Assembly (NCBI GenBank): GCA_020161855.1
Contig: JAIUNJ010000004.1
Coordinates: forward strand, 286,903-350,902
Direction of reading: 5' to 3'
DNA length: 64,000 nt
Source of the DNA: Pseudomonadota bacterium
Lineage (GTDB): Bacteria; Pseudomonadota; Alphaproteobacteria; Rhizobiales; Aestuariivirgaceae
Numbering within the stretch: position 1 is the stretch's first letter; every line of letters starts with the position of its first letter. The translations under genes were made by a program, and so were the position numbers. This document shows, in pieces, positions 1-64,000 of this stretch. The notes under the pieces are model-generated. The model was not told the DNA's origin, made no database searches, and was given only the letters and a program-made list of their open reading frames with translations.

Positions 1-3
1 GAC

Positions 4-840
4 ATGCTCAAATCGCTTCTGCGCCTCGTGCCCGCCCGCTGGCGGATATCAACACCGATCATCCATGTCATCCGCCTCGAAGGCCCGATCATGGCCGAAC
101 GTGGCTTCCGCCCGGCACTGAATGGCAAGGCCCTGGCGCCAGTGCTGCGCAAGGCCTTTCGCAAGGGCATTGCCGGGGTGGCGCTCGCCATCAATTGCCC
201 CGGCGGCTCGCCGGTGCAATCGGCCATCATCGCCAGCCGTATCCGTGCGCTGGCCGCCGAGCACAAGCTTCCTGTCTACGCCTTCTGTGAGGATGTTGCG
301 GCTTCCGGCGGCTACTGGCTCGCCTGTGCGGCGGATGAGATCTATGCCGACGAGAATTCGATCGTGGGCTCGATCGGCGTCATTTCCATGAGCTTCGGCT
401 TCCCCGAGGCCATCGCCAAGCTCGGCATCGAACGGCGTGTGCATACCGCCGGTGAAGCCAAGAGCCAGAACGACCCGTTCCAGCCCGAGAAGCCGGAAGA
501 CGTGGCTCGGCTGGAGGCCATTCTTGACGAGATGCACCAGAGCTTCAAGGCGCTGGTGCGCGACCGGCGCGCGGGCAGGCTCAAGGGCGATGAGGCCACA
601 TTGTTCTCCGGGGCTTACTGGACCGGCCGCAAGGGGGTGGAACTCGGCCTTGTCGATGGCCTGGCCCATCTGCATGATGTGATGAAGCGCAAGTTCGGCG
701 AAAAGGTTGAACTGCGCGTCATTTCGGCCCCGCAGGGCTGGGGTCTGCGACGGATCGGGCTTGCTTCTGCGTCTGATCTTCCGGAGGCCGCGCTGGAAGC
801 GCTGGAAAGACGTGCATGGTGGTCACGATTTGGCCTATAA
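4..840 (+). CDS. S49 family serine peptidase (SppA-like)
   Basis: A 278-residue member of the S49 family, which cleaves leftover signal peptides or membrane protein fragments. It is the short form, close to Bacillus SppA in length and unlike the double-length enterobacterial enzyme. The expected Ser-Lys dyad is visible: Ser101 in AASGGYW and Lys153 in GEAKSQNDPF. They lie 52 residues apart, the spacing I recall for Bacillus SppA. The N-terminus is only weakly hydrophobic, so membrane attachment is uncertain. The ATG at base 4 is the first available, but upstream sequence lies outside the window, so an earlier start cannot be excluded. A small membrane-protein gene follows after 34 bases, probably in the same operon. 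Confidence 0.9.
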   Translation: MLKSLLRLVPARWRISTPIIHVIRLEGPIMAERGFRPALNGKALAPVLRKAFRKGIAGVALAINCPGGSPVQSAIIASRIRALAAEHKLPVYAFCEDVAASGGYWLACAADEIYADENSIVGSIGVISMSFGFPEAIAKLGIERRVHTAGEAKSQNDPFQPEKPEDVARLEAILDEMHQSFKALVRDRRAGRLKGDEATLFSGAYWTGRKGVELGLVDGLAHLHDVMKRKFGEKVELRVISAPQGWGLRRIGLASASDLPEAALEALERRAWWSRFGL

Positions 841-874
841 TGCAGGCCATATGCTTGGAGGGAGCAGCAGGACG

Positions 875-1066
875 ATGAGCTTTATCAGGACCATCTTTGC
901 AGCCGGGGCAACGGCTATTGCCGCCTTCGCCATTAAAAGGATGGTGGGCGCACTGGAGCGGCAGGCGGAAGCCGTGCGCGTGCGCCGTGAGGAGTCCCGC
1001 GATCCCAACGAATTCAAGCGCCTCAAGCAGGATCCCGTGACCGGCGTCTACTACGCCGAAGACTGA
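875..1066 (+). CDS. Small membrane-anchored hypothetical protein (63 aa)
   Basis: A 63-residue protein. Residues 5-20 are a hydrophobic alanine-rich segment (TIFAAGATAIAAFAI) that could be one membrane helix. A charged Arg/Glu-rich stretch and a C-terminus ending DPVTGVYYAED follow. I chose the ATG at 875 because GGAGGGAG lies just upstream; the frame is open further upstream into the peptidase gene, but that extension would be antisense-like noise. I recognise no family. Its place between the S49 peptidase and the methyltransferase (8 bases downstream) suggests an operon, but no function can be inferred. Confidence 0.65.
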   Translation: MSFIRTIFAAGATAIAAFAIKRMVGALERQAEAVRVRREESRDPNEFKRLKQDPVTGVYYAED

Positions 1067-1073
1067 GACGGCC

Positions 1074-1715
1074 TTGGGTTCCGCCGACACCGACCAGTGG
1101 CTGGAGAAGGTCTACCACGCGGGAAGCCGCGAAGACCTGCTGAAGCTTTATGAGCGCTGGGCTGATACTTATGACGCCGATCTGCAGCATGTGGGCTATC
1201 TGCACGCGCCGGTGATCACCGGGCTCGTGGCCCGCTTTGTGCCCGACCGGACGTCGGCGATCCTTGATGCAGGCGTCGGCACCGGTGCCATCGGCCACAT
1301 TCTCTCGATCATCGGCTATGGCAATCTGTCGGGTATCGACATGTCCGAGGCCATGCTGGCGAAGGCCGGTGCGCGTGGCTGCTATGGCGATCTGCGCCGT
1401 GCCGTTCTGGGTGAGACGCTGGATTTCGCTGACGGCCGCTTCGATGCCATCATCTCCACCGGCACCTTCACCAACGGCCATGCACCGGCCAGCGCCTTTG
1501 ACGAGTTGGCCCGGATACTCAAGCCCGGCGGATATCTGATGTTCACCGTCGGCACGGTGATCTGGGAAGAACAGGGTTTCCGCCAGAAGCTCGGGGCGCT
1601 CGAGGCCCACAAGCAGCTGCTGCCGGTGGAGACCTCGGCCATTTATGCGCCCATGCCCTATTCCCCGCTCGAAAGCGGTTTCACGACGCGGGCACATATC
1701 TACAGGCGCGGCTGA
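1074..1715 (+). CDS. Class I SAM-dependent methyltransferase
   Basis: A 213-residue Rossmann-fold methyltransferase. The SAM-binding motif I is AILDAGVGTGAIGHIL at about residues 62-77, followed by the acidic post-motif (SGIDMSEAML). A later DAIISTGTF and LKPGGYLMF match motifs of the UbiE/Methyltransf_11 type. The substrate cannot be told from the sequence. The start is a TTG 7 bases after the preceding stop codon, since no in-frame ATG exists before motif I. The close spacing suggests co-transcription with the two upstream genes. Confidence 0.85.
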   Translation: MGSADTDQWLEKVYHAGSREDLLKLYERWADTYDADLQHVGYLHAPVITGLVARFVPDRTSAILDAGVGTGAIGHILSIIGYGNLSGIDMSEAMLAKAGARGCYGDLRRAVLGETLDFADGRFDAIISTGTFTNGHAPASAFDELARILKPGGYLMFTVGTVIWEEQGFRQKLGALEAHKQLLPVETSAIYAPMPYSPLESGFTTRAHIYRRG

Positions 1716-1747
1716 GGCGCCGCGCCCGCTCTTTGCAGTCTTTCCGC

Positions 1748-2404
1748 TTATGCCTCGCGGTAAGTGCCCGCCTTCTTGGCCGCACAGGTGGCCAGATAAT
1801 CCATCAGGCCCGGATTGAGACTGTCATAGGGTTCGAGCCCGAGTGACTTGAGCCGGGCGCGGATGGCGGGCATCTTGGCCGGCGGTGTTCCGCTTTCGAT
1901 GACGGATGACACGAAGGCAGCAAAGCCGGGCGGCGACCAGCCCTTCTGCGATGACAGTTCCGTGTGGATGAAGGACAAGCCCTCAAACGGATGTCCGGAC
2001 TTCTTCACTGGACCGTACAAGTGCGCGCCGCATCCCGTGCAGGCATGGCGGAGAATGACGGCATTCTCGTCCACGATCTTCAGCTTGTGGCCGTTGGCCG
2101 TCACCTTCACCTTGTCGCTCGGCACCACCGAGACGATCGAGAAGATGGCGCCTTCCGGCTTCCAGCACTTGGTGCAGCCGCAGGCATGATTGTGCGCCGA
2201 CTGAGATGAGATCTCCACCGTCACCGGATTGCTTGAACATTTGCAGGTCAATGTGCCGCCAGCGAAGTTCTTCGCTGCCGCCTTTGCGAAACCTTTGTCA
2301 ATCGACGGATGGAGCGCGATGAGCGGTCCTCGCGCCTTCTTCGCCTTTGTCCGGCTTGCGGCCTTCTTGGCCGGTTTCTTTGCCTTCTTCGCTTTCTTCG
2401 CCAT
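1748..2404 (-). CDS. gfa: GFA family protein (glutathione-dependent formaldehyde-activating enzyme-like)
   Basis: A 218-residue protein of the Gfa/CENP-V fold, which is proposed to speed adduct formation between formaldehyde and glutathione. Zinc-ligand cysteines appear in the expected pattern: TCKCSS, then HACGCTKCW, then [12 protein letters not shown]. The C-terminal sequence matches the full-length Gfa type rather than the short GFA proteins. An unusual lysine- and alanine-rich N-terminal extension of about 28 residues ([12 protein letters not shown]) precedes the domain and resembles histone-like tails; its role is unknown. The aldehyde dehydrogenase 3 kb away might act on the same class of substrate, but that is only inference. 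Confidence 0.85.
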
Positions 2405-2697
2405 GCTGGTCCTCCCGCTTTGCTAGAAAATCACGAAACTGCGAATGAGTTGTCAGGCATCAGGCCACGGCCCTGTTCTGCAGGGGCAGCCTGTGTTCGA
2501 GGACGAGGCAAGTTCCAAGGGATTGCGCGCCCCAGGGGCCGCAGCGGCACGCGATCTCATGGCGTACACCTCCCAGAATTGCCTGCTGGCTTCGGCTTGC
2601 CGGAAGACGGTCAAACCCGCCGCTTTGCGCTATTCCAATCTGACGATAACGGCAAAGCGGCGGTTCTGGCAATGGCCATTCGGGGCTATGGGAGGGC

Positions 2698-3573
2698 TTA
2701 TCCCTTCTTTCCCGGCTGCCAATCGAACTCCGGCTTGTAGCCGAGGACGCGCTTGGCCTTATCGATCGAGATCAGTGACTCATTGGGTTGCAGGGGCCGC
2801 TTACGCGGCGTGCCCGGAAACACCTCGTCAAGCAGTTCGTCGTTCGGCCGCACCATGAGCGAGTTGTTGTTGGCAATGCCGAAGACATGGGCGCCGGTGA
2901 GCTTGGCGTCGAGCGAGAGGCGGATGGCCTGCGCTGCATCGCGCGCATCGATATAGGTCCAGAGATTGAAGTGCCGGAGCCGCGCATCCTTGTTGTAGGC
3001 CTCGAAATTGGCGTAGTCCTGCGGCTCCTGCACGTTGGAGAAGCGCAGGCCGATGATTTTCGTCGCCGGGTCCCAGCGCGCGAACTGTTCGGCCATTTTC
3101 TCGCCGAGCATCTTGGTCATCGAATAGGTCCAGTAGGGATCCTCGATCTCTTCATCGACCGGCACATATTTCGGACCCTTCACATAGGGGACGCCATAGA
3201 CAGTTTCGCTTGAGGCCCAGACCACGTTCTTGATGCCCAGGCGCCGCGCGGCCTCGAAGACATTGTAGGTTGAGGTCATGTTGACCTCGAAGATCTCGTG
3301 ATCCGGTGCTTCCCCAGGGGAGGCAATGGCACCGAGGTGGACAATGCCAGTCACGGGAGATTCAACACGGCTGTTGATGCCGGTGAAGGCTGCCATCACC
3401 TGCCCGAAGTCCGTGATGTCGGCACGCGTGAAGTTCACGTCGGTGGGCTTCGGCGGATTGGAAAGGCCGGCGGGCCTGACGGCATCGATCGAGGCAATCT
3501 TGTAGCCGCGCTCCATCAGGTCCTTGACCGCAGCACGCCCGACTTTTCCGCTGCCACCGGTAACAATAATCAT
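2698..3573 (-). CDS. NAD(P)-dependent epimerase/dehydratase
   Basis: An extended short-chain dehydrogenase of 291 residues. The nucleotide-binding motif is GGSGKVG at residues 6-12, followed by ASSETVYG and the catalytic YSMTK (Tyr-x-x-x-Lys). This fits nucleotide-sugar epimerases/dehydratases; the exact substrate is not clear. The 293 bases between its end and the gfa start hold no convincing gene. The gene appears to be transcribed alone, with about 100 bases separating it from the bestrophin-like gene. Confidence 0.85.
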   Translation of the reverse strand: MIIVTGGSGKVGRAAVKDLMERGYKIASIDAVRPAGLSNPPKPTDVNFTRADITDFGQVMAAFTGINSRVESPVTGIVHLGAIASPGEAPDHEIFEVNMTSTYNVFEAARRLGIKNVVWASSETVYGVPYVKGPKYVPVDEEIEDPYWTYSMTKMLGEKMAEQFARWDPATKIIGLRFSNVQEPQDYANFEAYNKDARLRHFNLWTYIDARDAAQAIRLSLDAKLTGAHVFGIANNNSLMVRPNDELLDEVFPGTPRKRPLQPNESLISIDKAKRVLGYKPEFDWQPGKKG

Positions 3574-3673
3574 GACTGTAGAATCCTCTCTGTTGTCCCG
3601 TTGAGGCTAGCCAGTTTTATGCAAGCCCTCAACATATCGCTATTGTTTTGAGCGCATTACGCCCCTGCGCGGA

Positions 3674-4627
3674 TCAATCGAGCACATAGCCTTTGGGCTC
3701 GCGCTGCGGTGGAATTTCTGTTTCACCCAGCGTCTCAAGAATACCGATTTCGATCGTTCTCGAGATTGCACTGAGCGGCATGCAATTGTCTTCCGTGCCG
3801 AACGGCGCGGCCAACTGGTCACCCAGGGCATCAAGGCCGAAGAACGTGTAGGCGACGATGCCGGCGAGCACTGGTGTCCAAAGCCCGGCCGTGTCGATGA
3901 GGCCGAAGGGCAGCAGCAGGCAGAAGAGATAGGCGGTGCGGTGCAGGAGCAGCGAATAGGCGAAGGGCAGGGGCGTCAGCTTGATGCGTTCAGCCGCCGC
4001 CAGCACGCTGGACATGGCGATCAGCCGCTCCTCCATGACCTGCAGGAGCTGGGGGGCAAGCTTGGTCTCGCGCGCCAGTCGAGCAAGTTCAACGCCCATC
4101 TCTGTCAGAAGCCGGTCGGGAAGATTGCTGCTGGTGGCTGGCAGCTTGTAGTTCGCGCGCTCGGCCTGGCGGAGGCCATCAGGCCCCATGGCCTCGCCGC
4201 GCAGATGGCTGCGGAAAGCTTCAACAAACACCAGCATGAGACGGAGCAGGCGGGCACCCTTCCGCAGGCCGCAATAGGCGGCAACCTGGCGCGACAGGCT
4301 GCGCATCTCGACGATGTGCTGGCCCAGCACCTTGCGGGCCTCCCACCAGCGTTCGTAGCTGGCTGAATTGCGGAAGCCGGAGAAGATCGACAGCGCAATG
4401 CCGATCAGGGAAAAGGCGAGCGGCGAAATCGCCTGCCAATACAGGATGCCGCGCATTTCTGCCCAGGTGATGAAGGAGGCAATGGCGATGACGGCCAGGA
4501 GCTGCGGCCAGATCGCAGGGATGATCGAGCCACGCAGGATAAAGAGCAGCTCCCAGGGCTTGGGGGCTTCGCGAATGACCACGTGAGGCTTCCGGCTGAG
4601 GTTTTCCGGCCTATAGGCGAAATCCAC
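3674..4627 (-). CDS. Bestrophin-like (UPF0187) membrane protein
   Basis: A 317-residue protein of the bacterial bestrophin family, whose members form pentameric ion channels in the inner membrane. Family features visible are RKPHVVIREAPKPWELL near the N-terminus, the FRNSASYERWWEARKVLGQ segment around residues 84-102, and several hydrophobic stretches (about 30-55, 60-80, 225-260). The start is a GTG; no in-frame ATG lies near. It stands between two unrelated minus-strand genes and no partner is evident. Confidence 0.88.
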   Translation of the reverse strand: MDFAYRPENLSRKPHVVIREAPKPWELLFILRGSIIPAIWPQLLAVIAIASFITWAEMRGILYWQAISPLAFSLIGIALSIFSGFRNSASYERWWEARKVLGQHIVEMRSLSRQVAAYCGLRKGARLLRLMLVFVEAFRSHLRGEAMGPDGLRQAERANYKLPATSSNLPDRLLTEMGVELARLARETKLAPQLLQVMEERLIAMSSVLAAAERIKLTPLPFAYSLLLHRTAYLFCLLLPFGLIDTAGLWTPVLAGIVAYTFFGLDALGDQLAAPFGTEDNCMPLSAISRTIEIGILETLGETEIPPQREPKGYVLD

Positions 4628-4654
4628 GCCCTGGCCAAGGAGCGATGCGAGCGT

Positions 4655-5017
4655 TCAGGTCAGGCAGATGTCAGAGCGGGTGAGGAAGCGCTTCTCGCGG
4701 CCATTGTCGAGCGAGAACATGCCGCCGCGCCCCTTTACGACATCGATCGTCAGGTTTGTGTGCTTCCAGGCCTCATATTGTGAACCGCTGATGTAGAACG
4801 GCATGCCGCCGATTTCCCCCAGCTTGACGTCACGGTCACCGAGCAGAAACTCGCCTTGAGCGTAACACATCGGAGAGGAGCCATCGCAACAGCCACCTGA
4901 TTGATGGAACAGCACGGGACCATGATCGCGAACGATCTCGGCCAGAAGCGAAAGCGCTGCGGGTGTGGCCGTCACTTTGTCGAGCGGCGGTGCTGCAGCG
5001 GCGGAATCCTGTGCCAT
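4655..5017 (-). CDS. DUF779 domain protein, aldehyde dehydrogenase partner
   Basis: A 120-residue DUF779 protein. The family hallmark HQSGGCCDGSSPMCY is present around residues 38-52, a cysteine-rich patch that could bind metal or a cofactor. DUF779 genes are commonly found beside acetaldehyde/ethanol-oxidising aldehyde dehydrogenases of the ExaC/AcoD type, as here. The molecular function is not established. GGAG lies 7 bases before the ATG. It is separated from the dehydrogenase by 166 bases that contain a strong hairpin without a T-run, so read-through co-transcription is likely. Confidence 0.9.
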   Translation of the reverse strand: MAQDSAAAAPPLDKVTATPAALSLLAEIVRDHGPVLFHQSGGCCDGSSPMCYAQGEFLLGDRDVKLGEIGGMPFYISGSQYEAWKHTNLTIDVVKGRGGMFSLDNGREKRFLTRSDICLT

Positions 5018-5136
5018 TGGTCGTCTCCGGATTTGGGCCGCCCATTGTCATGACAGGCGGCCCGGCTGCGCATACCAGACAGATCAGGCGACCTGCGGGA
5101 GGAAAACTGCGCCGTATTGTTGCGCTCGGAAGGAGC

Positions 5137-5172
5137 AGGCGGCGGCCAAGTGCCAGCACATGACCGCCGCCT
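5137..5172 (-). other. Intercistronic GC hairpin between aldehyde dehydrogenase and DUF779 genes
   Basis: A 9-bp inverted repeat, AGGCGGCGG at 5137-5145 and CCGCCGCCT at 5164-5172, with an 18-base loop. On the minus strand no run of T follows, so it is not a clear intrinsic terminator. It could set the mRNA ratio of the two genes by stabilising the 3' end of the upstream message; that is inference. Confidence 0.4.
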
Positions 5173-5183
5173 TTGCCTGACGA

Positions 5184-6704
5184 TCAGAAGAAGCCAAGCG
5201 CCTTCGGGCTGTAGCTCACCAGCATGTTCTTCGTCTGCTGGTAGTGATCGAGCATCATCTTGTGGGTCTCACGGCCGATGCCCGACTGCTTGTATCCACC
5301 AAAGGCCGCATGCGCCGGATAGGCATGATAGCAGTTGGTCCATACGCGGCCAGCCTGGATGGCGCGGCCGAAACGGTAGCAGGTATTGCCGTTGCGGCTC
5401 CAGACACCTGCGCCGAGGCCATAGAGCGTGTCGTTGGCAATCGACAGGGCTTCCGCTTCGTCCTTGAAGGTTGTGACAGAGACGACCGGGCCGAAGATCT
5501 CCTCCTGGAAGATGCGCATCTTGTTGTTGCCCTGGAACACCGTCGGCTTGACGTAGTAGCCGCCGGCGAGTTCGCCCGGGAGCATGTTGCGCTCGCCACC
5601 AGCGAGAACCTTGGCACCTTCCTTCTTGCCGATGTCGATGTAGGACAGGATCTTCTCAAGCTGTTCGCTCGAGGCCTGCGCACCGAGCATCGTGCTGCCA
5701 TCAAGCGGGCTGCCCTGTTTGATTGCGGCGACGCGCTTCAATGCACGCTCCATGAACTTGTCATAGATCTTTTCGTGGATGATGGCGCGGCTCGGACAGG
5801 TGCAGACTTCGCCCTGGTTAAGGGCGAACATGACGAAGCCCTCGATGGCCTTGTCGAAGAAATCGTCGTCTTCGTCGCAGACATCCTTGAAGAAGATGTT
5901 GGGCGACTTGCCGCCGAGCTCCAGTGTCACGGGAATGAGATTCTGCGAGGCATACTGCATGATCAGCCTGCCCGTCGTGGTCTCTCCGGTGAAGGCGATC
6001 TTGGCAATGCGGTTCGACGAGGCAAGCGGCTTGCCCGCTTCGAGGCCGAAGCCATTGACGATGTTCAGTACGCCCTTGGGCAACAGGTCACCCACAATCT
6101 CAATCCAGACCATGATCGATGCGGGTGTCTGCTCGGCTGGTTTGAGGACCACGCAGTTGCCGGCAGCAAGTGCAGGCGCGAGCTTCCAGCAGGCCATCAG
6201 AATCGGGAAGTTCCACGGAATGATCTGGCCGACGACGCCCAGCGGCTCGTGGAAATGATAGGCGACGGTGTCGTGATCTACTTCCGAGATAGATCCTTCC
6301 TGGCCGCGGATACAGCTTGCAAAGTAGCGGAAATGATCAATGGCAAGCGGGATGTCGGCGGCCCGTGTCTCGCGGATCGGCTTGCCGTTGTCCCAGGTTT
6401 CGGCAAGGGCCAGCTTCTCAAGATTGGCCTCCATGCGATCGGCAATCTTGTTGAGGATCAGCGATCGCTCGGCCGGGCTGGTGCGGCCCCAGGCATCCTT
6501 GGCGGCATGCGCTGCGTCCAGTGCGGCGTCGATGTCAGCCGCATTGGAGCGGGCGACTTTGCAGACTTCCTTGCCGGTGATCGGCGAGATGTTATCAAAG
6601 TATGTGCCGGACGCGGGCTTGCGCCAGCCGCCGTTGATGTAGTTGTCGTAGGATTTGGCGAAGGGGCTCGCTGTGAAGTCAGAGCTTTTCGGCTGTGCGG
6701 TCAT
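5184..6704 (-). CDS. NAD-dependent aldehyde dehydrogenase (ExaC/AcoD type)
   Basis: An aldehyde dehydrogenase of about 506 residues that oxidises aldehydes such as acetaldehyde to the acid. Family landmarks are [16 protein letters not shown], the catalytic Glu in [12 protein letters not shown], and the nucleophile Cys in [11 protein letters not shown]. The [10 protein letters not shown] form and the DUF779 neighbour point to the ExaC/AcoD acetaldehyde dehydrogenase group. The frame opens at 6755, and ATGs lie at 6710 and 6704. I chose 6704 because GGGAG sits 7 bases before it. An 18-bp palindrome lies about 110 bases upstream, and the probable regulator gene lies beyond it on the same strand. 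Confidence 0.92.
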
Positions 6705-6814
6705 TGTCATTCTCCCATTCAGGGCCCGTCTGTTTTGTGACGTGGCGCTGCGCACAGGATTTCATGACGTTAGAGGCGCAAAACAGTGGCTGGTCACGAA
6801 ACAGATGCGCGATC

Positions 6815-6832
6815 TGTCTCACAGATGAGACA
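6815..6832. promoter_or_regulatory. Perfect inverted repeat, candidate operator of the GAF/Fis regulator
   Basis: TGTCTCA, 4-base spacer, TGAGACA: an exact 7+7 bp palindrome in the gap between the regulator stop and the dehydrogenase start. Its form (dyad with a short spacer) suits a dimeric Fis-type helix-turn-helix protein, and the adjacent gene encodes one. I saw no matching -24/-12 sigma-54 promoter between it and the dehydrogenase. Confidence 0.55.
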
Positions 6833-6872
6833 TTTCCGAGACGCTAAACACCATTGTGCGGTGCGTCACTGC

Positions 6873-7838
6873 TCAGTGATGATCACCTAGGCCATGCTGG
6901 GCAAGTTTTCTGTAGAGTGTGGCGCGTGACATCTTCAGGGCCTTGGCGGTTTTTGAGATGTTGTGCCCGTGACGCTCCAGCATGCGCAGCAGCACGCCGC
7001 GCTCCGCGTTCTTGAAGGTGTCGCCGGACCCCTCGTCGTGGGGCAGCAGTTCAGGCGCGGGAACCTGCAACTTGCCCGCTTGACGCGGGAGATTGAGGGA
7101 TTTGCGTGCGGCGAAGGACGCGCCGATCACCATGTCGTGGCGGTCAATGGCGAGAAGTGCCGGGCCCAGCCTTTCCTGATCCGGCAGAAGAACGATGCGG
7201 CAGCCGTCGAAGGCCAGATTGAAGTTTTGTGTTTCGATGCGGTGCGCGGCATCCACGGCCAGAGAGCAAATCACACGTGACATCTCTTCCGACAGGTCCT
7301 GATGGCAGGACGATACATCGATGACTCCGGCTAGGAGCCCGCATTCATCGTGGACCGGCGCAGTCATGCAACTGAGCGAGATGTTGCGCGAGAGGAAATG
7401 CTGATCCTTGTAGATCACCACCGGACGGTCCTCGACCAGTGAAGTCCCGATGGCGTTCGTGCCCTGGCTGCGCTCACTCCAGATGGCTCCGGTCCAGAGC
7501 CCCGAGCGTGCAAAGGAGAGGTCATCAGCAGGCTTGCCGCGACGCTCCAGAACCACCCCGTCGCGGTTGGCCATGACGACGGTGCAACCGGCATGGCCGA
7601 CAAGAGCAAAGACATGGTCGAGCGACGATCGCGCCACCCCGAGCAGCCGGCCGAGCGACTCCCGTTCACGCCTGAGCGCGGCCTCGTCGATGCGTTCCGG
7701 CAGGACATCCCGTTCGGGAGACAGGCGATAAAGCTGCGATGAGCGGGTCCATGACGCAACAACGGGTGATCGTGCCGCCGCGCCGGCACCGACCGCCCTG
7801 ACCACTTCTTCCACATGGTTCCGGTCCAGAAGGTTCAT
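6873..7838 (-). CDS. AcoR-like GAF domain/Fis-type HTH regulator lacking the AAA+ domain
   Basis: A 321-residue transcriptional regulator. Residues about 75-210 form a GAF-type sensor domain like that of AcoR, the activator of acetoin/alcohol catabolism (SQGTNAIGTSLVEDRPVVIY is typical). The C-terminal 45 residues form a Fis/HTH_8 domain (ISKTAKALKMSRATLYRKL). The central sigma-54-interacting AAA+ ATPase of canonical AcoR (~240 residues, GAFTGA loop) is absent; the frame is intact, so this is not a recent frameshift. It lies directly upstream of the aldehyde dehydrogenase, the likely target. It may act on a sigma-70 promoter or as a repressor. Confidence 0.85.
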   Translation of the reverse strand: MNLLDRNHVEEVVRAVGAGAAARSPVVASWTRSSQLYRLSPERDVLPERIDEAALRRERESLGRLLGVARSSLDHVFALVGHAGCTVVMANRDGVVLERRGKPADDLSFARSGLWTGAIWSERSQGTNAIGTSLVEDRPVVIYKDQHFLSRNISLSCMTAPVHDECGLLAGVIDVSSCHQDLSEEMSRVICSLAVDAAHRIETQNFNLAFDGCRIVLLPDQERLGPALLAIDRHDMVIGASFAARKSLNLPRQAGKLQVPAPELLPHDEGSGDTFKNAERGVLLRMLERHGHNISKTAKALKMSRATLYRKLAQHGLGDHH

Positions 7839-8090
7839 GACAAAGACCTCTGCCAGGAGCCGCCTTTGGGCCTGGATGCGTTATTCCCGTTCGGGTATTA
7901 CACTACAGTTTGAGCTTCAGGGGAAGCCTGTAATTGATGGTGTGGGCGCCGTGAGCGGCGAACTCAAGGGCGAGGCCATGAGACTTTCGACGCGTTCCCG
8001 GGCGTGGGCACCCCCGGTTGCGTTTGGGGCCGGATTGTGCACCCGCAAAAGTCATTCAACTTTCGAAAAACATGCTCTACACGGGCGCCC

Positions 8091-8999
8091 ATGGCACTGA
8101 GACCGAAAGAATCATTCCAGGACCTGATCCTGACGCTCCACAACTATTGGGCGGAGCAGGGCTGCGTCATCCTGCAACCCTATGACATGGAAGTGGGCGC
8201 CGGTACCTTCCACCCGGCCACGACGCTGCGCTCGGTGGGGCCACGGCATTGGTCAGCGGCCTATGTGCAGCCCTCGCGCCGCCCCAAGGACGGCCGCTAT
8301 GGCGAGAATCCCAACCGGCTGCAGCACTACTATCAGTACCAGGTGATCATGAAGCCCTCGCCACCTAACCTGCAGGAGCTTTATCTGGGATCGCTGAATG
8401 CGATCGGCATCGACCCGCATCTGCATGATCTGCGCTTTGTCGAGGATGATTGGGAAAGCCCGACGCTGGGTGCCTGGGGTCTGGGCTGGGAAGTCTGGTG
8501 CGATGGCATGGAAGTGTCGCAGTTCACCTATTTCCAGCAGGTGGGCGGCCTCGACTGCGCCCCGGTTTCGGGCGAACTCACCTACGGGCTCGAGCGACTG
8601 GCGATGTATGTGCAGGACGTGGACAATGTCTACGACCTCAACTTCAACGGCCGCGCCAAGGGCGACGGCCGCATCAGCTATGGCGATGTCTTCCTGCAAG
8701 CGGAGCAGGAGTACTCGCGCTTCAATTTCGAGTATGCCGACACGGCGATCCTGCACCAGCATTTCATCGACGCCGAGAAGGAGTGCAAGTCGCTCCTGAC
8801 GGCAGGCGAGAAGGATGGCAGCCACGAGCTATGCCTGCCGGCCTATGACCAGTGCATCAAGGCCTCGCATACTTTCAACCTGCTCGATGCCCGTGGCGTC
8901 ATCTCGGTGACGGAACGCGCCAACTACATCGCCCGGGTACGCGACCTCGCCAAGGCCTGTTGCGAAGCCTGGAGCAAGACGGCGGGAGGGCGCGCCTGA
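8091..8999 (+). CDS. glyQ: Glycyl-tRNA synthetase alpha subunit
   Basis: A 302-residue catalytic subunit of the bacterial alpha2beta2 glycyl-tRNA synthetase, about the length of E. coli GlyQ (303). Typical sequence begins [32 protein letters not shown] and continues with the conserved [22 protein letters not shown] region. The frame is open upstream to 8004, but the ATG at 8091 starts the conserved protein. It overlaps glyS by one base (TGATG), showing translational coupling. The 252 bases upstream hold no gene. Confidence 0.98.
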
Positions 9000-11011
9000 T
9001 GGCCGAGCTTCTTCTCGAACTCTTCTCCGAGGAAATCCCCGCCCGCATGCAGTCGAGGGCAGCGGAGGATCTGCGCGCCCTCATCACCAACGGATTGGTA
9101 GAGGCCGGTCTCACCTACGAAGGGGCACAGGCCCATGCCACGCCGCGCCGCCTGGTGCTTTCTGTGGAGGGCCTCAACGCCCGCGCCGCCGACACGCGCG
9201 AGGAGCGCAAGGGCCCGCGCGTCGATGCCCCGCAACCGGCAATCGATGGCTTTCTCAAGTCAACCGGCCTCAGCCTCGACCAACTCACGGTGCAGGAAGA
9301 CAAGAAGGGCAGCTTTTATCTCGCGGTGATCAAGAAGGATGGCCGCGACGCCACAGGCATCATCGCTGATCTCGTGCCGCAGGTGATCCGCAGTTTCCCC
9401 TGGCCCAAATCCATGCGCTGGGGTTCAGGAAGCTTGCGCTGGGTGCGGCCGCTTCACTCCATCATCTGCACCTTCGATGGCGAGGTTGTGCCGCTGGATG
9501 TCGAAGGCATCGCCAGCAGCAACACCACGCGCGGCCACCGCTTCCTCTCGGATGGCGCGATCGCGGTGCGCCGCTTTGAGGATTATGCCCAGAAGCTGTT
9601 CAAGGCCAATGTGATCGTCGATGCGCAGGCGCGCGCCGAGACGATCCGGACCGAGGCCAAGAATCTTGCCTTCGCGCAGGGGCTGGAAGTGGTCGAGGAT
9701 GAGGGCCTGCTGAAGGAAGTGGCCGGTCTTGTCGAGTGGCCGGTGGTTCTGATGGGCGCTTTTGACGAAGCCTATCTTGATGTGCCGCCGGAAGTGATCA
9801 TCACGACGATCAAGAACAATCAGAAGTGCTTCTGCCTGCGCAATGGCAAGACGGGCCTGCTCAGCAACCGCTATCTGCTCGTTTCCAACATGCTGGCACG
9901 TGACGGTGGCAAGGAGATCATCCGCGGCAATAACAAGGTGATTGCCGCGCGCCTTTCGGATGCGAAGTTTTTCTGGGACCAGGACCGCAAGGTGAAGCTG
10001 ACGGACAACCTCGCCAAGCTTGATGCGATCACCTTCCATGCCAAGCTGGGTACGGAAGCGCAGCGCGTGCGCCGCATCGAGGCGCTGGCCGCCGAGATCG
10101 CCAAGACCATCGGTGCCGACATTGAAAAGGCAAAGCTTGCGGCTCGCCTTGCCAAGGCCGATCTCGTGACCGGCATGGTAGGCGAGTTCCCGGAGCTTCA
10201 GGGGCTCATGGGCCGCTACTATGCCCTTGATCAGGATGTGGATGCCGAGGTGGCCGACGCCATCCGCGATCACTACAAGCCGCAAGGCCCCTCGGATTCC
10301 ATTCCGGAATCGAAAATCGGACAGGCCGTGGCGCTGGCCGACAAACTCGATACGTTGGTGGGCTTCTGGTCCATCGACGAGAAGCCAACGGGTTCCAAGG
10401 ATCCATACGCACTGCGCCGCGCGGCGCTCGGTGTGATCCGCATCATCCTTGGCAAGGAACTCCGTGTGCGGATGAACAAGATCGAGCCCGATCTTCTCTC
10501 ATTCTTCGCGGATCGCCTGAAAGTCTATCTCAAGGATCAGGGCGCCCGCCATGACCTGATCGATGCCGTGTTCGCACTGCCCGGCCAAGATGATCTGCTG
10601 ATGGTGGTGAAGCGTGTTGAGGCACTGGGCAAGCTGCTCGAGACCGATGATGGCCGGAACCTGCTGGCCGGCGTGAAGCGCGCCGCCAATATTCTGAAGA
10701 TCGAAGAGAAGAAGGACAACCAGCGCTACGCGGGCGATGTGAATTCGGCGCAGCTCATCAAGGGCGAGGAAAAGGCCCTGCATTCCGCCATCACCGTGCA
10801 GTCGGCGCAGGCGCGCAAGGCCATCGAGAATGAAGATTTTGAGGCTGCCATGCGGGCCATCGCCAAGCTGCGCGCGCCCGTCGATGCCTTCTTCGAGCAT
10901 GTGACGGTCAATGACAAGGACCAGACCTTCCGCGTCAACCGCCTGCGTCTGCTGAACCGCATCCGCGAAGCCTGCTCGGAAGTGGCGGATTTCTCCAGGA
11001 TCGAGGGCTAG
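8999..11011 (+). CDS. glyS: Glycyl-tRNA synthetase beta subunit
   Basis: A 670-residue beta subunit that binds tRNA-Gly and is needed with GlyQ for glycylation. The N-terminus [15 protein letters not shown] and the C-terminal [13 protein letters not shown] region are characteristic. The start is the ATG at 8999, which shares an A with the glyQ stop codon. The last 154 bases (10858-11011) recur at 12210-12363 with only three changes, all silent. A cobalamin riboswitch follows rather than the PPDK gene, which I recall as the usual neighbour in related genomes. Confidence 0.98.
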
Positions 11012-11028
11012 CCGAGGAACTGACCTGC

Positions 11029-11057
11029 TTGCGGATTTGAGGACCTGCCTGTATAAG
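11029..11057 (+). promoter_or_regulatory. Sigma-70-like promoter before the cobalamin riboswitch
   Basis: TTGCGG at 11029-11034 and TATAAG at 11052-11057 with a 17-base spacer. Transcription would start near 11064, just before the riboswitch. Its position between the glyS stop and the aptamer supports it. Confidence 0.5.
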
Positions 11058-11070
11058 ATTTCATGATGGT

Positions 11071-11250
11071 GCTGTGGTTGGCTACAACTGCCGCGGCTGA
11101 AAAGGGAACACGGTGCGGAAGACCCCAGAGGGACCAAAGCCGTGGCTGCCCACGCAACTGTAAGCGGTGAGGAGTCCTGCAGATGCCACTGGCCATTTGG
11201 CCGGGAAGGCGCAGGAGACCAGAGACCCGCGAAGTCAGGAGACCTGCCAT
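11071..11250 (+). ncRNA. Cobalamin (B12) riboswitch
   Basis: Several conserved blocks of the adenosylcobalamin aptamer appear in order. They are AAAAGGGAACACGGTGC near 11099-11115, GCCGTGGCTGCCCACGCAAC near 11139-11158 followed by TGTAAGCGGTGAGG, GCCACTGGCC with GGGAAGGCGC, and the B12-box GTCAGGAGACCTGCC at 11234-11248. Bound coenzyme B12 normally lowers expression of the downstream gene. The next gene is a CbiM-like transporter component, in line with control of cobalt or corrinoid uptake. Exact ends are approximate. Confidence 0.93.
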
Positions 11251-11316
11251 CAGCAACAGGCGCTGCTTCGCGCCGGTCAACTTACATCTGCACGATGGGT
11301 GCAGGGAGGAATAGAC

Positions 11317-11994
11317 ATGCATATCGAACCCGGCGTCGTCGACGGCGCCAAGATTGTTCTCAGTTACGCTACCGCCGCAGCCTCATTTGGGGTGACCGGC
11401 AAGCTGGCATTGGACGCAATCCGGAAGGACGGCGTTGGCGCCCTGGCTTTGCGAGCGGCGATTGCCACGGCGCTCGTCTTTAGCTTCTTCGAAATCCTGC
11501 CGCACCATCCGGTGGGCGTGTCCGAAGTCCACCTTATCCTCGGATCGACTCTCTTCTTGTTGTTTGGTGCAGGCCCGGCCGCCATCGGTCTTGCGCTTGG
11601 CCTTCTCATTCAGGGCGTGTTCTTTGCGCCCTTCGACCTCCCGCAATATGGTATGAACGTCACGATCCTGCTGGTGCCGCTCTTCGCGCTCAACCTTCTG
11701 GCCAAGCGCGTCATCCCTGAAAAGACGGCCTATGTAGACCTCAAGTACAGCCAGGCGCTGGCGCTGTCAGTGAGCTATCAGGGCGGCATTGTTGCTTGGG
11801 TTGCCTTCTGGGCGCTTTACGGGCACGGCTTTGGTGCGGAGAACCTTTCCAATATTGCTTCCTTCGGTCTGGCCTACATGAGCGTTATCCTGCTCGAACC
11901 GCTGGTCGATCTCGGTGTGCTCGCCGGCGCCAAGGCAGTTAGGCAATTGCAGCGGACCGCAATCGTCCAACCACGTGTTTACCAGTCAGCCTGA
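11317..11994 (+). CDS. CbiM-like ECF cobalt transporter substrate-binding membrane component
   Basis: A 225-residue polytopic membrane protein. Its N-terminus MHIEPGVV matches the CbiM family, in which the first residues with His2 form the metal site once the initiator Met is processed. Family members bind cobalt for ECF-type uptake with CbiN, CbiQ and CbiO. Hydrophobic segments cover most of the sequence (for example residues 52-65, 75-105, 110-130, 150-175). GGGAGGA lies before the ATG. No CbiN, CbiQ or CbiO gene follows; a terminator comes directly after. The gene therefore stands alone under a B12 riboswitch and may work as a solo transporter or borrow partners from elsewhere. Confidence 0.85.
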   Translation: MHIEPGVVDGAKIVLSYATAAASFGVTGKLALDAIRKDGVGALALRAAIATALVFSFFEILPHHPVGVSEVHLILGSTLFLLFGAGPAAIGLALGLLIQGVFFAPFDLPQYGMNVTILLVPLFALNLLAKRVIPEKTAYVDLKYSQALALSVSYQGGIVAWVAFWALYGHGFGAENLSNIASFGLAYMSVILLEPLVDLGVLAGAKAVRQLQRTAIVQPRVYQSA

Positions 11995-12021
11995 GTCACC
12001 TCGGCGTCTGTAGGAGTTCAG

Positions 12022-12053
12022 AAGGCGCTCCATCAAGGTGGGGCGCCTTTTCC
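12022..12053 (+). terminator. Intrinsic terminator after the CbiM-like gene
   Basis: AAGGCGCTCC (12022-12031) and GGGGCGCCTT (12040-12049) form a 10-bp stem with one G-T pair and an 8-base loop, followed by TTTTCC. It closes the riboswitch/CbiM transcription unit. Confidence 0.8.
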
Positions 12054-12135
12054 TTTGGTTGCGACATTGGCGGCGCAGCGCTTTTCTAGCGCTCTGGTAC
12101 TACGCGGCGTCATGTGCCGGTGTTAGAGCGCGGAC

Positions 12136-12214
12136 ATGCACCACGCGCCCGACTCCTCCTATTCCTGGTTCCGGATGGCGATTTCGCTGGCCCTGGCCAT
12201 GATCGGCGGCATCG
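12136..12214 (+). repeat. Duplicate of MFS gene 5' end (copy of 17242-17320)
   Basis: 79 bases aligned without gaps to 17242-17320. The differences lie in codons 2-16; the 31 bases next to the junction are identical. Six of the eight changed codons are synonymous. Upstream, CTGGYACTACGC and TAGAGCGCGG are shared as well, so the copied segment includes the MFS leader. Confidence 0.9.
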
Positions 12215-12363
12215 CCAAGCTGCGCGCACCCGTCGATGCCTTCTTCGAGCATGTGACGGTCAACGACAAGGACCAGACCTTCCGCGTCAACCGCCTGCGT
12301 CTGCTGAACCGCATCCGCGAAGCCTGCTCGGAAGTGGCGGATTTCTCCAGAATCGAGGGCTAG
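12136..12363 (+). CDS. Chimeric ORF: MFS transporter N-terminus joined to GlyS C-terminus
   Basis: A complete 75-codon frame built from two genes of this window. Codons 1-26 match the start of the MFS gene at 17242 (24 of 26 residues identical), and about 30 bases upstream also resemble each other. From 12210 to the TAG at 12363 it matches the last 154 bases of glyS, with all residues identical. The parts meet at a shared CATCG (12210-12214). The product would carry the start of a membrane helix followed by part of the GlyS C-terminal tail. It may be a non-functional recombination scar or a small expressed peptide. The sequence alone cannot tell which. Confidence 0.55.
12210..12363 (+). repeat. 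Duplicate of glyS 3' end (copy of 10858-11011)
   Basis: 154 bases aligned without gaps to the end of glyS, including the stop codon. Three single-base differences were counted (GCG/GCA, AAT/AAC, AGG/AGA), all silent. Similarity ends at the stop codon: the following bases differ at the two loci. Confidence 0.93.
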
Positions 12364-12761
12364 AACGCCACCTGCCTCTATTCCGCGATGAGTCTGGTTG
12401 CTCTCTTCGCGGCGTTCTGTCCAAAGCTCTGACGCGTTTTCGTTCCGCTTGAGCAAACGCGTTGCGCGATGCGGAATTTCATCTGCTGCAATGTAACGTA
12501 TCGATTCAATCGGAACAGAGTGGCAGAAAGATTGTTGCGTTACTGAAGACCTGTCGCGATCCAGTTTATACTTCGACAGGATTTGCAGAAGAAAATCATC
12601 CCATGATGATTGACTTACGCGCCGAAGCAGCCGGGATGCAGTCTCAAGAGCAGCAGTGCTCCCGCTTGATGCAGGCCAGTGCGGCCCTCTCTGCATCCCC
12701 CGCAGCGCTTTGGAGCGCCGCATGGACTTCGCTCCGCCGCCACTTGCCGCAGCGGAAATTC
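12364..12761 (+). other. Region between chimeric ORF and TadE-like gene
   Basis: No convincing separate gene. It holds an 8-bp inverted repeat, ACGCGTTT at 12432-12439 and AAACGCGT at 12455-12462, without a T-run. From 12462 the TadE frame is already open, with possible start codons at 12603, 12606, 12636 and 12669, so part of this stretch may encode an N-terminal extension of that protein. No clear ribosome-binding site decides between them. Confidence 0.4.
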
Positions 12762-13175
12762 ATGCAGCTTCTGATGAAATCCGATGGTGCAGCGGCCGTC
12801 GAGTTTGCAATCGTCGCACCGGTCTTCATATTACTCGTCTTCGGCATGATCGCATATGCGATCTATTTTGGCGCGGCGCATTCCGTTCAGCAGTTGGCTG
12901 GCGATGCCGCCAGGGCTGCTGTCGCGGGTCTGGACAGCAGCGAACGCCAGAATCTTGTGAAGCAGTTCATCAGCAAGAACGGCGCTTCCTACTCGTTCAT
13001 AGACGTTTCGAAACTGCAATATTCGGTCGGAAACGCCGCAGCTGACCCGACGCAGCTCGCGGTCGTGTTGTCCTATGATGCCAGGGAACTGCCGATCTGG
13101 GGACTATTGCCCTCGGGCCTGCTTCCGGACGAGACCGTGACTCGCCGGGTGAGTATCCGCATCGGGGGAGTCTAG
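12762..13175 (+). CDS. TadE-like pilus assembly protein
   Basis: A protein of at least 137 residues with the TadE domain: a short N-terminus, then GAAAVEFAIVAPVFILLVFGMIA, the type IV pilin-like hydrophobic segment with the conserved Glu. TadE-type pseudopilins are processed and assembled by the Tad/Flp system. I start at 12762 because only about 10 residues normally precede the hydrophobic segment; starts back to 12603 are possible. The TAG stop is immediately followed by the ATG of the TadG-like gene. No TadA, TadB, TadC or CpaA gene lies in the window, so the pair is orphaned here. Confidence 0.8.
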   Translation: MQLLMKSDGAAAVEFAIVAPVFILLVFGMIAYAIYFGAAHSVQQLAGDAARAAVAGLDSSERQNLVKQFISKNGASYSFIDVSKLQYSVGNAAADPTQLAVVLSYDARELPIWGLLPSGLLPDETVTRRVSIRIGGV

Positions 13176-14888
13176 ATGCAGACTGCCTTGCTTGCATTGA
13201 TTGCGAGATTTGCCCGTGACGGGCGGGGCAACATAGCCTTGATGAGCTCGCTGCTGTTCTCCGTGCTGGTCATGTGCGCCGCTTTCGGTGTCGACGAGGG
13301 AGCCTTGTACTACGATCGCAGGCAACTTCAGGGCGCGGCCGATGTGGCGGCAATCGTGGCGGCGGGCAATATTGGAAACGCGGATCGCGCCGCCCGCGCG
13401 GCGCTCTTGGACAACGGTTACTTGCCCAAGGATATTGATGGTCTCGGGATTGTGCAGCCAATGGGGCAATACCGGGATGTTTCAGCAATCGAGGTGCAAA
13501 CCGGATCCTACCGGCCGGCGAGATCGACTGCACCGGATCAGCGATTCACACCGGGCGGCAGCAATCCGAATGCTGTGCGAGTCTCTGTGAGAAGCCCAGG
13601 CGCGCTCTATTTCGCGTCCATGTTTGCCGAGCCGCCGACTTTGTCGGCGGAAGCCATCGCCAGCACGGAAGCCATTGCTGCATTCTCGATTGGTTCAAGG
13701 CTTCTGAGCCTGAATGACGGGATTCTGAACGCCCTGTTATCCGGTCTTCTGGACACCACCATATCACTCGATGTCATGGACTACACGGCCCTTGCCAACG
13801 CCAATCTCAGCTTGCCTGATTTTCTCGATGAGCTGGCAAAGGAAGTGGGGTTGAAGGCCGGCACTTATGACGCCTTGCTTGCAGAGAAGGTTACTTACCG
13901 GCAACTCACGACGGCTCTGTCGAAAGCACTTGCAAAAGATGCATCTGCAAACAGGGCGATGAGCCGCTTCAGCAAACAGGCAGCCTTTTCCCGGAGTGAG
14001 ATCCCTCTTTCGGAGCTTTTCAATCTTCGGGATGCAGGCGGCATGACCATCGGCGAGCCCGGGTCGCGTCTGGAGCTGACGGTCAACGCCCTTGAAGTCG
14101 TAGGTGCCAGTGCGGCTTTGGGAGGCGAGAACCAGATTGCGCTCGACCTGTCGACGGCAATCCCGGGCGTGGCTTCCAGCTCGGTTTATCTGACTCTTGG
14201 AGAACGTCCGCAGGGTACATCATGGTTTAACGTTGGCGGCCGTGGGAGCACGGTGCAGACGGCTCAGACCCGCCTCCGTCTCGTTCTCCAGGTTGGCGGC
14301 ACTGGCCTGCTTGCAGGGACTACCCTGCGGATTCCGGTCTATCTTGATCTCGCCTTTGCCGAGGCGACGCTTGAGAACATCTATTGCCCGGCCAAGTCTG
14401 GCAAGGACAGGGCCGTACGCATCGCCGCAAAGCCTGGCGTAGCTGATCTCTGGATCGGCGATGTCACGACTGCGCAAATGAAGGATCTGGCAAATCCGGC
14501 GAATGTCAAAGTCGCGACTTTTGCGAAGGTGCCATTGATCACGGTGACCGGCAGCGCTCACGTGAATATCGGCAACATGAAGGCCCGGCCTCTTGATTTC
14601 TCAATAGCCGACATTGAAAGCCATTCCGCAAAGAGCGTCTCCACCACGGATGTTGCGGCTCCTCTCTTTGCTTCGTTGCTGGGTGACCTCAAATTGACGG
14701 TGAAAGTTGCCGGCCTCGGGCTGAATGCGGATGCGATTGGAACCTCGGTTTCCGATGTGTTGAAGCCACTGGCTCCGGCCGTTGATTCATCGATCCGCAG
14801 CCTTTTGGGCCTCTTGGGCATCAAGGTCGGTGAGGCAGATGTCTGGGCCAATGGTGTACAATGTGGCCGGGCAGTTCTGGTTCAGTGA
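13176..14888 (+). CDS. TadG-like protein
   Basis: A 570-residue protein with the TadG layout. An N-terminal hydrophobic segment (residues 20-40, IALMSSLLFSVLVMCAAFG) is followed by the conserved VDEGALYYDRRQLQGAADVAAIVAA stretch, then a long, probably extracytoplasmic region. TadG-type proteins belong to Tad pilus or surface systems; many alphaproteobacteria carry solitary TadE/TadG pairs of unknown role. Its ATG abuts the TadE stop. Codon use looks richer in A/T than in neighbouring housekeeping genes, which hints at an accessory origin; this was judged by eye. Confidence 0.85.
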   Translation: MQTALLALIARFARDGRGNIALMSSLLFSVLVMCAAFGVDEGALYYDRRQLQGAADVAAIVAAGNIGNADRAARAALLDNGYLPKDIDGLGIVQPMGQYRDVSAIEVQTGSYRPARSTAPDQRFTPGGSNPNAVRVSVRSPGALYFASMFAEPPTLSAEAIASTEAIAAFSIGSRLLSLNDGILNALLSGLLDTTISLDVMDYTALANANLSLPDFLDELAKEVGLKAGTYDALLAEKVTYRQLTTALSKALAKDASANRAMSRFSKQAAFSRSEIPLSELFNLRDAGGMTIGEPGSRLELTVNALEVVGASAALGGENQIALDLSTAIPGVASSSVYLTLGERPQGTSWFNVGGRGSTVQTAQTRLRLVLQVGGTGLLAGTTLRIPVYLDLAFAEATLENIYCPAKSGKDRAVRIAAKPGVADLWIGDVTTAQMKDLANPANVKVATFAKVPLITVTGSAHVNIGNMKARPLDFSIADIESHSAKSVSTTDVAAPLFASLLGDLKLTVKVAGLGLNADAIGTSVSDVLKPLAPAVDSSIRSLLGLLGIKVGEADVWANGVQCGRAVLVQ

Positions 14889-14936
14889 TAAGCTGCCAGC
14901 GGCGGCAATGACCTGAGGTCATTCTAGTGCCCGGCC

Positions 14937-15752
14937 TCAAGATGCTTTCGGCAATCCGCTCTGCGTTTCCGGAGCGGCGAAGTAGTTCATTGATGGGTTG
15001 ATGGAATGCTGGGCTGAGAAGCTAAGTAGAGTTTCCTGTACGTGGTTGCGCAGGGCCTCTTCAGCCTTCAAGGGCAGCGTGCATCCGACAACGAGCAAGG
15101 AATTCTCGCGCCAGTCCATGACGGGTACTGCAATGGTCTGCAGGCGCGGATCCGTTTCTCCATGCACCAGAGCGTATCGTCTCTCTCGAACCTCCTTGAT
15201 AATGTTCTGCATCGAGGCAACGCCATCCGCACTCTCGCCCTGCATTTCCGACTCGCGACTGATCAAGGCGCTTGTTTGTGCTGGAGACAGATATGCCGCG
15301 AAAACGCGGCCGGCCGCGGTTCGCGTGACGGGCATAACGTGCCCAGGCAGTGTGTTCACGCCGATGGGGTTGTCTGCATAGGTCCAACGAACAATCACAG
15401 GCCCCGCCGACGTCCAGATGGAGAGAAAAACATGGCAGCCTGTTTCACGGGCAAGTTCTTGCAGGTTGTTTTCAACCAGTGCGAACAGATCAATCTGCCT
15501 CATGGCTGCCAGACCCAGATGAATGCAGTTCCTGCCGAGCGCATATTGGCCGTGCCTGTGACTCTGCACGGCGAAATTTCTCTTCACAAATGTTGTAAGA
15601 TAGCGATGAACCTTGCTGGGTGCTTCATGGCAAGCGTGGCTGAGTTCGCTCAACGATAGCGGTTGTGTTGCCTTTCCGAGCGCTTCAAGAATGCTCAAAG
15701 CGGTATCGAGCGATTTGATCCCCGCCGGATCGTGTCCGTATTCATGATCCAT
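14937..15752 (-). CDS. IclR family transcriptional regulator
   Basis: A regulator of about 271 residues. It has an N-terminal winged helix-turn-helix (SLDTALSILEALGKATQPLSLSELSHAC..SKVHRYLTTFVKRNF, residues about 13-60) and a C-terminal IclR effector-binding domain (VNTLPGHVMPVTRTAAGRVFAAY). IclR proteins respond to small aromatic or organic acids. The ATG at 15752 is chosen over a GTG at 15758 because AAGGAG lies 5 bases before 15752. It converges with the TadG-like gene. The target gene is not obvious; 600 bases without a gene lie on the upstream side. Confidence 0.9.
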   Translation of the reverse strand: MDHEYGHDPAGIKSLDTALSILEALGKATQPLSLSELSHACHEAPSKVHRYLTTFVKRNFAVQSHRHGQYALGRNCIHLGLAAMRQIDLFALVENNLQELARETGCHVFLSIWTSAGPVIVRWTYADNPIGVNTLPGHVMPVTRTAAGRVFAAYLSPAQTSALISRESEMQGESADGVASMQNIIKEVRERRYALVHGETDPRLQTIAVPVMDWRENSLLVVGCTLPLKAEEALRNHVQETLLSFSAQHSINPSMNYFAAPETQSGLPKAS

Positions 15753-16365
15753 CGTCACTCCTTCGCGCCAATACTACGACCTCGTCTCCAGAGCCGCCGG
15801 GCGCGCAATTGCGGATATTATAGATCGTGCCATCTTTCACGAGGCTGTAACGGAGCCTCAATTGGAGAGGTGTGTTTCATGCTTGTGAATAGCAAGCCAC
15901 GGCGCAGATTAATCTTGTAGTGGCCGATACGTTCCGGCGGCGCACGTCCAATATGTATCTTATGTGTCCGGTCTTGTTACGCAGTTTCGCGCTTGGCGAT
16001 ATGAGGGTTGCAGCAAGAAAGACTCAGTTCCGCATGGTGAAACGCAGAGCGCTTTAAATTAATCCGTTTACTGACATTTATACACGTGCCGATCATCTGT
16101 TTCTAAGCGCCGGCACATACATTGCTCGTCCATGAGCTGTTGATGGCTCGCAGGAGATCGCAGTGTTGGCGGAATACCTCATTGCCGGAATTCAGACGCT
16201 ACCGTGTTCAACTTCGAATGAGAGCAAGATTGTTGCACCGCGCAACAATCCTGCATCGTTCGGGACGGCAGATATCGTCCCGGCAACCAACAATGCGCAA
16301 CTGGCCGATGTTCACGCAAAACGCAGCGGCCGCCGGTTCACCGCGAAGATATGGGAGAAGGTATT
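15753..16365. other. Gene-poor 0.6-kb stretch with paired inverted repeats
   Basis: No convincing gene on either strand; the small frames here lack ribosome-binding sites and recognisable sequence. Near the right end are two consecutive perfect hairpins. The first is GATTGTTGC/GCAACAATC (16228-16250, 5-base loop). The second is CGGGACG/CGTCCCG (16261-16282, 8-base loop). Both would lie in the 5' leader of the secreted-protein gene at 16366. The base composition is visibly lower in GC than the flanks. Confidence 0.5.
16228..16282 (+). promoter_or_regulatory. Tandem hairpins upstream of the secreted-protein gene
   Basis: Two stem-loops, 9 bp and 7 bp, separated by 10 bases and ending 83 bases before the ATG at 16366. 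Neither is followed by a T-run. They may be an operator, a processed leader or a small RNA element; only the pairing is seen. Confidence 0.4.
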
Positions 16366-17055
16366 ATGCAGTTGAGAAAATGCACAGAAGCTCTGGCCAT
16401 TGCGGCCCTCGCCGCTTTCATCTGGGCCGGTCAGGGCACTGCTGCGGGTTTGGTTGACCGCGTTGGTGGCGTTGTTGGCAAAGTGACCAAAGACGTCAGC
16501 AAGTCGGTAGGCAGCACTGTTGGAAAGACGACATCAGGGCTTTCCAGCGCCACTTCCAGCCTCGGCAAGGCCGCAGGTGGTCTTGCAAGCAGCAGCAGCT
16601 CGGGCGGCACGAACACCACGACACTCGGCTCCAAGACTGGAACATCGGCGAAAGTGACAAGCGGCAATGGTACCATTGAAGCTGCTGTTCAGGACCGGCT
16701 CAACAGTATGAGCCGCAAGCAGCTTGCCGCAGTCTGCAACTCTGTCGGCGGCAACGGCTGCAGTACCGCCACGCGGCAACAACTGCTGGGAATCATTGAC
16801 GTGCGGATGGAGACGATGGGGCCCCGTCGGCTGGCGAGTCTTTGCGTCTCAATCAATGGTGGCTGCGGCGGCACCCGCATCCGCCCAAGGCCGCCGGGAA
16901 CTGTCGATCCCGATGGGAAGCCTGGGCCGATCAAGGCCTGGCGTTCTGGCAGCAAGGTTGACCAGGATGTCATTCTGACCTGCCGGAAGATTCTTGCTTC
17001 GCCGAAAAAATACGACCCTGGCATGGTCAAGCTGTGCCGGGCAGTGAAACTCTGA
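16366..17055 (+). CDS. Secreted hypothetical protein with cysteine repeats
   Basis: A 229-residue protein with a signal peptide (LRKCTEALAIAALAAFIWAGQGTAAG, cleavage likely after TAA or TAAG). A Gly/Ser/Thr/Lys-rich low-complexity region follows (about residues 33-100). Next come two related units, SMSRKQLAAVCNSVGGNGC and TMGPRRLASLCVSINGGC, then a Pro-rich linker and a C-terminal pair of cysteines (LTCRKIL...VKLCRAV). The six cysteines suggest disulfides in the periplasm or outside the cell. I chose the ATG at 16366 because GAGAAGG lies 4 bases before it. I do not recognise the family. Confidence 0.75.
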   Translation: MQLRKCTEALAIAALAAFIWAGQGTAAGLVDRVGGVVGKVTKDVSKSVGSTVGKTTSGLSSATSSLGKAAGGLASSSSSGGTNTTTLGSKTGTSAKVTSGNGTIEAAVQDRLNSMSRKQLAAVCNSVGGNGCSTATRQQLLGIIDVRMETMGPRRLASLCVSINGGCGGTRIRPRPPGTVDPDGKPGPIKAWRSGSKVDQDVILTCRKILASPKKYDPGMVKLCRAVKL

Positions 17056-17241
17056 TCGGCCGTCTTTTACGGCCAGACACCTTGATCTGATATCCAACTG
17101 AAGCTTCACCGACACCCGGTGGCGTGCGGGGACGAAATCCTTGTGCGTCACCGGAGCCTGGCGGCCTCTCGCCTTGCTTCCGGGCCACAATTGCTGAGTC
17201 TGGCACTACGCCACCGCCGCCCGGGGTGATAGAGCGCGGCA

Positions 17242-18450
17242 ATGCAATACGCGCCCGACTCCTCTTATTCATGGTTTCGCATGGCCATCTCGCTGGCCCT
17301 GGCCATGATCGGCGGCATCGGAATCTGGGCCGCCGTGGTGACCCTGCCAGTCATCCAGCAGGAATTCGGCATTGACCGCTCCGGCGCTTCGTTGCCCTAC
17401 ACGCTGACCATGATTGGCTTTGCCCTGGGCGGCGTGCTCGCCGGGCGCATGGCGGACCGCTTCGGCATCTGGGTGCCCTTGGTGCTTGGCACCGTGTTTC
17501 TCGGCTCCGGCTTCATTCTCAGTGGCTTTGCCACCGGCTACTGGATGTTCGTTGCGGCACAGACCGTGCTGGTCGGAATCCTCGGAATCGCAGTCACCTT
17601 CGGCCCGCTTATCGCGGATGTTTCGCTCTGGTTCCAGAAGCGGCGGGGCATTGCTGTGGCCGTTGTTGCTAGCGGCAACTATCTCGCCGGCACGATCTGG
17701 CCGCCCATCCTGACGGCAGCGATCGAGACCTGGGGTTGGCGCAATGCCTACATCGCAATCGGCATCATTGTGATCATACTGATGTTGCCGCTGGCGCTGC
17801 TGCTCAAGCCGCGCGCTTCGCTGGAGGAGCGGCCTTCGCCCACCTCGATGAACCGCGAGATCAACGGGACGCCGGTGCTGCAGGCGCTGATTGTTCTGGC
17901 GGGCCTCGCCTGTTGCGTCGCCATGTCAATGCCACAGGTTCACATCATCGCCTATTGTGTCGATCTCGGCTATGGCGTGGTGCGCGGCTCCGAGATGCTG
18001 TCCCTGATGCTTGGCTTCGGTGTCGCCAGCCGTCTCATATCGGGTTTCCTGGCCGACAGGATCGGCGGCGTGGGCACGCTCATCATCGGTTCCACGCTGC
18101 AATGCCTGGCATTGATCCTCTACATTCCCTTTGACGGGTTGATGCCGCTCTATGTGGTGTCATCGCTCTTCGGTCTGGCTCAGGGCGGCATCGTGCCGAG
18201 CTATGCCCTGATCATCCGCGACAACTTCCCGGCGCGCGAGGCAGGTTTCCGGATTTCGCTGGTATTGACGGCAACGGTGCTGGGCATGGCGCTGGGCGGC
18301 TGGCTCTCGGGCGAGATCTATGATGTCACCGGTTCCTATACCGGCGCGTTCATCCACGGCATTGCCTGGAACCTGCTCAACATGGCGATTGCCGCCTGGC
18401 TTATCTTCCGGGGCCGCAAGCCGGCGCGGGCACGCATGGCTGCGGCGTGA
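17242..18450 (+). CDS. MFS transporter
   Basis: A 402-residue major facilitator with about 12 hydrophobic segments. The loop 2-3 motif is GVLAGRMADRFG (about residues 68-79), and a partial repeat, SGFLADRIGGVG, lies in the second half. The overall form resembles monocarboxylate/oxalate-type transporters, but the substrate cannot be told. Its first 26 codons recur in the chimeric ORF at 12136. It ends 79 bases before the PPDK-like gene and may be co-transcribed with it. Confidence 0.9.
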   Translation: MQYAPDSSYSWFRMAISLALAMIGGIGIWAAVVTLPVIQQEFGIDRSGASLPYTLTMIGFALGGVLAGRMADRFGIWVPLVLGTVFLGSGFILSGFATGYWMFVAAQTVLVGILGIAVTFGPLIADVSLWFQKRRGIAVAVVASGNYLAGTIWPPILTAAIETWGWRNAYIAIGIIVIILMLPLALLLKPRASLEERPSPTSMNREINGTPVLQALIVLAGLACCVAMSMPQVHIIAYCVDLGYGVVRGSEMLSLMLGFGVASRLISGFLADRIGGVGTLIIGSTLQCLALILYIPFDGLMPLYVVSSLFGLAQGGIVPSYALIIRDNFPAREAGFRISLVLTATVLGMALGGWLSGEIYDVTGSYTGAFIHGIAWNLLNMAIAAWLIFRGRKPARARMAAA

Positions 18451-18529
18451 ACCGTTAACCTCTCAAGGCGCCAGTCATCTTGACCGGCGCGGCACAAAGG
18501 GCTTTGCTGCGGCGCAGCATTGCGAGACC

Positions 18530-21169
18530 ATGAAGGCCACCGCCGACCAGCCATTGACGCATGTGCTCGACCCGTCTCTGGCGGGCCGTGAGCTGGCCTT
18601 TGGCCAGAAGGCTGCACAGCTGGCCCAGCTCGCCGATCTTGCATTGCCAGTGCCCGATGGCTTCGCAATTTCGGCCGCCGCCCTGCGCAACATGACGGAG
18701 CAGATCGCCGAACCGCTGGTGCTGGCGATCTTTGGAGAGGTTGCCGCGCTCGCCGGCCGGCTGAAGCGCGGTTTCGGTGCGGCCGAGAATCCGCTCTTGC
18801 TGGCGATCCGCACCAGCGCTCCACCCGGCGTGCCCAATTCCATCGAGGCTGTGCTGAATGTCGGTCTCAATGATGCAACCGTTGAGGCACTTGCGGCAGA
18901 GACCGGTGATATCAACTTCGCCTATGAGAGCTACCGGCGCTTCATACAAAACTTCGCGCATGTGGTGCTCGGCGACGATCCTGCTGCCTTTGAAGACGTG
19001 CTGTCGCTCTACAAGGAAGAACGCGGCTACGTCTCGGAGAGTGAACTGCGTGGCTCCGATGCGAGGGAATTGGCCGGGCGCTTCAAGGCCCAGTTCGCCA
19101 GCAACAACGGCGAGGAATTTCCGCAGGACGTGAATACCCAGCTTGCTGCCTGCGTGCTGGCGTTGATGCGGGCCTGGAATGCGCCGCGGGCGCGGACGCA
19201 GCGCAAGCTGCAGGCCGCCCGCGAAGACGCAAGCCTTGCCATCATCGTGCAGGAGATGGTCTTCGGTAACCTCGGTGATGACAGCGGCGTGGGCCGCGCC
19301 TTCTCGCGCAATAGCCAGACCGGCATCGCACGTCTCTCCGGCGAATATTTGCCTCGGGCCCAGGGGCCCGATCTCGTGAACCGGCTGCGGCAGGTGCTGC
19401 CGTTGCAGAACGGTGACGGCACTTCCCTGGCGCAGGAGGCGCCCGCTGTTTTCTCCCTGCTCCAGAATGGCATCGGCTGCATCGAGGCGCAGCTTCGCGA
19501 TGCGATCGAGGCTGAATTCGTCATCCAGCAGGGCAAGCTCAGTTTTCTTTCCGCAAAGCCGTCGAAGAGATCCACGGCGGCCTCGCTGCAGATCGTCATT
19601 GATTTCGTCAATGCCGGATTGTTGACGCGCGAGGAAGCGCTGCTCCGCATTGACCCGCTCTCGCTTGATCAGCTCCTGCACTCTACCATCGATCCGGACG
19701 TGAAGCGCACCGTCATTGCCTCTGGCCTGCCGGCCTCTCCCGGAGCCGTGTCCGGCGCCATTATCTTTGACGCCGAGGAGGCGCGCCGCCTTGCCGCCGA
19801 TGAACAATCGGTGATCCTTGTGCGCCCCGAAACGCTGCCGGAGGATGTCCGTGGTCTTCATGCCGCGGCAGGCGTGCTGACCACCCGTGGCGGCATGACT
19901 TCGCATGCGGCGGTGATCGCGCGCGGCATGGGCAAGCCGTGCGTCTCGGGTGCCTCATCGCTGCGCATCGACGCTGCCGCCGGCACCCTGACAGCGCCGG
20001 GCATGACATTGAAGAAGGGCGATATCATCACGCTTGATGGCGGCACCGGGCAGGTGCTGAAGGGCGAGGTGGAAACGCGCAAGCCCGAGCTTTCCGGCAA
20101 TTTCGCAACACTTCTGGCCTGGGCTGACGAGTACCGCCGCATGACCGTGCGCGCCAATGCGGAGACCGTGCAGGACGCGCGCATGGCCCGCGATCTTGGC
20201 GCGGAGGGCATCGGCCTTTGCCGCACCGAGCATATGTTTTTCGAGGGCGACCGCATTGTTGCCATCCGCGAGATGATCCTCGCCGACCGCGAGCGCGACC
20301 GCCGCGCAGCTCTCGCCAAGACCCTGCCGATGCTGCGGGCGGATTTCGTGGAGCTGTTCGAAATCATGGCGGGGCTACCTGTCACGCTGCGCCTGCTTGA
20401 TCCGCCGCTGCATGAGTTCCTGCCGGAGGGCAAGGTGGAGATCGAGGCCCTGGCCCGGGCGCTGGGCGCTGATCTTGCCGCCCTGAACCGCCGCATCCAG
20501 GATTTGCGTGAACAAAACCCGATGCTGGGTCATCGCGGTGTGCGCCTGCTGTTGAGCTATCCCGAGATCGTCGACATGCAGGCCCGTGCTGTCTTTGAAG
20601 CGGTTGTCGAAGCTGCACGTTCCACCGGCAGGCCGCCGATCCCCGAGATCATGGTGCCGCTGGTGGCTTCGCGCGCCGAACTGGACCTTGTGCGCAAGCG
20701 CATCGATGCCGTAGCCGAGGAAGTCCAGAAAGAGTCAGGCCTCAACTTCACCTATCGCGTGGGCACCATGATCGAGCTGCCGCGCGCCGCACTCAGGGCG
20801 GGCGACATCGCCCAATCTGCCGAGTTCTTCTCTTTCGGGACCAACGACCTGACCCAGACGACTTTCGGCATCAGCCGCGACGACAGCGCCCGCTTCATCG
20901 GTGAATATACCTCCAAGGGCATCTTCCAGCAGGATCCCTTTGTCACGCTCGACGTGGAAGGGGTGGGTGAGCTGGTGCATTTCGCCGCCGAACGGGGCAG
21001 GGCGGCGCGGCCGGGCCTGCACCTGGGCATCTGTGGCGAGCACGGCGGTGATCCCGCCTCCATTAACTTCTGTGAGTCTTTGGGGCTGGACTATGTCTCA
21101 TGTTCGCCTTACCGCGTCCCCATTGCGCGTTTGGCCGCAGCCCAGGCGCGCCTCCGGAATTTGAGATAA
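18530..21169 (+). CDS. ppdK: Pyruvate phosphate dikinase-like protein, divergent nucleotide-binding domain
   Basis: An 879-residue protein with the domain order of PPDK, which interconverts pyruvate, ATP and phosphate with PEP, AMP and pyrophosphate. The phosphohistidine domain has the catalytic His in TTRGGMTSHAAVIARG (near residue 460). The PEP/pyruvate barrel has LCRTEHMFFEGDR, FGTNDLTQTT and the catalytic Cys in GICGEHGG (near 834). The N-terminal ATP-grasp part is unusual: the common SMPGMMDTVLNLGLND is GVPNSIEAVLNVGLND here, and the AGIRTP motif after AQG is replaced. It might be an active variant or a paralogue with altered nucleotide use. The start is the ATG at 18530; the upstream frame overlaps the MFS gene. 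Confidence 0.85.
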   Translation: MKATADQPLTHVLDPSLAGRELAFGQKAAQLAQLADLALPVPDGFAISAAALRNMTEQIAEPLVLAIFGEVAALAGRLKRGFGAAENPLLLAIRTSAPPGVPNSIEAVLNVGLNDATVEALAAETGDINFAYESYRRFIQNFAHVVLGDDPAAFEDVLSLYKEERGYVSESELRGSDARELAGRFKAQFASNNGEEFPQDVNTQLAACVLALMRAWNAPRARTQRKLQAAREDASLAIIVQEMVFGNLGDDSGVGRAFSRNSQTGIARLSGEYLPRAQGPDLVNRLRQVLPLQNGDGTSLAQEAPAVFSLLQNGIGCIEAQLRDAIEAEFVIQQGKLSFLSAKPSKRSTAASLQIVIDFVNAGLLTREEALLRIDPLSLDQLLHSTIDPDVKRTVIASGLPASPGAVSGAIIFDAEEARRLAADEQSVILVRPETLPEDVRGLHAAAGVLTTRGGMTSHAAVIARGMGKPCVSGASSLRIDAAAGTLTAPGMTLKKGDIITLDGGTGQVLKGEVETRKPELSGNFATLLAWADEYRRMTVRANAETVQDARMARDLGAEGIGLCRTEHMFFEGDRIVAIREMILADRERDRRAALAKTLPMLRADFVELFEIMAGLPVTLRLLDPPLHEFLPEGKVEIEALARALGADLAALNRRIQDLREQNPMLGHRGVRLLLSYPEIVDMQARAVFEAVVEAARSTGRPPIPEIMVPLVASRAELDLVRKRIDAVAEEVQKESGLNFTYRVGTMIELPRAALRAGDIAQSAEFFSFGTNDLTQTTFGISRDDSARFIGEYTSKGIFQQDPFVTLDVEGVGELVHFAAERGRAARPGLHLGICGEHGGDPASINFCESLGLDYVSCSPYRVPIARLAAAQARLRNLR

Positions 21170-21182
21170 ATTTGAGCAAATT

Positions 21183-21277
21183 CATGCTGTTAACCATTGT
21201 GGCAAAGAGGCAGGAAAACGGCGCAAAAGTGGTCATTTCGGGTTGCCGGTCATGGTTAACCTATGATAAACAGCATG
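21183..21277. promoter_or_regulatory. Nested inverted repeat with CtrA-like half-sites upstream of the hydrolase
   Basis: CATGCTGTTAACCAT at 21183-21197 pairs with ATGGTTAAC (21252-21260) plus AACAGCATG (21269-21277), interrupted by 8 bases. The segment at 21256-21270 reads TTAA-N7-TAAA, one base off the CtrA consensus TTAA-N7-TTAA. It lies about 80-170 bases upstream of the hydrolase start. Confidence 0.35.
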
Positions 21278-21354
21278 TGAGCTATGTAACGAGATCGCGG
21301 GTTCAGGGCCGGTCCAATCGGTGTCTGGGGTTCGCATAGTGAGGAAACGGGTCA

Positions 21355-22377
21355 TTGGACGCACCACGTTATCGCAATAGTCGCCAGCGCTTCGCATCCG
21401 ACGAAGACGACTATCTCGCGCCGCTTGAACCGCCGCGCAGCGCTTTCCGTGAATATGCACCGGTCGTTTTTGGCGGCATCATGCTCGTCGTGGCTTTTGC
21501 TTTTGCAGGCCACCAGATCGGCCGCAACGCCTCCGCCCACACATCCGCAAGCCTCGCGGCTTCTTCCTTCCAGCTTCCTGAACTGCCGCAGACCTCTTCT
21601 CTGACCAGCAAGGGATCGCTCCTGCCTGATGGCGAGTCCATGGCCGCCGTCAACAGCAACACCAACCTGCGCCGAATGACCGTTTTGTCGGACGGCAAGG
21701 GTGACCTGCTGATCTATGATCCCGGTGTGAGCCAGCAGCTTTTCGCCGGCACGGTGATTGGCAAGAGCAAGGGCTCGTCCTTCGCCAAGACCACGAGCGA
21801 GAAGGATACCCGCATCAAGATTCAGCCGGCCTCCTTCAGCGCCGATGACCAGAAGCTGGAAGACGCTGCCAAGATCGCCAAGAAGCTGGCGCTGGCGCCC
21901 AAGCCCGCAAATATCGACAAGTCCCTCAAGCTCGACAAGCAGCAGAAGCAGGCCGCGCTGAAGCAGCGCCGCTTCCTCGCCGCTGAAGAAAACTGCCTCG
22001 CCCGTGCGGTTTACTTCGAGGCACGTTCGGAAACCGAAATGGGTCAGATCGCGGTGGCCAAGGTCATCATGAACCGTGTCAAGGACCCGAACTATCCAAA
22101 GACGGTCTGCGGCGTGGTTTATCAGGGTTCGCAGCGCCGCAACTCCTGCCAGTTCTCCTTCGCCTGCGATGGCCTGCCGGACGACGTGAAGAACCCGGCT
22201 GCCTGGTCGCGCTCCAAGAAGATCGCCCAGAAGGTCATGAGCGGCGACTACAAGATGGTCGACGCCATGAGCAAGGCGACCAACTATCATGCCGACTATG
22301 TGAAGCCCCGCTGGGCCCGCAGCATGAAGAAGATCGTGAAGATCGGTACCCACATTTTCTACGACGAGAACGGTTAA
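21355..22377 (+). CDS. SleB/CwlJ-type cell wall hydrolase
   Basis: A 340-residue protein with a cytoplasmic N-terminus (about 40 residues), one membrane helix (APVVFGGIMLVVAFAFAGHQIG, residues about 37-58), a variable linker, and a C-terminal Hydrolase_2 (SleB) domain. The domain begins EENCLARAVYFEARSE and contains GQIAVAKVIMNRV and CQFSFACDG. SleB domains cleave peptidoglycan; in alphaproteobacteria this type is an inner-membrane-anchored envelope protein. The start is a TTG with GAGG 10 bases upstream; no better codon is in frame. A terminator follows 21 bases after the stop. Confidence 0.88.
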   Translation: MDAPRYRNSRQRFASDEDDYLAPLEPPRSAFREYAPVVFGGIMLVVAFAFAGHQIGRNASAHTSASLAASSFQLPELPQTSSLTSKGSLLPDGESMAAVNSNTNLRRMTVLSDGKGDLLIYDPGVSQQLFAGTVIGKSKGSSFAKTTSEKDTRIKIQPASFSADDQKLEDAAKIAKKLALAPKPANIDKSLKLDKQQKQAALKQRRFLAAEENCLARAVYFEARSETEMGQIAVAKVIMNRVKDPNYPKTVCGVVYQGSQRRNSCQFSFACDGLPDDVKNPAAWSRSKKIAQKVMSGDYKMVDAMSKATNYHADYVKPRWARSMKKIVKIGTHIFYDENG

Positions 22378-22398
22378 GCGGGGAGCGCAGTGACGCGG

Positions 22399-22435
22399 GA
22401 AAGGGGCATCCGGAAGGGTGCCCCTTTCGCTTTTA
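22399..22435 (+). terminator. Intrinsic terminator after the cell wall hydrolase gene
   Basis: GAAAGGGGCA (22399-22408) and TGCCCCTTTC (22419-22428) form a perfect 10-bp stem with a 10-base loop, followed by GCTTTT. It ends the plus-strand unit and lies just past the stop of the convergent phosphatase gene. Confidence 0.85.
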
Positions 22436-22939
22436 TCGGACGGACAACGTGAAAGGTCTTCCCTCAAATGCATCTGAACCGCGCCCGATGCGTTCGACGG
22501 CGCGGAGCATCCGACCCTTGCGGCCCAGCAGGGCATCAGCCTGCGAGACGATCAGGCGATTGGGCGTTGCCGAGGGCGAAGCATCGCGCAGTTCCAGCGC
22601 GAGAGCGTTCTCATCCTCGCGCGGCCTGTTCATGCAGAGCGTCACAAAGGCCGCTGCTGTCGAGCGGCTGATACCGGCCCAGCAGTGAATGAGCATCGGC
22701 GATTGCTTCTGCCAGCCATCAATGAAGGCAACGAGCCGCTCCGCATCCCGCGCGCTGGGCGCAAAAAGCCCGGCATCAGTGGTGATCACATCATGGAAGG
22801 TGAGGCGGAGGTGATCTTCCGGCTGCAGCGCCGTGAATACCGGATGCGGCGTTTCCGGCGACAGGATACTGATCGCCCGGCGCGCGCCATGGGCTTCGAG
22901 CTGGTTGTGGGCCTCGCGCAGCGAGGTGACGATGATCAT
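22433..22939 (-). CDS. Protein tyrosine phosphatase-like protein
   Basis: A 168-residue protein with the cysteine-phosphatase signature C-x5-R in HCWAGISRSTAAA (about residues 85-97), preceded by the WPD-loop region. It belongs to a small alphaproteobacterial family of dual-specificity-type phosphatases. The substrate is unknown. Its ATG overlaps the stop of the HD-domain gene by 4 bases (ATGA), placing it last in the ygfZ-tag-HD-phosphatase operon. Confidence 0.82.
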   Translation of the reverse strand: MIIVTSLREAHNQLEAHGARRAISILSPETPHPVFTALQPEDHLRLTFHDVITTDAGLFAPSARDAERLVAFIDGWQKQSPMLIHCWAGISRSTAAAFVTLCMNRPREDENALALELRDASPSATPNRLIVSQADALLGRKGRMLRAVERIGRGSDAFEGRPFTLSVR

Positions 22940-23547
22940 GTCTCTGCCAGTTGGTTGAACATCGCAAGATATTGCGCCGTTGCCGCCTTCGCGGACAGGG
23001 CTTCGATCGCATGGCTGAATTCCGGCGAAAGCCCGGTCAATCCCTTCGGCGCACCGAAGAACTTGCGGGCCTCCTCAACGCGGAAACCGGCAAGCTGCGT
23101 CGCCTCGAGATAGGCGGCAATGCGATCCGCTGCCTTGATGTCCTCAATGACACGTGGAACTGCAGCCGCAGGCAGCCCGAAACGCAGATGGATGGCGGCC
23201 AGCAGGCGCAGTTCAAAGGCCTTGTAGTCCATGCCGATTGCCGCCTTGAAAGGCGAGATCATGTCGCCGATCACATATTCCGGCGCATCGTGCAGCAGCG
23301 CATGAAGGCGCTCGGCCCGAGTTGCCGCTGGGTTGACATGCGCAAAAACCGCTTCGACCAGAACGCAGTGCTGCGCCACGGAGAAGGCGTGGTCACCCTT
23401 GGTCTGGCCATTCCAGCGCGCCACACGCGCCAGACCATGGGCGATGTCCTCGATCTCGATGTCGAGCGGCGATGGGTCGAGCAGGTCGAGCCTGCGGCCT
23501 GAGAGCATGCGCTGCCAGGCGCGCGGTGTCGGCTCCTGCGTGGCCAT
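22936..23547 (-). CDS. HD domain phosphohydrolase (YfbR/5'-nucleotidase-like)
   Basis: A 203-residue HD-domain protein. The metal-binding motif is HALLHDAPEYVIGDMISPFK (about residues 82-101), with an upstream His in FSVAQHCVLV. The pattern is that of the YfbR-like/HD_3 phosphohydrolases that act on nucleotides. The frame runs further upstream, but the ATG at 23547 overlaps the tag stop codon (TGATG), consistent with coupled translation. Co-location with a base-excision repair enzyme hints at nucleotide housekeeping; that is inference. Confidence 0.85.
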   Translation of the reverse strand: MATQEPTPRAWQRMLSGRRLDLLDPSPLDIEIEDIAHGLARVARWNGQTKGDHAFSVAQHCVLVEAVFAHVNPAATRAERLHALLHDAPEYVIGDMISPFKAAIGMDYKAFELRLLAAIHLRFGLPAAAVPRVIEDIKAADRIAAYLEATQLAGFRVEEARKFFGAPKGLTGLSPEFSHAIEALSAKAATAQYLAMFNQLAET

Positions 23548-24134
23548 CACCGGGCGAGCTTCTTCACCGCCTTGTAGCGATGGCAATCGACCATGTGATC
23601 GTTGACGAGCCCGCAGGCCTGCATGAAGGCATAGACGATGGTGGGGCCGACAAAGGTGAACCCGCGCTTCTTGAGATCCTTGGAGATGGCTTCGGCAACG
23701 GCTGTCTTGGCAGGCACGTCGTGGCCGCTGGCGAATTTGTTCTGCACCGGCTTGCCGTCGATGAACCCCCAGAGATGGGAGGAGAAATCAGCAATCTCGA
23801 GATAGGCGCGGGCGCTGTTGACCGAACCTTCGATCTTTGCGCGGTTCCGCACGATGCCCGCATCCTGCATCAGGGCTTCAATCTTGCGGTGATCGTAACG
23901 CGCCATGACCTCCGGCTTGAAACCGTCGAATGCCTTGCGGAAATTTTCGCGCTTGCGGAGGATGGTGATCCACGAGAGGCCAGCCTGGAAGCCATCGAGA
24001 ATGAGCTTCTCGAACAAGGCGCGGGAATCATATTCGGGCACGCCCCAATCTGTGTCGTGATAATGCACATAGAGCGGATCGGTGCCGCACCAGCCACAGC
24101 GGCAGATGCCATCTTCGTGCTTCACTGCGCTCAT
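23547..24134 (-). CDS. tag: DNA-3-methyladenine glycosylase I
   Basis: A 195-residue Tag family enzyme, which removes 3-methyladenine from alkylated DNA. The N-terminal CRCGWCGTDPLYVHYHDTDWG, the central LDGFQAGLSWITILRKRENFR and the C-terminal HMVDCHRY are diagnostic. The zinc ligands (N-terminal Cys and His, C-terminal His and Cys) are all present. E. coli Tag is 187 residues. It overlaps the ygfZ-like gene upstream by 4 bases and the HD gene downstream by one. Confidence 0.96.
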   Translation of the reverse strand: MSAVKHEDGICRCGWCGTDPLYVHYHDTDWGVPEYDSRALFEKLILDGFQAGLSWITILRKRENFRKAFDGFKPEVMARYDHRKIEALMQDAGIVRNRAKIEGSVNSARAYLEIADFSSHLWGFIDGKPVQNKFASGHDVPAKTAVAEAISKDLKKRGFTFVGPTIVYAFMQACGLVNDHMVDCHRYKAVKKLAR

Positions 24135-24961
24135 GCCGCCACCTCCGGAATGCTGACATCAATCTTCATCCAGCCGGGTTTATGCACGTGAATGCTGACA
24201 TCTGCTGACAGCAGTGGCGCCTTGACCTCCGCCAGCCGGTCGAGGCGGATCACCGCCATGGCGCGATGGTCCTGCGACGACAGGAGTGTACCGACGAGCG
24301 TTTCGCCTGATGTGATGGCCGTACCCTTTGGTGGTGCTGGACCGCCGCAGGAAACTGGCAACAGGCGCGAACGCGCCGTGCCGCGGTGCTGCATGCGCGA
24401 CACCACTTCCTGGCCGACATAACAGCCCTTGCGGAAGTTGACGCCGTTCAGCAGGTCCAGATTGGCCTCGTGCGGAAAGAACTCGTTCTGGCCGATATCA
24501 AGCGCCCCGTCGCCAATGCCGAGCGCGAGGCCGAAGGCGCGATAGCTGCCATCATCCGGTTCCCCGGCATGTGCTGTGAGAAGGCGCGCACCGAGGCCGT
24601 CATGGCGTGGATCAGCGGCGATGCCGTCCACCGGTCTTTCCGGGTCTGCAACAACCGATAGCCCCTCTGCGGGCTCGATACTGATCTTTGCACGCAGGCG
24701 ATACATCATGAGCTTGCGCAGCAACTCGTCGCGCTGCCCTGCCACACAATCGATGAAAACCGCATCGCCCTGATTGTGGACAAAGAGCTCATGCTGGATC
24801 TTGCCCTGCGGCGAGAGCAGGGCGCCATAGGCGAGGTGGCCGGGCGCCAGATGGTCCACATCCATGGTCAGCAGATTGTGCAGGAAATGCAGTACATTTT
24901 CGCCCGCAAGCCTGATCACGGCCCGGGAGCGGAGAGGCTGGCGTCGGAAAGGCGGTGTCAT
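24131..24961 (-). CDS. ygfZ: YgfZ/GcvT-like folate-binding protein
   Basis: About 276 residues of the YgfZ family, a tetrahydrofolate-binding relative of the glycine-cleavage T protein that helps assemble or repair Fe-S enzymes. The signature KGCYVGQEVVSRMQHRG (about residues 184-200) includes the key cysteine. Two starts are possible. 24961 (MTPPFRRQPLRS) leaves 42 bases to the divergent dihydroorotase gene, and 24988 adds nine residues. I prefer 24961 because family members begin close to this point. It heads the four-gene overlapping operon. Confidence 0.9.
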   Translation of the reverse strand: MTPPFRRQPLRSRAVIRLAGENVLHFLHNLLTMDVDHLAPGHLAYGALLSPQGKIQHELFVHNQGDAVFIDCVAGQRDELLRKLMMYRLRAKISIEPAEGLSVVADPERPVDGIAADPRHDGLGARLLTAHAGEPDDGSYRAFGLALGIGDGALDIGQNEFFPHEANLDLLNGVNFRKGCYVGQEVVSRMQHRGTARSRLLPVSCGGPAPPKGTAITSGETLVGTLLSSQDHRAMAVIRLDRLAEVKAPLLSADVSIHVHKPGWMKIDVSIPEVAA

Positions 24962-25003
24962 GGTGCTTGCTTCGCTTCTGCCTCCCATTTACGAAGCACG
25001 GCC

Positions 25004-26368
25004 ATGACATTCAAGGTTGGCCAGCAGGCATCCCGGCAAGTTGATCTCATCCTCAGGGGCGGCATTGTTGCGCTGCCTGACGGCATCGCTGCCAGGGACA
25101 TTGCCGTTTCTGCCGGTCGTATCGTGGCGATCGGCGATCTGGCCGGCTTCTCGGCCGCCGAGGTGCTGGATTGCCGCAATCTCCATGTGCTGCCCGGCGT
25201 GATCGACAGCCAGGTGCATTTCCGCGAGCCCGGCGCCGAGCATAAGGAAGACCTGGAGACTGGCAGCCGCGCCGCCGTGATGGGCGGCGTCACCGTCGTT
25301 TTCGAGATGCCCAACACCAAGCCGCTCACCACGTCGGCTGCGGCGCTTGCCGACAAGGTGGGCCGTGCCCGCAACCGCATGTTCTGCGACTTCGCTTTCT
25401 ATGTGGGTGGCACGCGCGACAATGTCGAAGGCATCCCGGATTTTGAGAGGCTCGAAGGCTCGGCTGGCATGAAGGTCTTCATCGGATCGTCCACCGGTGA
25501 TCTTCTCGTCGATGACGATGCCGGGCTCGACCGCATCATCTCGCGGCTGTCGCGCCGCGCGGCCTTTCACAGCGAGGATGAGTTCCGCCTCAAGGCCCGC
25601 ACCTCCTTCCAGGTGCCCGGCGATGCGGCAAGTCATCCGGTATGGCGCGATGCCGAGGCGGCGCGGCTTTGCACCGAGCGCCTGCTGCGCATCGCCCGCC
25701 GCCATGGCAAGCGTGTGCATGTGCTGCATGTTTCGACGCAGGATGAATTGCCGCTGCTCGCCGCCCATCGCGACTGCGCCACAGTCGAGGTGACGCCACA
25801 TCATCTCACCCTGTCGGCGGATGACTATGCCCGCCTTGGCACGAAGTTACAGATGAACCCGCCGGTGCGCAGCGCCGAGCATCGCGAGGCGCTCTGGCAA
25901 GCCATCTCTTCGGGCCTTGTCGATGTGCTGGGGTCCGATCATGCCCCGCACACGCTGGAGGAAAAGGCCAAACCCTATCCGGCCTCGCCTTCGGGCATGC
26001 CCGGTGTTCAGACGCTGGTGCCCATGATGCTCGATCATGTGAACAAGGGCCGGCTGACCCTGGAGCGTTTTGTCGATCTCACGGCGCACGGGCCGCAGCG
26101 CATTTTCGGCCTGGCCAACAAGGGCCGCATTGCCGAGGGCTATGACGCGGATTTCACATTGGTGGACTTGAAGCGGCGCGAAGTGATCCGCAATGACTGG
26201 ATCGAAAGCCGCTGTGGCTGGACGCCATATGACGGCGTGGCCGTGACGGGCTGGCCGGTCGGCACCATGATCCGCGGGCGCACGGTGATGTGGCAGGGCG
26301 AAATCCCGGGTCCGGCGCAGGGTGCCCCGGCCCGGTTTGTCGAGGCCTTGCAGCCGGAAAGGATGTGA
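25004..26368 (+). CDS. pyrC: Dihydroorotase (class I amidohydrolase)
   Basis: A 454-residue amidohydrolase of the long dihydroorotase type that closes carbamoyl-aspartate to dihydroorotate in pyrimidine synthesis. Metal ligands are visible in DSQVHFREPG (HxR motif), in HVLHVSTQDE and in LGSDHAPHTLEEK. The frame is open upstream to 24776, but the ATG at 25004 begins the family N-terminus. Allantoinase or hydantoinase activity is a less likely alternative. The AcuI-type reductase gene follows after one base, so the two probably share a message. Confidence 0.9.
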   Translation: MTFKVGQQASRQVDLILRGGIVALPDGIAARDIAVSAGRIVAIGDLAGFSAAEVLDCRNLHVLPGVIDSQVHFREPGAEHKEDLETGSRAAVMGGVTVVFEMPNTKPLTTSAAALADKVGRARNRMFCDFAFYVGGTRDNVEGIPDFERLEGSAGMKVFIGSSTGDLLVDDDAGLDRIISRLSRRAAFHSEDEFRLKARTSFQVPGDAASHPVWRDAEAARLCTERLLRIARRHGKRVHVLHVSTQDELPLLAAHRDCATVEVTPHHLTLSADDYARLGTKLQMNPPVRSAEHREALWQAISSGLVDVLGSDHAPHTLEEKAKPYPASPSGMPGVQTLVPMMLDHVNKGRLTLERFVDLTAHGPQRIFGLANKGRIAEGYDADFTLVDLKRREVIRNDWIESRCGWTPYDGVAVTGWPVGTMIRGRTVMWQGEIPGPAQGAPARFVEALQPERM

Positions 26369-26369
26369 G

Positions 26370-27356
26370 ATGGAGAGCTTTCGTGCATTGTTGGTGAGCA
26401 AGACCGATGACGGCCAGAAGGCTGAATTCGTGCGTCTCACCGAGGCAGACCTTATGGAAGGCGATGTGATGATTGACGTCGCGCATTCGAGCGTCAACTA
26501 CAAGGATGGCCTTGCCGTCACCGGCAAGGGGCCGATCATCCGCAGGTTTCCGCTCATACCCGGCATCGATCTTGCGGGCACGGTGAAAAGCTCCAGCAAT
26601 CCCGACTGGAAGGTTGGCGACAAGGTTGTGCTTGGCGGCTGGGGTGTCGGCGAAGGTCACTATGGCGGTTTTGCCGAAGTGGCGCGGGTGAAGGGCGAGT
26701 GGCTGGTGCCGCTGCCCAAGGGCTTCTCGACGGCGGATGCCATGGCCGTAGGTGTGGCGGGCTATACCGCCATGCTCTGTGTGATGGCGCTGGAGGAGCA
26801 GGGCGTGAAGCCTGCACAAGGCGAGGTGCTGGTGACGGGTGCCGCCGGCGGCGTCGGCTCTGTGGCGGTCGCCATCCTTTCCACGCTGGGCTTCAACGTC
26901 GTTGCCGCCACGGGCCGACCCGAGGAGGAAGCTTATCTGAAGAATCTTGGCGCCGCTTCGATCATTGACCGCAAGGAGTTTGCGGGCCCGGTCAAGCCGC
27001 TCGCAAAGGCGCGCTGGGCCGGTGTTGTCGATACGGTGGGTTCGACCATGCTCGCCAATGCCATTTCGCAGGTTCTGCCGGAAGGCAGCGTCGCCGCCAC
27101 CGGCCTCGCCGGTGGCATGGACCTGCCGACGACGGTCGCACCCTTCATCCTGAGAGGTGTTCGCCTCATCGGCGTGAATTCCGTGACCACACCGCAGGCC
27201 CGGCGACTGGCCTGCTGGCAGCGGCTCGCCAAGGATCTGGACATGGCCAAGCTCCGGGCCATGACAAGCCATGTGACGCTCGATGATGTGCCGCGCGTGG
27301 CGGCGGAGATCGTCGCGGGCAAGGTGCGTGGCCGGGTGGTGGTCGATATCCGCTGA
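26370..27356 (+). CDS. acuI: Medium-chain oxidoreductase, YhdH/AcuI type (acrylyl-CoA reductase)
   Basis: A 328-residue zinc-free medium-chain dehydrogenase. It begins FRALLVSKTDDGQKAEFVRL and has the family hallmark SSVNYKDGLAVTGKGPI and the NADPH-binding GAAGGVGSVAVAIL. YhdH/AcuI proteins reduce acryloyl-CoA to propionyl-CoA with NADPH. Assignment to this family is firm; the natural substrate here is inferred. The ATG lies 1 base after the dihydroorotase stop (TGA G ATG). Confidence 0.9.
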   Translation: MESFRALLVSKTDDGQKAEFVRLTEADLMEGDVMIDVAHSSVNYKDGLAVTGKGPIIRRFPLIPGIDLAGTVKSSSNPDWKVGDKVVLGGWGVGEGHYGGFAEVARVKGEWLVPLPKGFSTADAMAVGVAGYTAMLCVMALEEQGVKPAQGEVLVTGAAGGVGSVAVAILSTLGFNVVAATGRPEEEAYLKNLGAASIIDRKEFAGPVKPLAKARWAGVVDTVGSTMLANAISQVLPEGSVAATGLAGGMDLPTTVAPFILRGVRLIGVNSVTTPQARRLACWQRLAKDLDMAKLRAMTSHVTLDDVPRVAAEIVAGKVRGRVVVDIR

Positions 27357-27359
27357 CAT

Positions 27360-27391
27360 TTGACATTGTCCCAAATTTGAGATTTTATCTC
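27360..27391 (+). promoter_or_regulatory. Promoter with embedded operator before the XRE-cupin regulator
   Basis: TTGACA at 27360-27365 and TTTTAT at 27383-27388 with a 17-base spacer. An inverted repeat, GAGAT-TTT-ATCTC (27379-27391), overlaps the -10 element. This is a typical autoregulatory layout. Predicted transcription starts at or next to the ATG at 27396, and no Shine-Dalgarno sequence is visible, so the mRNA may be leaderless. Confidence 0.5.
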
Positions 27392-27395
27392 TTAT

Positions 27396-27956
27396 ATGGG
27401 ATTTGACGAGATTGGACCAAAGCTGGCCGAGCGCCTGCGGGACCTGCGCCTACAGGCAGGGTTTTCGCTTGAGGTGCTGGCGGACAAGAGCGGCGTGAGC
27501 CGCGCCACGCTTTCGCGTCTGGAAAATGTCGAGGTCAGCCCCACGGCGGAAGTGCTCGGGCGCATTTGCTCTGCCTATGGCCTGTCGATTTCCCGGCTTC
27601 TTTATCTGGCCGAGCAGTCCTTCACGGCCCTTGTGCCGCTGGCACAGCAGGCCCGCTGGCAGGACCAGAAGACAGGTTTTCAGCGCCGTTCCGTGTCGCC
27701 GCCGAGCCAGGATCTCGCGGGCGAAGTCATTGGCGGGGAACTCCCGGCGGGCGCGCGCATTGCCTATGACAGGCCACACCGGCCGGGTGCCGAGCACCAT
27801 CTCGTTCTCACCAAAGGCAGGCTCACCTTGACGAGCGATGGCAGGAGCCATGTGCTGAAGCCCGGAGATTGCCTGCGCTACAAGGAATATGGCGCCACCA
27901 TCTTCGAAACACCGGCTGATGCAGGTGCCAGCTATTTCATCTTTCTTGTTGCCTGA
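27396..27956 (+). CDS. XRE family regulator with cupin domain
   Basis: A 186-residue regulator. Residues about 8-64 form an XRE helix-turn-helix (LRLQAGFSLEVLADKSGVSRATLSRLENVE). Residues about 110-185 form a cupin barrel (RPGAEHHLVLTKGRLTL...LKPGDCLRY). Proteins of this layout control small metabolic operons and often repress themselves, which suits the inverted repeat over its promoter. The GNAT gene follows after 12 bases and is probably co-transcribed. Confidence 0.9.
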   Translation: MGFDEIGPKLAERLRDLRLQAGFSLEVLADKSGVSRATLSRLENVEVSPTAEVLGRICSAYGLSISRLLYLAEQSFTALVPLAQQARWQDQKTGFQRRSVSPPSQDLAGEVIGGELPAGARIAYDRPHRPGAEHHLVLTKGRLTLTSDGRSHVLKPGDCLRYKEYGATIFETPADAGASYFIFLVA

Positions 27957-27968
27957 AAGGATGCCGTG

Positions 27969-28430
27969 ATGCCGCTTGAGATCAGGGATGGAGGCCTCGA
28001 CGATCCGCAGGTCATCGCAATGCTGAAATTCCACTACGATACCAGTGTGGCGGTGACACCGCTATGCAGCGCCCATGTCTTTGACCTGACGCGGCTGAAG
28101 GCCGGCGATATGTCCTTCTGGTCGGCCTGGGATGGCACGACGCTTAGGGGCACGGGTGCACTGAAGCGCATGGATGCGGAGCAGGGCGAGGTGAAGTCCA
28201 TGCACACGCTGCAGGCGGCCCGTCGCAGCGGCGTGGGCAGGGCCATGCTCACCCATATCATGGCACGGGCGCGCGCCATGGGGCTGAAGCGGCTTAATCT
28301 CGAAACCGGATCATTTGAGTTTTTCGCGCCCGCCAGGGCCCTCTATGCGAGGCATGGCTTCGTGGAGTGTCCACCTTTCAGCGGCTACAAGCCTGACCCG
28401 CATTCAACCTTCATGACGCGCGAAATCTGA
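27969..28430 (+). CDS. GNAT family N-acetyltransferase
   Basis: A 153-residue acetyltransferase. The acetyl-CoA-binding loop is ARRSGVGRAMLTHIM (about residues 79-93), and the C-terminal ALYARHGF motif (about 128-135) is typical. The MKSMHTLQ-AARRSGVG arrangement resembles YhbS/PhnO-like members; the substrate is unknown. AAGGA lies 7 bases before the ATG at 27969, favouring it over a GTG at 27966. It forms a two-gene unit with the XRE-cupin regulator. Confidence 0.88.
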   Translation: MPLEIRDGGLDDPQVIAMLKFHYDTSVAVTPLCSAHVFDLTRLKAGDMSFWSAWDGTTLRGTGALKRMDAEQGEVKSMHTLQAARRSGVGRAMLTHIMARARAMGLKRLNLETGSFEFFAPARALYARHGFVECPPFSGYKPDPHSTFMTREI

Positions 28431-28445
28431 GCGCGGCCGGGGCGC

Positions 28446-28742
28446 TTACTGCTTGGTCTTGCTGACGGTGAATTCGCCGTTGCGGATGCGCTCCGGCAGA
28501 CGCGCGCACATCATGGCCACGGGTTCCTCGCCATAGGTCGCGATCATGTCCGACAGGGCGGCGAATATGGCGGCGGAGGCGATGCAATCCGGATCAAGAC
28601 CGTCATAGACCGCCTCTTCCCACGCTTCGAGAATATAGCGGAGTGCGACCTGCTTGGCCTCTTGTTGCGGCAGCGCTGCAGGCTGCTTGTTTTGGTTATG
28701 CTTCAACATCATGCGTGTCAGGTCAAACTCGGTGTCCCGCAA
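28446..28742 (-). CDS. Conserved hypothetical protein (about 98 aa)
   Basis: A small acidic protein, mostly predicted helical, with the segment YILEAWEEAVYDGLDPDCIASAAIFAALSDMIATYGEE followed by MCARLPERIRNGEFT. It looks like a real, conserved alphaproteobacterial protein, but I do not recognise a family. The start is uncertain: TTG at 28742, or ATG at 28712 or 28709. A perfect TTAA-N7-TTAA CtrA-type motif lies 39 bases upstream of 28742. It runs convergent to the GNAT gene. Confidence 0.6.
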   Translation of the reverse strand: MRDTEFDLTRMMLKHNQNKQPAALPQQEAKQVALRYILEAWEEAVYDGLDPDCIASAAIFAALSDMIATYGEEPVAMMCARLPERIRNGEFTVSKTKQ

Positions 28743-28780
28743 CCAACATAGCAGTTAAGGGTGTATCCGCGAGTCATGGC

Positions 28781-28795
28781 TTAATTGAAGGTTAA
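28781..28795. promoter_or_regulatory. CtrA-type box TTAA-N7-TTAA
   Basis: TTAATTGAAGGTTAA matches the full CtrA consensus exactly. It lies 39 bases upstream of the putative TTG start of the 98-aa gene on the minus strand, where it could overlap a -35 element. Confidence 0.5.
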
Positions 28796-28815
28796 CGCGA
28801 AAGGCGGCTTTTTCC

Positions 28816-29235
28816 TCAAAGCCTTAGCATTTGGCGGGCTGTCTTGATGGCGGTGAGAACATTGGGTGCCAGCGGCAGGCCCGCTGCGTCCTCCGGCGTC
28901 ACCCAGGCGACGCTGCGCGCGTCGCTCGCGGCTCGTGCCTCACCCGGGGCGGCGAAACCAGTGAAACAATGGATGTCAAAGCCGTGCGGTACCAGCCGGA
29001 TCGGAAAGATGCCCACAAGAAGTTGGAGCTCTGCGGATAACCCGGTCTCCTCCCGCAATTCACGGAGTGCCGCCTGGAGCGGTTCCTCTCCCGGTTCAAG
29101 CTTGCCGCCGGGGAGGCTCCAGGCACCGGCGCCCGGCGGCCTGCCACGTTCGACCAGCAGAACGCGGCCATCGCGCCAGACGCAGGCCGATGCCGCCTTG
29201 ATGATCGTGCCCGCGCTGCTAGACTCTGACGTCAT
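28816..29235 (-). CDS. Nudix hydrolase
   Basis: A 139-residue Nudix protein. The Nudix box GX5EX7REUXEEXGU is complete: [24 protein letters not shown] (about residues 43-66). These enzymes cleave nucleoside diphosphates linked to another group; the substrate here is not evident. Its ATG (29235-29233) lies inside the same CATG as the start of the divergent SRAP gene, so promoter elements of each gene must lie in the other coding sequence. Confidence 0.9.
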
Positions 29236-29920
29236 GTGTGGACTCTACAGTTTCCGCAGCAGTCCGGAAGAGGTGCGGACGCTGTTCAATTACATGGAAC
29301 GGCCGGATTTCCCGCCGCGGCCGATCGTGGCGCCCGGGGGCCCGATAGCGATCGTACGAGAGGGCAATGATGGGAGGCACTTCGCCCTGGTGCGCTGGGG
29401 CTTTGTGCCGGGCTGGGCCAAGGAAGTGGCACCGGGCAAGCCGCTCATCAATGCCCGCAGCGATACGATTTTCGAGAAGCCCAGCTTCCGCAATGCCATC
29501 CGCCGCCGCCGTTGCCTCGTTCCGGCGGATGGCTTCTTCGAATGGCAGGGCGATGTGCCGGGCAAGAAGACGCCCTGGTTCATCCACAGGCCTGACAATG
29601 GCCTGATGGCCTTTGCCGGAATCTGGGAGCACTGGATGGGGGCTGATGGCTCTGAGCTTGAAACAGCGGCCATCATCACCACCGATGCAAATGCCCTGAT
29701 CGGTACAATCTATCACCGCAGTCCGGTGATCATTGATCCCCGGGATTTCGACACTTGGCTCGATCACGGAAATGACAATACCGATGCCATCGCGCCACTG
29801 CTGCGCCCGGCGCCTGACGACTACTTTGCCATGGAGCCGGCTGTGATCCCGCGCGGTGCACCAACTGCCAAGGCGAAGTCCGAGTCGCCGCCGGATCGCG
29901 GGCAGATGGACCTGTTCTAG
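29234..29920 (+). CDS. SRAP domain protein (YedK/HMCES), abasic-site DNA-protein crosslinker
   Basis: A 228-residue SOS-response-associated peptidase family protein that forms a stable thiazolidine link to abasic sites in single-stranded DNA. All catalytic residues are visible: Cys2 (MCGLYSF), Asn73 in INARSD, Glu103 in GFFEW and His161 in IYHRSP. They correspond to Cys2, Asn75, Glu105 and His160 of E. coli YedK. Because Cys2 must follow the processed Met, the ATG at 29234 is certain. The upstream open frame is antisense to the Nudix gene. Confidence 0.95.
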
Positions 29921-29936
29921 AGGAGTGGTGGCCGCC

Positions 29937-31346
29937 TCAATCCGGCAGGACCTTGCCGGGGTTCATGATGTTCTTTGGATCGAGCATCTTCTTCACGGCG
30001 CGCAGCATCTCAAGCTCCACCACTGACTTGATATGGCGCATGTCATCGCGCTTCAGCCGTCCGATGCCGTGTTCCGCGCTGATCGAGCCGCCATGCTTCA
30101 GCACAACGTCATGAACAATGCTGCTCATCTCGTGCCAGCGCGACAGATAATGCGCCTTGTCCATACCGACGGGCTGCGAGACATTGAAGTGGAGATTGCC
30201 GTCGCCGATATGACCGAAACAGAGAAAGCGGCAGCCGGGCATGAAGGCCTCGACTCCGGCCATGGCCTCACTGATGAAATGGGGGATGCGCGACACGGGC
30301 ACTGAGACATCGTGCTTGATCGATCCGCCCTCGAACTTCTGCGAGTCCGACATCTTCTCGCGCAGCGCCCAGAAGGCGGCACGCTGCGCCTCATTCTGCG
30401 CAATCGCCGCGTCGCTGATGAGGTCCTGCGTCATCGCTTCCTCAAGCGCAGCTGTGAGGGCGTCTGGCGGCGCATCGGCAAATTCCGTCAGCACATACCA
30501 CGGTGAGCTGGGCAGCGGAGACGTTACTCCCATGTGCCTGGTCACAAAAGTAATGCCGATTTCCGGAATGATTTCAAAGGCTACTACCGATTGATTCGCG
30601 TGGGCCTTGAGAAGTGCCAGAAGCAGCACTGCAGCCTGCGGCGTGGGCACGGCGATGAAGGCCGTCTCGCGGCGGCGGGGCTTGGGAAAGAGCTTGAGAA
30701 CGGCCGCTGTGATGATCCCGAGCGTGCCTTCGGCACCGATGAAAAGGTTCTTCAGATCGTAGCCGGTGTTGTCCTTGCGCAGTGAGCGCAGCAGATTGAG
30801 GACGCGGCCATCCGGCAGCACCACCTCAAGTCCAAGGCAGAGATCGCGCGCATTGCCATAGGCGAGCACATTCAGGCCACCGGCATTGGTCGAGAGATTG
30901 CCGCCGATCCGGCATGAACCTTCGGAGGCGAGCGAGAGTGGAAAGAGCCGGTCCTCCGCATCGGCCGCCGCCTGGACAGCCGCAAGCGGAACACCGGCCT
31001 CGACCGTGATCGCATAGTCGACGGGGTCGACGGCGATGACCCGGGTCATGCGGTCGAGCGACAGCAGCAGCTGCGTGCCGGAGGGATCGGGGATCTGCCC
31101 GCCAACCAGTCCCGTGTTGCCGGACTGCGGCACGACCGGAGTCGCGGTCTCATATGCAAGCGCCATGATGCGCGAAACCTGCTCGGTCGTTGTAGGGCGC
31201 AGCACCATTGGCGTCTTGCCGTGCCAGAGGTCGCGCCACTCATGGAGATAGGGTTCCTGGTCAGCGCCTTCGTGGATGACGCCTTTCGCGCCGGTGATTG
31301 CGGCAAAGCGGGCAAGAAGTTCGGGTGAAAGTGCCGCTGTCATCAT
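29937..31346 (-). CDS. FAD-linked oxidase (D-2-hydroxyacid/2-hydroxyglutarate dehydrogenase-like)
   Basis: A 469-residue flavoprotein of the GlcD/DLD family. The FAD-binding PP-loop region reads PVVPQSGNTGLVGGQIPD. The C-terminal FAD-oxidase domain has FGHIGDGNLHFNVSQP and AEHGIGRLK, with the two histidines that ligate the metal or substrate. It should oxidise a D-2-hydroxy acid such as D-lactate or D-2-hydroxyglutarate; which one is not clear. Its tandem ATGs overlap the stop of the Sua5 gene (ATGATGA), showing translational coupling. Confidence 0.88.
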   Translation of the reverse strand: MMTAALSPELLARFAAITGAKGVIHEGADQEPYLHEWRDLWHGKTPMVLRPTTTEQVSRIMALAYETATPVVPQSGNTGLVGGQIPDPSGTQLLLSLDRMTRVIAVDPVDYAITVEAGVPLAAVQAAADAEDRLFPLSLASEGSCRIGGNLSTNAGGLNVLAYGNARDLCLGLEVVLPDGRVLNLLRSLRKDNTGYDLKNLFIGAEGTLGIITAAVLKLFPKPRRRETAFIAVPTPQAAVLLLALLKAHANQSVVAFEIIPEIGITFVTRHMGVTSPLPSSPWYVLTEFADAPPDALTAALEEAMTQDLISDAAIAQNEAQRAAFWALREKMSDSQKFEGGSIKHDVSVPVSRIPHFISEAMAGVEAFMPGCRFLCFGHIGDGNLHFNVSQPVGMDKAHYLSRWHEMSSIVHDVVLKHGGSISAEHGIGRLKRDDMRHIKSVVELEMLRAVKKMLDPKNIMNPGKVLPD

Positions 31347-32278
31347 GACGCCTGCGGGCGCGCGGCGGCGGCGCGGCGCAGCCGGTCGTTGATGGCCTCT
31401 CCCAGGCCGTCATCGGGAATGGGGGCAACGGCGATCCGCTCGGCACCCGCCGCATCGATCTCGTGCAGCAGCCGGAAGAGGTTGGCGGCGGCCTGTTGCA
31501 GGTTGCCCTCCGGCGACAGTGAATAGGGCCCATGGTGATGGGGCCCGAAGCCAACATAGACTTCATTCGAGTCGGGTGTGGTCACGCCGAGGCGCAGCGC
31601 GGCGCGTGGCGCATAGTGGCTTTCAAGCTGGCCGGGCGCATGCAGTGGGCCAGCCTCGGCCGCAGCAAGCTTGGCGCCGATGATCGCCTCGATCTGCTGG
31701 CGAGACACACCGCCGGGCCGCAGCAGGCGTGGCTGGTCATCAAGGAAACTCACCACGGTCGATTCCACGCCCACTTGCGTGCGCCCGCCATCGAGGATCA
31801 TTGCCACACCCTGGCCGATGGAATGGCGCACGTGGTCTGCCGTTGTCGGGCTTATGCGGCCGGAGCGGTTTGCGCTGGGCGCAACGACGGGCCTGCCGAA
31901 GGCCCGCAGAAGGTCCTGCGCCACAGGGTGCGAGGGCACGCGAAGGGCGATGGAGGGCAGCCCGGCAGAGGCCAGCAACGAAACCGGGCAGGACGGCAGG
32001 CGGTTGACGACGATGGTGAGTGGCCCCGGCCAGAATGCCGCCGCCAGATCGCGGGCGGCCTGGGGAAAATCCCCGAGCCTCTCGGCCGCGGCCTGGTCTG
32101 GCACATGGGCAATGAGCGGATTGAACTGCGGCCGGCCCTTGGCCGCATAGATGCTGGCCACAGCCTCATCCTGTGTTGCATCGGCCCCAAGGCCATAGAC
32201 GGTCTCGGTCGGAAAGGCCACGAGGCCGCCCTGCCGCAGCACCTCTGACGCCCGCGCAATGTCCTGACCGCTGATCAT
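31343..32278 (-). CDS. L-threonylcarbamoyladenylate synthase (Sua5/TsaC)
   Basis: A 311-residue Sua5-type enzyme that makes threonylcarbamoyl-AMP from threonine, bicarbonate and ATP, the first step of tRNA t6A37 synthesis. The YrdC domain carries GGLVAFPTETVYGLGADA, KGRPQFNPLIAHV and SANRSGRISPTT. A linker with SHYAPRA and a C-terminal Sua5 domain follow, unlike the shorter TsaC form. The start is the ATG at 32278, leaving 45 bases to the divergent HDAC-like gene. The flavoprotein gene follows with a 4-base overlap. Confidence 0.95.
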   Translation of the reverse strand: MISGQDIARASEVLRQGGLVAFPTETVYGLGADATQDEAVASIYAAKGRPQFNPLIAHVPDQAAAERLGDFPQAARDLAAAFWPGPLTIVVNRLPSCPVSLLASAGLPSIALRVPSHPVAQDLLRAFGRPVVAPSANRSGRISPTTADHVRHSIGQGVAMILDGGRTQVGVESTVVSFLDDQPRLLRPGGVSRQQIEAIIGAKLAAAEAGPLHAPGQLESHYAPRAALRLGVTTPDSNEVYVGFGPHHHGPYSLSPEGNLQQAAANLFRLLHEIDAAGAERIAVAPIPDDGLGEAINDRLRRAAAARPQAS

Positions 32279-32323
32279 GGCAGGCCTATAGCAGCGCTCC
32301 GGCAAACGGGCTACAGCAGCGCC

Positions 32324-33307
32324 ATGACCACGCTTGTCCTCTCGCATGCATCATCTCTCGCCCACGAGACGCCGCCCGGGCACCCGGAGCGGATCGACCG
32401 CATCAAGGCGGTGAATGCCGTGCTCAATGCCCCGGCCTTCCGCAGCGTGCTGCGCAAGGATGCGCCGCTCGGCACCGACGCGCATGTCCTGCTCGCCCAT
32501 TCCCTGGAGCATGTGCAGCGTATTCGCGGCGTGGCCCCGGAACAGGGCTTTGAATATATCGACACCGATACGGTGATGTCGCTGCACTCGCTGGAGGCGG
32601 CCCTGCGCGCCGTAGGCGCTGCCACGGCGGCAGTCGATGCCGTGTTCCGTGGCGAGGCTGACAATGCCTTCTGCGCGCTGCGCCCGCCCGGCCATCATGC
32701 CGAACACAACCGCGCCATGGGCTTCTGCTTCTTCAACCAGGCAGCCATCGCCGCCCTCTATGCCCGCGACCGCTACGATGCGGAGCGTGTCGCCGTTGTC
32801 GATTTCGATGTGCATCACGGCAACGGTACGCAGGACATCTTCTGGTCCGATGCCAACAGCTTCTATGGATCGACACACCAGATGCCACTTTATCCCGGCA
32901 CGGGCTCGCGCAGCGAAACCGGCGTGGGCAACATCTTCAATGCACCGCTCCGCGCGGGCGATGGCGGAGAGGCGTTTCGCGCCGCATTCGATGGTGTAAT
33001 CCTTCCGGCGCTATCGGCCTTTGGGCCTGATCTGGTGGTGATCTCGGCCGGGTTTGATGCCCATGTTCGCGATCCGCTGGGCAGCCTTGAACTGACCGAG
33101 GAGGACTTCGCCTGGGCCACGCTCAAACTGATGGATATCGCCGATCTGCATGCCTCAGGCCGCGTTGTTTCGGTCCTTGAGGGCGGATATGATCTGCAGG
33201 GACTGGCAGGGTCCGTCGGCGTTCATCTGCATGCACTGCTGCATGGCGAGACGCTGGCCATGGGCCCGGCCAATGATAACGATGATGATGACGACGAGGA
33301 CGACTGA
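32324..33307 (+). CDS. Histone deacetylase-like family hydrolase
   Basis: A 327-residue arginase/deacetylase-fold protein of the AcuC/HDAC superfamily. Conserved motifs are GHPERIDRIKAV, RPPGHHAE with the His pair (about residues 124-131), and DFDVHHGNGTQDIFW with the zinc ligands (about 160-174). Bacterial members deacetylate acetyl-CoA synthetase, polyamines or other acetylated amines; the substrate is not clear. The C-terminus ends in an unusual Asp/Glu run (NDNDDDDDEDD). xseB starts 3 bases after its stop. Confidence 0.9.
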   Translation: MTTLVLSHASSLAHETPPGHPERIDRIKAVNAVLNAPAFRSVLRKDAPLGTDAHVLLAHSLEHVQRIRGVAPEQGFEYIDTDTVMSLHSLEAALRAVGAATAAVDAVFRGEADNAFCALRPPGHHAEHNRAMGFCFFNQAAIAALYARDRYDAERVAVVDFDVHHGNGTQDIFWSDANSFYGSTHQMPLYPGTGSRSETGVGNIFNAPLRAGDGGEAFRAAFDGVILPALSAFGPDLVVISAGFDAHVRDPLGSLELTEEDFAWATLKLMDIADLHASGRVVSVLEGGYDLQGLAGSVGVHLHALLHGETLAMGPANDNDDDDDEDD

Positions 33308-33310
33308 TCC

Positions 33311-33562
33311 ATGAGCAAGACCGAAGACGCGGAGATTGCCGGCCTCTCCTTCGAGAAGGCGCTTGCCCTGCTGGAAGAGATCGTGGCGAAGCTCGAGGGC
33401 GGCAAGGTCGAACTGGAGGAGTCGATCCGCATCTATGAGCGCGGCGAGGCGCTGCGCAAGCATTGCGAGAAGAAGCTTGCCGAGGCCGAGGCTCGAATCG
33501 AGAAACTGACGCTTGATCCTTCCGGCAAGCCGACCGGCAAGCAGCCGCTGGATGTGGAGTGA
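33311..33562 (+). CDS. xseB: Exodeoxyribonuclease VII small subunit
   Basis: An 83-residue XseB. Typical sequence is [45 protein letters not shown], a mostly helical protein that assembles around the XseA large subunit for single-strand DNA degradation. E. coli XseB is 80 residues. xseA is not in the window. The stop codon overlaps the GTG start of tlyA (GTGA). Confidence 0.96.
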
Positions 33563-34305
33563 CGGCGGAACGGCCATCCCGCCGCCTCGATGAAGAACTG
33601 GTGGCGCGCGGCCTCGTGCCATCGCGGGCCCGTGCCAAGGAAGCAATCGAAAACGGCCAGGTGATGGTCAATGGAGCGACTGCGCGCAAGCCGTCACAGG
33701 CCGTTGTGCCTGCTGCGGACATCGCCATTGATGACCTTGCCACGCGCTATGTTTCGCGTGCCGCCTGGAAGCTGGTGCACGGGCTGGATCATTTCGGAAT
33801 CGATGTGAAGGGCAGGCACTGCCTTGATCTCGGAGCTTCGACCGGCGGCTTCACGCAGGTGCTTCTTGAACGCGCGGCCGCGCATGTGACCGCCATCGAC
33901 GTGGGTCATGGCCAGATGGACCGGGCGCTTGCCGGAGATGCGCGTGTCACCCTGCGGGAAGGGATCAATGCCCGTCATCTCACGCCCGGCGACATGCCGG
34001 ACGATGTTTCGCTCATCGTTTGCGATGTGAGTTTCATTTCATTGAAGCTTGCGCTGCCGCCGGTTCTTGGGCTCGCCCACCCCGGCACACGATTGCTGGC
34101 GCTCATCAAGCCACAGTTCGAGGTGGGCAAGGACGCCCTGGGCAAGGGCGGCATTGTGCGCGATCCCGCACTTCAGAACAGGGTCTGTCTGGATATCTCC
34201 GATTTCATCTTGCAGTCAGGCTGGTGGGTTCTGGGCTTCACCCCGTCGCCCATTTCCGGCGGTGACGGCAATCAGGAATTCCTGATCGCGGCAGGGAGGA
34301 CGTGA
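33559..34305 (+). CDS. tlyA: TlyA family rRNA (cytidine-2'-O)-methyltransferase
   Basis: A 248-residue protein with an N-terminal S4 RNA-binding domain ([32 protein letters not shown], residues about 8-40). An FtsJ-like SAM methyltransferase domain follows ([20 protein letters not shown], then [15 protein letters not shown] and [10 protein letters not shown]). TlyA methylates 2'-O of cytidines in 16S and/or 23S rRNA; the family was formerly called hemolysin A. It starts with GTG overlapping the xseB stop. In many relatives a dxs gene lies between xseB and tlyA; it is absent here. Confidence 0.93.
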
Positions 34306-34307
34306 AC

Positions 34308-34862
34308 ATGGCCGGAAGCCGGATCATCTTGCTGAATGGCGTTGGCAGTGTCGGCAAGACATCGACCGCACGAGCGCTGCAGGAGATTGCCTCCCTGCCG
34401 CTGCTGCATGTGCAGATGGATACCTTCCTTGATATGCTGCCGGAGCGGCTGCAGGAACACGCAGATGGCTTTTCCTATGAAGCCCTCTCGGTATCGGGAA
34501 CCACCGAAACATCAATCACGGCCGGCCCCGTTGGTGTGAAACTGCTGCGCGGCATGCGCCGCGCCATTGCGGCCATGGCCGATGCCGGCAACAATCTGAT
34601 TGTTGACGATGTCCTGCTGGGTGACGCCTATGGCGATTATGTGGAGCTTCTCGCCCGGCATGACCTGTTCGTTGTTGGCCTGCATGCCGCGCTGGATGTG
34701 CTGGAGCGGCGGGAGCGTGAGCGCGGCGATCGCAGTATCGGCCTTGCGCGATGGCAGTTTTCGCGGGTCCACGCCGGCATAGGATACGATCTTGAGATCG
34801 ATACGGACCAGAATGATCCGCGTGCCTGCGCCGCACTGATCAAGGCTGGCCTTGACCTCTAG
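34308..34862 (+). CDS. Chloramphenicol phosphotransferase-like P-loop kinase
   Basis: A 184-residue P-loop protein of the CPT-like family. The Walker A motif is LNGVGSVGKTSTARAL (about residues 8-23), and the region VQMDTFLDMLPERL with VDDVLLGDAYGDYVELLARHDLFVVGLHA matches the family pattern around the catalytic Asp. CPT of Streptomyces phosphorylates chloramphenicol; most family members have unknown substrates, so resistance should not be assumed. GGGAGGA lies 7 bases before the ATG at 34308, preferred over the GTG at 34302 that overlaps the tlyA stop. Confidence 0.85.
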   Translation: MAGSRIILLNGVGSVGKTSTARALQEIASLPLLHVQMDTFLDMLPERLQEHADGFSYEALSVSGTTETSITAGPVGVKLLRGMRRAIAAMADAGNNLIVDDVLLGDAYGDYVELLARHDLFVVGLHAALDVLERRERERGDRSIGLARWQFSRVHAGIGYDLEIDTDQNDPRACAALIKAGLDL

Positions 34863-34863
34863 C

Positions 34864-35949
34864 CTAACCCACCTGGCCGCGATGGCGCAGGAACTGATCG
34901 GCCAGCACGATGGCCATCATGGCTTCGCCGACCGGCACCGCGCGGATGCCGACGCAGGGGTCGTGGCGGCCTTTGGTGATGATGTCGGAGTCTTCGCCTG
35001 ATTTTGTCACCGTCTGGCGCGGGGTCAGGATGGAGGATGTGGGTTTCACGGCGAAGCGCACCACAATGTCCTGCCCCGAGGAGATGCCACCGAGGATGCC
35101 GCCCGCGTGGTTCGAGGTGAATTCCGGCTTGCCATGCCGCATGCGGATCTGGTCGGCGTTTTCTTCACCCGAAAGGGCCGCCGAAGCGAAGCCATCGCCG
35201 ACTTCGACGCCCTTCACCGCATTGATGCTCATCATCGCCGAGGCCAGTTCTGCATCAAGCTTGCCATAGATGGGCGCACCCCATCCGGCTGGCACGCCCG
35301 AGGCCGTGACTTCGATGACGGCACCGCAGGAAGAGCCTGCCTTGCGCACGCTGTCGAGATAGCCTTCCCAAAGCTGTGCCGCTTTGGCGTCAGGGCAGAA
35401 GAACGGGTTGTTGTCGACTTCCGCCCAGTCCCAGTTTTTACGATCGATCCTGTGTGGGCCTATCTGAACCAGGGCGCCGCGGACCGACACGCCTGAGATC
35501 ACCTTGCGTGCAACGGCGCCGCCGGCAACGCGGCTTGCCGTCTCGCGCGCCGAAGAGCGCCCGCCGCCGCGATAGTCGCGGATGCCATACTTGGCGTCAT
35601 AGGTGTAGTCGGCATGGCCGGGCCGGTACTTGTCGCGGATATCGCTGTAATCCTTGGAGCGTTGATCCACGTTCTCGATCATGAGCATGATCGGCGTGCC
35701 TGTGGTGCGCTGGCCACCGCTGCGTTCATCCTCGAAGACACCCGACATGATCTTCACTTCATCCGGTTCGCGGCGCTGCGTGGTGAAACGCGACTGGCCG
35801 GGCTTGCGCTTGTCGAGAAAGCCCTGGATGTCGGCGGCGGTCAGCGCCAAGCCGGGGGGGCAGCCATCGACCACGCAGCCGATGGCCGGTCCGTGGCTCT
35901 CGCCAAAGGTGGTGACGCGGAAGAGGTGGCCGAAGGTGTTGTGGGACAT
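34864..35949 (-). CDS. aroC: Chorismate synthase
   Basis: A 361-residue enzyme that converts EPSP to chorismate at the end of the shikimate pathway, using reduced FMN. Family signatures are [19 protein letters not shown] (residues about 17-35), the central [21 protein letters not shown], and the C-terminal [10 protein letters not shown]. The length matches bacterial AroC (E. coli 361). It lies 9 bases downstream of the histidine phosphatase gene and converges with the CPT-like gene, whose stop is 1 base away. Confidence 0.98.
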
Positions 35950-35958
35950 GCGCCCTGA

Positions 35959-36546
35959 TTAAGCGCGTGGGCCGTTGGCGTCAAACCAGGCGATGCGGCC
36001 CTCGCTCAGGTCGCAGTAGCAGCCCTGCGGGGTCGGCAGGTTGACGATCTCGCGTGGCCCCAGTCCAGCGACGAAGCCCATCAGGCAGCGGCCCACCGCG
36101 CCGTGCGCGACAATGAGGGTCGGGCGCTCCAGTTCCGCATGGAAATGCTTCACCCGGGCAATGCCGTCCTCATAGCTTTCGCCGCCTTCGGGGCGCCAGA
36201 AGAAGCGTCCTTCGGGGTCGGCAGGATAGATGGGCGAGGCCTTGAGCTCCCAGAAGGGCTTGCCTTCCCATGCGCCAAAGCCGAGTTCGCGCACGCGTAC
36301 ATCTACGGCATGGCCGTTCCGGCCCAGCGCACCGATGATGTAGCCTGCCGTCTGCATGGCCCGGTGCTGCGGGCTGACGATGATGTCGAAGCCGGCAAGG
36401 CGGTCTGGCCTTGCGGCGAGAAGCTGGGCAACGGAGCGGGCCTGTTCGTGGCCCTTCGGGTTGAGGTCGGTGTCGATCGAGCCCTGGATGAGGCCCTGAA
36501 CGTTCCAGTCAGTCTCGCCGTGGCGGACGAAGAGAAGCGGCGTCAC
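35959..36546 (-). CDS. Histidine phosphatase family protein
   Basis: A 195-residue phosphoglycerate-mutase-like phosphatase. The catalytic RHG motif is LLFVRHGETDWNVQG (residues about 4-18), and the second catalytic His lies in LIVAHGAVGRCLMGF. The family includes broad phosphatases, alpha-ribazole phosphatases and mutases; the length and motifs do not decide. It sits between fabI and aroC in one minus-strand operon, with 4 bases to fabI. Confidence 0.9.
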   Translation of the reverse strand: MTPLLFVRHGETDWNVQGLIQGSIDTDLNPKGHEQARSVAQLLAARPDRLAGFDIIVSPQHRAMQTAGYIIGALGRNGHAVDVRVRELGFGAWEGKPFWELKASPIYPADPEGRFFWRPEGGESYEDGIARVKHFHAELERPTLIVAHGAVGRCLMGFVAGLGPREIVNLPTPQGCYCDLSEGRIAWFDANGPRA

Positions 36547-36550
36547 GCCG

Positions 36551-37375
36551 TCACTCCTCCTTCTTGTCCACCGTCATATCGGGCGCGTCGGGGTTCTTCA
36601 TGCCGACGACATGATAACCCGAGTCAACATGGTGGATTTCGCCGGTCACGCCGCGCGACAGGTCGGAGAGGAAATACATGGCGGAATCGCCCACTTCCTC
36701 GATGGTGACGACCCGGCGGAGCGGCGAATTGTGCTCGTTCCAGCGCAGGATGTAGCGGAAGTCGGAAACGCCCGAGGCGGCAAGCGTCTTGATCGGCCCG
36801 GCCGAGATGGCATTGACGCGGATGTTTTGAATGCCAAGGTCAGCCGCCATGTAGCGCACCGAGGCCTCAAGTGCCGCCTTGGCAACGCCCATGACGTTGT
36901 AGTGTGGCATCCATTTCTCGGCGCCGTAATAGGTGAGGGTGAGAAGCGAGCCGCCGTTCGTCATCAGCTTTTCGGCGCGCTGGGCCACGGCCGTGAAGCT
37001 GTAGCAGGAGATGAACATGGACTTGCTGAAGTTGTCCGGGCTGGTGTCGACATAGCGCCCCTCCAGCTCGTTCTTGTCGGCGAAGGCGATGGCGTGGACC
37101 ACGAAATCAAGGCCACCCCATTCCTTTTTCAGGGTTTCGAAGGTGGCGTCGATCGAGGCCATGTCGGTGACATCGCAGGGCACCACGATCCGGGAACCGA
37201 GCTCGGCGGCCAGAGGCTCCACCCGCTTCTTCAGGGCGTCGCCCTGATAAGTGAAGGCCAGTTCGGCCCCCTGGCTTGCGCAGGCCTTGGCGATCCCCCA
37301 GGCGATCGAGCGGTTGTTGGCAACGCCCATGATCAGGCCACGTTTGCCAGCCATGACGCCTTTGTTATTGCTCAT
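36551..37375 (-). CDS. fabI: Enoyl-[acyl-carrier-protein] reductase (NADH)
   Basis: A 274-residue FabI, which performs the last reduction in each cycle of fatty acid elongation. Diagnostic regions are GKRGLIMGVANNRSIAWGIAKA at the N-terminus, VHAIAFADKNELEGRY, and the catalytic Tyr-x6-Lys in HYNVMGVAKAALE. The C-terminus TGEIHHVDSGYHVVGM is typical. In alphaproteobacteria fabI often precedes a phosphatase and aroC, as here. The promoter probably lies in the 119-base gap to pdxH on the other strand. Confidence 0.97.
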   Translation of the reverse strand: MSNNKGVMAGKRGLIMGVANNRSIAWGIAKACASQGAELAFTYQGDALKKRVEPLAAELGSRIVVPCDVTDMASIDATFETLKKEWGGLDFVVHAIAFADKNELEGRYVDTSPDNFSKSMFISCYSFTAVAQRAEKLMTNGGSLLTLTYYGAEKWMPHYNVMGVAKAALEASVRYMAADLGIQNIRVNAISAGPIKTLAASGVSDFRYILRWNEHNSPLRRVVTIEEVGDSAMYFLSDLSRGVTGEIHHVDSGYHVVGMKNPDAPDMTVDKKEE

Positions 37376-37494
37376 GATTTTCCCGTCGTTAGGTGACGTT
37401 TCGGTGACGCCCCCATGTTTTGGGGCTGCTCATTGACACAGTTATCTAAAACTTTCCACTGGCTTGCCGAGTGGATTGGGCAGATTTTTGAGGG

Positions 37495-38169
37495 ATGGCG
37501 CTTCCGATGGCCGGACAGTCGGCCTATCTAGCGGGCATGAGCCTTTCCGACATTGCAACCCTGACGGCATCCCTGGGCTTCGCGGAGCGCACCGACCCCT
37601 TCGGCCTGTTCGCGGAGTGGTTGGAGGATGCCAGGAAATCCGAACCGAACGATCCCAACGCCATGGCCCTGGCCACCGTCAATGACGACGGATTGCCCAA
37701 TGTGCGCATGGTCCTGCTCAAGGATTTCGACCAGAAGGGCTTTGTCTTCTATACAAATTTCGAAAGCCAGAAGGGCCAGGAGATCCTCGCCACGGGGAAG
37801 GCTGCGCTGGTCTTCCATTGGAAATCGCTGCGCAGGCAGGTGCGGGTGCGTGGCCTGACCGAAACGGTGAGCGAGGCCGAGGCGGATGCCTATTTCAAGT
37901 CGCGCCCGCGCGACTCCAAGATCGGCGCCTGGGCCTCGCAGCAGTCGCGGCCGCTGAGCGCGCGCTTCGAGCTGGAAACGGCGGTGGCCATGCAGACGGC
38001 GCGCTTCGGCTTTGCCGATGTGCCGCGCCCGCCGCACTGGTCCGGGTTCCGCATCCAGCCGCTTTCCATCGAGTTCTGGCATGACCGGCCCTTCCGCCTG
38101 CATGACCGCGTGGTGTTCAGCCGGGAGAAGCCGGAGGGCAGCTGGAACAAGGCCCGCTTGTTCCCATAA
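37495..38169 (+). CDS. pdxH: Pyridoxamine 5'-phosphate oxidase
   Basis: An FMN enzyme of about 210-224 residues that makes pyridoxal phosphate. Conserved regions are [29 protein letters not shown], the FMN-phosphate contact [13 protein letters not shown] and [16 protein letters not shown], and the C-terminus [11 protein letters not shown]. Starts at 37495, 37507 and 37537 are in frame. I list the first, though GAGGG abuts it directly and 37507 or 37537 may be the true start. It is divergent from fabI. Confidence 0.95.
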
Positions 38170-38171
38170 GT

Positions 38172-38207
38172 ACATTGTATTGACATTGTAGCTTATATGA
38201 CTAGATT
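38172..38207 (+). promoter_or_regulatory. Promoter and tandem operator of the BrnT/BrnA-type locus
   Basis: TTGACA (38180-38185) and TAGATT (38202-38207) with a 16-base spacer. ACATTGTA occurs twice (38172-38179 and 38183-38190), 11 bases apart, one helical turn. With the preceding T, the first reads TACATTGTA, a TACA/TGTA dyad. Direct repeats spaced by a turn are typical operators of ribbon-helix-helix antitoxins, which repress their own promoter. Confidence 0.6.
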
Positions 38208-38213
38208 CGGCGG

Positions 38214-38492
38214 ATGAAGCCGAACCTGCGCTGGGACAAGGCCAAGAACGACCAGCTTCTCAGGGATCGTGGACTCTATTTCGAACTGGTCGTTGAGGCG
38301 TTTGAAATCGGGGCAGTGATCATGGACATGCAAAGTCCACAAAAGGGCCGCGAGCATCAACGCATGCTGCTCATCAGGGCGCATGGATATGTTTGCGCTG
38401 TTCCCTATGTTCAGGACGGCAACACGAAATTTCTGAAGACCATGTATTTCAGCCGCAAATTCGATGCTCTCTATGGAGAAAAGCATGGATAA
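38214..38492 (+). CDS. brnT: BrnT family toxin (DUF497)
   Basis: A 92-residue BrnT-like protein, a RelE-fold ribonuclease toxin that blocks translation. It begins NLRWDKAKNDQLLRDRGLYFELV, with the family W-D-x-x-K pattern, and contains REHQRMLLIRAHGYVCAVPYV in place of the usual R...L...G..V..VVYT stretch. Its C-terminus, FSRKFDALYGEKHG, is unusual compared with the R-x-A-S-x-x-E-x-x-x-Y ending of BrnT. It is therefore a divergent member. It overlaps the antitoxin gene by 8 bases. Confidence 0.8.
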   Translation: MKPNLRWDKAKNDQLLRDRGLYFELVVEAFEIGAVIMDMQSPQKGREHQRMLLIRAHGYVCAVPYVQDGNTKFLKTMYFSRKFDALYGEKHG

Positions 38493-38808
38493 GAAAATCA
38501 CCGAGAAGCGCTCGCCGAGCGTCTGGTCGCCCTATGTCAATCAGGTGCTGGACGCAGAAGAACAGGCGATTGAAGACGGCCTCGCCGAGGGCTTGTATGT
38601 CGAAACGCCCGGCCAGGACGCGAAGATGCAGGAGTGGAAAGAGGCGGTAGAGAATTACAAGAAGAAGAAATCCGTGACCGTTCGTATCTATGAACAGACA
38701 CTTGAGAAGTTGAGGGCCAAGGCATTGGAGGAAGGGCTGCCGTATCAAACCCTGCTGTCGTCCATCCTCCACAAATATGTGAATGGCCGTTTGGTGGAAC
38801 GTGACTGA
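38485..38808 (+). CDS. BrnA-like ribbon-helix-helix antitoxin
   Basis: A 107-residue protein whose C-terminal half, KKSVTVRIYEQTLEKLRAKALEEGLPYQTLLSSILHKYVNG, is a CopG/ribbon-helix-helix DNA-binding domain as in BrnA-type antitoxins. The N-terminal half should bind the toxin. The frame opens at 38464, but GGAG sits 7 bases before the ATG at 38485, within the toxin gene. It overlaps the SDR gene by 8 bases, so the pair is physically joined to a metabolic operon. Confidence 0.82.
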   Translation: MDKKITEKRSPSVWSPYVNQVLDAEEQAIEDGLAEGLYVETPGQDAKMQEWKEAVENYKKKKSVTVRIYEQTLEKLRAKALEEGLPYQTLLSSILHKYVNGRLVERD

Positions 38809-39544
38809 TACCCGCAAAATGCTGATCCTCACCGGTGCCTCGCGCGGCATCGGTCATGCTACCGTGAAGCGCTTCTCGACGGCGGGCTGGCGTGTCATCA
38901 CCTGTTCGCGTCATCCCTTCCCGGACGACTGCCCCTGGGACGCAGGGCCTGAAGATCATATCGTCGTTGATCTCGCGTCTTCCGAAGACACCCACAAGGC
39001 CATCGCCCTGATGCGCGAGAAGCTGAAAGCCCATGGTTCCAAGCTCGACGCGCTGGTGAACAATGCCGCCATCAGCCCCAAGCTGGAACATGGCGCCCGT
39101 ATGAATTCCATCGACACGAGCGAGGACGACTGGAAGGCCGTTTTCCAGATCAACTTCTTCGCCTCGATCATGCTGGCCCGTGGCCTCATTGACGAACTGA
39201 AAAATGCCAAGGGTGCCGTGGTGAACGTCACATCGATTGCAGGCTCGCGCGTCCACCCCTTTGCCGGAGCTGCCTACTCAACGTCGAAGGCGGCCCTCGC
39301 GGCGCTGACCCGCGAGATGGCCCACGACTTCGGGCCGCTTGGTGTGCGCGTCAATGCCATCTCGCCAGGAGAGATCGAAACCTCGATCCTTTCACCGGGT
39401 ACGGAGAAGATCATCCCGCAGATTCCCCTGCGACGCCTCGGGCAGCCGGAAGAGGTGGCCAAGGCCATCTATTTCCTGTGCACCGATCCTTCCAACTACA
39501 TCAGCGGCGCTGAACTGCATATCAATGGTGGCCAGCATGTCTAA
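38801..39544 (+). CDS. SDR family oxidoreductase
   Basis: A classical short-chain dehydrogenase of about 247 residues. It has the cofactor motif LTGASRGIGHATV, NNAAIS, the catalytic Ser in NVTSIAGSR, and YSTSK (Tyr-x-x-x-Lys). The substrate is unknown. The frame opens at 38783. I chose the GTG at 38801 (protein begins MTDTRKMLILTGAS), which has GGTGGA just upstream; an ATG at 38819 is an alternative. It overlaps the antitoxin stop by 8 bases and the next gene by 8 bases. Confidence 0.88.
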   Translation: MTDTRKMLILTGASRGIGHATVKRFSTAGWRVITCSRHPFPDDCPWDAGPEDHIVVDLASSEDTHKAIALMREKLKAHGSKLDALVNNAAISPKLEHGARMNSIDTSEDDWKAVFQINFFASIMLARGLIDELKNAKGAVVNVTSIAGSRVHPFAGAAYSTSKAALAALTREMAHDFGPLGVRVNAISPGEIETSILSPGTEKIIPQIPLRRLGQPEEVAKAIYFLCTDPSNYISGAELHINGGQHV

Positions 39545-40688
39545 CGATGGCCTGCGGCCGGAAACCATTGCCGCGCATGCCCTGAAAGCGATCGATCCCG
39601 CCACCGGAGCAGTGGTTCCACCGGTCTATCTTGCGACGACTTATGCGCGAAACGAGAACTACGAGCCGCTGCTCCCCGAGAATTACCAGCGCGGCGGCAA
39701 CCCAACGCTCTGGCAGGCCGAGGCTGCGATTGCGGCGCTTGAGAATGGTACCGAATGCTTGCTCTTTCCTTCCGGCATGCAGGGGATCGCGACGATCGTC
39801 GACACTGTTCCGCAGGGCGGGCACGTGGTGGCACCCGACACGATGTACTACGGCACGCGCGAATGGCTGCAGCATCTGGCAGAGAAGGGCCGCATCGCCC
39901 TGACGCTGTTCAACGCCAGCGACCGCGATGGCGTTGCGAAATCTGTCATTGCGGGAAAGACGGATCTCGTCTGGATCGAAACACCGCTCAATCCCACATG
40001 GGACTTGGTTGATATCGCGGCGGCCGCCGAAGCTGCCCATGGGGCGGGCGCCATTCTCGCTGTCGATGCCACGGCAACGGCTGCCGTCACAACGCGGCCG
40101 CTCGACCTCGGGGCCGACATCGTTTTTCATTCGGTGACGAAATATCTGAATGGCCACTCTGATGTCCTGGCCGGTGCGCTGGTCACCCGTACCGTCAATG
40201 CGCGCTGGCAGGAAGCCAAGGCGCTGCGCACGAAAGTGGGCGCGCCACTGGCGCCTTTCGAATGCTGGCTTCTGATGCGCGGGCTACGCACGCTCTTTGT
40301 GCGTTACCGGCAGGCCTGCGCCAACGCCCTGGCCATTGCGCGCCATTTCTCGAACCATCCCCGGATCGAACGCGTGCTTTATCCGGGCCTGCAGACCCAT
40401 CCCGGGCACGACATCGCCAAGCGCCAGATGAGTGATGGCTACGGCGGAATGATGTCGCTGCTGGTGAAGGGCGGCTTCGACAATGCCACGCGCTTCTGCA
40501 CCAATCTGAAAGTCGCCGTGCCCGCGACATCACTGGGTGGCACCGAGACTCTTGCCGAGCATCGCAAGCGTGTTGAGGGTCCACAGAGTCCCATCGCCGA
40601 TAATCTCGTGCGCATCTCCGTGGGGATCGAGAACGTTAACGACCTGATTGCCGATTTCGAGCAGGCGCTGGCGCGGCTTCCGGGCTGA
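39537..40688 (+). CDS. Cys/Met metabolism PLP-dependent enzyme (cystathionine gamma-synthase/beta-lyase family)
   Basis: A 383-residue fold-type I PLP enzyme. The N-terminal AIDPATGAVVPPVYLATTYAR, the cofactor-binding SGMQGIATI region, and the PLP lysine in HSVTKYLNGHSDVLAG are diagnostic. Family members handle transsulfuration or related sulfur amino acids; the exact reaction is not settled by sequence. It starts with the ATG at 39537 inside the end of the SDR gene (8-base overlap). The upstream part of the open frame is a shadow of that gene. Confidence 0.92.
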   Translation: MSNDGLRPETIAAHALKAIDPATGAVVPPVYLATTYARNENYEPLLPENYQRGGNPTLWQAEAAIAALENGTECLLFPSGMQGIATIVDTVPQGGHVVAPDTMYYGTREWLQHLAEKGRIALTLFNASDRDGVAKSVIAGKTDLVWIETPLNPTWDLVDIAAAAEAAHGAGAILAVDATATAAVTTRPLDLGADIVFHSVTKYLNGHSDVLAGALVTRTVNARWQEAKALRTKVGAPLAPFECWLLMRGLRTLFVRYRQACANALAIARHFSNHPRIERVLYPGLQTHPGHDIAKRQMSDGYGGMMSLLVKGGFDNATRFCTNLKVAVPATSLGGTETLAEHRKRVEGPQSPIADNLVRISVGIENVNDLIADFEQALARLPG

Positions 40689-40767
40689 CCCGGCAAAATT
40701 CTCTGCTGCCTGCGACGGAACAGGCGGGCACTTGCGTCTTATGGTCAGTTCAACACTGGAGAACACC

Positions 40768-41436
40768 ATGAAGACCATTTCAAAGCTTGCCCTGTTTTCG
40801 GCGCTTTCGCTCTCCCTCGCATCGGGCGTTCTGATGGCGCAACAGGCGCCCGTAAATGAACCGCCGGCACCGCAGGGCCAGATGGACAATCCGCCGCCTC
40901 CGCCGCCGGGCGGCCCCATGGCCGAGCGTGGCGACGATGATGGCCGCGGATGGGGCTGGCGCAAGCATCATCACCGCTGGAATGGCGAAGACCGCAATGG
41001 CCGCGGTGGCCCGGACCGCTTCGGCCGCCATGAGCGTGATGGCCGCGATGGCCCAGGGCGGGGCTTCGGGCCGCGCATGATGCTCGTTGATGTCAACGGC
41101 GATGGCGTGATCAGCGATGATGAAGCCTCGATCCTCGCGGATCGTGCCTTCATGCGCCTTGACCGTGACCGCGACGGCTCACTCAGCGAAGAGGAATTCA
41201 CCAGCAGGCCGGGCCCGCGCGGGCGCATGGGCTGGATGGGCTGGGGCGGCAAGGAAGAAGCCGAGGCGGTTCTGAAGGTGCGCAAGGACAAGTTCGCGGC
41301 ACTGGATGCCGACAAGAACGGCAGCCTGACAAAGCTTGAGTTCTTCGCCGAAGCCAAAACGAGGCTCGCGGAAGCCGATGCCGACAAGGACGGCAAGGTG
41401 ACACCCTGGGAGTTCCGCGCCGCACTCCGTCCCTGA
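40768..41436 (+). CDS. Secreted EF-hand calcium-binding protein
   Basis: A 222-residue protein with a signal peptide (TISKLALFSALSLSLASGVLMAQQ). A Pro-rich segment and a Gly/Arg/His/Asp-rich low-complexity stretch (about residues 50-100) follow, then four EF-hand loops: DVNGDGVISDDE, DRDRDGSLSEEE, DADKNGSLTKLE and DADKDGKVTPWE. It should bind calcium in the periplasm. GGAG lies 6 bases before the ATG at 40768; an ATG at 40741 would add nine residues. The hairpin after its stop may act as its terminator. Confidence 0.88.
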   Translation: MKTISKLALFSALSLSLASGVLMAQQAPVNEPPAPQGQMDNPPPPPPGGPMAERGDDDGRGWGWRKHHHRWNGEDRNGRGGPDRFGRHERDGRDGPGRGFGPRMMLVDVNGDGVISDDEASILADRAFMRLDRDRDGSLSEEEFTSRPGPRGRMGWMGWGGKEEAEAVLKVRKDKFAALDADKNGSLTKLEFFAEAKTRLAEADADKDGKVTPWEFRAALRP

Positions 41437-41470
41437 TCCCCGCGGGCGTTGAGCTTCCGTCATCTTGCAG

Positions 41471-41511
41471 GGCTCTCCGGCGCTTCCCATATCGGGGGCC
41501 GGAGAGCCTTT
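41471..41511 (+). promoter_or_regulatory. Hairpin covering the ribosome-binding site of the HtrA-like gene
   Basis: GGCTCTCCGG (41471-41480) and CCGGAGAGCC (41499-41508) form a perfect 10-bp stem with an 18-base loop, followed by TTT and then the ATG at 41513. The only Shine-Dalgarno candidate, GGAG at 41501-41504, is in the right arm and would be masked when the stem is formed. Alternatively it is a weak terminator of the EF-hand gene. Confidence 0.6.
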
Positions 41512-41512
41512 C

Positions 41513-42490
41513 ATGTTTGACGAACACATTCTTCCGCCCGGCGAGGCCGCGGCGGCACCAGATGAATCATCCCTGCATGATGCCTATTCAAGCGCCGTGA
41601 TGGGAGCCATCGGCCGGGCAGGCCCCGCCGTGGTCCATATCAGTGTGACGAAGGGCGGGCAGGGCGCTGGCAGCGGCTCTGGCCTCGTCCTCGCATCCGA
41701 CGGCCTGATCATGACCAACAGCCATGTGGTTGCAGGTGCCACTGCCGTGTCTGTGGCGATGGCTGATGGCCAACGTGCCGTGGCCCGCGTTCTGGGCGAT
41801 GATCCGCATACGGATATTGCCGTGCTGCGTACCGACGATCACCTCGGCGCGCCGGCGCTGAACTTTGTCGATTCCCAGCTGATCCGGCAGGGGCAGATCG
41901 CCATCGCCATTGGCAATCCGCTGGGCTTTGACCAGACGGTGACAACCGGCATCGTGAGCGCCACAGGGCGTTCACTGCGCGCCGTGACGGGCAGGCTCAT
42001 CGACGACGTGATCCAGACCGATGCAGCCCTCAATCCCGGCAACTCCGGCGGACCGCTTGTGGATGCGCAGGGCCGCGTGATGGGGATCAACACCGCCGTC
42101 ATCCGCGGCGCACAGGGCATCTGCTTTTCCGTTGCAAGCAACACCGCGCGCGATGTGCTGACCCAGATCATCCGCTATGGCCGCGTGCGCCGGGCAAGCC
42201 TCGGCATCGAGGGCGCCAACACGCTCGTGCCGCGGCATGTGGCACGGGCTTCGGGCGTTGAGCAAGAGTCAGGCGTGCGTGTGATGTCGGTGTTGAAGGA
42301 TGGCCCCGCCGAGAAGGCGGAGGTGCGGCCCGGTGACCTGATCGTGGCGCTGGATGACGAGCCGGTGCGTGGCATCGACGACATGCTGCGCCTGCTCAAC
42401 CATGAAAAGGTGCGCGCCGAAGTGAAAGTGACACTGCTGCGCCGGGGCGAGAAGCGCGAACGGCGTATCTTCGCCCTCGAGCGCAGCTGA
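41513..42490 (+). CDS. Trypsin-like serine protease with PDZ domain (HtrA/DegP-like)
   Basis: A 325-residue S1C protease. The catalytic triad is His71 (TNSHVVAG), Asp101 (DPHTDIAVL) and Ser178 (NPGNSGGPL); one PDZ domain follows at about residues 235-320. No signal peptide or membrane segment is evident at the N-terminus (FDEHILPPGEAAAAPDES), unlike DegP or DegS, so it may act in the cytoplasm. The ATG at 41513 is preceded by a hairpin that hides the ribosome-binding site. It converges with the flavoprotein gene, 2 bases away. Confidence 0.9.
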   Translation: MFDEHILPPGEAAAAPDESSLHDAYSSAVMGAIGRAGPAVVHISVTKGGQGAGSGSGLVLASDGLIMTNSHVVAGATAVSVAMADGQRAVARVLGDDPHTDIAVLRTDDHLGAPALNFVDSQLIRQGQIAIAIGNPLGFDQTVTTGIVSATGRSLRAVTGRLIDDVIQTDAALNPGNSGGPLVDAQGRVMGINTAVIRGAQGICFSVASNTARDVLTQIIRYGRVRRASLGIEGANTLVPRHVARASGVEQESGVRVMSVLKDGPAEKAEVRPGDLIVALDDEPVRGIDDMLRLLNHEKVRAEVKVTLLRRGEKRERRIFALERS

Positions 42491-42492
42491 GC

Positions 42493-43116
42493 TCAGTACA
42501 TTTCGGTGCGATAGTTCGTTTCCACGTCCTTATCGAGAACCTTGGCATTGTCCTCGTCGACACCTGATGCGCAGGTCTGCTCGAGGATGATGCGGGCGAT
42601 GGACGGCATCTGGGCGCGATCCTGCTTGTAGTCGCCCTGCCAGAGCTTCGAGCGGCGCAGCGCCTTGGCGCAGTGCAGGAACACTTCCTCGATCTCGACC
42701 ACGATGCCGGTCTTGGGTGTCTTGCCCTGCACTACGCATTGGCCGAGTGCCGCTGCATCATCGGTGATGTAGGCGCGGCCCGCGACCCGCAGCGTGTCGT
42801 CGAAACCCGGAATGAAAAACAGGCAGGCGACATTGGGGTTTGAAACGATGTTGCTGATCGTGTCGAGACGGTTGTTGCCGGGCCGGTCCGGAATGACGAA
42901 GTGTTTGTCATCGACGACATGGACAAAGCCCGGCGGATCGCCGCGCGGGCTTACATCGGCCTTGCCTTCGGTGTTCTGCGTGGAGATCACCAGGAAGGGC
43001 GACAGGCTGATGAAGTGCCGTGAATGCTTGTCGAGCGTGGGCCGTGACTTGGCGACGGCAAGGCCTTCAGCATAGCCGTAGGCGCTGCGGAGTTCATGTT
43101 CCGAGAGTGCTTTCAT
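42493..43116 (-). CDS. FMN-dependent pyridoxamine 5'-phosphate oxidase-like flavoprotein
   Basis: A 207-residue split-barrel flavoprotein. Features are PFLVISTQNTEGKADVSPRGDPPGFVHVVDDKHFVIPDRPGNNRLDTISNI, matching the MSMEG_1061-type FMN-dependent PPOX family, and KALRRSKLW near the C-terminus. It is probably a flavin reductase or oxidoreductase of unknown substrate, distinct from PdxH at 37495. Its ATG overlaps the stop of the aminotransferase gene by 4 bases, suggesting they act together. Confidence 0.87.
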   Translation of the reverse strand: MKALSEHELRSAYGYAEGLAVAKSRPTLDKHSRHFISLSPFLVISTQNTEGKADVSPRGDPPGFVHVVDDKHFVIPDRPGNNRLDTISNIVSNPNVACLFFIPGFDDTLRVAGRAYITDDAAALGQCVVQGKTPKTGIVVEIEEVFLHCAKALRRSKLWQGDYKQDRAQMPSIARIILEQTCASGVDEDNAKVLDKDVETNYRTEMY

Positions 43117-44498
43117 GCGTCTCGCAGCCCTTCCTTGCGCACATGGGTTTCCATCTGATCGAGGCCCTTCTCAACGATGTCGAACATCGCGTGGATTTCC
43201 TCGGTCGTGATGATCAATGGCGGGCAGAAGGCAATCGTATCCTGGACGTTGCGGACGATGAGGCCAAGGTCCTGCATCACATTGAGCGCCTGCGGGCCGA
43301 CGGCCTTCTTGAAATCGAAGCTGCGCTTCGTCTTCTTGTCAGCCACAAGCTCGATGGCACCGATCAGGCCAACGCCGCGGGCTTCACCGACCAGCGCATG
43401 ATTGCCGAGGGCCTTGAGGCGGGTCTGGAAGACGTTGGACACCTTCTTTACGTGGTCCATGATCTTCTCGCGCTCATAGATATCGATGGTCTTGAGCGCG
43501 ATGGCGCAGCCCACGGGATGGGCTGTGTAGGTATAGCCGTGACCGAAGGTGCCGAGCTTGCGGCTCTCGTCGAGCATCGCCTGATAAAGATCTTCCTCGA
43601 TGGTCAGAGCACTCATCGGGAAATAGGCCGAGGTGATGGCCTTGGCCATGGAGATGGAGTGTGCCTTGATCTTGTAGGTCTGGGTGCCGAACCAGTTGCC
43701 GGTGCGGCCGAAGCCACAGATCACTTCATCGATAATGAGGCGCACGTCATATTTGTTCAGTACACTGACGATCTTGTCGAAGTAGATTTCAGGCGGAACG
43801 ATGACACCGCCCGCGCCCATGACCGGCTCTGCGATGAAGGCGGCAATCGTATCCGGGCCCTCGCGGAGGATGAGTTCCTCCAGCTCCGCCGCCATGCGCG
43901 TGGCAAAATCCTGCTCGCTCTCGCCCTCGGTGCCGAAGCGATAGTGATGGGGGCAGGATGTGTGCACGACGTTCTTGATGGGCAGGTCGAAATCATTGTG
44001 CACCCAGGGCAGGCCGGTGAGCGATGCCGAGGCAATGGTGACGCCGTGATAGCCACGGATGCGGCTGATGATCTTCTTCTTCTGCGGACGGCCCCTGGCG
44101 TTGTTGTAGTACCAGGTGAGCTTGATCTGCATGTCGTTGGCTTCCGAGCCCGACGTGCCGAAGAGAATCTTGGACGTGGGGACCGGAGAAATCTCCTTGA
44201 GCTTTTCGGAAAGCTCGATCACGCCGTCATGGGACTTGCCGGAGAAGGCATGGGTGAAGGAGACCTTGCGCAGTGCTTCCGCGCCGGCCTCGGCGATTTC
44301 CTGATTGCCGTAGCCCAGCGCCGTGCACCAGAGCCCGGCCATGCCTTCGATGTAGCGCTTGCCCTTGTCGTCGTAGAGATAGATGCCGCGGCCCTCGTTG
44401 AGGATGAGAGGGCCGGTTTCACGGTGGCGTGCCAGGTTGGTGTAGGGGTGGATGACCGTCTCGATATCGCGCACGGCCATGTTGGAAAGCTGGGTCAT
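43113..44498 (-). CDS. Class III aminotransferase (omega-amino acid:pyruvate type)
   Basis: A 461-residue PLP enzyme. FGTSGSEANDMQIKL binds the cofactor phosphate, LIIDEVICGFGRTGNWFG carries the conserved Asp, and SMAKAITSAYFPMSA holds the PLP lysine. The sequence resembles omega-amine/beta-alanine:pyruvate or polyamine transaminases. The start is the ATG at 44498, with AAGGA 7 bases upstream; the frame continues to 44549. Polyamine transport genes elsewhere in the window fit a diamine substrate, but this is only inference. Confidence 0.92.
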   Translation of the reverse strand: MTQLSNMAVRDIETVIHPYTNLARHRETGPLILNEGRGIYLYDDKGKRYIEGMAGLWCTALGYGNQEIAEAGAEALRKVSFTHAFSGKSHDGVIELSEKLKEISPVPTSKILFGTSGSEANDMQIKLTWYYNNARGRPQKKKIISRIRGYHGVTIASASLTGLPWVHNDFDLPIKNVVHTSCPHHYRFGTEGESEQDFATRMAAELEELILREGPDTIAAFIAEPVMGAGGVIVPPEIYFDKIVSVLNKYDVRLIIDEVICGFGRTGNWFGTQTYKIKAHSISMAKAITSAYFPMSALTIEEDLYQAMLDESRKLGTFGHGYTYTAHPVGCAIALKTIDIYEREKIMDHVKKVSNVFQTRLKALGNHALVGEARGVGLIGAIELVADKKTKRSFDFKKAVGPQALNVMQDLGLIVRNVQDTIAFCPPLIITTEEIHAMFDIVEKGLDQMETHVRKEGLRDA

Positions 44499-44598
44499 GA
44501 AGGGTCCTTCGGCTTGAAGGCTGACCATAGCGATTCTTTTGCGCCGCAACAGGGACCAGATAGCGATAAAGAAAATTCATATATGAGGAAAGTAGTGC

Positions 44599-44627
44599 TT
44601 GACAGGCGCGCGGTGTTTCACTAGATT
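44599..44627 (+). promoter_or_regulatory. Sigma-70-like promoter of a candidate small RNA
   Basis: TTGACA (44599-44604), 17-base spacer, TAGATT (44622-44627). It is the best-looking promoter in this part of the window and no plus-strand protein gene follows it. Transcription would start near 44634. Confidence 0.6.
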
Positions 44628-44633
44628 TGTGGA

Positions 44634-44693
44634 CAATCCAGAAATGGGTTCAGTGATGAGGCAGAGTGGCGGAAATCGCCTCTCTGCCTTTTT
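44634..44693 (+). ncRNA. Candidate small non-coding RNA
   Basis: A predicted transcript of about 60 bases between a good promoter and an intrinsic terminator. It ends in a strong hairpin, GGCAGAG-T-GGCG with CGCC-T-CTCTGCC, followed by TTTTT. No ribosome-binding site with a credible frame lies inside, and the nearest genes on both sides are on the other strand, so it is not an mRNA leader. The 5' part, GGACAATCCAGAAATGGGTT, could be a seed region. No known family was recognised. Confidence 0.5.
44660..44693 (+). terminator. Intrinsic terminator of the candidate small RNA
   Basis: GGCAGAG-T-GGCG (44660-44671) pairs with CGCC-T-CTCTGCC (44677-44688), with a central T-T mismatch and a 5-base loop, then five T. 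There is no T-run in the other direction. Confidence 0.85.
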
Positions 44694-44785
44694 CGTTCCA
44701 CCAGCAATAGTCCTGCAAGCCGACTGAGGACGACGTGGTGGCGTGGGGGCTGAGCCTGATTTGGAGAGGTGTGGCACAACCTGAG

Positions 44786-44825
44786 GCGAAGCTGGGTTCC
44801 AGCTTTCGTTGGAATGACGACCTTT
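44786..44825. repeat. Short palindromic intergenic repeat remnant
   Basis: GCTGGGTTCCAGCTTTCGTTGGAATGACGA resembles the widespread proteobacterial intergenic palindrome of the form CTGGATTCCCGC-TTCGCGGGAATGACG. On the minus strand one frame reads VVIPTKAGTQ, the tell-tale VIPAKAGIQ-like peptide of that repeat. Only this single degenerate copy was noticed in the window. Confidence 0.5.
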
Positions 44826-44862
44826 CGCTGCAGTGTTGACAGAGCGAGAGCCGCAACAAAAC

Positions 44863-44886
44863 AAAAAGGGCGCCGCGGGGGCGCCC
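44863..44886 (-). terminator. Intrinsic terminator of the glycine-zipper gene
   Basis: On the minus strand GGGCGCC-loop-GGCGCCC (7-bp stem, 5-base loop) is followed by TTTTTG. It lies 27 bases after the stop codon of the gene ending at 44914. Confidence 0.85.
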
Positions 44887-44913
44887 TTCGCATATGTCCT
44901 GAGGCTGACGATA

Positions 44914-45201
44914 TCAGCCCTTGTTGGCCATGGCATTCTTGATGAGAGCTGCAACGACGGTGAGGATGATGCCGCCCACGCCGCCGCCTGCGATGTTGTT
45001 GAGGTCAAGGCCATTGCTGGCTGCTGCCTGGCCCGCGCCAAGCAGGGCACCGAGGATGTTGGCACCGCCAACGCCGCCGATGGCACCGGCAATGCTGTTC
45101 CCCAGCGTGCCGAGGCTCTTTTCCTTCAAGGCAGCGCCGCCAATGTTGCCGCCAATCGCACCGACCACCAGCTGGATGATCAGAGGAAGAAGTTGTTCCA
45201 T
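44914..45201 (-). CDS. Small glycine-rich (glycine-zipper) membrane protein
   Basis: A 95-residue protein rich in Gly and Ala, with hydrophobic segments at about residues 6-22 (LIIQLVVGAIGGNIGGA), 35-60 and 72-90. GxxxG-like repeats suggest packed membrane helices. I chose the ATG at 45201 because GGGAG lies 6 bases upstream; the longer frame to 45267 has no such site. Function unknown. A TTAA-N7-TTAG motif lies 36 bases upstream and a terminator follows, so it is a single-gene unit. Confidence 0.75.
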   Translation of the reverse strand: MEQLLPLIIQLVVGAIGGNIGGAALKEKSLGTLGNSIAGAIGGVGGANILGALLGAGQAAASNGLDLNNIAGGGVGGIILTVVAALIKNAMANKG

Positions 45202-45236
45202 AGTAAGCTCCCATTTGAGCCCGCCCCCGTGGCGGG

Positions 45237-45251
45237 TTAACAAATGGTTAG
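45237..45251. promoter_or_regulatory. CtrA-like box TTAA-N7-TTAG
   Basis: TTAACAAATGGTTAG differs from the CtrA consensus TTAA-N7-TTAA at one position. It is 36 bases upstream of the ATG of the glycine-zipper gene, a position much like that of the box at 28781. Confidence 0.4.
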
Positions 45252-45325
45252 CACATCTGAAATCCAACTATAAGCTGTATCTTGGGGCTGTTTGCAGGCG
45301 CTCACGACCTGAGGCAGCGGCGTTT

Positions 45326-46747
45326 TCAATAAGCGTTCTGGCTTTTCAGAAGTGCGAGTGGCGTCTTCGCGAGGATGTAGAGATCGAGGCCGAGCGACCA
45401 GCGGTCGATGTACTCGAGATCATGCTTCACGCGCTGCTCAAGCTTCTCGCGCGTATCGGTCTCGCCGCGCCAGCCGTTGATCTGGGCCCAGCCGGTGATG
45501 CCCGGGCGCACCTTGTGGCGGGCGAAGTAGCCATCGACCACCTCGTCATAGAGCGTGCCGGCAGCCTTGGCCTGGGTGGCGTGCGGGCGCGGACCCACGA
45601 GCGACAATGTGCCGGTGAGCACGTTGAAGAGTTGCGGCAGTTCATCGAGCGATGTCTTGCGGATGATGCGGCCGACGCGGGTGACGCGCGGGTCGTCCTT
45701 GGTCACAAGCTTTGCGGCCTGGGCATCCGTCATGTCGGTGTACATGGAGCGGAACTTGAAGACCTCGACGAGCTCATTGTTGAACCCGAAGCGCTTCTGC
45801 CGGAAGATGACGGGGCCCTTGCTCTCTAGCTTCACGGCCAGCGCCACGGCCAGCATGACCGGTGACAGGAGGATGATCGCGGCTATGGCGATGATCTTGT
45901 CCATCACCGACTTGAGGAAACTGTCCCAGCCGGAAAGCGGGCGTTCGAAGACGCTGAGCAGCGGCAGGTCGCCCAGATAGGTGTAGGCGCGCGGCGACAG
46001 CTTGAGTTCGGTGGCGGCGGCGCTGATGCGGATATCGACGGGGAGTTCCCACAGGCGCTTGAGGATCTGCAGCAGGCGCTGCTCGGCCGTCATGGGAATG
46101 GCGACGATCACCAGGTCGATGCGGTTCTTGCGGGCATAGCCGGCAAGATCGCCGATGCGGCCAAGCTTGTGATACTTGCGGACCGATTCAGGGCTGCGAT
46201 TGTCGAAGCGATCGTCAAAGAGGCCAACGATGTCGGCATCGACATCAGCCGATGCTTCCAGCAGGTTGATCGCATCTTCCGCAGCCTTGCCGCCGCCGAC
46301 AATGGCGATGCGCTTGCGCAGCGCGCCGGACCTCGCCAGCGGCCGCGTCCAGGCCCATGAACCGATGCGGGTGAGAAGGAAATACACAGCGCAGCTTGTG
46401 AGCCAGGCCAGCGGCCAGTGCGGGGCGAGGTTGAGACCCACAAAGCCGGAGAGAAAATAGGCGACAATCCCGATGGAGGCGGAGGCAGCGAGGGCCTGCA
46501 CAGCAGTCCTCAAGCCCTGGTTCCACAGCGGCGCGGCATAGAGCTTGAGGCCGCGCATGGCGAGCAGCGAACTGAAGGCAATGAGCAGGGCGAAGAAGCC
46601 CGCCGCATAGACCTCGTCCGGATGGGAGATGTTGCTGAGCGTGATGAAAATGGCAGCGCTGGTCAGCACCAAGAGGTCTGACATCTTCGAAAGGCGCTGG
46701 ATCACTTCCGGATCGATCGCACGTGTCGTCATGTTCTGGGGTCCCAT
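45326..46747 (-). CDS. Undecaprenyl-phosphate glucose phosphotransferase (WcaJ/ExoY-type)
   Basis: A 473-residue polyprenyl glycosylphosphotransferase that starts exopolysaccharide repeat units by moving a hexose-1-phosphate onto undecaprenyl phosphate. It has four or five N-terminal membrane segments and a CoA-binding-like Rossmann part (RIAIVGGGKAAEDAINLL). The C-terminal bacterial sugar transferase domain has KRFGFNNELVEVFKFRSMY, RKTSLDELPQLFNVLTGTLSLVGPRPHA and RHKVRPGITGWAQINGWRGET. The ATG at 46747 is listed; 46732 (MTTRAIDP) is possible. No other polysaccharide genes are nearby, apart perhaps from the Gfo/Idh gene. Confidence 0.92.
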   Translation of the reverse strand: MGPQNMTTRAIDPEVIQRLSKMSDLLVLTSAAIFITLSNISHPDEVYAAGFFALLIAFSSLLAMRGLKLYAAPLWNQGLRTAVQALAASASIGIVAYFLSGFVGLNLAPHWPLAWLTSCAVYFLLTRIGSWAWTRPLARSGALRKRIAIVGGGKAAEDAINLLEASADVDADIVGLFDDRFDNRSPESVRKYHKLGRIGDLAGYARKNRIDLVIVAIPMTAEQRLLQILKRLWELPVDIRISAAATELKLSPRAYTYLGDLPLLSVFERPLSGWDSFLKSVMDKIIAIAAIILLSPVMLAVALAVKLESKGPVIFRQKRFGFNNELVEVFKFRSMYTDMTDAQAAKLVTKDDPRVTRVGRIIRKTSLDELPQLFNVLTGTLSLVGPRPHATQAKAAGTLYDEVVDGYFARHKVRPGITGWAQINGWRGETDTREKLEQRVKHDLEYIDRWSLGLDLYILAKTPLALLKSQNAY

Positions 46748-46942
46748 CCCTGTCTTGTGTCAGATTTGCAGGTGCCGGATGAGGAATTGCTAACGTTTCG
46801 CAGGCTTTCGCGGCGATGGTGAAGACGGCGGAAATGCCATTGGTGAATCAATCCTGACATGCACCCTCCGGAGGGCTGCAGGGCTTCTCATGCGGGACCG
46901 GGGCGGATAGCTTGCCGCGCAAACAACACGGGAGGATTCAAG

Positions 46943-47932
46943 GTGGCAGTCAGAGTTGGGTTGATCGGAGCAGGCATCATGGGCAGCGACCATGCGCGCA
47001 TCCTGGCACAGGACGTGCCCGGGGCCGAGCTGCGCTATGTGTGCGATGCCGACCAGACGCGGGCAAAAGCCGTGGCCGACAGCTTCGGCGCGGCCCATGT
47101 GGCGTCAGACCCGGAGAAGGTGATTGCCGCGGCGGATGTGGATGCCGTGCTGATCGCAAGCCCGGACGCCACGCATGCGCCCCTGACGCTTGCAGCCCTT
47201 GCGGCCCGCAAGCCCGTGTTGTGCGAAAAGCCGCTGGCGCCCACCTCTGCTGACTGCCGCACCGTGCTGGCGGCCGAGGCCAAGCTGGGGCGCAAGCTTG
47301 TGCATACCGGGTTCATGCGCCGCTTCGATCCTGCCTATGTCGACATGAAGCAGGCGTTCGCGGCAGGGGCCGTCGGCAAGGCGCTGATGTTCCATTGCTT
47401 CCATCGCAATGTTTCGGCGCCCGACTGGTTTACCCCCGAGATGGCCATCACCAATTCAGCACCGCATGAGTTCGACATCGCCCGCTGGCTTCTGGGCGAG
47501 GAGCCGGTGTCGATCGCCGCCTTCCAGCCGCGTGCGGTCGATCCGGCACGGCCGGGAGCGCCTGTGCTCATGGTGCTGGAGACGGAGGGCGGCAAGCTTG
47601 TCAACATCGAGGTCAATGTGAACGCTGCCTATGGCTACGACGTGCGTGGCGAACTGGTGGGCGAGACGGGCAGCATCTCGCTGCGCCAGCCCGCAACAAC
47701 CGACGTCAACAGCGGCCTGCAGCAGCAGGTGGCCTATCCGAAAGACTGGCGGCCACGCTTCGCGGAGGCCTATCGCCGCCAGGACCAGGCCTGGATTGCA
47801 TCCATTGCCAGCGGCAGGTTTGCCGGCGCCGATGCCTGGGACGGCTATGCCGCGACCCGCATCGCCGAAGCCGGAGTCCTGGCGCTCAAGTCCGGGCGGC
47901 CCATGGCGATCTCGCCGGGGGAGAGGCCTTAG
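46943..47932 (+). CDS. Gfo/Idh/MocA family oxidoreductase
   Basis: A 329-residue NAD(P)-dependent dehydrogenase. The N-terminal Rossmann motif is VGLIGAGIMGSDHARIL, and the conserved EKPLAPT motif lies around residue 95. The second domain contains FMRRFDPAYVDMK and NSAPHEFDIARWLLGEEP, as in myo-inositol 2-dehydrogenases. Substrate not certain. The GTG at 46943 has GGAGG 7 bases upstream. It is divergent from the sugar-phosphate transferase gene and may act on sugars for the same polymer; that link is inference. Confidence 0.9.
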   Translation: MAVRVGLIGAGIMGSDHARILAQDVPGAELRYVCDADQTRAKAVADSFGAAHVASDPEKVIAAADVDAVLIASPDATHAPLTLAALAARKPVLCEKPLAPTSADCRTVLAAEAKLGRKLVHTGFMRRFDPAYVDMKQAFAAGAVGKALMFHCFHRNVSAPDWFTPEMAITNSAPHEFDIARWLLGEEPVSIAAFQPRAVDPARPGAPVLMVLETEGGKLVNIEVNVNAAYGYDVRGELVGETGSISLRQPATTDVNSGLQQQVAYPKDWRPRFAEAYRRQDQAWIASIASGRFAGADAWDGYAATRIAEAGVLALKSGRPMAISPGERP

Positions 47933-48013
47933 TTGCGGCACATGCCGCCCTTTGGGTTATCCCCTTTTTGAGAATCCAGGACACATGTGGTTTTAAGTAC
48001 TAATATCATGTAA

Positions 48014-48042
48014 TTGACATGACATATACGGTGAGTTATCCC
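48014..48042 (+). promoter_or_regulatory. Promoter overlapping the 32-bp palindrome
   Basis: TTGACA at 48014-48019 with TATCCC at 48037-48042 after a 17-base spacer. The -10 element lies in the left arm of the palindrome, so anything bound to the palindrome would block transcription. Confidence 0.4.
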
Positions 48043-48065
48043 TTATTTGCAAATAAGGGATAACT
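48034..48065. repeat. Perfect 32-bp palindrome abutting a start codon
   Basis: AGTTATCCCTTATTTG followed directly by its exact reverse complement CAAATAAGGGATAACT, with no spacer. It ends one base before the GTG at 48067. The right arm contains AAGGGA, the only ribosome-binding-site candidate. It can act as an operator in DNA and as a hairpin in RNA. Confidence 0.9.
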
Positions 48066-48066
48066 G

Positions 48067-49125
48067 GTGCGGCCGGCTGAACAAAAGATCGATCTTGCCT
48101 ACGTGACGGTGGCAGCTGAATTGCTCCAGCGCAGTCTTGATGCGCAATTTGACAACGATTTCGATGAGGCGGGCCGTTTCAAGAAGAAGAGGGTCAAGGA
48201 CAGGGAGTATTGGTACTATGCGGCACCCGCTGGCACGCAAACTCAAACGCATGAGAAGTACGTAGGGCCTGTTGCCGATCCGGAAATCACGCACCGCGTC
48301 GAAGATTTCAAGACACTCAAGGATGACTATTCAGCCCGCCGGAAACTGGTTTCCACCCTGACACGGGAAGCGCGCCTCTATGCTCCGCTACCCGCCATCG
48401 GGAACATCCTGGAAGCCCTGTGGAAGGCTGGCGTTTTCCGGCTGCGCGCCTGCCTCGTCGGAACCATCGCATACCAGAATTACGGGTCCGTCCTCGGTTA
48501 CCGGCTCAATGACTTTGTGCAGACCGGTGACATCGACATCGCGCAGTTTCACGCAGTCTCTGTTTCGGTCGAAGACAGTATTCCACCGCTGCTCGACGTT
48601 CTCAGGCAAGTCGATCCCAAGTTTCGCAGCATGCCCAATCTGAATGACCACGAGGGGACGACCAAATTCGCAACGCGGGAACTGAGGGTTGAGTTTCTGA
48701 CACCCCATCAGGGCAGCGATGACCGCGCCGGCCATCCCATACCATTGCCGGCACTCGGCGGCGCTGCAGGCGAGCCATTGCGCTTCATGGAGTTTCTCAT
48801 CCATAGGCCCATCCGGGCCGTCGTGCTTCACAAGGGAGGCATTCCGGTTCTGCTGCCCCAACCTGCGCGATATGCCGTTCACAAGCTTATCGTTGCGGCG
48901 CGTCGCCCGGCAGGCGAGGGCAAGGATATGAAAGATCTTCGCCAGGCACACTGGCTGGCGCGGGCGCTGCGGGAGACCGGCAGAGGCCATGATTTCGCCG
49001 AGGCCTATGAAGATGCCGTCGGCTCGGGTCCAAGCTGGCGCGAGGCCCTCAAGCAATCCCGGCAGCGTATGGAGGCACTGGGCATGACAGAGGTCGAGAA
49101 GACGCTGGCAGCCGGTGGCAGATGA
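48067..49125 (+). CDS. Nucleotidyltransferase-fold protein (GSU2403/NTP_transf_8-like)
   Basis: A 352-residue protein that resembles the GSU2403 family of nucleotidyltransferase-fold proteins. An N-terminal helical part is followed by the core CLVGTIAYQNYGSVLG..., with the D-x-D catalytic pair in QTGDIDIAQF (about residues 153-162). A C-terminal half contains VLLPQPARYAVHKLIVAARR, shared with other minimal nucleotidyltransferases. Molecular role unknown; related folds include toxins of abortive-infection type, but no antitoxin partner is visible beside it. The GTG start lies one base after a perfect palindrome. The gene stands alone. Confidence 0.75.
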   Translation: MRPAEQKIDLAYVTVAAELLQRSLDAQFDNDFDEAGRFKKKRVKDREYWYYAAPAGTQTQTHEKYVGPVADPEITHRVEDFKTLKDDYSARRKLVSTLTREARLYAPLPAIGNILEALWKAGVFRLRACLVGTIAYQNYGSVLGYRLNDFVQTGDIDIAQFHAVSVSVEDSIPPLLDVLRQVDPKFRSMPNLNDHEGTTKFATRELRVEFLTPHQGSDDRAGHPIPLPALGGAAGEPLRFMEFLIHRPIRAVVLHKGGIPVLLPQPARYAVHKLIVAARRPAGEGKDMKDLRQAHWLARALRETGRGHDFAEAYEDAVGSGPSWREALKQSRQRMEALGMTEVEKTLAAGGR

Positions 49126-49166
49126 AGCCTGTTCCTTTCAGCGCGCTCTGATATAAGGGTGATACC

Positions 49167-49207
49167 CCGGACGAGACGCGCCGTACCCGGTCAAGACAAG
49201 ACGACGC
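49167..49207 (+). ncRNA. Guanidine-III riboswitch (ykkC-III)
   Basis: The 41-base segment CCGGACGAGACGCGCC-GTACCCGGTCAAGACAAGACGACGC differs at only a few positions from the Thermobifida fusca guanidine-III aptamer as I recall it. The two-stem pseudoknot signature (CCGG...CCGG, GCGCCGTACC, CAAGAC..CGC) is intact. Guanidinium binding releases the ribosome-binding site of the downstream gene. AGAGGAG lies 14 bases after it and then the ATG of a guanidinium exporter of the Gdx type, the expected target. Confidence 0.92.
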
Positions 49208-49232
49208 CTTTGATGAAACAAGAGGAGTTGTC

Positions 49233-49556
49233 ATGACCGCCTGGATTTACCTTGTCATCGCAGGAGTGCTGGAAGTGTGCTGGGCCATCGGGCTCAAATA
49301 CACCGAAGGCTTCACGCGTTTCTGGCCCAGTGCCTTCACACTGGTGACACTGGCCGGCAGCATTTACCTGCTGGCCAAGGCCGCCGAAACATTGCCCATC
49401 GGCACGGCCTATGCCGTGTGGGTCGGGATCGGTGCGCTGGGGGCCGCCATCCTCGGCGTGGTGCTGTTCCAGGAACAGCTGTCGCCGCTGCGGGTGGCCT
49501 TCCTTGCCATGTTGCTGGTGTCGATCCTGGGGCTGAAGCTCACCAGCGCGGCCTAG
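49233..49556 (+). CDS. gdx: SMR family guanidinium exporter (Gdx/SugE)
   Basis: A 107-residue small multidrug resistance protein with four membrane helices. The N-terminal Glu in AGVLEVCWAIGLKYTEGF is the essential proton/substrate site; WAIGLKYT is the Gdx subtype form rather than the EmrE form. With the guanidine-III riboswitch upstream, export of guanidinium is the probable role. Its TAG stop shares a CTAG with the stop of the convergent ABC ATPase gene. Confidence 0.95.
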   Translation: MTAWIYLVIAGVLEVCWAIGLKYTEGFTRFWPSAFTLVTLAGSIYLLAKAAETLPIGTAYAVWVGIGALGAAILGVVLFQEQLSPLRVAFLAMLLVSILGLKLTSAA

Positions 49557-50647
49557 ACCAGCCTGTCGCCCTTCTCGTCGAGAAGCAGACAGTCGGCCGG
49601 ATTGATGGTGATGCCCACGGCCTCGCCCTCACGCCAGACGCGCTCGTCGATGGTGGCATTGGATTGCAGCCTGATGCCACCGCTTTCGACAAAATAGGCC
49701 GCCGTGCCGCCGAGATAGGATGCCGAAATGACTTTGCCGGGCATGGCCTTGCTGCCTGCGCCGATGGTGACTTTCTGCGCGCGCACGACGACAGTGACGG
49801 CTGCACCTGCGCGGGCCGAGGCCGGGGCCGCGGCAATGATCTCCGGGCCGCCGTCGAGTTGCACGCGGGCCTGGCCATCGGCAATCGCCGTGATCCGCCC
49901 GGGCAGGAGATTGGATTGGCCGAGGAAGCTCGCGACAAAGCGCGTCTCCGGGCGGCGATAGACATCTTCCGGCGTGCCGAGCTGTTCGATCTCGCCCTTG
50001 TTCATGACCACGATGCGGTCCGACATGGCGAGCGCTTCTTCCTGATCATGGGTGACGAAGATCGTTGTAATGCCGACCTCGCGCTGGATGATCTTGAGCT
50101 CGGTGCGCATTTCCTCGCGCAGGTTGGCATCGAGCGCCGACAGCGGCTCATCGAGCAGAAGCACATCCGGCTCGATGACGATGGCGCGGGCCAGCGCGAT
50201 GCGCTGCTGCTGGCCACCCGACATCTCGGACGGCAGCTTTTTCTCGACGCCGGGCAGGCGCACCATGTCGAGGGCGCGCTTCACCTTGCGGGCAATCTCG
50301 GCCTTCTCGACCTTGCGATACTTCAGGCCGAAGGCGATGTTGTCGAATATGCTCTTGTGGGGAAAGAGCGCATAGTTCTGGAACACCAGCCCGATGTTGC
50401 GCTTGTGAATCGGCACATTGTCGATGCGGCGGCCCGCCACCGAAATCTCGCCGCCCGTCGGCTGCACGAGGCCTGCGATCGAACGCAGGATGGTGGTCTT
50501 GCCGCAGCCCGAGGGGCCGAGGAGCGTTACGAACTCGCCCTTGCGAATGGACAGGCTCACATCCTTCACGGCAACGAAGGTGTGATAGGCGAGCGTCACA
50601 TTGCGAAGCTCTACGGCGGGGGCAGTCGTCATGGAGGGACCGGTCAT
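49553..50647 (-). CDS. potA: ABC transporter ATP-binding protein (PotA-like)
   Basis: A 364-residue ATPase of the spermidine/putrescine (PotA) class. It has Walker A GPSGCGKTT, the LSGGQ-type signature MSGGQQQRIALARAI, Walker B VLLLDEPLSALD, the H-loop THDQEEAL, and a C-terminal TOBE domain. The ATG at 50647 is preceded by GGGGAGAG at 8 bases; 50632 is an alternative start. It is the last gene of a four-gene minus-strand operon (permease, permease, binding protein, ATPase), probably importing a polyamine or similar cation. Confidence 0.93.
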   Translation of the reverse strand: MTGPSMTTAPAVELRNVTLAYHTFVAVKDVSLSIRKGEFVTLLGPSGCGKTTILRSIAGLVQPTGGEISVAGRRIDNVPIHKRNIGLVFQNYALFPHKSIFDNIAFGLKYRKVEKAEIARKVKRALDMVRLPGVEKKLPSEMSGGQQQRIALARAIVIEPDVLLLDEPLSALDANLREEMRTELKIIQREVGITTIFVTHDQEEALAMSDRIVVMNKGEIEQLGTPEDVYRRPETRFVASFLGQSNLLPGRITAIADGQARVQLDGGPEIIAAAPASARAGAAVTVVVRAQKVTIGAGSKAMPGKVISASYLGGTAAYFVESGGIRLQSNATIDERVWREGEAVGITINPADCLLLDEKGDRLV

Positions 50648-50706
50648 TTGAGAGGCTCTCCCCACCCCGAGGCGGGATGGGGAGACATTGTATGGACGAT
50701 TGGCGA

Positions 50707-51849
50707 TCAGCCGCCCTTGGAGATGCGATCCCACTGCTTGGTCCAGGCGTCCAGGTTGGACGACCAGTAGCCGGGATCGGCGAAGGTGAGGGCCTTCATC
50801 TCGCCGGTTGGATCGAAGGCGGGCAGCGCCTTGATCTTGTCGGTGAGCTGCACCTTGGTCGGATCCAGGGACGGCGGGTAGTTCTGCCCCTCGGCCACGG
50901 CGATGGCCGTGGCGGGATCGAGCATGAAGTTCACCAGTTCTTCGCACTCCTGCATCGGTGCGCCCTTGAGGATCAGCATGTCCTCCATCCAGGCATAGGA
51001 CTTCGGCGGATCGATGTAGCCGACCGGCGCGCCCTGCTGCTTGAGGGCAGCGATGCGGCCCGACCAGGCATCGGTCACCACGATCTCTTCCTTGGCGAGA
51101 AGATCCATGAGCTCGGCGCCCGACGACCAGTACTTCTTCACGATATCGCGCTGCTCGCGGATCTTGGCCCACACAGCTTCGATATCAGTGACGTTGTTCG
51201 GGTCCTGGCCGGTCTGGAGCGCGGCGTACCAGACGCGCGTGACCATGTCGCTGTAGCCACCGATCTTGCCCGAGTACTTGGGATCGACCAGGAGCAGGGC
51301 GCCCTTTTCCTTGGCCTCTTCCTCGGAAATGACCTTGGTGTTGTAGGCGATGCCTGTGGTGCCGTAGTCGTAGGGCACGCAGGAGAGATCCGGCGCGATC
51401 TTGCGGAACGGCTCGATCATCGCTGGCATGACATTCGCCATGTTCGGGATGTTGGCTTCATTGATCTTGGTGAGCAGGCCGCCGTCGGCATAGCGCTTGT
51501 AGTATTCGACGCCGGAAGAGTGGATCACCTGGAATTCGCCGGGAGCGGCTGTCTTCACCTTGGTGAGGATTTCGCTTTCGTCGCCGAAGGTGCCCTGCGT
51601 GACCTTGATGCCGGTCTTGGCCGTGTAGGGCTGGAGCGCATACTTGTCTATCGCCTCCTGCACCACACCGCCCCAGCCGTCGAAGCGGACTTCGCTTACC
51701 GCGGCGAGGGCCTGCGGGGCCCAGCGCAAGCCGATTCCGGCCGAGGCCGCTGCTGCGGCCGCAAGACCGAGGAAGCTGCGGCGGCTGACGCCGCCGTTCT
51801 GGTAGCGGTCAGTCAGCCGCTCCAGTCGCTTTGTCGTGGTCATTTTCAT
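50707..51849 (-). CDS. potD: Extracellular solute-binding protein (PotD/F-like, Tat-exported)
   Basis: A 380-residue periplasmic binding protein of the polyamine class. The N-terminus carries a twin-arginine signal, VSRRSFLGLAAAAAASAG, followed by a processing site near ALAA. The mature part begins VSEVRFDGWGGVVQEA and has CVPYDYGTTGIAYNT, typical of PotD/PotF relatives. GGAGG lies 10 bases upstream of the ATG at 51849. The substrate could be spermidine, putrescine or another amine. Confidence 0.9.
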   Translation of the reverse strand: MKMTTTKRLERLTDRYQNGGVSRRSFLGLAAAAAASAGIGLRWAPQALAAVSEVRFDGWGGVVQEAIDKYALQPYTAKTGIKVTQGTFGDESEILTKVKTAAPGEFQVIHSSGVEYYKRYADGGLLTKINEANIPNMANVMPAMIEPFRKIAPDLSCVPYDYGTTGIAYNTKVISEEEAKEKGALLLVDPKYSGKIGGYSDMVTRVWYAALQTGQDPNNVTDIEAVWAKIREQRDIVKKYWSSGAELMDLLAKEEIVVTDAWSGRIAALKQQGAPVGYIDPPKSYAWMEDMLILKGAPMQECEELVNFMLDPATAIAVAEGQNYPPSLDPTKVQLTDKIKALPAFDPTGEMKALTFADPGYWSSNLDAWTKQWDRISKGG

Positions 51850-51872
51850 GGTTGGTCGTCCTCCTTTTGTGA

Positions 51873-52682
51873 TTAGCGCCCGCTGCGCGCCAGATAGCGG
51901 GCAAGCCCGCCACCGATGAGCGGCAGCCCGACGGTTACGATGATCATCAGCGTGCCGAGGGCATTGATCTCGGGGCTGATGGACACTTTCAGCATCGACA
52001 GGATCTGCGTGGGCATGGTCTCGACGCCGGACGGGCGCCAGAACATGCTGGCCGTGATGTTGTCGAAGGAAATGGTGAAGACCAGCAGCAGACTGGCCAC
52101 GACCGCCGGCATGAGCAGCGGCAGGGTGATTTCGCGGAAGGTCTGGATGCGGTTGGCCCCGAGCGACAGGGCCGCCTCTTCATACACGCGCTTGATGCCG
52201 ATGAGCCGCGCTTGCACGACGAGCACCACATAGGGCAGCGCCAGCATGATGTGGCCAAGCACCAGAAGCCAGAGCGTGCGCGGCTGTTCGGCCCAGCGCA
52301 TCAGCAACAAGAGGCCGACGCCCAGCACGGTTTCGGGCACGAGGGCGGGCGCGATGAGGATCGTGTTGATCCACTCCTTGCCGGGAAATTCATAGCGCAC
52401 GAGCGCCAGCGCGCCGAGAACGCCGAGGGCGGAACAGATGACGGCCGTGATCAGCGCCACGATGATCGAAGTCTGGAAAGCGCGCAGCACCGCATCGTTT
52501 TCCATCAGCTTTGCGTACCAGCGGAAGCTGATGCCGGTCATCGGGAAGCCGCCGAACTGCGAGTCGTTGAACGACAGGATCACCACGACCATGATCGGCG
52601 CGAACATGAAGACATAGACCAGCACGGTGAAAACCTGCACCAGCCGCCAGCCGAGCCCGCGGCTTTCAGCAACCGCATTCAT
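51873..52682 (-). CDS. potC: ABC transporter permease (PotC-like)
   Basis: A 269-residue inner-membrane permease with about six helices and the BPD_transp_1 motif EAALSLGANRIQTFREITLPLLMPAV, which contacts the ATPase. Similarity is to PotC/PotI of polyamine systems. It overlaps the upstream permease gene by 4 bases (ATGA) and is followed after 23 bases by the binding protein gene. Confidence 0.93.
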   Translation of the reverse strand: MNAVAESRGLGWRLVQVFTVLVYVFMFAPIMVVVILSFNDSQFGGFPMTGISFRWYAKLMENDAVLRAFQTSIIVALITAVICSALGVLGALALVRYEFPGKEWINTILIAPALVPETVLGVGLLLLMRWAEQPRTLWLLVLGHIMLALPYVVLVVQARLIGIKRVYEEAALSLGANRIQTFREITLPLLMPAVVASLLLVFTISFDNITASMFWRPSGVETMPTQILSMLKVSISPEINALGTLMIIVTVGLPLIGGGLARYLARSGR

Positions 52683-53560
52683 GCGCCCAACCCCTTGAAC
52701 ACGCGCGACAACCCCATAAAGCGGCTGTAGATCACTGCGACGATGCCGAGCAGCACCAGCAGCACGATCGACAGCGCCGAACCCATGGGCCAGTTGAGCT
52801 GCCCCATGATCGTGTCGAAGATCACGTTGCCGAACAGGGAGTCACGGGTCGAACCGAGGATATCGGGCGTGACGTAGCTGCCTGCGGCCAGCACGAAACA
52901 AAGCAGCAGTCCAGCCATGAGGCCGGGCAGCGAGAGTGGCAGCACCACCTCATAAAAGGCCTGCCAGGCGGTGCAGCCCAGGGTGCGCGCTGCCGAGATG
53001 AGATTGCGGTCTATGCCTTCGATGCTGACATAGATGTTCAGGATCATGTAGGGCAGGAGGAAGTGGATCATGCCCATGATCACAGCACCTTCGGTGTAGA
53101 GGAGGCGCAAGGGCTCAGAGATCAGCCCCGTCTTCATCAGCAGCACATTGATGACGCCCTGTTCCCCGAGAATATGAATCCACGAGAAGGTACGGATGGT
53201 GAAGCTGATCCAGAACGGTACGATGAGCAGCAGCAGGAGCAGCCACTTGTGCTTGTACTGCGTCATGGCGATGAAATAGGCGGGGGGATAGCCGAGAAGC
53301 GCGCAAAGAATGGCGGTGATGGCGGCAACGCGCGCCGTCTTCCACAGGAACATGTGGTAGTAGCTGTCGGAGAAAAACTCGCGCCAGTTGGCCGTGGTAT
53401 AGACGTGTTTCTCGACCCCGGCGGTGACGAACTCGTAGAACGAGTAGACGAACATGATGCAGATGGGGAGGATCATCAACAGCACGAGTGTGATCAGCGA
53501 GGGCGCCAGCAGCAGCCAGGGGGCGCGCCGCTCGGCCGCCGTTTGCGGGTTCGCCGCCAT
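52679..53560 (-). CDS. potB: ABC transporter permease (PotB-like)
   Basis: A 293-residue permease, first gene of the polyamine-type operon. The conserved loop ISAARTLGCTAWQAFYEVVLPLSLPGL matches the EAA motif, and the N-terminal RRAPWLLLAPSLITLVLLMILPICIMFVYSF is the first helix. The operon promoter must lie in the roughly 200 bases between this start and the divergent dapF gene. Confidence 0.93.
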   Translation of the reverse strand: MAANPQTAAERRAPWLLLAPSLITLVLLMILPICIMFVYSFYEFVTAGVEKHVYTTANWREFFSDSYYHMFLWKTARVAAITAILCALLGYPPAYFIAMTQYKHKWLLLLLLIVPFWISFTIRTFSWIHILGEQGVINVLLMKTGLISEPLRLLYTEGAVIMGMIHFLLPYMILNIYVSIEGIDRNLISAARTLGCTAWQAFYEVVLPLSLPGLMAGLLLCFVLAAGSYVTPDILGSTRDSLFGNVIFDTIMGQLNWPMGSALSIVLLVLLGIVAVIYSRFMGLSRVFKGLGA

Positions 53561-53769
53561 CAGCGCCGGCCTCTGATGAATACCCCGCCCGCCCGGGCGA
53601 TGGCGCGGGACAATGTGAAGGTTTCGTCAGTCAGAAACATTTGGCCACATGCTGATTTCTTTCGGGCAGAGTGTCAACATCTGCGGCCGGGCGGCAAGCC
53701 CTCCGGCACAACCCACTCATGCCATTCTTTGGATTGACACGGGAGGGTTCTTTCCATCACCTGAAGCAC

Positions 53770-54645
53770 ATGCCTCTCACCGATTTCTTCAGGTCAACCG
53801 CCCCGCACGGGCTGGCGGGACGCCGCCCCTTCATCAAGATGCACGGCCTGCGCAATCATTTTGTCTTCCTCGACCTGCGCGATGCAGACAAGCGGTTGAG
53901 CAGCGAAGATGTGGTGCGCATCTGCGATGTGGAAGTCGGCATCGGCGCCGAGCAGGTCATCACCATCGAAACGCCATCGCCCGGCGCTGCAGCGCAGGGC
54001 GCCTATGCGAAGATGCGCATTCTCAATACCGACGGCCGGGAGGCGCAGGCCTGCGGCAACGCCACGCGCTGCCTGGCGCTGCTGCTCTCCGATGAAACCG
54101 GCCGCGACGACATCCTGCTGGAGACGTTGGGCGGCCTGCTGGCCTGCCGCAGGCGCGACGGCAGCGATGTCAGCGTGACGCTGGGACCGATCTCCATGGA
54201 CTGGCAGAAGATCCCGCTGTCGTCGGCGGCGGATACCGCCCACCTGCCGCTGCAGAGCGGGCCGCTACGCGATGGCATGGCGCTGAACATTGGCAATCCA
54301 CATGCGGTGTTCTTTGTCGACGATTTTGACAGCATCGACATTCCGGCGGTGGCGCCTGCCATCCAGAAACATCCGCTGTTTCCCGAAGGCGTCAATGTCG
54401 GCGTGGCACAGGTCGTCGATGACCGCACCTTGCGCCTCGCAGTGTGGGAGCGGCCTGGCATGCTGACCAAGGCCTGCGGCACGGGCGCCTGTGTTGCTTC
54501 CTTCGCGGGAAGGCAGCGCGGCCTGCTCAAAGGCGACGACATCCGCGTGGAGCTTCCCGGCGGGCCGCTGCAGATCAGGCTGATTGACGGCAACCGCGCG
54601 ATCATGACCGGGCCGGTGGAGATCTGCGGCTTTGGCTATGTGTGA
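53770..54645 (+). CDS. dapF: Diaminopimelate epimerase
   Basis: A 291-residue DapF, which converts LL- to meso-diaminopimelate for lysine and peptidoglycan. Both catalytic cysteines are present: Cys95 in ACGNATRC and Cys236 in KACGTGACVA. The N-terminal motif reads KMHGLRNHF instead of the usual KMHGLGNDF, and the second active-site approach reads ERPGMLTK instead of ERGxGxT. The protein is thus somewhat divergent but should be active. Starts at 53719 and 53770 are possible; 53770 gives the more usual length. Confidence 0.88.
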   Translation: MPLTDFFRSTAPHGLAGRRPFIKMHGLRNHFVFLDLRDADKRLSSEDVVRICDVEVGIGAEQVITIETPSPGAAAQGAYAKMRILNTDGREAQACGNATRCLALLLSDETGRDDILLETLGGLLACRRRDGSDVSVTLGPISMDWQKIPLSSAADTAHLPLQSGPLRDGMALNIGNPHAVFFVDDFDSIDIPAVAPAIQKHPLFPEGVNVGVAQVVDDRTLRLAVWERPGMLTKACGTGACVASFAGRQRGLLKGDDIRVELPGGPLQIRLIDGNRAIMTGPVEICGFGYV

Positions 54646-54845
54646 CGGTTGATCGTCGGCGAATCGCGTTCTGGCAATCGAGAATGTAGGCCCACTGAGC
54701 AAACTGAGAGTTGATGGCACCAGGCGGTACCAAGCGCTTCGGGAACTCTCAAAGCAGGCTGGCGGGATCCTCATAAGGGAAACCGGCCGTGGTACAAATG
54801 GGCCAACGGGTCATGTGTAAACTCAGACGAAGACATTGAAAGGAA

Positions 54846-54921
54846 TGGTGGGCGATACTGGACTCGAACCAGTGACCCCTGCGATGTGAACACAGTGCTC
54901 TACCAACTGAGCTAATCGCCC
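54846..54921 (-). tRNA. tRNA-Val (anticodon CAC)
   Basis: On the minus strand a complete 76-base cloverleaf runs from GGGCGAT at 54921 to the matching ATCGCCC, discriminator A and encoded CCA at 54846. The D arm is GCTC-AGTTGGTA-GAGC. The anticodon stem-loop is CTGTG-TTCACAT-CGCAG, giving anticodon CAC. The T arm is ACTGG-TTCGAGT-CCAGT. It would read the valine codon GUG. The 200 bases between it and dapF contain nothing recognised. Confidence 0.98.
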
Positions 54922-55002
54922 GATTTGGCGCCGAGGGGCGCCGGGGTGGGGACGCTATAGGAGGGCCGGGCCCTCAAAGTCAATAACGGCCCGGCTGCCC
55001 GC

Positions 55003-55668
55003 TCAAAGATAGGTTTCGACGATGGGCCAGGCCTCGTCGTAGTGGTCGATCATGTGGGTCGGGGCGAAATTGCTCACGTGCTTCGCCGTATAGCCGAAGG
55101 TGACGGCAACCACCGGCACGCCGGCGTTCTTCGCGGTCAGGATATCGGTCTCGCTGTCACCGAACATCATGGTGCGGGCCGGATCGACGCCAAGGCGGCG
55201 CGCCACCTCCAGATAGGGGGCGGGATCAGGCTTCATGACGGGCAGGGTGTCGCCGCCGACGATCACCGGGAAGCGCCTGCCCTGGCCCAATTCCTGGAGC
55301 AGCTTGACGGAGAGATGCTCCACCTTGTTGGTGCAGACACCGAACTTGAGGCCGCGGGCCTCGGCCTGCGCCAGCATCCGGTCCAGGCCGTCGAAGAACA
55401 CGCTGGAGACGGCGATGTTGTCACCATAATATTCGAGGAAGTGCTTGTGCAGGCGCTTGAGCGTCGCCTGGTCCTGCGGTTCACCGGTGGCATTGATGCC
55501 GCGCTCGATCAGGTTCATGGCGCCATGGCCCACGAAGGCCCGCAATTGCGCCATGCTGAGCGCCGGGCGGCCGATCTCGGCCAGAACATGATTGGTGGCG
55601 AGAAGCAGGTCCGGCGCCGTATCGACCAGCGTTCCGTCCAGGTCGAAGATCAGGGCCTCAACTGGCAT
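55003..55668 (-). CDS. gph: HAD family phosphatase (phosphoglycolate phosphatase-like)
   Basis: A 221-residue haloacid dehalogenase-type phosphatase. Motif I is [16 protein letters not shown], motif II is FGVCTNK, and motifs III/IV are [17 protein letters not shown] and [18 protein letters not shown]. The pattern is that of Gph, which removes 2-phosphoglycolate formed for example in repair of oxidised DNA ends. The ATG at 55668 is chosen; the longer upstream frame is a shadow of gabD. It is divergent from gabD with 75 bases between. Confidence 0.92.
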
Positions 55669-55743
55669 GGCATTCCTTGCGTTGTGGATGGTTTGTGTGA
55701 CCGCCCCCGGCATGCTAAGCCGCCCCCAAAATTGGAGGCTGTC

Positions 55744-57219
55744 ATGGACATTCGCAAGACGCAGGCCCTGCGCGACATATTGAAAGACAAGAGTCTTCTC
55801 AAGGAGAAATCCTACATCAATGGCCAGTGGGTCGGTGGTTCGTCGTCGATCGACGTGACCAATCCGGTGGATGAGAGCGTCATCGGCTCGGTGCCGAAGC
55901 TCGGCCAGAAGGAAACCCGCACTGCCATCGAGGGCGCGGAAGCGGCCCAGAAGCTCTGGGCCAAGAAGACGGCCCGTGAACGCGCCGCCGTATTGCGCAA
56001 GTGGTTCAACCTGATGATGGAGAACCAGGAGGACCTGGCCCAGATCCTGACGGCCGAGCAGGGCAAGCCCCTGGCCGAAGCGCGCGGCGAGATCGTCTAT
56101 GGCGCATCCTTCATCGACTTCTTCGCCGAGGAAGCCCGCCGCGTCTATGGCGAGACGGTTCCTTCGCCCTGGCCCAATGGCCGCATCATCGTGATCAAGC
56201 AGCCAGTGGGCGTCATCGCCGCCATCACGCCGTGGAACTTCCCCAACGCCATGATCACCCGCAAGGCCGGCGCCGCTCTGGCCGCCGGCTGCACCATGGT
56301 GTGCAAGCCCGCCAGCGAAACGCCGTTCTCGGCGCTGGCCATGGCCGAACTGGGCGAGCGCGCCGGCATTCCGGCCGGCGTGTTCTCGGTCATCACCGGT
56401 TCGGCCCGTGAGATCGGTGCCGAGATGTGCGCCAATCCGATTGTCCGTGGGCTGACCTTCACCGGCTCGACCGAGATCGGCCGCCTGCTGATGCAGCAGT
56501 GCGCACCCACCATCAAGAAGATGGGCCTCGAACTGGGTGGCAATGCACCCTTCATCGTTTTCGATGATGCCGACCTTGATGCCGCCGTGACCGGCGCCAT
56601 GGCCTCGAAGTACCGCAATGCCGGCCAGACCTGCGTCTGCGCCAACCGCCTCTATGTGCAGGAAGGCGTCTATGATGCTTTCGCCGAGAAGCTGGCCGCC
56701 GCCGTGAAGAAGCTGAAGGTGGGCAATGGCACCGAAGACGGCATCACCACGGGTCCGCTGATCAATGCGGCCGCCGTGAAGAAGGTCGAGGAGCATGTGG
56801 CCGACGCCTTGTCCAAGGGCGGCAAGCTTGCCACCGGTGGCAAGGCGCTGGGTGGCAACTTCTTCGAGCCCACCATCATCACCGGCGTGACGAATGACAT
56901 GGCCGTGGCCCGCGAAGAAACGTTTGGTCCGGTCGCCCCGCTCTTCAGGTTCAAGACCGAGGAAGAAGTGATCGCGCTGGCCAACAACACCGAGTTCGGC
57001 CTGGCCTGCTATTTCTACACCCGCGACATCGGCCGCGTCTGGCGCGTTGGCGAGGCGCTGGAATATGGCATGGTCGGCATCAATGAAGGCCTCATCTCGA
57101 CCGCCGAAGCGCCCTTCGGTGGCGTCAAGGAGTCGGGCCTTGGCCGCGAGGGCTCGGTGCACGGCCTCGAGGAATATCTGGAAATCAAGTATATGATGAT
57201 GGGGGGACTGGGTAAGTGA
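55744..57219 (+). CDS. gabD: NAD(P)-dependent succinate-semialdehyde dehydrogenase
   Basis: A 491-residue aldehyde dehydrogenase of the GabD type, oxidising succinate semialdehyde from GABA. Conserved parts are [35 protein letters not shown], the catalytic Glu in [16 protein letters not shown], and the nucleophile Cys in [11 protein letters not shown]. The C-terminus [16 protein letters not shown] is typical. GGAGG lies 5 bases before the ATG. Its stop overlaps the rpiA GTG by 4 bases. Confidence 0.95.
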
Positions 57220-57950
57220 CAGTCAAGACAAAGGTGACAGACAAGATCCTGCTCACCACCGACGACAAGAAGAAGGCCGCCGCAGAGGCGGCGATCGACA
57301 AGTATGTCCAGTCCGGCATGAAGATCGGCCTTGGCCATGGCTCGACGGCGCATCATTTCGTCCGCTCCCTTGGCAAGAAGTTCAAGGGCGACAAGTCGCT
57401 CGTTTGCGTGCCGACCTCCAAGGCCACCGCCGAGATTGCCAAGGAAGTGGGCCTCAATGTCTCGAACCTCAACGAGAATCCCTATCTCGACTTCACCTTC
57501 GATGGCACAGACGAGATCGACCCGGATTTCCGCCTGATCAAGGGCGGTGGCGGGGCGCTTCTCTATGAGAAGATCGTAGCTACGTCGTCGAAGTTCGTGT
57601 TGATCATCGCCGATGAATCGAAACTCGTGCCGAAGCTCGGAAAATTCCCGCTGCCGGTCGAAGTCATTCCCTTCGGCGTGCGTGCCACGGCATGGAAGCT
57701 TGAGCGCGTATTCCAAGCCAACAACATGCAGCCGAAAATGGCCGTGCGCGGCAAGGACGGGAAACCTTTCGTCACTGACGCGGGCAATTTCATCATTGAT
57801 TGCGAGTGCGGCGAGATCAACGATCCCGGCCGGCTTGAGCTGATGATCAACAACCTTGTTGGCGTCGTGCACTGCGGCCTCTTCATCAATGTCTCGGGCA
57901 TTGCGCTGATCGGCACCACCAACGGGGTGGAAGAACTGCGCCGCGGATGA
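57216..57950 (+). CDS. rpiA: Ribose-5-phosphate isomerase A
   Basis: A 244-residue RpiA interconverting ribulose-5-phosphate and ribose-5-phosphate. It has the phosphate loop [12 protein letters not shown] (most RpiA proteins have GLGTGST), the catalytic region [30 protein letters not shown], and [19 protein letters not shown]. It starts with a GTG that overlaps the gabD stop and in turn overlaps the gor gene by 4 bases (ATGA). Confidence 0.95.
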
Positions 57951-59308
57951 CGACGTACGACTACGATCTCTTTGTGATCGGCGCGGGTTCCGGTGGCGTC
58001 CGCGCAGGCCGGATTGCAGCGAAGCATGGCGCGCGGGTGGCTGTCGCGGAGGAATACCGCGTCGGCGGTACCTGTGTGATCCGCGGCTGCGTGCCCAAGA
58101 AGCTCTTCGTCTATGCCTCCAAGTTTTCGGAGGAATTCGAGGATGCTGTTGGCTTCGGCTGGACGACGGAGAAAGTGTCCTTCGACTGGTCAACGCTGAT
58201 CGAGAACAAGGACAAGGAGATCGACCGGCTCAACAAGGCCTATATCCGGAACCTTGAAGGTGCGGGCGCGGAATTGATCCTCGAGCGTGCCACCATTGTC
58301 GATCCGCACACGGTGGAGCTGGCATCGGGCCGCAGGGTGACAGCGCGCTACATTCTGGTGGCGACCGGCGCTACGCCGCTGGTGCCGCAGCACCTGCCGG
58401 GCCGCGAACTTGCCATCACTTCGAACGAGGCGTTCCATCTGGAACGGCTGCCACGCCGCATCGTTATCGTGGGTGGCGGCTACATCGCAGTGGAGTTCGC
58501 CGGTATCTTCAGCGGCCTCGGCGTCGAGACGATCCTTCTCTATCGCGGCGAGCAGATCCTGCGCGGCTTCGACGATGACCTGCGAAATCACCTCGCCGCG
58601 GAGATGAAGAAGAAGGGTATCGATATCCGCACCCGCAGCGACGTGACGGAAATCCAGCGCTCGGGCGACGGTGTGCGCCTCACCATCAACGACGGCTCGT
58701 TGATCGGCGCGGGCCAGGTGATGTTTGCCACAGGCCGGATGCCGAACACGGCGGGGCTGGGGCTCGAGAACGTCGGACTGCATGGCACGCCGCATGGCGC
58801 CATCGATGTTGACGCGCACTCGAAGACAAAGGTGGATTCGATCTACGCGGTGGGCGACGTCACCAACCGCGTGAACCTCACGCCGGTTGCGATCCGCGAG
58901 GGTCACGCCTTTGCCGATACGGTGTTTGGCAACAGGCCGACGACGGTCAATCACAGCCTGATTCCGACAGCGGTTTTCTCGCAACCCGAATTGGGTACGG
59001 TTGGCCTGACGGAAGCGCAGGCCCGCGAAGGCCACGCCAAGGTCGACATCTACAAGACGAGCTTCCGGCCCATGAAGCACACGCTATCGGGCCGCGACGA
59101 GCGCATGCTGATGAAGCTTGTGGTCGACGGCGAAACCGACCGGGTTCTGGGCTGCCACATCGCGGGACCAGATGCCGGCGAGATGGCGCAGCTACTTGGC
59201 ATCGCCATCACCTGCGGCGCCACCAAGGCGCAGTTCGACGCCACGATGGCGGTGCATCCCACAGCCGCCGAAGAGCTTGTGACGATGCGGGAAAAGTGGA
59301 AAGCCTAG
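57947..59308 (+). CDS. gor: Glutathione-disulfide reductase
   Basis: A 453-residue FAD disulfide reductase. FAD binding is by IGAGSGGVRAGRIAA; the redox-active pair is Cys43 and Cys48 in GGTCVIRGCVPKK. NADPH binding is at VIVGGGYIAVEFAGIFSGLG, and the C-terminal active site is VHPTAAEE with the catalytic His-Glu. The last gene of the gabD-rpiA-gor unit. Supply of NADPH through the pentose phosphate branch and glutathione recycling make the rpiA-gor link sensible. Confidence 0.96.
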   Translation: MTTYDYDLFVIGAGSGGVRAGRIAAKHGARVAVAEEYRVGGTCVIRGCVPKKLFVYASKFSEEFEDAVGFGWTTEKVSFDWSTLIENKDKEIDRLNKAYIRNLEGAGAELILERATIVDPHTVELASGRRVTARYILVATGATPLVPQHLPGRELAITSNEAFHLERLPRRIVIVGGGYIAVEFAGIFSGLGVETILLYRGEQILRGFDDDLRNHLAAEMKKKGIDIRTRSDVTEIQRSGDGVRLTINDGSLIGAGQVMFATGRMPNTAGLGLENVGLHGTPHGAIDVDAHSKTKVDSIYAVGDVTNRVNLTPVAIREGHAFADTVFGNRPTTVNHSLIPTAVFSQPELGTVGLTEAQAREGHAKVDIYKTSFRPMKHTLSGRDERMLMKLVVDGETDRVLGCHIAGPDAGEMAQLLGIAITCGATKAQFDATMAVHPTAAEELVTMREKWKA

Positions 59309-59321
59309 CCCGGCAGCGGTT

Positions 59322-59915
59322 CTAGGCGCTCACTTCGTAATGCGCTTCGGTGGTGATGCCGTTGTTGATCGGCAGCATGTCCTGCGGGCAGGCGGAAAAG
59401 GCCACAATGCAATCCATCTCGGCGCGAAAGACGACATTGTCGCCGGGTTTGCACAGGCAGTTGCCCCATTCCAGCGAGCCATCCTGACGCCAGGGAATAT
59501 TCATGAAGAGATTGAGCGAGTCCGGTGTGTAGGGAACGGTGATGCCGAGGGCCGCAAGGCCTGCATGCATGTTGTCGCGGCAATTGTCGTGATAGTGGGT
59601 GCAACCGAGGAGCCCGTAGCGCTCGTTGTCACATGGTGCGATCAGCGTGTCGTGACGGCCGGGTGAATTGTCTTCCAGTAGCGTGAGGATCGGGCGGCGG
59701 CGATTGGTGATCATCTTGTCGCCGGCGATGGGAAAGAGCCGCGTCCAGAAGGCGCGGCAATGCTCCATGCCCATGTATTCGCGGAAGTCATTGGCGTTGA
59801 AGGCCCAGAAATCGACGATCTGGTTGCCATGTGTGTTGATGACCTTGACGGTCTGGCCTTTGGAAAGACGGTGCGCCTTACCGGCGCGGGCGGGAATCGT
59901 GTGACGGTCGCTCAT
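59322..59915 (-). CDS. DUF1989 (urea carboxylase-associated) family protein
   Basis: A 197-residue DUF1989 protein. Its features are the N-terminal IPARAGKAHRLSKGQTVKVINTHGNQIVDFWAFN and the metal-ligand-like cysteines and histidines in LLGCTHYHDNCRDNM and MNIPWRQDGSLEWG. Relatives are encoded near urea carboxylase or, as shown for a few, help carboxyguanidine breakdown. No urea carboxylase gene lies here, so its function is open. It overlaps sthA by 4 bases and converges with gor. Confidence 0.87.
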   Translation of the reverse strand: MSDRHTIPARAGKAHRLSKGQTVKVINTHGNQIVDFWAFNANDFREYMGMEHCRAFWTRLFPIAGDKMITNRRRPILTLLEDNSPGRHDTLIAPCDNERYGLLGCTHYHDNCRDNMHAGLAALGITVPYTPDSLNLFMNIPWRQDGSLEWGNCLCKPGDNVVFRAEMDCIVAFSACPQDMLPINNGITTEAHYEVSA

Positions 59916-61312
59916 GCCGCCGACAATGCACCCATCCGGTTCCAGGCGTCCAGACCCGCGATCTTGTAGGCCTCGGCAAGGGTTGGATAGTTGAAGGTGT
60001 TGTGGACGAAGAAGTCTACCGTGCCGCCGAGATTGATTACCGCCTGGCCGATGTGGATCAGTTCCGTGGCACCTTCACCGACAATGTGTGCGCCAAGCAG
60101 GCGGCGGGACTCGAGCGCGAAGACAAGCTTCAGGAAGCCGGAATTGACGCCCATGATATGGCCACGCGAGGTTTCGCGGAAGCGCGCGACCCCGCATTCA
60201 TAGGCAATGCCGGAATTGCGCACCTGTTCCTCGGACTGGCCGACGGTGGAGATCTCCGGCACCGCGTAAATGCCATAGGGGAAGGATTCGGGGGCCGGGG
60301 GCAGCGCCATATTGAAGGCATGGCAGGCGGCAATGCGGCCTTGTTCCATGGACGTGGAGGCGAGGCTGGGAAAGCCCACGACGTCGCCGGCCGCATAGAT
60401 GCCCGGCACGTCCGTCTGGAAGCTGACGGGATCGACCTTGATGCGGCCACGGCCGTCATAGGTAACGCCGATGCGCTCCAGGCCGATGCTGTGGACCGCG
60501 CCCTGGCGGCCCGCCGCATAGAGCAGGGCATCGGATTTCACCACGCGGCCGTCGGCAAGGCTGACCTCGACACCGTGCGGCAGGTTGCGCACCTCTTTCA
60601 CTTCGCAGCCGAGGCGCATGGTCATGCCACGATCGCGGAGCTGGTGGACGAATTCATCGACGAGTTCGGCGTCGACAAAGTCGAGAATGGTGTTGCGGCC
60701 GTCGATCAGGGTGACGGGGACATCGAGCGCGGAGAAGATGGTGGCATACTCAGTGCCGATGACACCGCCGCCGATCACCGTAAGCGAACGCGGCAGTTCC
60801 TGGATTTCCACGATCTGGTCGCTGTCGAGGATGCGCTTGTTGTCGAAGGGAATGTTATGCGGGCGATGCGGCTTTGTGCCCACGGCGATGAGCGCCCGCT
60901 TGAAACTCACCTCGCGGACATCGCCGTCACCCATGGTGAGGAGGGCCCGGTCGCGGGCCGAGAACTCGGCATCGGCCCGAAGATGCTTGATGCCGTTGCG
61001 GTTGAACTGGTGCTGCAGCACCTCGACTTCGTGATCGAGGGTCTTGTGCAGGCGGGAGGTGAGATCGGCAGCACAGATATCCTGCTTCACCCGGTAGGCG
61101 AGGCCATAGAAGCCGCGTTCGCGCCAGCCCGTGAGGTTCAGCACCGTTTCCCGCAGGGTCTTGGAAGGGATTGTGCCGGTATGGACGGACACGCCACCCA
61201 CCCTGCGGCCCCGGTCCACGACCAGGACGGACTTGCCCAGTTTGGCTGATTGAACGGCAGCCCGGCGCCCGGCCGGACCGCTGCCAATCACCAGCATGTC
61301 GAATTCATTCAT
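59912..61312 (-). CDS. sthA: Soluble pyridine nucleotide transhydrogenase (Si-specific)
   Basis: A 466-residue FAD protein of the SthA family, which moves reducing power between NADPH and NAD. FAD binding is by [19 protein letters not shown], followed by [17 protein letters not shown]. Here the redox disulfide of related reductases is fully missing (Ser and Thr replace the Cys and Trp of E. coli GGGCTHWGTIPSK). NAD binding is at [18 protein letters not shown]. The start is the ATG at 61312; the longer frame runs into the ileS leader. It is divergent from ileS with 88 bases between. Confidence 0.93.
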
Positions 61313-61400
61313 TGTTGCCGCCCCCGCGCCGGAAATTCCCCGGATTCCCTTCTTATCATGCCCTTTATTCCACGCGAACCACCTGTTAGAAGCCCGCGCC

Positions 61401-64000
61401 ATGAACGAGCAAAGCGCCAAGAAAACAGACCGGTACCGTGACACGGTTTTCCTGCCCAAATCTGACTTTCCGATGAAGGCCGGCCTGCCGGAACGGGAGC
61501 CTCAAATTCTCAAGCGCTGGCAGGACATGAAGCTGTTCGAGCGCCTGCGCGAGCAGTCAAAGGGCCGGGAGAAATTCGTGCTCCATGACGGCCCGCCCTA
61601 CGCCAACGGCAACATCCATATCGGCCATGCCCTGAACAAGGTGCTCAAGGATCTGGTGAGCCGCTCGGCCCAGATGTCGGGCTATGATTCCCACTATGTG
61701 CCGGGCTGGGACTGCCACGGCCTGCCGATCGAGTGGAAGATCGAGGAACAGTACCGCGCCAAGGGCAAGAACAAGGATGCGGTGCCCATCAACGAGTTCC
61801 GCAAGGAATGCCGGGAATTCGCCCAGCACTGGATCAATGTGCAGCGTGAGGAATTCAAGCGCCTCGGCGTCGAGGGCAACTGGGACAACCCGTACACCAC
61901 GATGGCTTTCCGCAGCGAAGCGATCATCGCCCGTGAGTTGATGAAGTTCGCCGATACGGGCCAGCTTTACCGTGGCTCCAAGCCGGTGATGTGGAGCGTT
62001 GTCGAAAAGACGGCGCTGGCCGAAGCCGAGGTCGAGTACCACGACTACACCAGCGACGCGATCTACGTGAAGTTTCCGGTGAGGCGCCACGACGAAGCGC
62101 ATACGAAGTCGCGGATCGAGAAGCTTCTGGACCTCGTTTCGCTGATAGGCAGCGAAACACATCCCGGCCAGAAGATCGACCAGGCCGAGTTCGGGCGCGA
62201 TCAGGCCATCGATGATGCGTCGGTCGTGATCTGGACGACCACGCCATGGACGATCCCCGGCAACCGCGCGATCAGCTTTTCGTCGCGGATCGAGTATAGC
62301 CTGATCAAGGTCACCGACGCGCCGGACGGAAACTGGCTGAAGGCCGGTGACAAGCTCATCATTGCCAGCAAGCTCGTCGAGCCCCTTATGAAGGCGGCGA
62401 AAGTGGCCGGCTGGCGCGACCTTCGCACTGTCGATGAGAAGGAGCTTGGCTCGCTCGTCTGTGCGCATCCGCTGGCCGGCTTGGGCTACGGCTTCGATGT
62501 GCCGCTGCTCGATGGCGATCACGTCACCGATGACGCGGGCACAGGCTTTGTGCACACGGCACCGGGACATGGTGCGGACGACTACATCATCTGGACTGCC
62601 AACCAGCGCGCCCTGCGAGAGCGCGGCATCGATACGCACATCCCCGAGACGGTCGATGCGGATGGCTTCTTCACCAAGGATGCGCCGGGTTTCGAGGGCA
62701 AGCGCGTGATCACCGACAAGGGTGAGAAGGGTGATGCCAACGAGACCGTGATCGCCGCGTTGCGGGATGCAGGCATGCTAGTGGCGCGCGAGCGCCTAAA
62801 GCATCAGTATCCGCATTCATGGCGTTCGAAGAAGCCGATCATCTTCCGCAACACGCCGCAGTGGTTCATCTCCATGGGCGATGGCCAGAAGAACGGCCTG
62901 CGCGAGAAGGCGCTGGCCGCCATCGACGTGACTGAATTTTTCCCGCCCGCCGGCAAGAACCGCTTGCGCGGCATGATCGAGCAGCGACCGGACTGGGTGA
63001 TCTCGCGGCAGCGCGCCTGGGGTGTTCCGATCACCGTTTTCGTGGACAAGGCGACGGGCAAAATCCTCAATGATAACAAAGTCAACGAGCGTATCTTTGA
63101 CTCGTTTATTGAGGAAGGTGCTGATGCCTGGTTTGCCGAGGGTGCGAAGGCCCGCTACCTGGCGAATGACTACAGCGCCGATGACTATGAGCAGGTGCGG
63201 GACATCCTCGATGTCTGGTTCGACTCGGGGTCGACGCATGCCTTCACGCTGGAAGGAAATCCGGAACTCAAGTGGCCGGCGGATGTCTATCTCGAAGGTT
63301 CGGACCAGCATCGCGGCTGGTTCCATTCCTCGCTGCTCGAGAGCTGCGGCACACGCGGGCGCGCGCCCTACAATCAGGTGATCACGCACGGCTTCACCAT
63401 GGCCGAGGACGGCCGCAAGATGTCGAAGTCGCTCGGCAACACGGTGGTGCCGCAAGAGGTGATCAAGCAGTCTGGTGCTGACATCCTGCGCCTGTGGGTG
63501 GCGACGGTGGACTATGCCGACGACCAGCGCATCGGCCCGGAGATCATCAAGAACACCGTCGAAGCCTATCGCAAGCTGCGCAACACGTTCCGCTACCTGC
63601 TCGGCGCCCTCGACGGGCTGCATGACTGGGAAGAACTGCGCAACATCAAGGCCGCCGACATGCCTGAGCTGGAGCGCTATGTGCTGCACCGGCTCTGGGA
63701 GGTGGACCAGGCCGTGCGCGAGGCCTATCGCACCTATGACTACAAGCGCATCAGCGCGGTGCTGATGCACTTCATGACGAGCGACCTCTCGGCCTTCTAC
63801 TTCGATATCCGCAAGGACGCGCTTTACTGCGATCCGTGGTCGAGCCTGAAGCGCCGCTCCTGCCGGGCCGTCATGGACCAGCTGTTCCATTGCCTTGTCA
63901 CATGGTGGGCGCCGGTCCTCGTCTTCACCATGGATGAGGTGTGGGTGTCGCGCTTCGGCGGCGAGGGCTCAACGGTGCATGTGATGCCCTTTGCCGAGGC
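61401..64000 (+). CDS. ileS: Isoleucyl-tRNA synthetase (3'-truncated by the window)
   Basis: The first 866 codons of IleS; the gene continues past the window edge. HIGH motif: [18 protein letters not shown] (about residues 64-81). The editing domain includes [16 protein letters not shown] and [16 protein letters not shown]. The KMSKS motif lies in [21 protein letters not shown] (about 667-687). [18 protein letters not shown] segment is typical. It starts with the ATG at 61401; no strong ribosome-binding site is visible. No T-box or other riboswitch was seen in the short leader. Confidence 0.97.

Follow-up and report, generated by a model that had tools for sequence, protein, structure and literature searches.

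A chimeric open reading frame between glyS and an MFS transporter gene that looks like the scar of two stacked versions of one chromosomal stretch

Homology-facilitated illegitimate recombination has been described in Streptococcus pneumoniae, Acinetobacter baylyi, and Pseudomonas stutzeri (PMC3240628). As outlined in that report, the reaction uses 3 to 10 bp of microhomology and gives insertions of 1 kb on average. The same outline states that a deletion of similar size usually accompanies the insertion. Tandem duplications can also form at short microhomologies, and the summary of one study describes borders of 9 bp (PMC11111574). Fusion genes may instead be born by deletion. The yjcO-lysU fusion, from the long-term experiment with E. 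coli, is introduced as such a case in PMC12803068.

We analyzed a window of 64,000 nucleotides (GenBank assembly GCA_020161855.1, contig JAIUNJ010000004.1, positions 286,903 to 350,902) from a bacterium of the family Aestuariivirgaceae, here genome G000. It contains a short chimeric open reading frame (ORF) that begins like an MFS transporter gene and ends like glyS. The chimera looks like a recombination scar, with two versions of one chromosomal stretch stacked end to end. It is a known kind of scar and a clean example, unless it is a mis-assembly. What is unusual is that the two copies hold different contents.

Structure of the join and its neighborhood

The order in the window is glyS, a first interval (B12 riboswitch and cbiM), the MFS start/glyS end chimera, a second interval (tadE, tadG, iclR, and an unknown gene), and the MFS gene. 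The features are as follows.

8999-11011, + strand: complete glyS, glycyl-tRNA synthetase beta subunit (Pfam tRNA_synt_2f, 1.3e-193; DALR_1, 1.4e-06)
11050-11265, + strand: cobalamin riboswitch (Rfam RF00174, 128.5 bits)
11317-11994, + strand: cbiM, cobalt-uptake permease gene, 3' of the riboswitch (Pfam CbiM, 6e-16)
12020-12051, + strand: terminator-like hairpin of 14 pairs after cbiM (hairpin scan)
12093-12135, + strand: copy of the MFS upstream region, in register with 17199-17241
12136-12363, + strand: chimeric ORF, ATG start, 75 amino acids
12136-12214, + strand: truncated copy of the MFS start, 26 codons and one base, with 71 of 79 bases as in 17242-17320
12210-12214, + strand: junction microhomology CATCG, common to MFS and glyS
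12210-12363, + strand: copy of the glyS end, 50 codons and the stop, with 3 differences in 154 bases, all synonymous
12603-14888, + strand: tadE-like and tadG-like genes, content of the second interval (Pfam TadE, 7.5e-13; Tad_C, 6.2e-12; Tad, 3e-07)
14937-15758, - strand: gene for an IclR-type regulator (Pfam IclR_C, 1.1e-13; HTH_IclR, 4.4e-13)
16366-17055, + strand: unknown gene adjoining iclR, without a Pfam family
17242-18450, + strand: complete resident MFS transporter gene (Pfam MFS_1, 3.4e-43)

The chimera is built from two direct repeats. Positions 12210-12363 repeat 10858-11011 at the end of glyS (154 nt, 98%), and the earlier note had correctly read everything from 12210 to the stop as the last 154 bases of that gene. 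Positions 12119-12214 repeat 17225-17320, the MFS start with part of its upstream region (96 nt, 89%). The earlier note matched codons 1 to 26 to the MFS gene at 17242. The match stands as a whole, but codons 2 and 3 differ (H,H in the chimera versus Q,Y in the resident gene), and the similarity begins earlier, at 12119. The two glyS ends lie 1,352 bp apart and share an identical run of 86 bases. No further repeat of at least 40 bases was found in the window at the settings used.

The shared word at the join is exactly 5 bases. The base before CATCG matches the MFS gene only and the base after it matches glyS only, which bears out the 5-bp microhomology reported from the first look. Among 200,000 random joins between the MFS and glyS genes, at least 5 shared bases occurred in 0.74% (chance 0.0074). 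The length falls within the 3- to 10-bp range for homology-facilitated illegitimate recombination. The reading frame is preserved across the join, a one-in-three chance, and the 75-residue ORF was confirmed.

The downstream end of a unit is joined here to that unit's upstream end, and complete parents lie outside, which is the geometry of a tandem duplication join. Because complete glyS and MFS genes enclose the MFS start and the glyS end, we read the chimeric ORF as the join of tandem glyS-X-MFS copies. X differs between the copies, with a cbiM cassette in one and a tad/iclR block in the other, and a plain duplication does not give two different X. The earlier note had proposed the birth of a fusion ORF by illegitimate recombination. 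The microhomology and the kept frame agree with that proposal, but it misses the geometry, in which the ORF would be a by-product of the tandem join. Such a join is bound to form whether glyS-X-MFS is duplicated in tandem or two of its alleles are stacked.

Apart from the glyS stop and the element upstream of MFS, the two spacers show weak homology; of 500 single-base shuffles, 26 and 17 score as high as observed. TCTGG.ACTACGC is in register at 12093 and 17199. The CbiM, TadG-like, and IclR proteins and the product of the gene adjoining iclR were searched genome-wide, and each has one match in G000. Distant relatives of the iclR gene and its neighbor (14937-17055; about 38% identity) are adjacent in G032 and G021 (L097 and L098). 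A mobile element was considered and dropped. The sole tRNA gene in the window is at 54846 and none is nearby, the repeat search gave nothing further at its settings, and integrase and transposase domains were absent among eight proteins scanned with Pfam.

The join could be an assembly artefact, as the genome is a draft in 19 contigs. The near-identical glyS ends with their long identical run could mislead a short-read assembly, and the 1,352-base unit might be a separate molecule. This is very unlikely. Both halves differ from the resident genes and are thus not copies of the same reads, and the contamination estimate is 0. A 5-base overlap is also too short for an assembler to invent a join.

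Divergence of the two halves from the resident genes

The halves differ from the resident genes to unequal degrees. Coding-base identity is 148/151 in the glyS part and 71/79 in the MFS part, so that the MFS start differs at 8 of 79 bases (10%) and the glyS half at 2%. In relatives the rates of evolution of these halves differ. The codons compared, 25 from MFS and 50 from glyS, carry 11 base differences, of which 9 are synonymous (6 of 8 in the MFS half and 3 of 3 in the glyS half). Unconstrained change would be expected to give 24 to 30% synonymous differences (P at most 6e-4 for the observed 9/11). The silent differences probably resemble those between working alleles. Since the MFS half is 10% divergent and 6 of its 8 changes are silent, the resident MFS gene is unlikely to be its direct source. 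The earlier note saw both parents nearby. This stands for the glyS half, which is 98% like the resident gene, but is doubtful for the MFS half.

Where it differs from the resident genes, the chimera has the letter commoner in relatives at 5 of the 8 sites in MFS but at only 1 of the 3 in glyS, which is a lean only. A plain tree was built from 225 bases in 19 rows, 17 of them relatives. It left out L052, whose gene order is odd, L057, whose glyS end does not align in register (84/151), and loci with a single gene; the commoner-letter count took these in wherever the piece was present. The chimera tip is 0.0125 and the resident tip 0.0366. As its tip is the shorter one, the chimera has no sign of long decay. 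One split puts it nearer G006 and G032 and away from the resident genes, with a support of 59 that decides nothing. The short tip and silent differences fit an allele that worked in a sister lineage and was joined here recently.

An identical join would arise by tandem duplication within this genome. The stretch from the glyS end through a spacer to the MFS start would be duplicated via CATCG, and cbiM and the tad/iclR genes would enter the two spacers later. We regard this origin as rather unlikely. The 9 of 11 silent differences disfavor it, although a mixture of half-neutral and half-constrained change still gives P of about 0.09 to 0.12 and is not rejected. An unconstrained MFS start should change at least at the resident rate, but the chimera branch is shorter. 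Two extra insertions, one per spacer, are also required.

The silent-site divergence of the MFS half would also be accounted for by a fusion born by deletion. A larger tandem duplication would have carried a complete second MFS gene and glyS, and these would have diverged while still working. A deletion via CATCG, reaching from codon 26 of MFS to the end of glyS, would then have left the chimera. A tandem duplication is unlikely to survive long, which counts against this course of events. The resident glyS and MFS genes are both complete and neither parent is shortened. A second complete copy of either gene was not found in this genome, where the three matches are the chimera, glyS, and MFS (scoring covered 12 of the 76 first-look candidates, and the genome is 92% complete). 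Tandem glyS-MFS units were absent from the 33 relatives' loci described below. Fusions of this kind with a tRNA synthetase part are reported, yjcO-lysU in PMC12803068 being one. We consider a deletion origin improbable here.

The glyS-MFS interval in relatives and the coding potential of the chimera

A query of 274 bases (12090-12363) was searched against 61 genomes, made up of G000, 36 congeners, and 24 further genomes from the same order. It matched in 45 of the 61, including 31 of the 36 congeners. The earlier note had suggested looking for the same chimera in related genomes, and it was not found there; none of the 60 other genomes had both halves in one match. The join is query base 121, and matches to the glyS half start there or at most 30 bases before it. 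Those of G018, G010, and G045 reach furthest across the join, starting at query base 91. The G018 and G010 matches were fetched and sit in complete glyS genes. A degenerate protein pattern for the junction, with 12 residues fixed, gave 0 matches in a contig database from which this genome or near relatives may be missing. In a GlyS scan of the same database, the best 80 of 587 matches were mostly from other genera.

We fetched 33 loci from 32 genomes, namely the 31 matching congeners and G046. The MFS gene comes after glyS on the same strand in 17 of the 33, all of them congeners (17 of the 31 that matched). In those loci, 83 to 2,742 bp separate the final glyS codon from the position that matches MFS codon 1. 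G006 is the closest relative by its glyS end (137/151), and its distance is 227 bp. The other 16 loci end early, have no MFS match, have one of the two genes, or show another order (L052). None of the 33 gave a match to cbiM, tadE, tadG, iclR, or the gene adjoining iclR (tblastn, E 1e-6, 45 bits). Both parental alleles are therefore hypothetical, as neither a glyS-cbiM-MFS nor a glyS-tad/iclR-MFS arrangement was found among the 33.

The ORFs between glyS and MFS were listed for 8 loci, and 3 proteins were tested by Pfam. L039 yielded an Sbt_1 transporter, L041 a LysR regulator, and L043 a UDG-family protein. L037, L041, and L042 contain proteins that resemble the Sbt_1 transporter of L039, as judged by eye only. 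Other congeners have short spacers. Because the longer gaps hold differing genes, we regard the interval as one of changing content. It is, by sequence comparison, a small hotspot of gene turnover across congeners (L037, L039, L041-L044, and L053).

The riboswitch and cbiM occur also in G006, G032, and G030, adjoining other genes; the G030 copy is cut by a contig end. Since its neighbors differ among these genomes, the cassette changes place. This mobility, together with the short spacers of relatives, is consistent with the in-genome duplication and later insertions set out above.

Some further observations were made at these loci. G006 and G032 encode a related ORF of 139 amino acids after riboswitch-cbiM, on the opposite strand (L093, L094, and L096 compared). 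In L052 (G024:C24), glyS is followed by glyQ, and the other loci showing both genes have glyQ first; this is a rearrangement or an assembly fault. In G030, besides the glyS end adjoining MFS, another lies where a contig begins (L179, G030:C421:12-293), through duplication or contamination. A 43-base glyS-like match on contig 406 of G030 was set aside as a probable chance match.

The chimeric product has no Pfam domain. A single-sequence structure prediction, with no alignment, gave a mean pLDDT of 58.7 and a pTM of 0.33 for the 75 residues. The best 19-residue hydropathy is 1.49, versus 2.21 in the MFS protein, so that the helix stretch is weakened. The glyS part corresponds to GlyS residues 621-670 and takes in 37 residues of the DALR_1 match, which spans 99 (559-657). 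A scan covering the sigma-70 type only found no such promoter in 10800-12700. The same region has 4 terminator-like sites, versus a mean of 1.5 in shuffles.

The chimera and the MFS genes of G006 and G032 have an upstream element in common, CTGG..CTACG followed by TGATA or TGTTA. In the upstream-region alignment, its hexamer lies nine bases from the ATG. The element may be a promoter, and as it is shared with those MFS genes, transcription of the chimera is possible. Several congeners (L037, L040, L042, L053, and others) have TTTGACC and TAGG or TAAG immediately ahead of the MFS start, at a spacing of about 17 bases. This pair would fit a promoter whose transcript has a very short leader or none.

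There is a slim chance that selection maintains the chimera as a new gene, with its expression driven by the copied MFS upstream region. Its frame is open with a start codon, the upstream element is in register and recurs in G006 and G032, and 9 of 11 coding differences are silent. Its lack of a Pfam family, weakened helix, low-confidence model, and missing sigma-70-like promoter count against this, as do the partial coverage of DALR_1 and the failure to find the chimera elsewhere. In the relatives searched the ORF is not conserved, and it shows no recognizable domain. It is probably an inert by-product of the join and, as a new gene, probably matters little.

Proposed origin and comparison with known systems

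In the reading we prefer, at a probability of about 45%, glyS-cbiM-MFS DNA of a sister lineage entered via glyS homology and was closed by the CATCG microhomology. The two copies would be alleles of two closely related lineages. A linear piece with the glyS end, riboswitch, cbiM, and MFS start would have come in from the sister lineage, with one of its ends pairing with the resident glyS. Its other end would have been joined illegitimately, via CATCG, to the resident glyS end. By an alternative path to the same product, a circle would be closed at CATCG and then enter by one crossover in glyS. The net gain would be about 1.35 kb, with a complete glyS retained. That the ORF is still open would reflect a recent event and the one-in-three chance of keeping the frame. 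The donor was not found in the 33 fetched loci, the contig database, or the searched genomes. Weighing against this reading are the hypothetical state of both parental alleles, the P of about 0.09 to 0.12 for mixed change, the split support of 59, the 1 of 3 glyS sites, the unequal divergence of the two halves, and a small duplication in place of the usual deletion.

The genome encodes two possible routes for linear DNA, judging by its gene content. One is a GTA_TIM gene, a gene-transfer-agent (GTA) marker (PF13547, 500 bits), which matches 1 of 14 control genomes (Caulobacter). The other is a Competence-domain gene (PF03772, 202 bits), which matches 10 of the 14. These represent opportunity, not proof.

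We tentatively extend the proposal to an additive stacking of alleles. The intervals of two lineages would be joined in tandem, possibly after delivery by GTA, and cbiM would be gained without loss. If this is true, the cell gained the cbiM of a sister lineage while keeping its own interval, and the gain is reversible via the repeats. RecA should be able to act on the 154-base direct repeats, so that the cbiM unit is either cleanly lost or multiplied. The locus suggests a route by which an accessory gene is added at a variable spot between conserved genes without losing the prior content. Such additions would throw off open fusion reading frames.

As in homology-facilitated illegitimate recombination, as that reaction is outlined in PMC3240628, the proposed event has one homologous end, another made via microhomology, and about 1 kb of new DNA. 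It differs in that the second join lands inside glyS again and duplicates 154 bp, where a deletion of similar size is usual in that reaction, and in that the event here is one we infer. Like the microhomology tandem duplications summarized in PMC11111574, the locus has head-to-tail copies and a new junction in a short shared word. Unlike those duplications, the copies here hold different genes and differ as alleles do. The chimera resembles yjcO-lysU and others, as presented in PMC12803068, in that unrelated genes are fused, one part is from a tRNA synthetase, the catalytic domains are lost, and the product is likely inert. Unlike yjcO-lysU, the chimera here is flanked by a complete glyS and a complete MFS gene.
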